Notes under the pieces: generated by a model
Told to the model about the DNA's origin: nothing
Databases searched by the model: none
What the model saw: only the letters and a program-made list of their open reading frames with translations
In this document: piece after piece, positions 1 through 25,311 of the stretch
Numbering within the stretch: the first letter of the stretch is position 1
Layout: every line of letters begins with the position of its first letter
Virus record (IMG/VR): IMGVR_UViG_3300042505_001210
Coordinates: 1 to 25,311 of that record
Strand: one strand, 5' to 3'
Length of the DNA: 25,311 nt
Source of the DNA: a virus
Translations under genes and position numbers: made by a program

Positions 1-188
1 AAGGGTTGGACTATATCTTCACCTATTAAAGGTGCTGGGCGCTCTTGCCTGTTATTAAGGGAACTGTATCCCTCAGGTAGTCTCTGAACCTTTCCTAGAT
101 GTATCTAGGACTTGGATGCTGATTGCCTTATCCATAAAGGACTTAGGTTTCCAGCAGTTCACCCAGTTTAACGTGACCCGCTCTGTCA
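1..188 (-). ncRNA. psbA group I intron 2 (ORF-less, 3' end outside window)
   Basis: The D1 reading frame stops abruptly after codon 250 (GTG GCT|TGA), and the following bases carry a group I intron core: the P7 strand GTTCAGAGACTACC at about 83-96 and the conserved GAAGATATAGTCC at about 7-19. The intron guide GGGTCACG can pair with the exon end CGTGGCT (7 bp), ending in the U-G wobble expected at a 5' splice site; this fixes the exon end at 189. There is no room for an endonuclease ORF between the 5' end and the core. By comparison with intron 1 only some 20-30 nt should be missing beyond base 1. An ORF-less psbA group I intron of about 0.2 kb is known from cyanophage S-PM2. Whether the position is the same cannot be told from here. 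Confidence 0.85.
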
Positions 189-621
189 AGCCACGATGTT
201 GTAGGTCTCTTCTTCTTGACCGAACTTATAACCATAATTCTGTGATTCAGTTTCTGTGGTTTCACGAACGAGTGACGAAGTAACCAAAGAACCGTGCATC
301 GCAGAGAACAGTGAACCACCGAAGACACCAGCAACTCCAAGCATGTGGAAGGGGTGCATCAGGATGTTATGTTCTGCCTGGAACACAAGCATGTAGTTAA
401 AAGTTCCACTGATACCCAAAGGCATAGCGTCAGAGAATGAACCTTGACCGAAAGGATAGACCAGGAATACGGCAGAAGCAGCAGCAACAGGTGCGCTGTA
501 AGCAACACAGATCCAAGGACGCATACCTAGACGGTAAGAAAGTTCCCATTCACGTCCCATATAAGCATAAATGCCGATAAGGAAGTGGAAGACAACTAGT
601 TGGAATGGACCCCCATTATAG
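189..621 (-). CDS. psbA: Photosystem II D1 protein, exon 2 (residues ~106-250)
   Basis: This is the middle exon of psbA. It reads in frame from C TAT AAT GGG (Leu106-Tyr-Asn-Gly) through [16 protein letters not shown], the [15 protein letters not shown] segment, [19 protein letters not shown] with its metal-ligand histidine region, and ends EEETYNIVA at Ala250. The next expected residues, Ala-His252-Gly-Tyr-Phe-Gly, lie in exon 3 outside the window. The sequence matches cyanobacterial D1 almost residue for residue, so the protein should be functional once both introns are spliced. Phage psbA keeps photosystem II repaired during infection by replacing photodamaged host D1. The 3' splice site of intron 1 at 621/622 was chosen because it leaves a terminal intron G and restores a Leu codon (CT|C). 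Confidence 0.95.
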
Positions 622-706
622 CAATCGGGGGACTATATGTTTCCATATAGATTGGACTATATCTTCACCTTATTATCTTTATAAGGCGTCGGGCGCTAAT
701 CTGGTA

Positions 707-1375
707 TTACTCAACACGCTTGTTGAACCCAGTAGTCTCTGAACCTTCCACAGAAGCGTCTGTGGCTTGGCTGCTGATTGACATATTCTCTAAAATCCAA
801 CTACAAGAAATACCACTTGTTAAAAGTCTATTTCCATTAGCAACACTATTGAGATGAGAAGGATAAACTTTTATCCCGTATTTTTCCAGAATAGTAGAAC
901 AAACAGTTTTAAGTGTTTTATTTTCTTCTGGATTGTAAATCACATCTCCAAGATATTTACCAATAGTCCGTTCAGTTAGTTTTTCGTAAATGTGAAATAC
1001 TTTACTGTATTTTCTATTAGTAAGTGTTTCTTGTGTTGCATTTTTTGGATTTTTATAGGCATAGTTGATAAGATTTTTACCAATCTTTTGCCTTACACTT
1101 TTAGGTTGTTTAAGGGCAGCAGAACGAAGTTGTCCGCTTTCTTTTGCAACCTTACCACCTTTTTTACCTGCAAGAGAAATAACTTGATGGATTATTTCTT
1201 CTTTTTGAGAATAACCTGCAAGTGCTCTCCAAGCAATCTTATCTTCTTCGTTTCCCCAAAGACGCCAGTTACAATAATGAAAAATAGCGTGTTGAGTTGT
1301 TGAAACTTCTACAAGATTTTGGGGATCGTTAGAACCACCAAGATATTTTGGAGTAAGGTGATGTTTGTGTTTCAT
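707..1375 (-). CDS. Intron-encoded HNH homing endonuclease
   Basis: A 222-residue protein lies inside psbA intron 1. An HNH (beta-beta-alpha-metal) motif is at the N-terminus: His6 in KHHLTPKYLGGS, Asn20 in DPQNLVEV and His29 in TTQHAIFHY. A basic middle (LAGKKGGKVAKESGQLRSAALKQ, given here only in part: LAGKKGGKVAK) and a C-terminal region probably bind DNA. ATG 1375 is preferred over an in-frame GTG at 1402, because the GTG falls in the conserved intron 5' domain and the HNH motif begins right after the ATG. The last residues (SEGSETTG...) are encoded by the P7 core itself, so ORF and ribozyme are interlocked. It should cut intronless psbA and drive intron homing. A TATAAATA late promoter lies about 50 nt upstream. 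Family is clear; target site is inference. Confidence 0.85.
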   Translation of the reverse strand: MKHKHHLTPKYLGGSNDPQNLVEVSTTQHAIFHYCNWRLWGNEEDKIAWRALAGYSQKEEIIHQVISLAGKKGGKVAKESGQLRSAALKQPKSVRQKIGKNLINYAYKNPKNATQETLTNRKYSKVFHIYEKLTERTIGKYLGDVIYNPEENKTLKTVCSTILEKYGIKVYPSHLNSVANGNRLLTSGISCSWILENMSISSQATDASVEGSETTGFNKRVE

Positions 1376-1424
1376 AAAGAACTTAGCTTTCCAGCAGTTC
1401 ACCCGATTTAAAGTGACCCAATAT

Positions 1425-1432
1425 TATTTATA
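1425..1432 (-). promoter_or_regulatory. T4-type late promoter at the 5' end of intron 1
   Basis: An exact TATAAATA on the minus strand covers the second to ninth base of intron 1. A transcript from it would start near 1419, lack the 5' exon and most of P1, and carry the HNH ORF about 45 nt downstream. T4 intron endonuclease genes such as I-TevI also have late promoters inside the intron. The match could be chance in AT-rich sequence, but position and orientation fit. Confidence 0.5.
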
Positions 1433-1433
1433 A

Positions 1434-1750
1434 AGCCACTCATCAAGACTCGCTGCTTCCCAAATAGGATAGAAGTGAAGTCCGATAGCGTTAGAACTTG
1501 GAACTACAGCACCAGAGATGATGTTGTTCCCATACATAAGCGAACCAGCAACTGGTTCACGGATTCCATCAATGTCCACAGGGGGAGCACCGATGAATGC
1601 GATGATGAAACAAGTGGTTGCAGCAAGCAACGTTGGAATCATCAGAACACCGAACCACCCCACATAAAGGCGGTTGTTGGTTGAAGTAACCCACTGGCAA
1701 AAAGATTCCCAGAGGTTAGTAGAATTGCGTTGAGCAATAGTAGCAGTCAT
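1434..1750 (-). CDS. psbA: Photosystem II D1 protein, exon 1 (residues 1-106)
   Basis: The first exon of phage psbA starts at ATG 1750 and encodes [17 protein letters not shown], the first transmembrane helix ([19 protein letters not shown]), the [12 protein letters not shown] lumenal loop and [21 protein letters not shown], then breaks off in the Leu106 codon at the intron. The exon adds 105 codons plus two bases. D1 binds the chlorophylls, pheophytin and QB of photosystem II in the thylakoid membrane. A consensus-like sigma-70 promoter and a leader of about 160 nt with hairpins precede it, and no strong Shine-Dalgarno is seen (only AACGAAAA before ATG). Together with exon 2 the reading frame is intact, so the gene looks functional and not decayed. 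Confidence 0.97.
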
Positions 1751-1803
1751 TTTTCGTTAAAGGGTAAGTATAGGTTCAAGGGGATTGAACAGTTACATTA
1801 TAC

Positions 1804-1904
1804 TCCACAGCACCCTCCGCTGTGGATATGAGAGACGTAATTTACCCTCCCATAGGTCTCGGTTAAACGGGAGCACAAGATTAAGGATTTGTTACTTTCC
1901 TTAA
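1804..1904 (-). promoter_or_regulatory. Structured 5' leader of psbA
   Basis: Between the promoter and psbA the leader can form TTAAGGA/TCCTTAA (1881-1887 with 1898-1904), CTCCC/GGGAG around 1847-1872, and a perfect 8-bp hairpin TCCACAGC/GCTGTGGA (1804-1811 with 1819-1826) whose loop GGAGGGT could pair with the upstream CTCCC. Conserved RNA motifs before psbA in cyanophages and cyanobacteria (PhotoRC-I and PhotoRC-II) are known, and this may be one. I could not compare it to the consensus. It could control translation or stability of psbA mRNA. Confidence 0.5.
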
Positions 1905-1914
1905 CGTGTTGTTG

Positions 1915-1948
1915 TATTTATCATAACATTGTCAGGATTTCCTGTCAA
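1915..1948 (-). promoter_or_regulatory. psbA promoter: sigma-70 plus late-type motif
   Basis: On the minus strand TTGACA (1943-1948) is followed after exactly 17 bases by TATGAT (1920-1925), a near-consensus sigma-70 promoter. GATAAATA at 1915-1922 overlaps the -10 box and fits the relaxed cyanophage late motif NATAAATA. psbA could therefore be read both by the unmodified host polymerase and late in infection. The start would lie near 1912, just before the first leader hairpin. Confidence 0.7.
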
Positions 1949-1974
1949 TAGGTAATATTACTCATCCGGAAAAT

Positions 1975-4098
1975 TTACAACATGTTTGTTTTTTTTAGTT
2001 CTGTATTAAGTTGATCAAGTTTTTCACCAATCATTGATTTTTTCTTTTTTTTCCTACCAAATATCTTTTTTACTATGCCTTTCCTTTTCAGATATAATTT
2101 TTTCTGCATTTCATTATCATCATTTACAAAATCTTTGGATGCCAGTTGACTATAAGTAAGAACTCCTGCAGGAGACTTAAACGTTTTTGGATCAGTAAGT
2201 TTAATATTTTTTTTAATTGATTTTTGAAGTCTATTAAAAAGTTTTTTGTTTTCTGGAAAATGCGTATCAATGTATAAATCTGATGTTTTAACCAGCAACT
2301 CATTTTGAATTTCTTTTTCTTTAAACTGTCTTTCACTTGGAGATAAAGTCGCCAACTTCATAGAAGTTTCAAACTCAAGTAAAAGATATTTTTTAATTGG
2401 AGATGGAAGATTTTGTATCTCTTGAATTAATAAATCATATTCACTTACTTCATTTACTTCATTTACTGTTTGATTTGATTGATTTTGTCTCTTAAATTTT
2501 TCAAATAAACTTTCTTCTTTAACTGGTTGATTTCTATAATTTGGAGATAATTTTTGTGCTTGACTTGCAGGAATAACAGTTTCAAAGTGAACTATAGGTG
2601 CTTCTTTTCCTGGAGTTCCTGGTATAAATCCAAAACCAGATTGGTCAAAAAATGTTTGTATATTTGCACTAACCTCTTGCTTTGCTTTTTCTCCACCTAA
2701 AGCATCAGCAACCGCACCAAAAAAATTTACTGTTTGTTTTACAATTTGTTTATTTGCAATATCTTCTGATGGTCCAAAACCATAAGTATCAGGAATACGA
2801 ATGTTTCCTTTGTTATCAATATATGGTGTTCCTGTAATATTGTTATGTGTTCCTTTTGCTCCGAAATTTCCACCAATATTGGGATTAATAGAAGTTTTTC
2901 TTTGTAAATGTTGTCCTAAAGATCCATCTATTTTAGGATCATATCCCTGTAAAAGATACTCTTGAGTTGATGATGAGAGTTTATTTGATAAAGGATTGTT
3001 TTGAGTTCCCAAAGAACCAGGAGGAAGAGTATATCTTCCACCAGAATCTTTTGGTCCCCATTGTGTAGATCCTAAAATATTTTTAACATTACTCAATAAA
3101 TTAATCCCATCTTCTATACCATCAGTAATTCTTGTTATTGGTTTAGTAAAATTAGATAAAGACTTTTCACCTTCCCTTATTTTATTTCCAATTTGAGTAA
3201 TTGCTTGTTCTGCACCTTTTCCAAAATCAGAAATTGCTTTGCCTACATTTTTTATAAAATCAATACCCGCATTAAAAACAGTAGGGTAATATCGAGGATC
3301 ACCCAAATTATATCTACCTATAATAACTTGTTGAGGAGGAATTGCAGGAACTCCAGGAATCGCAGGAACCTCTGGAGATCCTGGATCGGTCATTATACGA
3401 TTAGGTAAAACATTTCCATTTGCATCTGCAGCAAGCCAAAGTGTGTATGCATACAAAGCATAATTTGCTTTTGGAGTCGTTTCATTAGTTAGTCCCGATG
3501 GATAATATTGTGATGCTCCTCTACAAGATCCAAGAAGACAATCTAATTGTCCCCAAAGATAAATTGTTTTTACTATTTTACCAGGATAGGGCCAGTTATA
3601 ATAAGCTTGCTGATAGGCACGACCCAAATCAGTATCAGCATTTGCAAAAGTACCAACTGCAGCGATTCTTGTAAATCCACCAGAACCTAGGTATCCAACT
3701 TGATAGGTAGATAACCAACCATCCCCTATTAAATATCCAAGAGGAGTTACACCTTCAGGATACTCACCTTCAATTTGACGTGTCGCCGCTACTTGCTCTC
3801 CATTATAAGTTGTATATAAATTTGCAGGTATATTTACTGGAGCATTTGGATCACTACCATCTCCCTGATCTCCCCAAACAAAATCATTCTGATTAGAAAG
3901 TCCACCTGTAACATTTTCATAAGTTGGTGGAACTGCTGGAATTGCAGGAATTTCTGGAACCGCAGGAACTCCAGAGTCCATTCCATAATCTAGATATAAC
4001 CCTGTAGTGGTCATCTTTTCATTCAAAAAATTAATCTTTTGATTAATCTCTTCTGACTTTAGATGATTTAATATTTTTTTATATCTATTCTTTCTCAC
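1975..4098 (-). CDS. Large putative virion structural protein
   Basis: A 707-codon frame with no enzyme motif that I recognise. Two short proline-rich stretches (VPAVPEIPAIPAVPP at 44-58 and VPAIPGVPAIPP at 244-255) bracket a segment rich in Gly, Tyr and Trp. The middle (about 285-350) looks helical and the C-terminus is strongly lysine-rich. This layout fits conserved structural proteins of T4-like cyanophages, but that is a judgement from composition and context. The frame opens with GTG 4098 and no ribosome binding site. ATG 4014 (residue 29, MTTTGLYLDYG) is a good alternative start, since the preceding 28 residues are basic and lack a convincing signal. AATAAATA at 4120-4127 could be its late promoter. 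It ends 27 bases before the psbA promoter without a visible terminator. Confidence 0.65.
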   Translation of the reverse strand: MRKNRYKKILNHLKSEEINQKINFLNEKMTTTGLYLDYGMDSGVPAVPEIPAIPAVPPTYENVTGGLSNQNDFVWGDQGDGSDPNAPVNIPANLYTTYNGEQVAATRQIEGEYPEGVTPLGYLIGDGWLSTYQVGYLGSGGFTRIAAVGTFANADTDLGRAYQQAYYNWPYPGKIVKTIYLWGQLDCLLGSCRGASQYYPSGLTNETTPKANYALYAYTLWLAADANGNVLPNRIMTDPGSPEVPAIPGVPAIPPQQVIIGRYNLGDPRYYPTVFNAGIDFIKNVGKAISDFGKGAEQAITQIGNKIREGEKSLSNFTKPITRITDGIEDGINLLSNVKNILGSTQWGPKDSGGRYTLPPGSLGTQNNPLSNKLSSSTQEYLLQGYDPKIDGSLGQHLQRKTSINPNIGGNFGAKGTHNNITGTPYIDNKGNIRIPDTYGFGPSEDIANKQIVKQTVNFFGAVADALGGEKAKQEVSANIQTFFDQSGFGFIPGTPGKEAPIVHFETVIPASQAQKLSPNYRNQPVKEESLFEKFKRQNQSNQTVNEVNEVSEYDLLIQEIQNLPSPIKKYLLLEFETSMKLATLSPSERQFKEKEIQNELLVKTSDLYIDTHFPENKKLFNRLQKSIKKNIKLTDPKTFKSPAGVLTYSQLASKDFVNDDNEMQKKLYLKRKGIVKKIFGRKKKKKSMIGEKLDQLNTELKKTNML

Positions 4099-4119
4099 AG
4101 TATGATTATACTTTTAACT

Positions 4120-4127
4120 TATTTATT
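4120..4127 (-). promoter_or_regulatory. Possible late promoter of the structural gene
   Basis: AATAAATA on the minus strand fits the cyanophage late motif NATAAATA. Transcription would begin near 4114, upstream of both possible starts of the 707-codon gene. It overlaps the stop codon of the upstream 53-residue gene. One short AT-rich motif is weak evidence on its own. Confidence 0.4.
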
Positions 4128-4287
4128 ATACCCTATACTCCTCTATTTTCTCAAGCACCTTATTTAAATATTTATGTGCAAGTCCTTTTGGGTCTGAAGT
4201 ATAACCGATATTTTCTTCATATAATTCGTGTTTATACATTAACAAGATTCTTTTCATTTCTTGCAATGTCAGTTGTCCTCTGGGCAT
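4126..4287 (-). CDS. Small conserved cyanophage protein (53 aa)
   Basis: ATG 4287 opens a 53-residue frame beginning MPRGQLTLQEMKRILLMYKH and ending KVLEKIEEYRV. It is mostly helical and charged, with no membrane segment. I recall similar short proteins in other cyanomyoviruses, but no function is known to me. It begins only six bases after the minus-strand terminator at 4293-4324, so read-through or a processed transcript would be needed for its expression; the CAGAG on the descending arm of that hairpin is the only purine-rich stretch upstream. It ends next to the structural gene's late motif. Confidence 0.7.
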   Translation of the reverse strand: MPRGQLTLQEMKRILLMYKHELYEENIGYTSDPKGLAHKYLNKVLEKIEEYRV

Positions 4288-4292
4288 ATAAG

Positions 4293-4324
4293 AAAAAACT
4301 CTGCCTCTTATTTAGAGACAGAGT
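4293..4324 (-). terminator. Intrinsic terminator after the hli operon
   Basis: On the minus strand an 11-bp stem with one mismatch (ACTCTGTCTCT / AGAGGCAGAGT, 4314-4324 with 4298-4308) and a 5-nt loop is followed by TTTTTT. It lies 24 bases after the stop of the 41-residue gene and would end transcription from the 4916-4944 promoter. Confidence 0.85.
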
Positions 4325-4347
4325 ATGAGTATATTTGCTTGGTGTCT

Positions 4348-4473
4348 TTATTTACTCACATAAACTGGTTGAAGTTTTCCGCCACCCCTGCCATCATCGT
4401 CAGGTGGTTGAGATATCTTCCACAAAATTAAAACGACCCACAAAACTAAAAGTGTTTGGGGTAAGAAAGACAT
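4348..4473 (-). CDS. Small single-span membrane protein (41 aa)
   Basis: ATG 4473 gives a 41-residue protein. Residues 4-20 form a hydrophobic helix (LPQTLLVLWVVLILW), followed by a polar tail with PPDDDGRGGG. The start lies one base after the stop of the upstream hli gene (TGA-G-ATG), which implies translational coupling. It is the last gene before the terminator at 4293-4324. Location in an hli operon suggests a role at the thylakoid membrane, but no family is recognised. Confidence 0.7.
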   Translation of the reverse strand: MSFLPQTLLVLWVVLILWKISQPPDDDGRGGGKLQPVYVSK

Positions 4474-4474
4474 C

Positions 4475-4594
4475 TCACCATACTCCAGGAATTACTTGCC
4501 CGGTCGTCAGATAAGCACCAACGGCAGCAACGAATCCAATCATCGCAAGTCTTCCATTCAGACGTTCTGCTGCTTCAGTAAAGATTTTGTCCAT
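4475..4594 (-). CDS. hli: High-light-inducible protein (Hli, 39 aa)
   Basis: The 39-residue product carries the chlorophyll a/b-binding-like motif ERLNGRLAMIGFVAAVGAYL at about 10-29 and ends TTGQVIPGVW, typical of the short phage Hli form. Glu10 and Asn13/Arg15 are the chlorophyll-ligand-type residues of this family. Hli proteins are single-helix thylakoid proteins that protect photosystem II assembly and dissipate excess light energy; phage copies are co-expressed with psbA. A GGAG lies 8 bases before ATG 4594. The upstream 28-residue gene ends 12 bases earlier, the downstream one starts one base after the stop. Confidence 0.93.
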   Translation of the reverse strand: MDKIFTEAAERLNGRLAMIGFVAAVGAYLTTGQVIPGVW

Positions 4595-4606
4595 TGTTTT
4601 TTCTCC

Positions 4607-4693
4607 TTAAAATGTTTCAGAAAGTTGATTAATAGCATGTGCCAGAAGCACAAAGAAAGCAATACTTGTAAGAGTAAAAATAACTTCAGTCAT
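4607..4693 (-). CDS. Tiny membrane protein between two hli genes (28 aa)
   Basis: ATG 4693 shares its A with the stop of the upstream hli gene (TGATG). The 28-residue product starts MTEVIFTLTSIAFFVLLAHA and is almost entirely one hydrophobic helix, with a short polar end (NQLSETF). It looks like the minimal membrane subunits often found with photosystem genes, but I cannot assign it to a named one. Tight coupling to hli genes on both sides supports it as a real gene. Confidence 0.65.
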   Translation of the reverse strand: MTEVIFTLTSIAFFVLLAHAINQLSETF

Positions 4694-4887
4694 CAGAAGA
4701 TTCCGAAGAAGAGTTTACCAGTGAGAGCATAAGAAATAGCACCAGCAATAATGCCGACCATTGCCCAGCGTCCATTGATGCGCTCCTTTACTTCTGCGGG
4801 GGAATACATTCCATAATTTTCATAATACATTTGCGGTTCTTTCGCAAACATATTTTGCTGACCACGATCATTTGTTGTGACAGTCAT
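4693..4887 (-). CDS. hli: High-light-inducible protein (Hli, 64 aa)
   Basis: First gene of the small operon. The 64-residue protein has a polar N-terminal extension with Tyr-rich YYENYGMYSPAEV, then the Hli motif ERINGRWAMVGIIAGAIS (36-52) and the end TGKLFFGIF. The ExxNGRxAMxG signature is the chlorophyll-binding helix of the CAB/Hli family. The N-terminal extension makes it a different type from the 39-residue copy downstream. A perfect sigma-70 promoter ends 28 bases upstream of the start. Likely role: photoprotection of photosystem II during infection, alongside phage D1. Confidence 0.93.
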   Translation of the reverse strand: MTVTTNDRGQQNMFAKEPQMYYENYGMYSPAEVKERINGRWAMVGIIAGAISYALTGKLFFGIF

Positions 4888-4915
4888 TGTTCGTTTTATT
4901 ACGAATTGTTACACA

Positions 4916-4944
4916 ATTATATAGGAAATCTTAAGACTTGTCAA
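4916..4944 (-). promoter_or_regulatory. Consensus sigma-70 promoter of the hli operon
   Basis: TTGACA (4939-4944) and TATAAT (4916-4921), both fully consensus on the minus strand, are separated by exactly 17 bases. It drives the four-gene hli operon down to the terminator at 4293-4324. It lies right after the end of the glycan island, which has no terminator of its own visible here. Confidence 0.9.
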
Positions 4945-4960
4945 GGGGTTCGGTCAGGAA

Positions 4961-5755
4961 TTATTGACTTTGCTGGGAGGATGGTTGAGTGATCCTTCCA
5001 AGATAAGGATCATAATTCATCAAATCATCAATACTCATATCATGTCCCTGCTTCTCCCAAAATTGAAGAAGACCATCATGACTTGCACGATGAAACACAT
5101 CAATATGTTCTGGATGAATAGAAGACCCTAATTCAATCCTATAAAGAAAAAGAGGAATTGAAAAAGTATTACCAGAATTATAAATCAAGTCATCAGCAAC
5201 TGCTCTGGGTTTAACTCCTTGATCCAACTTATACTTATCTCCACGAACATGAAGATTAATAAGTTTTTGGGCATGATGGCGAGTAATCATATAAGCAGCA
5301 GTTGAGAAATCATTAATGAATCTCTTGTGAAGTTTTACATGTAAATCTCCTGTGCAGATAATTGCAAGTTGCACAACATCCCAATCATAAGGAACCTTTG
5401 CTACAAAATCTGCCCAAGTAAAGTTCCAGAATCGAGCAAGTTGTAAATCCACATCATCTTCCATAATGATTGCATATGGAGAATCAGAAGTTTCATACCA
5501 ATGTTTAATTGCTTTTAGGTGAGAAGTTGTGCAACCAATCTCCCCAGAAGTCATCGTGTCTGGATATCTACCTTTAATGATATCTCCCAAATCATCATCA
5601 CGACCATCATAAGCAGAGATACGAGTATAATTCTCAATCTCCCAATACTTAAATTGGTCTTCCATATATTGTTTTCTTTCTGGTTGACCATCCAAATTCA
5701 AGTAATAGATTGGTCCAATATTTTTAAGTTTATATGCTGATTTGTTTTTGTCCAT
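4961..5755 (-). CDS. GT25-type glycosyltransferase
   Basis: Last gene of the island, 264 residues from ATG 5755, which overlaps the preceding stop (TGATG); an in-frame ATG 15 bases earlier is possible. Family GT25 features: the opening IYYLNLDGQPERKQYM, SGEIGCTTSHLKAIKHW (about 70-86), and the acidic metal site AIIMEDDVDL (about 95-104). GT25 enzymes add galactose or related sugars in lipooligosaccharide and on collagen. The C-terminus is Gln/Ser-rich. It would act in the cytoplasm on a nucleotide-sugar donor; which sugar cannot be told. It sits next to a GT11 gene, so both probably build the same chain. Confidence 0.85.
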   Translation of the reverse strand: MDKNKSAYKLKNIGPIYYLNLDGQPERKQYMEDQFKYWEIENYTRISAYDGRDDDLGDIIKGRYPDTMTSGEIGCTTSHLKAIKHWYETSDSPYAIIMEDDVDLQLARFWNFTWADFVAKVPYDWDVVQLAIICTGDLHVKLHKRFINDFSTAAYMITRHHAQKLINLHVRGDKYKLDQGVKPRAVADDLIYNSGNTFSIPLFLYRIELGSSIHPEHIDVFHRASHDGLLQFWEKQGHDMSIDDLMNYDPYLGRITQPSSQQSQ

Positions 5756-6561
5756 CACATTCTCATCCATCTTTCTGGAATTAAATCTTTTGTGTTTTTA
5801 TCTTTACAGGTTTCCCCAAACCAATTTATAGGTGCAACGACGTGGTTAGAATTGGACAACCAAGCACCCCACCAGGAGAATGAGGAATTAGCAATAATAT
5901 GATGTTTGCAGAGAGACATCAGACAGAGGTCAACATACTGGTCTCCAGATTCAGAAAGCATAAACCTCTCATCAGAGAAGATTTCCTGCTCCCTGCACCA
6001 CTCAATATCATCAGAAAAGATAATGACTGGAAGATTCGAATCAAACTGTTGAAGTGCTGTTTGATAATACTCCAAGTCAAGAGCAGTGTGATTTGGATTT
6101 TGAAGGTAGTCTGTGCGACGAATATGAAGACTAATTGCTTCTCCGACAGACCCCATCATTTCTTTACAAGGTTCTAGAATCTCATCCTTGAAAGAAAAGT
6201 CAATCCGAATTTCATCTTCAATATGTGCAAAGTATTTTTCAGACTGAAAAAATCCAGCAAGAGTAATTTCATCTGGACACATATTGAAAAGCACCTCATC
6301 AAAGTGAAAATGCCTTTCTTCTGCTACTGGAGCATGTCCCCTATCAAGAAGTTTAATGTTATGAGGAAGGACATAAGACATCTTAAATGGATAGAAGATT
6401 TCAATCTTCAAATCAAACCCATAAGGGTCCTTAACAACTTGATTATGATTTGGAACACAAAAATCGTATCCTCTATTAGAAGCAATACCTCTCAAAGAGG
6501 CATACTGAAACATTTGATTTCCTAATCTGCCCAGTCTACCAAGATGATTAAACGCCAGCAT
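5755..6561 (-). CDS. GT11 fucosyltransferase A
   Basis: This 268-residue protein has the GT11 (alpha-1,2-fucosyltransferase / O-antigen fucosyltransferase) hallmarks: GRLGNQMFQYASLRG at 11-25, HIRRTDY at 146-152, FSDDIEWC, and NSSFSWWGAWL near 235. In most members the second motif reads HxRRGDY; here Thr replaces Gly, which might alter GDP-fucose binding. Its start overlaps the end of the upstream gene by 14 bases. It is one of three GT11 paralogues in the island, and it is the most divergent in the middle region. With Gmd and Fcl encoded 11 kb upstream in the same island, GDP-L-fucose is the likely donor. Confidence 0.9.
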   Translation of the reverse strand: MLAFNHLGRLGRLGNQMFQYASLRGIASNRGYDFCVPNHNQVVKDPYGFDLKIEIFYPFKMSYVLPHNIKLLDRGHAPVAEERHFHFDEVLFNMCPDEITLAGFFQSEKYFAHIEDEIRIDFSFKDEILEPCKEMMGSVGEAISLHIRRTDYLQNPNHTALDLEYYQTALQQFDSNLPVIIFSDDIEWCREQEIFSDERFMLSESGDQYVDLCLMSLCKHHIIANSSFSWWGAWLSNSNHVVAPINWFGETCKDKNTKDLIPERWMRM

Positions 6562-7372
6562 TCAATTGTCTCCTTCTTTCTTTAACATAATTTTGGTCTT
6601 CATAGTATCTTATTATAGCATCTTTGTCTAGATTTCTCATTGTTTGCCAAAGATTATGATTATCCATAAACTTTGGATTGTGATAATGTGAATTAAAAGT
6701 CCGAGCGTGGTCAAAATGATAGACCACATCATTTACTCTTCCTACACTATATCCAAGTGCTTGAAGACGATAATAATATTCGCAGTCTTCAGCACCCCAA
6801 GAAATAAAGTTTTCATTCCACATATAAGAGTCAATATAAACTTGACGCTTAATCATTTGACCCCAACCCATTACAGAAGGTTGCAGTTTACAATTTGGTT
6901 GCAAAACAGATAGGTTAAATTCAGATGAAATAAAAGCATCAAAAAGAGAAATGGGATAATCAACTGCCCACTGATAAACTCCACAACCATATGGATAGAC
7001 TGCATCAAATCCTCCTTGAGTAATCATATTATACGCGGTAGTATAACTTGATACTGGATAGACAACATCGACATCGTAATTATAAACTACCTCTGTCTTT
7101 GCTGCAAGAAGAAGATCATTCAAAATACGTGTCTTGTAGAAGAATTTGTCTTCAGATTGTTCAAAGATGTGATAAAGATTTGTCGGAATATCTCCAACAA
7201 TTCTTTCAATAACAGGAAGTGCCTTATCTTGAAAAACAGATTGCCTATCATTCTCCTTGACAATAATAGGAGATTGTGGAAAATGATGTGTGATATAACT
7301 GATTGAAGTGATAATGTTTTTCAGTCGGTCTTCACTTTCAATTCGACAAGGCATTAAAAAAGTTAATTTCAT
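6548..7372 (-). CDS. GT-A glycosyltransferase (galactosyltransferase-like)
   Basis: A 274-residue protein starting MKLTFLMPCRIESEDR. It has a DVD metal-binding motif at 100-102 (YNYDVDVVYP) and, near residue 195, WGAEDCEYYYRL, the W-G-x-E-D pattern of the glyco_transf_7C / GT7-like C-terminal domain found in beta-galactosyl- and chondroitin-type transferases. These features support an inverting GT-A enzyme. It lies between two GT11 genes and overlaps both (ATGA with the upstream gene, 14 bases with the downstream gene). It may add the residue between fucoses. Donor and acceptor are not predictable from sequence. Confidence 0.8.
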   Translation of the reverse strand: MKLTFLMPCRIESEDRLKNIITSISYITHHFPQSPIIVKENDRQSVFQDKALPVIERIVGDIPTNLYHIFEQSEDKFFYKTRILNDLLLAAKTEVVYNYDVDVVYPVSSYTTAYNMITQGGFDAVYPYGCGVYQWAVDYPISLFDAFISSEFNLSVLQPNCKLQPSVMGWGQMIKRQVYIDSYMWNENFISWGAEDCEYYYRLQALGYSVGRVNDVVYHFDHARTFNSHYHNPKFMDNHNLWQTMRNLDKDAIIRYYEDQNYVKERRRQLNAGV

Positions 7373-8226
7373 ATTTCAATCCAACTCTCAGGAATCAAAT
7401 CACTCATATCATAATGATCATATTGTGAACCAAACCATTTTTTAGGTGCAATTACTTTTTTATCAGAATTATTAATTAACCAGGCACCCCACCAACTAAA
7501 AGAACTATTAGCAATAATTGCGTCAGTACAAAGAGTCATAAGACATAAATCAACCCAAGGAATTCTTTGACCATCGGAAAAGGTATCCATTGTCTCAGAG
7601 AAAATGAACCTATCAGATTTAAAATAATCTTGTTCTTTACACCAGTCTATTACATCCGAAAGAACAATAACAGGTATATCATCTGGAAAATGACTCAATG
7701 CTTCATCATAATACTCCCAAGTTTGAAGTGGATGTGCTTGTTGTAAATTCACATAAGACCAACAAAGTTTAGGATCTCCTCTACGAATATGCATAAAGAT
7801 TTTTCTATCAGAACCAAGAGAATCAATCATCTCTTTACAAGGTTCGTATATACTATCTTGAAATTGAAAATCTTCTCTAATTATATTTTCAATGTTTTTG
7901 AAATATTTTTCAGTTTGAAAATATCCATCTAAATTAATATTATCTGGACAATTATCAAACAAATTTTGATTAAAGTGAAATTCTCTCCAAACTGCCCATT
8001 GAGCTTCTGGTAAATATCCAAAATTCTTTTTTTGTACACTACCCATTTTAAATGTTTCAAATAAGCAATAATTATTTTGGTGCCCATACTCATCAATACT
8101 ATTAATTCCTTGTGGAGGCATGACCCAATCAAAACCTCTATTTGCCGCTATTCCACGCAGAGCAGCATATTGGAACATTTGATTACCTAGTCTACCTGAT
8201 AGACCAAGTTTATTAAAACTGAGCAT
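7369..8226 (-). CDS. GT11 fucosyltransferase B
   Basis: A 285-residue GT11 paralogue. ATG 8226 is chosen because it overlaps the upstream stop (TAATG) and lines up with the other two copies (MLSFNKLG against MLAFNHLG and MAISYNQLG); a codon 15 bases earlier is open but unaligned. Motifs: SGRLGNQMFQYAALRGIAA near 10, HIRRGDP (Tyr replaced by Pro in HxRRGDY), VLSDVIDWC and NSSFSWWGAWL. It carries an insertion of about 20 residues after HIRRGDP compared with copy A. Copies B and C share NRGFDWV...PP and PCK/SCLE blocks and look like a recent tandem duplication. Expected reaction: transfer of fucose from GDP-fucose to a glycan hydroxyl. Confidence 0.88.
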   Translation of the reverse strand: MLSFNKLGLSGRLGNQMFQYAALRGIAANRGFDWVMPPQGINSIDEYGHQNNYCLFETFKMGSVQKKNFGYLPEAQWAVWREFHFNQNLFDNCPDNINLDGYFQTEKYFKNIENIIREDFQFQDSIYEPCKEMIDSLGSDRKIFMHIRRGDPKLCWSYVNLQQAHPLQTWEYYDEALSHFPDDIPVIVLSDVIDWCKEQDYFKSDRFIFSETMDTFSDGQRIPWVDLCLMTLCTDAIIANSSFSWWGAWLINNSDKKVIAPKKWFGSQYDHYDMSDLIPESWIEI

Positions 8227-9074
8227 TAAATTTTCTCCCAAATAATAGGAATAATATCATTAGTATCTAAGTGTGAATTTGATTCACCAAACCACTTTTT
8301 TGGTGCCACTATTGTTTTACTTGGATTATTAATCAACCAAGCACCCCACCAACTCATAGAACTATTAGCAATTATAGCACCAGAACATAAAGACATCAAG
8401 CACAAATCCCAATAAGGTAACAAAGATTGTTCATAACTACCATCAATACCCCTAACTTTATTTGGAGATTTGATATTTTCTTCCGAAAGAAAAAATCTAT
8501 CAGAATTAAACATTTTCTGATTTCTACACCACTCCAAATCATCACTAAATACGAATACCGGTATATTAGAATCAAATTTAGATAAAGCTTCTGTATAATA
8601 TTGTTCTGATAGTAGGGGATGAAATTGTTGAGATTTTACATAATCACCTCTTCTAATGTGAAGAAAAATTGATTTACCCACATCTTCTATTATCTCTAAA
8701 CAGGACTCCATTATACTATCTTGAAATTCAAAATCTTTTCTAATAATATCTTCAATATGTTTGAAGTATTTTTCAGATTGAAAATATCCATGAAGATTGA
8801 TATTATCTGGACATTTATTAAAAAGATCTTTATTGAAATTAGTATCTTCCCAGACAATTGATTCTACTTCTGATAAAAAACCAAAATTCTTATCAGATAC
8901 AGATATCATTTTAAAGCAATTGAACAATCCATAATCGCAGGTTGATTGAATATTGCTTGGTGGTATAACCCAATCAAAACCTCTATTTGCCGCTATTCCA
9001 CGCAAAGCAGCATATTGGAACATTTGATTACCAAGTCTACCATTAGATCCCAATTGATTATAAGATATCGCCAT
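8226..9074 (-). CDS. GT11 fucosyltransferase C
   Basis: Third GT11 copy, 282 residues. It has NGRLGNQMFQYAALRGIAA near residue 10, an intact HIRRGDY motif, VFSDDLEWC and NSSMSWWGAWL, so it keeps all canonical GT11 motifs. It has its own insertion of about 20 residues before YWDLCLMSLC. It is closest to copy B, its neighbour. The start overlaps the upstream epimerase gene by 17 bases. The coding sequence is visibly more AT-rich than copy A. Cytoplasmic transfer of fucose onto a growing surface or virion glycan is the likely role. Confidence 0.9.
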   Translation of the reverse strand: MAISYNQLGSNGRLGNQMFQYAALRGIAANRGFDWVIPPSNIQSTCDYGLFNCFKMISVSDKNFGFLSEVESIVWEDTNFNKDLFNKCPDNINLHGYFQSEKYFKHIEDIIRKDFEFQDSIMESCLEIIEDVGKSIFLHIRRGDYVKSQQFHPLLSEQYYTEALSKFDSNIPVFVFSDDLEWCRNQKMFNSDRFFLSEENIKSPNKVRGIDGSYEQSLLPYWDLCLMSLCSGAIIANSSMSWWGAWLINNPSKTIVAPKKWFGESNSHLDTNDIIPIIWEKI

Positions 9075-9912
9075 ACATTTTAGTAAAAATTTTGTTTACA
9101 CCATCTACAATAGATGTTTTAGGTTGCCACCACTTTTTGATAAAATCGTTAGCCTTATTTTTCATATTCATCTGAACTGTATCTTTTTCAATTGATGGAA
9201 TAATTTGGACTTTTTTTCCAACCTTTTCAAATTGATTTTGAATAATGTGAGCAAGATCAATTATTTTTGTCGATTGAAAACTTGTTATATGAAGTTCATC
9301 ATCTGGAGTAAAATCTTTATAATTTAACATTATTGTTTCCAATGCTTCACAACAATCTTCGGCGTATAAAAATTCTCTCTCTTCTTCACCATCAGTAATT
9401 AAATCAATTACATCAGAGTTTAAACCTTTACGAATCAAATCTGTAACAACATGAGATTTTTCATAATTATTTTCAACTCCATAAACATTCCAAAATTTAA
9501 CAACAAAATAACCCAATGATTTGGTATAAAGTTCACCAACATGTTTTAAGACACCATATGGAGAATGCCCCATATTACTCATTTGAGATGATGCAAATAT
9601 GAAAGGTTTTTCATATTTTTTCAATAAATCAAAAGTATTGACCATTAATCTTGAATTATTATTAATAAAATCAAACGTATGCTGATACTTTTTCAAATAC
9701 CGAGATCCACCAACATCAAAGGCAAGAAAAAATACAAAATCACTGTCCTTAATAATAGATTCAAGAAGAGGATTTGGAATAATAGTCATATCCTCAAAAA
9801 TATTATTATCAATATCAAATTTATGAACCGCATATCCTTTATTGGTAAGATACTCAACAAGATGAGATCCTATTTGACCACTAGATCCTAACACCGAAAT
9901 TTTATTGTTCAT
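9058..9912 (-). CDS. NAD-dependent sugar-nucleotide epimerase/dehydratase (SDR)
   Basis: A 284-residue extended short-chain dehydrogenase. The Rossmann motif GSSGQIG is at 9-15, FFLAFDVGG follows the third strand, the catalytic Tyr-x-x-x-Lys is in SPYGVLKHVGE (about 118-128), and FWNVYG and REFLYAEDCCEAL are typical of NDP-sugar epimerases. It is shorter than Gmd or Fcl and unlike them outside the core, so it adds a third NDP-sugar modification step, such as 4-epimerisation or 4-reduction. The substrate is unknown. It starts 13 bases after the methyltransferase gene. Together these two could tailor a second donor sugar. Confidence 0.85.
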   Translation of the reverse strand: MNNKISVLGSSGQIGSHLVEYLTNKGYAVHKFDIDNNIFEDMTIIPNPLLESIIKDSDFVFFLAFDVGGSRYLKKYQHTFDFINNNSRLMVNTFDLLKKYEKPFIFASSQMSNMGHSPYGVLKHVGELYTKSLGYFVVKFWNVYGVENNYEKSHVVTDLIRKGLNSDVIDLITDGEEEREFLYAEDCCEALETIMLNYKDFTPDDELHITSFQSTKIIDLAHIIQNQFEKVGKKVQIIPSIEKDTVQMNMKNKANDFIKKWWQPKTSIVDGVNKIFTKMYGDIL

Positions 9913-9925
9913 TATTTTTTAATAA

Positions 9926-10708
9926 CTATTTGTTTTTCTTGGTGCCATACATAATAAAATTGGTATGACACTTCCTTACTTCATTTTCAACTTCAATATC
10001 AAAATCTTTAGATGCATATTCAAGAAAATATTCGGAACTCATATTTCTAGGAGTTATATTATTATATGTTATATAAAATTTATTAGCATTAGAAATAACA
10101 CCATTATAATATGCTTCCTGCAATTCAAAACTACATTCCGAAAAAGCATAGTTACTGATTAAAAGATCTATGTTATCTACAGAAGAAATTTCATCATAAA
10201 ACATTTGCATTACTTTTTCATCTAGACTTTGAAAATTACTCAAATATTTTTTAGACAATTCATTTACTTCCGGAAGATCCAGAATCATATAATTTTCAAA
10301 TCCAATATATGAATGGATAATTCTGCAGAGTCCCCCATAACCTCCACCAATTTCTACAATATTATCAACTTTCTCACCATCAAGAAAATCACTAATATCT
10401 AAAACATTTTTAATGTATCTTATAGTAGTTGGAGAAATATCTCCAAATTTTTCAAATTCAAAAGTAACAGGATTTCCAACTTCGTCATTTTTTTTCAAAT
10501 CAAAAATATCATCACCTGTCAGATGACTAATATTTTTCATTTCCTCAATATAAGATTTTGCATCATCATAACTAACGTGCTCAAGAATTTCATGATATAA
10601 TTCATTTCTTCTAAAATCTTTAAAAAGAAGATTATCTTCTACAAAAGACTTACATACTTTTAAATAGTTTACTGCATTATTTTCTGGGATGTCCCAATCG
10701 TAAATCAT
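9926..10708 (-). CDS. Putative sugar O-methyltransferase
   Basis: A 260-residue protein with an S-adenosylmethionine-binding Rossmann motif VEIGGGYGGLCRII near 118-131 and MILDLPEVNELSKKYL after the second strand, the pattern of the putative sugar O-methyltransferase (NanM-like) family. The C-terminus CHTNFIMYGTKK is also typical. An AGGAGA lies 9 bases before ATG 10708. Such enzymes methylate hydroxyls of sugars in polysaccharides, sometimes capping the chain end. Located in the AT-rich central part of the island between the GT10-like gene and the epimerase. Methylated fucose as product is a guess from context. Confidence 0.75.
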   Translation of the reverse strand: MIYDWDIPENNAVNYLKVCKSFVEDNLLFKDFRRNELYHEILEHVSYDDAKSYIEEMKNISHLTGDDIFDLKKNDEVGNPVTFEFEKFGDISPTTIRYIKNVLDISDFLDGEKVDNIVEIGGGYGGLCRIIHSYIGFENYMILDLPEVNELSKKYLSNFQSLDEKVMQMFYDEISSVDNIDLLISNYAFSECSFELQEAYYNGVISNANKFYITYNNITPRNMSSEYFLEYASKDFDIEVENEVRKCHTNFIMYGTKKNK

Positions 10709-10730
10709 TTTTTTAATTTCTCCTAAAACT

Positions 10731-11540
10731 TTAATTAGATTTAAAATAATTCAAAAATATGAAGTCCTCTAAAACCTCATATTGTTTGCACCTTTCTAAG
10801 TTATCTTCAATGGCACTCATCTTATTATAATACATATCGTCAGATATTTCAAATTCTTCACTCAGAAAAATAATTCCATCAGAATTAAAATATTTTGCAA
10901 TATCAGGAGATCCCATATAAACAGGAATAGTGCCTGTAGCAAAACAATCAAGAATCTTTTCAGTAAAGTAGGAATTATAGAATCCATTCTCAATTACCAC
11001 TGAGAACATATAGTCACAAAGTCCATCTTCCTTATTATCAATCTCATTAAATCCGCGACCATAAAGATCAACTTGATCTCCAATCATTTCTACCCATTTA
11101 ACCCTCAATACTTGCCCTTCTGTTAGTTTTTTATTTGAAGCAATCATAGAAATTAACTTAGACTTCTCATAAATCTTAGGTTCTTTAATCCAAAATCCCT
11201 GAGCAGGAACCCATTTAAATTTAGAATCTAATACTATAAGATCTTTATCGTGAGTAAAAATTAAATCAAAGGTATTGATATAATCCTTATAATTATTTCG
11301 TATATGATTATTGATTTCTGGTTTTATATACTTTGATTCGAGTAACCAGGCATATTTTTTACCTTCTATACCATCGTGAAAAGCATTTAAAATAGTATCA
11401 TCAACATAAAATGTGTCACCAATAGAATCATCACAAACCCAGTCAATATACTTAGATACTTTACCATGAACAGAGTATCCAGTATGACCTCCTGTGCGGT
11501 GAGTAAAAGTATCTCCAACTAAATTGAATTTTTTTTTCAT
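10731..11540 (-). CDS. GT10-family fucosyltransferase
   Basis: The 269-residue protein has the GT10 C-terminal signature: VVIENGFYNSYFTEKILDCF (181-200, containing ENG and YFTEK) followed by ATGTIPVYMGSPDIAKYF. In GT10 enzymes (alpha-1,3/1,4-fucosyltransferases, for example in Helicobacter) this block binds GDP-fucose. The N-terminal half is specific and contains KYAWLLESKYIKP and FTHDKDL, the latter also usual in GT10-like bacterial enzymes. It is the first gene of the second half of the island, transcribed away from the plus-strand gene at 11580. It lacks heptad repeats found in Helicobacter FucTs. Donor GDP-fucose is well supported by the island's Gmd/Fcl. Confidence 0.85.
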   Translation of the reverse strand: MKKKFNLVGDTFTHRTGGHTGYSVHGKVSKYIDWVCDDSIGDTFYVDDTILNAFHDGIEGKKYAWLLESKYIKPEINNHIRNNYKDYINTFDLIFTHDKDLIVLDSKFKWVPAQGFWIKEPKIYEKSKLISMIASNKKLTEGQVLRVKWVEMIGDQVDLYGRGFNEIDNKEDGLCDYMFSVVIENGFYNSYFTEKILDCFATGTIPVYMGSPDIAKYFNSDGIIFLSEEFEISDDMYYNKMSAIEDNLERCKQYEVLEDFIFLNYFKSN

Positions 11541-11552
11541 AAATGATATAAT
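11524..11552 (+). promoter_or_regulatory. Sigma-70-like promoter of the plus-strand GT gene
   Basis: TTGAAT (11524-11529) and a consensus TATAAT (11547-11552) are 17 bases apart on the plus strand. The predicted start is near 11559, leaving a leader of about 20 bases before ATG 11580. The -35 box lies inside the start of the divergent GT10 gene. Confidence 0.6.
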
Positions 11553-11579
11553 ATATAAATCTGATGTTGAATTAAAAAA

Positions 11580-12260
11580 ATGCGAGTCATATCCTTTTCA
11601 TTATACGGCAATAATTCAAAATATACAATAGGTGCTATCAAAAACTCCAAATTAAAAGAAAGTTTTTTTCCAGATTGGGAAATGAGAGTCTATCATAATG
11701 ACTCTGTACCTAACTATGTATTAGAGCAACTGGAAGCAAATAATGTTGTTTTGGTTAATACTGGAGTAGATCAAGGTTTCTGTAACGCTATGTGGCGTTT
11801 TGCTCCAGCATCAGAAAAGGTAGAATGCTTCATTTCAAGAGATTGTGATTCCCGTCTCTCTAAGCGTGATGCTGTAGCAGTAGAAGAATGGTTAGAATCT
11901 GGAAAATGTTTTCATATTATTCGTGACCATCCTGGTGGTCACGCTTGGGAAATCAATGCTGGTATGTGGGGAGCAAGAGGATGTTTTGTTGAAAATATTC
12001 AAGAAAAAATTGATTATTATATCAAAACCAGTTCTTGGGTAACAGATAGAGCAGTGGATCAAAGATTCTTACAAGAAGTCATTTATCCCAGAGCTCTTGA
12101 AAGTTTATTCCTTCACGATGAATACTTTAATTATGAAGGTATCGGTGTCGCTATTAAGAGAGACCGCCAACTAGATAACTTTGCTTTTATTGGAGAACCT
12201 TTTGACGAAAATGATAATCAGTTAGAAGATCATAGAGCAATGATTATTCAAAGATATTGA
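11580..12260 (+). CDS. Predicted GT-A-like glycosyltransferase, lone plus-strand island gene
   Basis: A 226-residue protein beginning MRVISFSLYGNNSKY. A DxD-like cluster SRDCDSRLSKRDAVAV (about 86-101) and RDHPGGHAWEINAGMWGAR (about 114-132) resemble the donor-binding and acceptor parts of GT8-like / capsular GT-A enzymes, but I do not recognise a numbered family. The C-terminus IGEPFDENDNQ is also seen in such proteins. It is the only gene of the island on the plus strand, with its own promoter and no Shine-Dalgarno, and it converges on the next gene with a 13-base overlap, so antisense interference at the ends is likely. Function: probable sugar transfer; substrate unknown. Confidence 0.65.
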   Translation: MRVISFSLYGNNSKYTIGAIKNSKLKESFFPDWEMRVYHNDSVPNYVLEQLEANNVVLVNTGVDQGFCNAMWRFAPASEKVECFISRDCDSRLSKRDAVAVEEWLESGKCFHIIRDHPGGHAWEINAGMWGARGCFVENIQEKIDYYIKTSSWVTDRAVDQRFLQEVIYPRALESLFLHDEYFNYEGIGVAIKRDRQLDNFAFIGEPFDENDNQLEDHRAMIIQRY

Positions 12261-12955
12261 AGACTTTCTGGAAGAATCTTCTGCTTATAGAGTGAAAGAT
12301 TCTTCTCATATATTGCCTGATCTTCAGAATAAGGTGTTGCTACCTTATCTGCGGGAAGAGAACAAACTTTAATATGTCTGAGGTCTTTTACCTTATATTC
12401 AAAAGCCCAAGCACGATACGCCATATCAGCATCAGCATAATAATATCGATAATCTGGATTGTACCTTCCAATCTCTCTGAAAATCTTTTTGCGATAGAGA
12501 CCATAATTCATCACAATCTCACCACCAGAATCTGCAATATTACACAAACACCAACCTTCCGTATGGTCTCTTCCCTTTAACCAATCTGGGTTTTTTGTAT
12601 CTTCATAAGTCCCATACTTCCAATTAAAGAGATAAAAGTCGTGATTTGATTGAAGTTCTAGGAATACCTCAGACCACTCATTACACAAAATTACATCATC
12701 ATTCCATTGACAAATAACTTCATGTGTTGCTGCTTGAATACCTAGATTCATAAAGTGTGGATATGAACTACGACCACCAACTTCAATTAGTTTAATCTGT
12801 GGATGATTAAGTTTTTGAATATAATCAATCGTACCATCATTACTTCCACCATCCACGAGCACAAGTTCTAATCTTTCATCAGATAAGACTGTATTTGCAA
12901 TAAGTGTAGGAAGCATACCTACGCGATTTAAGGTGCCAGTTACAATACTAATCAT
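12248..12955 (-). CDS. GT2-family glycosyltransferase
   Basis: A compact 235-residue GT2 enzyme. It starts MISIVTGTLNRVGMLPTLI, has LVDGGSNDGTIDYI (about 33-46), the metal site WNDDVIL near residue 84-90 and the C-terminal block YYYADADMAYRAW, all typical of family 2 (GT-A fold, inverting). It has no membrane segment, so it is a soluble transferase acting on a lipid- or protein-linked glycan at the inner face of the membrane. Its stop region overlaps the convergent plus-strand gene. Its start overlaps the upstream stop (TAATG). Confidence 0.88.
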   Translation of the reverse strand: MISIVTGTLNRVGMLPTLIANTVLSDERLELVLVDGGSNDGTIDYIQKLNHPQIKLIEVGGRSSYPHFMNLGIQAATHEVICQWNDDVILCNEWSEVFLELQSNHDFYLFNWKYGTYEDTKNPDWLKGRDHTEGWCLCNIADSGGEIVMNYGLYRKKIFREIGRYNPDYRYYYADADMAYRAWAFEYKVKDLRHIKVCSLPADKVATPYSEDQAIYEKNLSLYKQKILPESLQYL

Positions 12956-13632
12956 TATTTTATCTCGATAAAAGGATTAAAACCAGAAGAGTTCATTGAC
13001 TCATCATATTGCCTTACGTAGTTATGCTGATACAGTTTGGGTTTATCTAACTTGTAGGAGCACATTAGTTCTTTGAAAGATGACTGCATAAAATGAATCT
13101 CTTCTGCATTTTCAATCAGAGTAATATAATCAAAAACATTGAATCTCTTATCATTCATAATCACCTTATATTCAGTTTCAATTCGATTCATATCAATTGA
13201 AAACCCACGAGAGGCATCATCGTGTACAAAAATATAATTCTCTCCAGTTGGATTCAGAGTATTCAATACTTCTTTCTCTTTTTCTAAATCCCGTTCAAAG
13301 TAAAACTCATCAAACCTAACTGAAAAATCCAATCCAGCAAGTTTATAGAATGCTTTATCAAATGGAAGTTCTGGCATCACTCCAGATAAATCACCAAATC
13401 CAATCTTCAAGCAATCTAACTTCTGATTTGAAATATAGTAGTCTGCTTGAGGGTCGCTTTCCACACCAAGAACTTGAAACTTTTCTAGGTCACGATACAT
13501 ATACTGCACATTCTTTACATTATGATTATATGCAAATAGGGTAATTGCACCATATTCCTTGTAAAAATGTCTAACCATACCATTATTAATGATATGGTCA
13601 CCTAATCCCAAATGATGATAGATATATTTCAT
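12955..13632 (-). CDS. Putative GT-B-like glycosyltransferase
   Basis: A 225-residue protein that opens MKYIYHHLGLGDHIINNGMV. The GLGD(H)I pattern after a first strand is reminiscent of family 9 heptosyltransferases and other GT-B enzymes, and the protein has the matching ENAEEIHFMQSSFKELMCSY segment near 165-184, similar to the C-terminal donor region of such enzymes. It is much shorter than a full GT9 (about 320-350 residues), so either it is a minimal version or it belongs to another family. It is coupled to both neighbours by TAATG overlaps. Role in glycan assembly is inferred mainly from context. Confidence 0.55.
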   Translation of the reverse strand: MKYIYHHLGLGDHIINNGMVRHFYKEYGAITLFAYNHNVKNVQYMYRDLEKFQVLGVESDPQADYYISNQKLDCLKIGFGDLSGVMPELPFDKAFYKLAGLDFSVRFDEFYFERDLEKEKEVLNTLNPTGENYIFVHDDASRGFSIDMNRIETEYKVIMNDKRFNVFDYITLIENAEEIHFMQSSFKELMCSYKLDKPKLYQHNYVRQYDESMNSSGFNPFIEIK

Positions 13633-14399
13633 TAATTTAAATTAAGAATTGTTTGATGATGATTTGCCCCCATAATCAATGCTAGGAGACTGACATTCGA
13701 AAAACTATACAAAAAGTGACTACAACTTGAAAGAATAAAAACGCTCGATAATACTTCTTCATTAATTATATCCCTATTGGGTAAATTATGCAATGGAGCA
13801 TTATCTGAACTAATATGAATTGTATCGTCATATATGACTACATTTCCATATCTTTCTTTGATAGGATTTAGATACTTAATATCATCTGTTGCCAAAAAGA
13901 TATTTTGTATATCCACCATATCAAAGTATCTGTCAATTTTTTGAATAATATTATCTATACTTGGTTCAGGTATCTCATTTTTCTTATCTGTGCCTCTAAT
14001 TTGAATACCAAGTGTCTTATTAGTAATTCCCAAATCGGCAAACTTCTTTTCAAATAGTTTTCTTTTATCGTCTTTAATCTTAAGAATACTATCAAACACT
14101 TTATTCTTCAATTTTAAATTTTCTACATTAGCAATTGTATGTGCAGTGTAGTCAGAATGATGCAATTGATTCTGAAAAAATCTATCTAACCACCAAGACC
14201 CCGCATCATATTCATCATCACCATCCTCATAGACATTATCAAAGAGTTTAAGAGTTTGTGATTCAAAAACAGAGCAGTTTAAGTTTTCATAGACACAATA
14301 ATGCTCCAATGCAATATCAATAATTGCACATACAATGGAGCAGAATCCTTTGTATGAATAATTGAATCTAGGGTCTTGAAGAGTTATGCAGGCATTCAT
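13632..14399 (-). CDS. GT23/NodZ-like fucosyltransferase
   Basis: A 255-residue protein showing the three motifs shared by the GT23/NodZ and protein O-fucosyltransferase superfamily: an Arg-containing IQIRGTDKKNE (132-142), NIFLATDDIKYL (166-177) and, near the C-terminus, SSCSHFLYSFSNVSLLALI. The Arg135 in IRGTDK corresponds to the GDP-binding arginine of these enzymes. NodZ and FUT8 add alpha-1,6-fucose. Given the GDP-fucose pathway in the same operon, fucosyl transfer is a good guess, but the protein is shorter than NodZ and outside the motifs I see little similarity. The start overlaps the upstream stop (ATGA). Confidence 0.65.
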   Translation of the reverse strand: MNACITLQDPRFNYSYKGFCSIVCAIIDIALEHYCVYENLNCSVFESQTLKLFDNVYEDGDDEYDAGSWWLDRFFQNQLHHSDYTAHTIANVENLKLKNKVFDSILKIKDDKRKLFEKKFADLGITNKTLGIQIRGTDKKNEIPEPSIDNIIQKIDRYFDMVDIQNIFLATDDIKYLNPIKERYGNVVIYDDTIHISSDNAPLHNLPNRDIINEEVLSSVFILSSCSHFLYSFSNVSLLALIMGANHHQTILNLN

Positions 14400-14737
14400 A
14401 GTCCAGTGTCTCTATCTAAATTATAAGCATAAGCAGTTTTAAGACCGCTTGGTTTTTTATCATTAAATAATATCCTTTCACCTATAGGTAAATCATAGAT
14501 GATATGGTCAAATCTAATATTATTTTCTTTAAGAAACTTTTCAGTAATTTCTTTATACTCCAAAGACCTTGCAGTTAGAATAACAATTTTATCATCCTTT
14601 GAAATCTTTGAAAAGAAATCTTTAACACCAGGAAGCAATTCTTCACCAGCATTCTTATAACCATTATGTTTGACTAGTGTCCCATCCATATCAAACAACC
14701 AGGTTTTATTTAAATCAGAGTAATTGCTTCCGTCCAT
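14396..14737 (-). CDS. Small HAD-family phosphatase
   Basis: A capless HAD hydrolase of 113 residues. Motif I is WLFDMDGTLV (nucleophile Asp16, general acid Asp18), motif II VILTAR near 53, motif III/IV ILFNDKKPSGLKT near 94. The size and missing cap resemble KdsC-like and capsule-type phosphatases that remove phosphate from sugar phosphates. It overlaps the nucleotidyltransferase-kinase gene by 28 bases and the next gene by 4. It likely removes a phosphate from an intermediate made by the SIS isomerase or from the kinase product. It could in principle be a DNA-end phosphatase like Pnkp, but its neighbours argue for sugar metabolism. Confidence 0.8.
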   Translation of the reverse strand: MDGSNYSDLNKTWLFDMDGTLVKHNGYKNAGEELLPGVKDFFSKISKDDKIVILTARSLEYKEITEKFLKENNIRFDHIIYDLPIGERILFNDKKPSGLKTAYAYNLDRDTGL

Positions 14738-16233
14738 AACTCACATCCCTTATAAAATGAATACAAAACCGCATCAATATCTTCCTTTACATAACCAGAT
14801 AAAGAAAACCAAATACCTGCGTGGAGTAAAAGCATTTCAACTTTGGTCATTCTTGACCTCTGAATAATATATTCACCAAAGTGCTCATAACCATTGGATT
14901 CAATATCTAGTTTGATACCATTACTCATATCCACACTAAACTTTTTAGAATTAATTTTATCATAGTTTCCCACTGCAGAATAATAAAGTTTTGCCCAATC
15001 ATATCTGGGGTCTCCGTAGATTTTATTTCCCCCAAAAGTTCCTCTGGGGTCAATAAACCAAACTTGATTCTTGTCATCGACAAGAGTGTTACTAAAAGTG
15101 CAGTCACCGTGAATAACCGTGTAATGAAGATTCTTGAGAAGATTATTTTCCATAATCTCTTCAAAACTTCTCATATCACAAAAAGGATTCCTACAAGACT
15201 TACGATTGATTTGAATTACTGGTTTAGAGAAATCCTCTATAATATGTCTAACCTGCATCACTCTCTGATACGGTTTAAACATATAAGTATCAGCACAATC
15301 ATAATCATTATTTGGAGCACATTCATTAATTGAATGTAATTCTTGAAGTGCATCACAATAATTTTCAATTATCCAATCCTTACCTTGCTTTATATCCCAA
15401 GCGTGTTTTCCTTCCACTTTAGACATAATTAAAGGTTCTGTAGAATAAATTTTTGGTATTCTTTGAAAATCATTCTTCACATAGGCATACCATTCTTTTT
15501 CTGCCTGATGAACTTTATCATATTTTGCGTCAATACATTTTTTATAGACCTTATCATCTTCAATTTTAACTTCATTGAAAAATCGATGATTGACTGCTTT
15601 ATTCAATAGTTCCTCATACTTATCTACAGTCCCAACCTCAAAGCAATCGTGATTTGTAAAGGATGATATCTCATAAGGCATATAAGTATCAGATAAAAAT
15701 CCTCTCACCAATGACTTATCAGTTTTTAAATTTTCAAATCTTTGCTTATTTTTAAAAGCAAAAAATCCCGATACTCCCTTTTCTTGAGAAGGAATGTTTT
15801 TAAAGACTCCATTCTCCAGTGACCACCGACAATCAAAATTACCTGCAAGTCCCACAAGCATTTCATTATCAAACTCAAACTCCTGCTCCCGTTCAAAGAA
15901 CAAATCAGACCAGGTGATAATAAATGGTTCTCCATCAGGAACATTTTGAAGTGCTGATTGAATACCTGCAGCAGTTCCTTCCTCTTCAGTCTGCATAAGA
16001 ATGTAATTATCAAAATTACTAATCTCACAAATATAATGCAAAAGCATTTTAAAGTGAGTATCGCCAATGATAATGACTGTTTTATCTCTGTATATTTCCA
16101 GAGTCTGCTCAATCATTGGTTTGCCATAAACTGGCACCAAACACTTTGGGCGATTCATTGTATATTTGCCCAGACGAGTGCCTTTTCCACCTGCCTGGAC
16201 AATTACATACTTAATATCTTTATGAGTAATCAT
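14710..16233 (-). CDS. Fused sugar nucleotidyltransferase and APH-type kinase
   Basis: 507 residues in two domains. Residues 1-225 form a nucleotidyltransferase: VQAGGKGTRLGKYTMNRPKC (12-31) is the G-G-x-G-T-R-x...R-P-K NTP-binding loop, and ITWSDLFF holds the metal Asp. Residues 240-507 are an aminoglycoside/choline-kinase-type domain with the catalytic loop HGDCTFSN (375-382) and the metal site IDPRG (394-398). One protein could phosphorylate a sugar or small alcohol and then activate it with CTP or GTP, like a LicC-LicA pair or the HddA/HddC pair of the GDP-heptose route. It overlaps the SIS gene by ATGA and the HAD gene by 28 bases. Substrate unknown. Confidence 0.8.
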   Translation of the reverse strand: MITHKDIKYVIVQAGGKGTRLGKYTMNRPKCLVPVYGKPMIEQTLEIYRDKTVIIIGDTHFKMLLHYICEISNFDNYILMQTEEEGTAAGIQSALQNVPDGEPFIITWSDLFFEREQEFEFDNEMLVGLAGNFDCRWSLENGVFKNIPSQEKGVSGFFAFKNKQRFENLKTDKSLVRGFLSDTYMPYEISSFTNHDCFEVGTVDKYEELLNKAVNHRFFNEVKIEDDKVYKKCIDAKYDKVHQAEKEWYAYVKNDFQRIPKIYSTEPLIMSKVEGKHAWDIKQGKDWIIENYCDALQELHSINECAPNNDYDCADTYMFKPYQRVMQVRHIIEDFSKPVIQINRKSCRNPFCDMRSFEEIMENNLLKNLHYTVIHGDCTFSNTLVDDKNQVWFIDPRGTFGGNKIYGDPRYDWAKLYYSAVGNYDKINSKKFSVDMSNGIKLDIESNGYEHFGEYIIQRSRMTKVEMLLLHAGIWFSLSGYVKEDIDAVLYSFYKGCELWTEAITLI

Positions 16234-16805
16234 ACAACTGTCTTTCCAATACTACCACCTGGATGGTTTTGCACAAACTGTTTGAGTGTAAGATTTTTTC
16301 TTCTTGATATTTCACAAGCAACAGATTGAAGAAAGATTGTGAAGATTGCAATTGAAGAAGTTGGCACAATATTCAAATGATCTGCTTCTTTATCGACGTG
16401 CAAGTTAATATCAAGAGATGAATATTTTTGAGATTGATTACCATTATTAGAGTGAATGGATACAATCTTACAGTTTTTATGACTTACGTGATGTAAAAAA
16501 TTAACCAGTTCATCAGTGTTTCCACTTTTTGATACTGCGATTAAAAGGTCATTCTCATCAATTACCCCCATATCACCGTGAACACTATCAACAGCATCAA
16601 TAAAAAAACAAGGGACTCCGATTGAAGATATTGTAGATGTTGCTTTAGCAGCAACATGACCGTTCTTACCAATTCCTGTAAGGAGAATTTTTCCCTTACA
16701 ATTCATAATAAGGTCTATCATCTTCTCTACATTTTCATCCTCAAGATGCTCATAAGAAGTTTGAAGTGATTCAATATGAGATTTATAAAAGTCCCTTACC
16801 GACAT
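16230..16805 (-). CDS. SIS-domain sugar-phosphate isomerase (KdsD/KpsF-like, no CBS)
   Basis: 191 residues of a single SIS domain: ILLTGIGKNGHVAAKATST (40-58), HGDMGVI (76-82), VSKSGNTDE (91-99) and the C-terminal NHPGGSIGK that is typical of arabinose-5-phosphate isomerases (KdsD, KpsF, GutQ). Full-length KdsD carries two CBS domains; this one stops right after HPGGSIGK. Free-standing SIS forms also include GmhA (sedoheptulose-7-phosphate isomerase), but the terminal motif points to the KpsF group. It would interconvert an aldose and a ketose phosphate as the first step of the module with the HAD and fused kinase genes. Overlaps Fcl by 10 bases. Confidence 0.82.
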   Translation of the reverse strand: MSVRDFYKSHIESLQTSYEHLEDENVEKMIDLIMNCKGKILLTGIGKNGHVAAKATSTISSIGVPCFFIDAVDSVHGDMGVIDENDLLIAVSKSGNTDELVNFLHHVSHKNCKIVSIHSNNGNQSQKYSSLDINLHVDKEADHLNIVPTSSIAIFTIFLQSVACEISRRKNLTLKQFVQNHPGGSIGKTVV

Positions 16806-17725
16806 TCTTTATACCATTGATAAGTTGACTCAATACCTTCACGAAGTCCAATCTTTGGTTGCCATCCAATTGCTTTAATCTTATCTACATTCAAAACTTT
16901 GCGAGGAGTGCCATTTGGTTTAGTTGTATCCCAATTAATATCACGACGATATCCAACAACATCAGCAATCATTTCTGCCAGTTGTTTGATTGTTACATCT
17001 TCACCAGTTCCAACATTGATATGCTCTGCTTCTTCATATTTTTTCATACAAACATAACACGCTTCTGCAAGGTCATCGACGTGCAGAAACTCCCTCATTG
17101 CCGACCCATCTCCCCACAATTTAACTTCATAATGCTCACTATGCTGAAGAGCACCGTGAAACTTGGCAATCAGTGCTGGAAAAACGTGGGATGTCTCTAG
17201 ATTAAAATTATCATTAGGACCATAAAGATTTGTAGGCATCAACGAAATTGCATTGAAACCATACTGTTGACGATATGCCTGGCACATCATAATTCCAGCA
17301 ATCTTTGCAATCGCATATGCATCATTCGTTGGTTCCAGAGGACCAGTCATTAGTTGGTCTTCTGTGATTGGTTGAGTTGCAAACTTGGGATAAATGCAGG
17401 ATGAACCAAGAAACAGAAGTTTCTTCACACCAAAATTATAAGACTGTTGAATGATATTAGTTTGAATTTGAAGATTCTCTGTAAGAAAATCTGCCTTGTA
17501 AGTATTGTTTGCCATAATACCACCAACTTTAGCAGCAGCAAGAAAAACATATTCGGGTTCTTCTGAACAGAAGTATCTTTCAGTTCCATCTTGATTTGTA
17601 AAATCAACATCATCACGAGTTCCTTTGATGATGTTGGTATATCCTTTACTCTCAAGATTTCTCACGATTGCTGACCCAACCATCCCATTGGCACCAGCAA
17701 CTAATACTCTAGAATTATTGTCCAT
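16796..17725 (-). CDS. fcl: GDP-L-fucose synthase
   Basis: 309 residues from ATG 17725; a longer frame from TTG 17743 overlaps the Gmd gene and does not align. Fcl (WcaG) converts GDP-4-keto-6-deoxymannose to GDP-L-fucose by epimerisation at C3 and C5 and NADPH reduction. Diagnostic parts: [14 protein letters not shown] near the N-terminus, [15 protein letters not shown] with the catalytic Ser, [18 protein letters not shown] with the Tyr-x-x-x-Lys pair, and [17 protein letters not shown]. Length matches the family (about 310-320). It follows gmd with an 11-base overlap. All catalytic residues that I can check are present. Confidence 0.95.
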
Positions 17726-18716
17726 AAATGCACATATCCTCAATCAATTGGTCAAATGTAATTTTAGGTTCCCAACCTAGTTTCTCCTTTGCCTTTGAGG
17801 CATCACCTAATAAGGTCTCTACTTCAGCAGGTCTAAAATATTTAGGATTGACCTTAATAACTTCTTTTCCGGTAAAAACATCATATCCAATCTCATCCAA
17901 ACCATCACCCCTCCAGGTAATTTGCATTCCAAAGTAAAGTGCCGCTTTTTCAACAAACTCACGCACAGAGTATTGTTCTCCAGTAGCAATCACATAATCT
18001 TCTGGAGTTTCCTGCTGCAACATCAACCACATTGCTTCAACGTAATCTTTAGCGTGACCCCAGTCACGTTTTGCATTTAGATTACCCAACTCAAGAATAC
18101 TTTGCTGTCCTGTAGAAATTCTTGAAAGAGCACGAGTAATCTTTCTGGTAACAAAAGTTTCGCCCCTGCGCGGAGATTCGTGATTAAAAAGAATACCCGT
18201 ACAAGCGTACATCCCATACGATTCCCGATAGTTTTTGGTAATCCAGTAGGCATAAAGTTTTGCTACACCATATGGAGAACGAGGATAGAATGGAGTGGTT
18301 TCTTTTTGAGGAATTTCCTGAACAAGACCATATAATTCACTTGTTGATGCCTGATAGATTCTTACTTTATCTTCCATACCCAGAAGACGCACTGCTTCCA
18401 GAACACGCAGAGTTCCCACAGCATCCACATCAGCAGTGTATTCAGGCATCTCAAAGGATACTTTGACGTGACTCTGAGCACCCAGATTATAAATCTCATC
18501 TGGTTGGACCTGTTGTATTACTCTTACAAGATTTGTGGAATCAGTAAGATCACCATAATGCAACTTAATCCTGTTGTAAATATGGTCAATTCTTTGAGTA
18601 TTAATTTGAGATGCACGACGAATAATACCGTGAACTTCATATCCCCTTTCTAAAAGAAATTCTGCAAGGTAAGAACCGTCTTGACCTGCAATTCCTGAAA
18701 TTAACGCTTTTTTCAT
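17715..18716 (-). CDS. gmd: GDP-mannose 4,6-dehydratase
   Basis: 333 residues from ATG 18716, which overlaps the upstream stop as ATGA; a TTG nine bases earlier is not needed. Gmd removes water from GDP-D-mannose to give GDP-4-keto-6-deoxy-D-mannose, the first committed step to GDP-L-fucose. Visible features: [20 protein letters not shown] (NADP site), [29 protein letters not shown] (catalytic Thr/Glu), [12 protein letters not shown] (Tyr-Lys), [16 protein letters not shown] (GDP and NADP contact) and [17 protein letters not shown]. The protein is complete and all catalytic elements are in place. GDP-mannose is not made by any gene in the window, so it must come from the host. Confidence 0.97.
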
Positions 18717-19537
18717 ACTTCGCAATTTGTAAAATCTATTTGACCATTTCGAGTTGCCCAGATTGGATACTCTTTACCATAAGTATTCCAAACATTTGCT
18801 TGTGCGTGACCAACCGGAATACCGGTCATTCCAGCAGCATTCCAAATTGTTTCATAGGTGTCATCCTCGTGAAAAGTAAAGTCGTGAGATTCTGCCTGCT
18901 GTTTCAAAAGCAAAGACAAGATAGATTGGTCGTGCCTATTTTCTATAAAAATGGAATCATTAGATAGACTTGAACGACTATCATCCAAATACTTTCCACC
19001 ATCCTCAACACAAATATCCATCCATTTCCTAACCAACTCTCTCATCATAAGAGTATTCTTGAGAAAGAAGATACCAGAAATAATTTGCCGTGTCATCAGA
19101 TATTCATCATTATCTCCAAGTATATGACGATATGTATCCATCTTTGTCCACTGAATTTCTGGCAAGTCTAGTGTAAAGAATACACCTTCAGTCTCTAGAC
19201 ATTCCTGATAATACTGCTGAAGTTTCTCCAATCCATTTTTATTCAACTCACAACCAGAATCAACATAAAGAAGCACTTCATTTTCAGGAATAGTATCAAG
19301 TGCTTTTAAAACAAAATAAGGTTTACATGCATAATACCCATAATATCGTCCAGGCATTCCTAAACGAGGTGCCATCATTGGTTTAGCGTATTCTTCCCAG
19401 AATGAATTGTTTTCTAAATCAGATTCTCCAAATTCCAGAATAGAATCAAATACTTCAAAATTTTCTGCTTGTTTTCTAATTCTACTTTTACCTATAGAGA
19501 AATTCTCATCTCCAAAGTAAGTTAAATGCAACTTCAT
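18713..19537 (-). CDS. Predicted glycosyltransferase, first gene of the sugar operon
   Basis: 274 residues from ATG 19537; a GTG six bases earlier is possible. It starts [19 protein letters not shown], followed by [20 protein letters not shown] and [16 protein letters not shown] near 90-105. YVDSGCE is a D-x-G/D-type metal site at the end of a Rossmann-like strand, as in GT-A capsular transferases of marine viruses and bacteria. The [19 protein letters not shown] block, with its HDQS, is the usual late motif of the same enzymes. I do not recognise a numbered family. No Shine-Dalgarno is visible. It is first in the run of overlapping genes that includes gmd and fcl and lies just after the leader RNA and terminator. 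Confidence 0.7.
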
Positions 19538-19560
19538 ACACACTAAAGTATTATTTTGTC

Positions 19561-19589
19561 ATTATAGCAAAAAAGGAGAGTTTATGCAA
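19561..19589 (-). promoter_or_regulatory. Possible sigma-70 promoter inside the terminator
   Basis: TTGCAT (19584-19589), 17 bases, then TATAAT (19561-19566) on the minus strand. The -10 is consensus, the -35 matches four of six. If used, it would start near 19553, bypass the terminator and leave only about 15 bases before ATG 19537. It overlaps the terminator hairpin, so the same bases may serve both. Confidence 0.45.
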
Positions 19590-19595
19590 CTCTCC
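19569..19595 (-). terminator. Intrinsic terminator before the sugar operon
   Basis: On the minus strand GGAGAGTT (19588-19595) and AACTCTCC (19575-19582) form an 8-bp stem with loop GCATA, followed by TTTTTT (19569-19574). It lies between the leader RNA and the first sugar gene, the place of an attenuator. An upstream GCAACTC (19611-19617) is complementary to GAGTTGC (19586-19592) and could form a competing antiterminator. Confidence 0.85.
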
Positions 19596-19602
19596 CTTTA
19601 GT

Positions 19603-19740
19603 ATATAACGGAGTTGCGCTTCTCCAGACTGCTCGCCACTTGCCCTTTGACTGGAGGCAAGAAACCAGGCGGGGTTTCCCCATCCACACCAGTCGGCATA
19701 TTTAATGTCCAATCCGACGAGGACAAAATGGGTCATTGAC
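19603..19740 (-). ncRNA. Candidate structured leader RNA (riboswitch-like, perhaps wcaG motif)
   Basis: This stretch is clearly more GC-rich than its surroundings and full of complementary pieces: GGGGAAACCCC hairpin (19671-19681), CTTGCC/GGCAAG hairpin (19656-19661 with 19639-19644) whose loop holds CCAGTC, and an upstream GACTGG (19689-19694) that could pair with that loop as a pseudoknot. GGAG/CTCC near 19611-19626 could sequester the antiterminator strand. The wcaG RNA motif is a known conserved structure in cyanophages, found upstream of exopolysaccharide genes including wcaG (fcl), which is in this operon. I could not compare it with the consensus. An open frame runs through it (stop at 19551), but codon use is unlike the phage genes. 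Confidence 0.6.
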
Positions 19741-19747
19741 TCCACCA

Positions 19748-19767
19748 CCTAGTTTATCCTAACTAGG
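19748..19767 (-). other. Hairpin over the stop of the small membrane protein gene
   Basis: CCTAGTT and AACTAGG form a perfect 7-bp stem with a 6-nt loop that includes the TAG stop at 19759-19761. There is no T-run after it on the minus strand, so it is not a classic terminator. It might protect the mRNA 3' end or mark the 5' boundary of the leader RNA. Confidence 0.4.
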
Positions 19768-20004
19768 AAAGGTTAGTTGAATAAGTTTTGGAATCTCAAT
19801 TGCAGCATAGAAACCACAAAGAATGAGAATGTCCCAAAACTTATACTTGATTGCAAAGGGAATGACAAAAGCATTACCAACACATTTTACAAGTAGTCCA
19901 ACTTTGGGATCTCCCCATAAAAGGACAAAGTATCCTGATAGAAGGAGAATGTTTCCAATGTATCTTAATACATCAGTGTTTTTCATAAGGGGGGATTTCA
20001 TCAC
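19759..20004 (-). CDS. Small membrane protein (81 aa)
   Basis: An 81-residue protein with three hydrophobic stretches: IGNILLLSGYFVLLWG (about 16-31), VGLLVKCVGNAFVIPFAI (35-52) and FWDILILCGFYAAIEI (56-71). The loops carry single charges, giving a compact three-helix membrane protein. It is reminiscent of conserved small cyanophage membrane proteins, but I know no function. Three possible start codons are close together (20004, 20001 and 19986) and the Shine-Dalgarno is poor, so the start is uncertain. It is third in the operon from the 20522-20550 promoter. Its stop lies in a hairpin. Confidence 0.7.
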   Translation of the reverse strand: MMKSPLMKNTDVLRYIGNILLLSGYFVLLWGDPKVGLLVKCVGNAFVIPFAIKYKFWDILILCGFYAAIEIPKLIQLTFPS

Positions 20005-20016
20005 CGACCAGTACTT

Positions 20017-20286
20017 TTAGAGACTCTCCGTGTCTTCGTCATCTCCTTTCACATAAGCAGGAACCGTATCAGGATCTAACCAACAGGTGTAATTATGGTC
20101 CTCCATTGCAGTCATAAGTTGCATTTCATTATCCAAAAGATACATATCTCGGTATCTTCCAGTATAAGAATCTACTTTCTGAATACGATAGTCAGGTTTG
20201 CCATTGATTTCTAGAATGCCGCATTGAATATAGCGATATGGAAACCGCTCAAGAAGAACGGTTGGTTTCCTAACAACTTTCATCAT
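20017..20286 (-). CDS. Conserved hypothetical protein (89 aa)
   Basis: An 89-residue soluble protein, MKVVRKPTVLLERFPYRYI at the N-terminus, beta-strand-rich, ending in an acidic tail GDDEDTESL. ATG 20286 overlaps the stop of the upstream gene by 4 bases (ATGA); a second ATG follows directly. No catalytic motif or known family is visible. The operon position between two other small cyanophage genes, and the clean overlap, support it as a real gene. Confidence 0.7.
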   Translation of the reverse strand: MMKVVRKPTVLLERFPYRYIQCGILEINGKPDYRIQKVDSYTGRYRDMYLLDNEMQLMTAMEDHNYTCWLDPDTVPAYVKGDDEDTESL

Positions 20287-20498
20287 GCAACCTCTACAGT
20301 TTCAAGATCTTGAGCGACATACTCCATAAGCATTTCATAGTCGTCAAGAGGGTCACCCGAAAATACAACCCCTACATTTTCATAGTAGCGGCGCACCTTT
20401 TTATAAAGTTTCGGATTCTTTACATCAAGGTAGATTTCCCCGTTAGCAGCAAGACGAAGAGTGCTAACATCTTTCTTGAATTTTGAGATCAGAGACAT
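20283..20498 (-). CDS. Conserved hypothetical protein (71 aa)
   Basis: First gene after the promoter at 20522-20550. The 71 residues begin MSLISKFKKDVSTLRLAANG and continue through KNPKLYKKVRRYYENVGVVF to an acidic C-terminus. It is a soluble alpha/beta protein of the kind repeated in many cyanomyovirus early regions. I cannot give a function. The leader is only about 17 bases and has no strong Shine-Dalgarno (GAGC at some distance from the ATG). Confidence 0.7.
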   Translation of the reverse strand: MSLISKFKKDVSTLRLAANGEIYLDVKNPKLYKKVRRYYENVGVVFSGDPLDDYEMLMEYVAQDLETVEVA

Positions 20499-20521
20499 TG
20501 TTTTGTTTTGTTTGCTCTAGT

Positions 20522-20550
20522 ATTATAAGGTGTTTGAGACTTTATGTCAA
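20522..20550 (-). promoter_or_regulatory. Consensus sigma-70 promoter
   Basis: TTGACA (20545-20550) and TATAAT (20522-20527) on the minus strand, exactly 17 bases apart. It would drive the three small genes at 19759-20498 and then run into the leader RNA and terminator before the sugar operon, so it is the best visible promoter for the candidate riboswitch. Confidence 0.9.
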
Positions 20551-20553
20551 GTG

Positions 20554-20573
20554 TGCCAGTGAAGAAACTGGCA
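20554..20573 (-). other. Hairpin just after tRNA-Pro
   Basis: TGCCAGT and ACTGGCA form a perfect 7-bp stem with a 6-nt loop, two bases after the tRNA-Pro discriminator base. There is no T-run. It could help 3' processing of the tRNA or act as a weak terminator ahead of the next promoter. Confidence 0.4.
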
Positions 20574-20575
20574 AG

Positions 20576-20651
20576 TCCGGATACTTGGATTTGAACCAAG
20601 ATTTTTCCACTTCCCAAAAGTGGTGCCATAACCAAGTTAGGCGATATCCGG
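20576..20651 (-). tRNA. tRNA-Pro (anticodon TGG)
   Basis: The minus strand folds as a complete 76-nt cloverleaf: acceptor CCGGATA/TATCCGG, D-arm GCC/GGC with loop containing TTGGTTA, anticodon stem CCACT/AGTGG with loop TTTGGGA (anticodon TGG), and T-arm CTTGG/CCAAG with loop TTCAAAT. The discriminator base is A and no CCA is encoded. It would read CCA and CCN proline codons. Its first 15 bases are also the end of the HNH endonuclease gene, whose stop TAA is at 20637-20639. Confidence 0.92.
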
Positions 20652-21140
20652 GAGTATTAGTTGATTAGCATGAACTGCCGAATGGCAACAAGCACATAGT
20701 AACACACAACCCTGTATTTCGTCAAGTATTCTATTTTGATTCCAACAACGAATGTTGGCAAATTTTGGATCTTTTTTTGATGGGTTTAAATGATGAACGT
20801 GTAGTGCTGATGAATATTTATTATATCCGCAAGAAACACATTTTCCACCCATAGATTCAATAATAAAATCTCTTTTTTTCTTTCCCAATTCTAGGGTATA
20901 AGAATTATGACACTTTCCACAAACTCGTTTTTTGTGACCGTAAAACTTTTCTGGATTAGTTTCACCACACATTCCACATTTGTGTGAAGTTTTTGAATTG
21001 TTTATAGAAGTATATTTTGATTTTAAATCATACTTTTTACACCAATGTCTAATGGAAGAGAGAGATTTATTTTCTTGTTTTGAAATGTCATTCATTGACA
21101 TTCCATCTTCAAGCATTTTTTCCAATGATTTCTTATCCAT
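20637..21140 (-). CDS. Free-standing HNH homing endonuclease overlapping tRNA-Pro
   Basis: 167 residues. The N-terminus has a helix-turn-helix-like part (MSMNDISKQENKSLSSIRHW, 14-33), then a zinc ribbon (Cys55, Cys58, Cys74, Cys77), then a Cys-rich HNH domain: CVSCG (101-105), HVHHLNP (114-120), and CACCHSAVH (149-157). This is the build of zinc-containing HNH proteins in phage genomes. The last four residues (PDIA) and the stop are encoded by the tRNA-Pro 5' end, so the gene appears inserted precisely against the tRNA. Expression signals are unusual: a consensus early promoter, a long hairpin reaching to one base before the ATG, and a late promoter in the hairpin loop. Its target is probably the tRNA-Pro locus of phages lacking it (inference). 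Confidence 0.85.
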   Translation of the reverse strand: MDKKSLEKMLEDGMSMNDISKQENKSLSSIRHWCKKYDLKSKYTSINNSKTSHKCGMCGETNPEKFYGHKKRVCGKCHNSYTLELGKKKRDFIIESMGGKCVSCGYNKYSSALHVHHLNPSKKDPKFANIRCWNQNRILDEIQGCVLLCACCHSAVHANQLILPDIA

Positions 21141-21141
21141 A

Positions 21142-21184
21142 TAGTTTAGGTTAGGTATATTATTATTTATACCAACCTAAACTA
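21142..21184 (-). promoter_or_regulatory. Start-blocking hairpin with embedded late promoter (HNH gene)
   Basis: Arms 21168-21184 and 21142-21159 pair over 17 bp with one bulged base around an 8-nt loop; the 3' arm ends one base before ATG 21140. An exact TATAAATA (21164-21171) covers the loop and the top of the 5' arm. A transcript from upstream contains the full hairpin and hides the start; a late transcript starting near 21158 keeps only the 3' arm and leaves the start free. Confidence 0.8.
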
Positions 21185-21298
21185 TTTAGTTCGGTGTATA
21201 AGCATTATACCCATAACGGGCGGAACTGTCAAGCACATCCCAATGATAAAGAGTCCTATCGGACTATTCAATATAGTTTCTACAATATGAAAAATCAT
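21182..21298 (-). CDS. Small membrane protein (38 aa)
   Basis: ATG 21298 overlaps the upstream stop as ATGA, with GGAGGGG just before it, one of the best ribosome binding sites in this region. The 38-residue product is one hydrophobic helix pair (NSPIGLFIIGMCLTVPPVMG) with a basic C-terminus (LIHRTK). Its coding sequence contains the consensus promoter at 21204-21232, and its stop is in the hairpin before the HNH gene. No family is recognised. Confidence 0.65.
   Translation of the reverse strand: MIFHIVETILNSPIGLFIIGMCLTVPPVMGIMLIHRTK
21204..21232 (-). promoter_or_regulatory. Consensus sigma-70 promoter upstream of the HNH gene
   Basis: TTGACA (21227-21232) and TATAAT (21204-21209) on the minus strand, 17 bases apart, inside the 38-residue gene. 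Transcripts from it start near 21197 and include the whole hairpin, the HNH gene and tRNA-Pro. It is therefore also a promoter for the tRNA. Confidence 0.88.
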
Positions 21299-21480
21299 AC
21301 CCCCCTCCAATTTTTATATTCGTAATGAAAGTATTGGTCTACTGTATTATCCAGTGGTGGTGTTACATCCCAATCTGACCACTCTCTACAAAACTGTTTG
21401 ATATATTCATCATTTAATACACTTCTACCATAAGACCTTACAAAACAGGTCATAGCAAAACTATATCTTTGCTTATCCAT
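21295..21480 (-). CDS. Conserved hypothetical protein (61 aa)
   Basis: A 61-residue soluble protein, MDKQRYSFAMTCFVRSYGRS to DQYFHYEYKNWRGV, rich in aromatic and charged residues. It has no recognisable motif. The start overlaps the 28-residue gene upstream by 8 bases and the stop overlaps the next start. It belongs to the chain of tiny overlapping genes between 21182 and 22014. Confidence 0.65.
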   Translation of the reverse strand: MDKQRYSFAMTCFVRSYGRSVLNDEYIKQFCREWSDWDVTPPLDNTVDQYFHYEYKNWRGV

Positions 21481-21559
21481 ATGCGTGAGTCAAACCCCAT
21501 TGAATGAATAAAGCGATTGTCAAGAAAAGTATAACTGCTGATATTAAAGTATTAGTCAT
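21473..21559 (-). CDS. Tiny membrane protein (28 aa)
   Basis: ATG 21559 lies inside the end of the previous gene (GATGACTAA). The 28-residue product is one transmembrane helix, SAVILFLTIALFIQWG, with a short polar end. It overlaps its upstream and downstream neighbours, a hallmark of the compact cyanophage gene chains. The function is unknown; size and topology resemble small phage membrane-effector proteins, which is only a comparison. Confidence 0.55.
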   Translation of the reverse strand: MTNTLISAVILFLTIALFIQWGLTHAYG

Positions 21560-21665
21560 CTTCTTCGTCCTCATAAGTTGAAGGTTCTTCAAAAAGTTCT
21601 TCTATTTTTTGTTTGAAAACTCTTTTTTGGAGTTCTTTTATATCTTCTTCTGTAATTGTTGCCAT
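21552..21665 (-). CDS. Small acidic protein (37 aa)
   Basis: 37 residues, MATITEEDIKELQKRVFKQK at the start and a strongly acidic tail (EEPSTYEDEEDD). It is probably one long helix, maybe coiled coil. ATG 21665 shares a base with the upstream stop (TAATG). No family known to me. Such acidic small proteins can mimic DNA or bind host polymerase, but nothing here proves that. Confidence 0.55.
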   Translation of the reverse strand: MATITEEDIKELQKRVFKQKIEELFEEPSTYEDEEDD

Positions 21666-21865
21666 TAATTTAATGTAATTTTAAGAAATGGTAGTAATGG
21701 TGGAATAATTCCAATCAACCTTAAGAGTCCTTCAGCAAATAAAGCAAGAACCACCCAACCGACGCACATACTAATGATAGAAGCATTACGATTGTGTCTT
21801 CGTATAGCAGCATCGATCATCTCCTGAACTTCAGAACGACTCACATATTCATCATAAGGTTCCAT
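21665..21865 (-). CDS. Small membrane protein (66 aa)
   Basis: 66 residues from ATG 21865, which overlaps the upstream stop (TGATG). A soluble N-terminus (MEPYDEYVSRSEVQEMIDAA) is followed by a hydrophobic hairpin (IISMCVGWVVLALFAEGLL and IGIIPPLLPFL). An in-frame GTG one codon earlier is not needed. No family recognised; the helix-plus-membrane-anchor plan is common in cyanophage accessory genes. Confidence 0.65.
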   Translation of the reverse strand: MEPYDEYVSRSEVQEMIDAAIRRHNRNASIISMCVGWVVLALFAEGLLRLIGIIPPLLPFLKITLN

Positions 21866-22014
21866 CACTTTTCATCTCCAAGATACTTTGCGAGAGGATC
21901 TCTTTTAGTTTTAACTATTTCACACGCTCTTCGGTAAAACATATTATCAGTATTACCAGAAGATTCAAAGGTTGCTTTGATTTTCACCCAATTTTGGTAA
22001 GTGTGGTCATCCAT
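21865..22014 (-). CDS. Small conserved cyanophage protein (49 aa)
   Basis: 49 residues beginning MDDHTYQNWVKIKATFESSG and continuing NTDNMFYRRACEIVKTKRDP. I recall close relatives in other cyanomyoviruses, always annotated as hypothetical. It is soluble, mixed alpha-helical and ends with LAKYLGDEK. The gene is the first of the chain of six tiny overlapping genes and follows the weak promoter at 22042-22069. Confidence 0.7.
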   Translation of the reverse strand: MDDHTYQNWVKIKATFESSGNTDNMFYRRACEIVKTKRDPLAKYLGDEK

Positions 22015-22041
22015 TGGGATTTAAGTTGAATACTACTAGTT

Positions 22042-22069
22042 ATGCTAGTGAGTATTTTGGCGGTGTCAA
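22042..22069 (-). promoter_or_regulatory. Weak sigma-70-like promoter
   Basis: TTGACA (22064-22069) is consensus; the best -10 is TAGCAT (22042-22047), 16 bases away and matching four of six. It lies about 30 bases upstream of the 49-residue gene, which makes a promoter here plausible. Confidence 0.4.
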
Positions 22070-22113
22070 CTATGTTAGGATTTGGTGATAGTGGTTAAGA
22101 GATTATTAAACTA

Positions 22114-22470
22114 CTATGGTTTAATTGGCCAATCAATACCAGAGATACCTAAACGACTTGTGGGGTCTAGAACAGGAGTCGCAGTGTCTGGAAGGTCTCT
22201 TAATGCTTGACGATATGCTGATTGCTCTGAAGTCATTGTGCGGTCTGATACTGCCCACCAATCAGTTTCTGTGAGGAGTCTATCTCTTTCTAAACGCAGA
22301 AGTCTCATTGGTTCTACTGCTTTGAGTTCCTGTATCTTTGCTTCTATTTCTTCCTTTGTGGGTTTTGGAAATTCATTATCATCAGACCACCATAATTTTT
22401 CATATGTTTCACCATCTAATGACCATATAGATTTTGGTCTTAATAATAAAATTGCTTTAGTTATATCCAT
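22114..22470 (-). CDS. Tail-fibre assembly chaperone
   Basis: 118 residues. The C-terminal half LLRLERDRLLTETDWWAVSD...SAYRQALRDLPDTATP is the signature of phage tail assembly chaperones (Phage_tail_APC-like), which help trimerisation of tail fibres and are encoded next to them. The N-terminus (WSLDGETYEKLWWSDDNEFP) is specific. Its ATG overlaps the stop of the tail-fibre gene (TAATG), so the two are translated together. This fits the adjacent gene being a true receptor-binding or fibre protein. Confidence 0.85.
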   Translation of the reverse strand: MDITKAILLLRPKSIWSLDGETYEKLWWSDDNEFPKPTKEEIEAKIQELKAVEPMRLLRLERDRLLTETDWWAVSDRTMTSEQSAYRQALRDLPDTATPVLDPTSRLGISGIDWPIKP

Positions 22471-23750
22471 TATGCAGAAACCTCCATTAATGTTAAGGTA
22501 GAGACTGGTGTAGAATCATAATCATTTGCCGAATTTTGCCAAGTTTCGGACCTATTTACATAAACCACTGGAGATGCCGTATATCCTCCCAACGCTATCT
22601 GGTATGTTAATGCTGATGTAGATGCTGGAGAATCGTAATGAACTCCACTAAACATTGTCATTTGATATTGACCACTAGTTGTATCAGTACTATATGTATT
22701 AATTCTTCCAGTTGATGTTGGTCTTCCACCTTCACCATCTCCCAGAATAATCGCAGTTCCATTTCTTTTTATTCTAAAATGCTGCTGATAACCTCCACTC
22801 CCCGCTGTTGTTTTTCCAATATACATATTTGTTAAAATAAGTATTTTACTATTTGTACTGGTTGGTGTTATTGTTGCACTCAATCCAGTTACATCGATGT
22901 AAAACCCAGAACCAGTTTGTGTGGATGTTCCGGAAAAAGAATTAGTTTTTTGAGTATGAACAACTTGTAAAATACTTCCAGTTTGTTGAAGAATTGGATT
23001 ACCAGAACTATTTAATATCTTTGTTCCTGCTGTCGAAAGTTTAAAATTTCCAGAACTATCAAGTCTTGCTCTTTCTGCAGCATTTGCAAAAAATCTTAAA
23101 GAATCAGTAGAGTGATCATATCCAACAATGCCATAAGAACCAGTACTACTTTTAGAAAATAGAATATCATTCGCTGAAGATGAGTTTGCTTGAAACTCCC
23201 AATAACTTGTACCAGCATTATTGCTTTCAAATAAAGTTTGAGTAAATCCTCCCCCTCTTGCTTCTCCGCTAACAAAACTTGTTTGAACGTGTAATTTTTT
23301 TGTCGGACTTGCGGTTCCTATACCAAGATTTCCACCAGTTGGTTGTAATAACAAATCACCAGGTCCTAATCCAGCAGCAGTAGCATAAATCCTACCAGGT
23401 TCTACAAGAGTTTGTGGTTGACCAATTGTCTTTCCCCACAAAGAAATTTGGGTAGTTACATTTTCTGATCCAGCAATTTCAAGATTATATTGGGGATTTG
23501 TAATTCCAACTCCAATATTACCGCTAACATAAGCACCACCAGTAACTTGAAGCGATTGTGATGCGGTTCCAGTACTTGTTCCACTACCTATCAGAACAGG
23601 ACCAGTTGTAAAAGTAGATACACCAGTTACACTAACTCTTGTGGCACTAATATTGCTGACAGCAGGTAAAGTAGCGGAAGGTAAAGTAACACTACCACCA
23701 CTAGTAGTTGAAGAAACTGTATCAGTATTTCCGTTTATCTGAATACCCAT
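22470..23750 (-). CDS. Tail-fibre / receptor-binding protein
   Basis: 426 residues from ATG 23750 (MGIQINGNTDTVSSTTSGG); a TTG nine bases earlier is unlikely. It has low-complexity Ser/Thr/Gly-rich stretches (TLPSATLPAVSNISATRVSV), then phage fibre repeats of the type GNIGVGITNPQYNLEI and NLGIGTASPTKKLHV, a middle with RARL-type shaft repeats (AERARLDSSGNFKLSTAGT), and a C-terminal knob of about 150 residues. This is the architecture of tail-fibre and adhesin proteins in cyanomyoviruses. A late promoter is 22 bases upstream. The C-terminal part probably contacts the host receptor and is usually the most variable. Confidence 0.85.
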   Translation of the reverse strand: MGIQINGNTDTVSSTTSGGSVTLPSATLPAVSNISATRVSVTGVSTFTTGPVLIGSGTSTGTASQSLQVTGGAYVSGNIGVGITNPQYNLEIAGSENVTTQISLWGKTIGQPQTLVEPGRIYATAAGLGPGDLLLQPTGGNLGIGTASPTKKLHVQTSFVSGEARGGGFTQTLFESNNAGTSYWEFQANSSSANDILFSKSSTGSYGIVGYDHSTDSLRFFANAAERARLDSSGNFKLSTAGTKILNSSGNPILQQTGSILQVVHTQKTNSFSGTSTQTGSGFYIDVTGLSATITPTSTNSKILILTNMYIGKTTAGSGGYQQHFRIKRNGTAIILGDGEGGRPTSTGRINTYSTDTTSGQYQMTMFSGVHYDSPASTSALTYQIALGGYTASPVVYVNRSETWQNSANDYDSTPVSTLTLMEVSA

Positions 23751-23771
23751 TAGTCTCAAAGACTTTTCTGG

Positions 23772-23779
23772 TATTTATA
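23772..23779 (-). promoter_or_regulatory. Late promoter of the tail-fibre gene
   Basis: An exact TATAAATA on the minus strand, between tRNA-Ser (six bases upstream) and ATG 23750. The start would be near 23766 and leaves a short leader with GAG just before the ATG. Late timing is what a fibre gene needs. Confidence 0.8.
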
Positions 23780-23784
23780 AGAAG

Positions 23785-23871
23785 CGGAGAGAAGGCGAGT
23801 CGAACGCCTAAGGGTTTTAACACCTCAACGCTTTTCAAGAGCGGTTCCGTCACCAATCGGATTGTCTCTCC
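23785..23871 (-). tRNA. tRNA-Ser (anticodon TGA)
   Basis: An 87-nt class II tRNA. Acceptor GGAGAGA/TCTCTCC, D-arm TCCG/CGGA with loop ATTGGTGA, anticodon loop CTTGAAA (anticodon TGA) on a stem CGCT/AGCG, a long variable arm around GAGGTGTTAAAACCC, and T-arm AGGCG/CGCCT with TTCGACT. The discriminator base is G, as expected for Ser, and no CCA is encoded. It reads TCA codons, common in AT-rich phage genes. Its 5' end directly follows the stop codon of the PD-(D/E)XK gene. Confidence 0.92.
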
Positions 23872-24258
23872 TTAAAGTTTATCTTTATAAGACTCATATT
23901 TTGGTCCCAAAGATAATGAATTTTTTGCTTCAATATCAGAAGTTGGAATAAAATATATATCACCAATTTCAGTAACTGCAAGCAAATAATCAGATGCTTT
24001 GTTATCAAACTTATGTATGTTATTTTCAGTTCTATTTGCTCTGACTGATTTTAGTTGAACACAATAATTAGAGTTTTGTTTGAATCTAGTAGTTTTAACC
24101 TGAACTTTTTTTAGTTCATTTTCAACTTCACAAACCAAATCATAACTTTGATTATCAACTAGTGGAACAGAAACATTATAACCCCTTTTAGTTAAATATG
24201 CAATAGCATATGATAAACCTAGAGATCCTTGTGTTACTGGGAGTAAATTTTCAAACAT
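23872..24258 (-). CDS. PD-(D/E)XK putative homing endonuclease next to tRNA-Ser
   Basis: 128 residues. The N-terminal helix TQGSLGLSYAIAYLTKRGY is followed by the nuclease core YDLVCEVENELKKVQVKTT, with Asp40, Gln53 and Lys55: the D-(x)n-Q-x-K variant of the PD-(D/E)XK motif known from I-Ssp6803I, an intron homing endonuclease of Synechocystis. The usual N-terminal Glu of the family (GE) is replaced by Gly-Leu, so activity is not certain. The stop TAA abuts the first base of tRNA-Ser, with no spacer. An early promoter, a late promoter and a hairpin ending at the start codon lie upstream. Most likely a free-standing endonuclease directed to the tRNA-Ser region. Confidence 0.75.
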   Translation of the reverse strand: MFENLLPVTQGSLGLSYAIAYLTKRGYNVSVPLVDNQSYDLVCEVENELKKVQVKTTRFKQNSNYCVQLKSVRANRTENNIHKFDNKASDYLLAVTEIGDIYFIPTSDIEAKNSLSLGPKYESYKDKL

Positions 24259-24287
24259 ACCAGTTTAGTATACTGGTGTTATTTATA
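24259..24287 (-). promoter_or_regulatory. Start-codon hairpin and late promoter (PD-(D/E)XK gene)
   Basis: An exact TATAAATA (24280-24287) is followed by ACCAGT/ACTGGT (24272-24277 with 24259-24264), a 6-bp hairpin that ends directly at ATG 24258. Late transcription would start near 24274 and cut through the upstream arm, opening the start; earlier transcripts keep the hairpin. It is smaller than the hairpin of the HNH gene but has the same layout. Confidence 0.65.
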
Positions 24288-24293
24288 TGTTAT

Positions 24294-24322
24294 AATATAC
24301 TATATGTATTTGATTTTGTCAA
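24294..24322 (-). promoter_or_regulatory. Sigma-70 promoter upstream of the PD-(D/E)XK gene
   Basis: TTGACA (24317-24322), 17 bases, then TATATT (24294-24299) on the minus strand. Its transcript would include the full hairpin at 24259-24277, the endonuclease and tRNA-Ser. It also overlaps the 5' region of the divergent gene at 24323; on the plus strand there is only a TATAAT (24291-24296) without a -35. Confidence 0.75.
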
Positions 24323-24931
24323 GTGTTTATCAAACCATCACAAAAAAGAATTGAATTTGAAAGACTTTTACACGAACTTGGATATAAGGACCGTCTACCA
24401 GTCTATCCCAAAGAAGATAAAAGATATCAACAAGTCAATTTCAAGTGCTCTGATGGAGCAATGGCAATTTACACATTTATCATACTCTATCAAACCAAAA
24501 AAAGTTACTTGTATTTAGAGTTTAAAGACCATTATAATTCACCAAATCTGAAAGAAAAAATTCAATCTCTTGCAGACAAAATTCACTTCCACGAAAAAAC
24601 CAGAGTTGCTGAAGTTGGTTGGGAAGTCAAGTATACAAAGCAACCAGATGAGTTTTCATTAGAAGAAAGAAAACAAATCTTCTATCACTTTATGAAATAC
24701 ACATATCAAAATCTTGAGGAAGGTATGGTAAATCTTTCCCCAAGACCTGGTGATATTTTAGCAGCAAAACCTCACGGTCCAAAAATCAATGAAGGATTTA
24801 CAGAATCTTCATTAGTGATTGGAAAGCACCAGAGGTCTTTGGTTGCTCGTAAATTTGGATTTGGTGAATTGCAAGAAGATGGATTCCAATACGCTCGTTA
24901 TGATGAAAACTGTGTATTGAAACCTATCTGA
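24323..24931 (+). CDS. Hypothetical protein (202 aa), plus strand
   Basis: A 202-residue frame, the second plus-strand gene in the window. It starts at GTG 24323 (MFIKPSQKRIEFERLLHELG); no Shine-Dalgarno is seen, so the start is uncertain. The protein is soluble, rich in Lys, Tyr and Phe, with DGAMAIYTFIILYQTKKSYL near 45-64 and a C-terminal LVARKFGFGELQEDGFQYAR. I recognise no family or catalytic motif. It converges on the next gene with an 8-base overlap and is divergent from the PD-(D/E)XK gene. Confidence 0.65.
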   Translation: MFIKPSQKRIEFERLLHELGYKDRLPVYPKEDKRYQQVNFKCSDGAMAIYTFIILYQTKKSYLYLEFKDHYNSPNLKEKIQSLADKIHFHEKTRVAEVGWEVKYTKQPDEFSLEERKQIFYHFMKYTYQNLEEGMVNLSPRPGDILAAKPHGPKINEGFTESSLVIGKHQRSLVARKFGFGELQEDGFQYARYDENCVLKPI

Positions 24932-25181
24932 CTTCAAAATCAAGTCGTCTTACTTTACGCTGCCTTCTTTCTTCTTGCCACATAATATCAGCATTTGACA
25001 AAACATTATTTTTTTGTTTTGCTTGTGGAGAATTAATCATCACCACTTGCCCCAAATCAAGTGCCGTAATGACACCATTACGAATCGTTGCCATATTTGG
25101 ACAACCACAAGATACTGACTTTCCAGAGACGCCTTCTAACTCCTTACCACAGGAGCGGCATCTGATTTTAATGTTTTCCAT
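24924..25181 (-). CDS. Small zinc-ribbon-like protein (85 aa)
   Basis: 85 residues from ATG 25181. The N-terminus IRCRSCGKELEGVSG and SVSCGCPN provide Cys8, Cys11, Cys25 and Cys27, a plausible zinc knuckle. The rest is polar and ends in a basic stretch (EERRQRKVRRLDFEVR). It may bind nucleic acid or a protein; I know no exact family. It overlaps the plus-strand gene by 8 bases at the 3' end and starts only six bases after the Dps-like gene. Confidence 0.7.
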   Translation of the reverse strand: MENIKIRCRSCGKELEGVSGKSVSCGCPNMATIRNGVITALDLGQVVMINSPQAKQKNNVLSNADIMWQEERRQRKVRRLDFEVR

Positions 25182-25187
25182 TGTATT

Positions 25188-25311
25188 TCATTCAGTAAAA
25201 GATCTTAACATCCAAATAAACTTTCCGTGTGCTTCATTTAAGTCATCAACAAGATTTGTAGTGCCTCTTGATTTTTGTGCTTCTGCTTCTTCTGCAACCT
25301 GCCCCAAAAGA
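25188..25311 (-). CDS. C-terminus of a Dps/ferritin-like protein (partial)
   Basis: The last 40 codons of a gene whose start lies beyond the window. The reading frame contains VAEEAEAQKSRGTTNLVDDL and ends NEAHGKFIWMLRSFTE. The final helix (HGKFIWMLRSF) has the pattern of the last helix of Dps proteins (K-x-x-W-x-x-R/E), and the preceding T-x-x-L-x-x-L also agrees. Dps stores iron and protects DNA; Dps-like genes occur in some cyanophages. With only the tail visible the assignment is tentative. Confidence 0.5.
   Translation of the reverse strand, partial: LLGQVAEEAEAQKSRGTTNLVDDLNEAHGKFIWMLRSFTE

Follow-up and report, generated by a model that had tools for sequence, protein, structure and literature searches.

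A wcaG RNA in a cyanophage lies in a tandem pseudoknot array that may close the unit upstream of a GDP-fucose operon

Introduction

wcaG RNA (RF01761) was listed in 2010 as a candidate riboswitch that lies near exopolysaccharide or high-light genes (PMC2864571). No ligand for it is named in the literature that we found, where the candidate listing dates from 2010. EAR and HK022 put are folded RNA elements that stand before terminators, EAR in exopolysaccharide operons, and known put sites lie close to a promoter, not at the end of a transcription unit. EAR appears, as epsC RNA, in the 2010 work, as does STAXI (RF01728), in which two or three copies of a pseudoknot stand in tandem (PMC2864571). 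T4-like phages carry composite promoter-terminators called PeSL (Arbiol 2010; Comeau 2014), which passages of PMC4503421 describe as an early promoter and a stem-loop terminator fused in a short cassette at gene boundaries.

Here we analyzed a 25,311-nt stretch of cyanophage DNA (IMG/VR record IMGVR_UViG_3300042505_001210; hereafter the window), in which a structured RNA precedes GDP-fucose genes. Like the wcaG motif as described (RF01761; PMC2864571), this RNA matches the covariance model over its full length, falls in the cyanophage range and stands before exopolysaccharide genes. It differs in that we read it as the probable 3′ end of the unit upstream, with a terminator and promoter intervening, and in that it belongs to an array reaching beyond the 98-nt model. 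The array shares tandem pseudoknot repeats with STAXI but differs in hosts and neighbours, and no STAXI covariance match (RF01728) was found in the window or the seven relatives scanned. EAR and put gave no Rfam sequence match to the wcaG element.

Results

The structured RNA before the fucose genes of this cyanophage is a known element, wcaG RNA. The RF01761 covariance model matched window positions 19726-19625 on the minus strand with 72.9 bits against a gathering cut-off of 42 (E 4.5e-12), covering model positions 1-98, and the curated threshold for family membership is thus exceeded across the full 98-nt model. The initial annotation, made from the sequence letters, had guessed this family correctly, and its description of a pairing-rich leader agrees with the fold of 19560-19735 (MFE -60.5 kcal/mol, z -3.0), which is better than that of shuffles. 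Rfam matches to STnc390 and mir-957 were dismissed, both being far under their cut-offs. Coding readings were also rejected. The window has a frame open from ATGACC through wcaG, but only 34 of 137 relatives keep it open, and the tail of module M2 (Table 1) varies in length from 20 to 29 nt, so that the frame is not kept; a leader peptide starting at GGAG-N-ATG was set aside because, on inspection, the ATG is not conserved among relatives.

Table 1. Features around the wcaG RNA in the window
Feature	Position	Strand	Description
Upstream-unit promoter	20522..20550	-	TTGACA-N17-TATAAT, 12/12 match; predicted from sequence
Small ORF, first gene of upstream unit	20284..20498	-	about 70 aa, starts MSLISKFKKD
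89-aa ORF	20017..20286	-	PHROG 481, E 1.3e-40; function unassigned
Module M0	19991..20035	-	type A hairpin AGAC/GTCT, loop ACGGAGA, then UAAAA..UGG, CGG..CCCC tail
Small membrane-protein-like ORF	19759..19985	-	PHROG 2318
Module M1	19730..19774	-	CCTAGTT/AACTAGG helix, UGG, then GGAGUC..GACC hairpin
Module M2	19668..19724	-	H-type pseudoknot GTCC/GGAC + GTCGG/CCGAC, UGG, GGGG/CCCC tail hairpin; Rfam match
Module M3	19634..19668	-	H-type pseudoknot, then UGGCG; alignment A1
Small GGAG/CTCC hairpin in extra spacer	19610..19625	-	contains GCAACTC strand; window, L083 and L093 only
Intrinsic terminator	19569..19599	-	hairpin + T6 fold; stem covariation in relatives
Promoter embedded in terminator	19561..19589	-	TTGCAT-N17-TATAAT; predicted from sequence
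First glycan-operon gene	18713..19537	-	ATG 19537; glycosyltransferase-like by S-SRM01 annotation

Relatives came from four pattern scans of IMG/VR and eight annotated isolates, which gave at least 430 sequences, the window included. Removing near-duplicates and requiring a last module with the UGGCG tail left 309 representative loci, a sample and not a census. Because scan pattern 3 leaves the S1 helix of that module wholly free and pattern 4 fixes at most one base adjoining it, S1 variation is close to unbiased; patterns 1 and 2 constrain part of the helix. A whole-genome search found exactly one wcaG in each of the eight cyanophage isolates, the nearest being Synechococcus phage S-SRM01 (84% identity over 87% of a 5-kb stretch). 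When 84,980 bacterial and archaeal genomes were scanned with two patterns, we obtained 0 and 1 matches. A host origin was rejected, since the sole match lies in a Rhodobacteraceae MAG, on a contig whose glycan genes resemble those of cyanophages. In that contig (L242, NZVE01000057.1) wcaG adjoins phage-type glycan genes, and the contig is probably a misplaced cyanophage one. wcaG was thus present in cyanophages and marine phage sequence, the lone MAG match being of probable phage origin.

The Rfam model covers only two modules, the final ones in a tandem array that usually has three or four pseudoknots or hairpins with UGG after each; M2 is the 5′ half of the model and M3 its 3′ half. With a fixed length of 30 nt, the last module forms an H-type pseudoknot in the order S1 (4 bp), UUU, S2 (6 bp), one base, S1′, a six-base A-rich loop and S2′, followed by UGGCG. 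M3 of the window pairs CTGG 19668-19665 with CCAG 19654-19651, and CTTGCC 19661-19656 with GGCAAG 19644-19639. Across 51 distinct sequences (A1), 99.6% of cells were paired, with 114 two-sided changes, and the covariation score was 0.619 compared to 0.260 shuffled (0/500 reached 0.619) and at most 0.178 for slid structures. Variants of S1 among relatives include CTGG/CCAG, CCAG/CTGG, CCTG/CAGG, CAGG/CCTG, and CTAG/CTAG, and UGG is constant while the M3 loop varies. By a strict rule, the M2-type H-type pseudoknot was found in 198 of 291 sampled loci, compared to 38 of 1455 shuffled. Covariation among relatives holds for the M3 pseudoknot, but not for the partner first proposed: the initial annotation had paired GACTGG 19689-19694 with CCAGTC 19649-19654, whereas the covarying partner of CCAG is the CTGG directly 5′ of the CTTGCC stem. 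GACTGG 19694-19689 consists of the 3′ strand of the preceding module's helix and the UGG common to all modules.

Most sampled loci have one or two additional modules upstream of the Rfam model. The commonest, type A, consists of a hairpin, for example AGUC/GACU, that has a YGG loop and is followed by an A-rich linker and UGG. Type A is absent from Rfam, and the unit of three to four modules is longer than the 98-nt model. Its covariation is found in S1 and in a lone pair that joins the loop Y to a purine lying four bases upstream of UGG. This pair (A2 columns 6 and 22; window 20030 and 20014) is C-G in 129 cases, U-A in 49, and other in 2. It covaries almost perfectly without adjoining pairs and is perhaps a tertiary contact. 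In isolates, no type A module was found farther than a few hundred bases from wcaG. M0, which overlaps the stop codon of the 89-aa ORF, scores 46.2 bits with model R1, which itself includes the M0 sequence. M1, which lies upstream of the Rfam model, likewise overlaps the stop codon of its preceding ORF; a short S1 (CCT/AGG) in this module is uncertain. The CGG..CCCC hairpin of M0 ends a few bases before the likely start of an 81-aa-type ORF (window 19985-20035), and in relatives the M0 tail is CGGGAGCAAACCCC, followed by ATG; the tail could hide the ribosome site.

The placement of this RNA before a GDP-fucose/glycan operon, also proposed from the letters, was borne out. The first downstream gene, which has no Pfam match, is followed by GMD (PF16363, E 6e-157) and an epimerase of GDP-fucose synthase type. 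In about three quarters of sampled loci, the first downstream gene is glycan-like by cluster (137 epimerases and 42 nucleotidyltransferases, then glycosyltransferases and the mannose-6-phosphate isomerase type), with Pfam applied to cluster representatives only. tRNA genes follow wcaG in 19 of 309 sampled loci, including S-CREM1, S-CAM1, and S-CAM3; in S-PM2 it also precedes a tRNA, and in syn9 it precedes hli. No single gene flanks wcaG on either side in all sampled loci, and the glycan association may stem from a preferred site of insertion in addition to function. One cluster in S-CREM1 (L121, 2874-3869) holds wcaG, tRNA-Met, tRNA-Leu, manA RNA, tRNA-Asn, abiF RNA, and tRNA-Gly, an order that places manA likewise among tRNAs there.

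wcaG lies upstream of glycan genes as expected of a 5′-UTR element, but a terminator and promoter intervene in most sampled loci. A minority, among them L073, L076, L095, L103, and L140, has neither between wcaG and the next start codon, and S-CAM1, S-CAM3, and S-PM2 have only a hairpin between wcaG and tRNA-Gly. Since full separation is missing in these loci, wcaG is in the leader there. In DSL-LC03 (L122, 2964-4130), the annotated GDP-mannose dehydratase start falls inside wcaG; translation likely begins at the ATG that follows the terminator-promoter, near 3130.

The terminator hairpin claimed by the initial annotation was confirmed. The hairpin GGAGAGTT-GCATA-AACTCTCC followed by T6 has an MFE of -15.7 kcal/mol (z -6.7), and terminators begin about 15-25 nt after wcaG. 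In relatives the stem covaries (A3; 99.1% paired, 46 two-sided cells, 0.595 versus 0.219 shuffled). Missed earlier was a predicted promoter embedded in this terminator, whose -35 box TTGCAT sits in the hairpin loop region and whose 17-nt spacer holds the 3′ arm and the T-run. Such a composite, of which the window has a single copy (19599-19561), occurs within 170 nt after wcaG in 233 of 309 sampled loci, with the -35 box (TTGCAT, TTGACA, or TTTACA) in the terminator loop region and the T-run in the spacer, usually of 17 nt, before TATAAT. Eleven further loci, mostly before tRNAs, have the hairpin and promoter without a T-run, 16 show just a promoter, 43 lack both by this rule (several of these with a plain terminator), and in 6 the sequence ends too early to classify. 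Thus, in 244 of 309 sampled loci (233 + 11) wcaG is separated from the next gene by a sigma70-type promoter with a hairpin; the spacer is 17 in 229 of the 244 and the -10 box exactly TATAAT in 208. An earlier set comprised 95 distinct loci, of which 81 had a composite near wcaG; 39 distinct composites lay elsewhere in about 1.7 Mb (both strands), and shuffles gave 2/1860. Two more TTGACA-N17-TATAAT matches in the window (4916-4944 and 21204-21232, minus strand) have no overlapping terminator.

The window composite and those of the 233 sampled loci resemble PeSL as passages of PMC4503421 describe it, in that each combines a putative terminator stem-loop with a putative sigma70-type early promoter in a short cassette at a gene boundary. 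The cassette here differs in being coupled to a pseudoknot array in most sampled loci, a comparison made by description and not by motif sequence.

To which transcript does wcaG belong? The composite promoter lies downstream of wcaG in the window, and the fucose operon therefore appears to have its own promoter. Upstream modules in relatives overlap the preceding gene's stop codon or have a tRNA immediately 5′, which leaves no room for a promoter of their own. A strong promoter is present within 1.2 kb upstream in 209 of the 240 sampled loci with enough flank, in 207 without a terminator before wcaG. Promoter-like sites, found in 81.6% of sampled loci in the 100-nt bin starting at the last module, are depleted in the 400 nt before wcaG (0.7-9.5%) and peak at -900 and -700. 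Terminator-like hairpins occur in 80.7% of sampled loci in the bin beginning at M3, and no other 100-nt bin between -1500 and +600 exceeds 1%. These positions are most simply explained if wcaG closes the upstream unit and the glycan operon is started by the promoter within the terminator. Upstream gene clusters in relatives include the same type as the MSLISKFKKD ORF, and the PHROG 2318 ORF, judged by its relatives, likely starts at ATG 19985 rather than at the listed GTG 20004. The transcript start and stop positions given here are predictions from sequence; our literature search found no transcription-start mapping for cyanophages.

Elsewhere in the window, a psbA-like gene (1-1886) is split by two group I introns (RF00028, 240-1 and 897-633, minus strand), with an ORF at 707-1402 and PhotoRC-II RNA upstream (1886-1790). 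An HNH endonuclease-like ORF (20637-21140) overlaps at its end a tRNA-Pro gene (20575-20651). At 23784-23871, Rfam tRNA-Sec at threshold competes with ARAGORN tRNA-Ser(UGA), the latter being more likely.

A switch acting on the fucose/glycan operon had been proposed, with GCAACTC 19617-19611 pairing with GAGTTGC 19592-19586 to break the terminator. The 7-base complement is present, but it is not conserved and the segment prefers the GGAG/CTCC hairpin; in the window fold, this hairpin forms and the terminator remains formed. The pair is restricted to the window and two close relatives (L083, L093), the spacer being clade-specific. Under alternative pairing, a locus's own terminator arms should match the upstream RNA better than swapped arms. 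In 244 sampled loci, arm/upstream complementarity was 4.86 compared to 4.80 swapped (range 4.67-4.95), revealing no excess. These 244 loci thus gave no conserved terminator/antiterminator pairing of the kind expected of a riboswitch expression platform; ligand effects by other routes may occur. With the operon's own promoter in 244 of 309 loci, none just upstream of wcaG, an unconserved antiterminator, and the wrong pseudoknot partner, the proposed switch mechanism is unsupported. The non-glycan neighbours (tRNA in S-CREM1, S-CAM1, S-CAM3, and S-PM2; hli in syn9) also weigh against a sugar switch. We conclude that wcaG here probably does not head the glycan message as a switch that senses sugars.

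Discussion

We consider it rather likely that wcaG is a phage-only 3′-end array of the upstream early unit, forming a structured 3′ UTR after which the glycan operon restarts. The unit would comprise the promoter at 20550, three small ORFs, the array, and the terminator (19599-19569), an anatomy shown by comparison of loci, with its transcription presumed. Since the -35 box of the following promoter sits in the terminator hairpin, the fucose operon would start afresh just after wcaG, so that its main message would exclude wcaG RNA. The array would most likely be the folded 3′ UTR of the upstream message or a processed RNA, and its folded end might confer resistance to 3′-exonucleases or allow retention as a stable RNA. 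It would also insulate the upstream and glycan units. We count in favor of the 3′-end reading that tRNA and hli genes, besides glycan genes, lie downstream. Counted against it are the glycan genes that come first in about three quarters of loci, which also fits cis-regulation, the position of M0 between two genes and near a start codon, and the leader placement in a minority of loci. Whether wcaG is the end, visible to Rfam, of a tandem pseudoknot array confined to phages that closes an early unit and acts as a 3′ end or a stand-alone RNA, with the glycan operon independently promoted from inside the terminator, seems to us evenly balanced.

The proposal of 2010 and of the initial annotation, a riboswitch whose ligand gates read-through into the glycan operon in addition to transcription from that operon's own promoter, draws on the listing as a candidate riboswitch (PMC2864571), the strong association with glycan genes, and the short distance of about 15-25 nt from wcaG to the terminator. 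We regard it as unlikely, however, because we saw no conserved alternative pairing of the terminator with upstream RNA, wcaG does not share the free variation of the terminator stem, most sampled loci give the operon a promoter of its own, and tRNA and hli genes are among the neighbours. The array stands immediately before a strong terminator in most sampled loci, and this position, its multi-hairpin anatomy, and the exopolysaccharide context would also suit a processive antitermination RNA which, by analogy with HK022 put or the EAR of eps operons, modifies polymerase to ignore the terminator. Yet put sites are known near promoters, not at the end of a unit, the downstream unit has a promoter of its own, and tRNA contexts fit poorly; such a role is very doubtful.

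The several similar modules in tandem, the single array per genome, and neighbours so varied that none is constant on either side could instead point to a stand-alone or processed RNA acting in trans, as a sponge whose repeated UGG-hairpin modules are recognised by a host protein or RNA. No promoter directly precedes the array, however, and no partner is known, making this role improbable.

If the 3′-end array reading is true, hunts for glycan-metabolite ligands with 5′-leader constructs would look to the wrong side of the gene map. The three to four covarying modules, including type A outside Rfam, provide a longer unit for a better covariance model. For T4-like cyanophages, the locus would be a case of terminator-promoter cassettes placed at a gene-exchange boundary.
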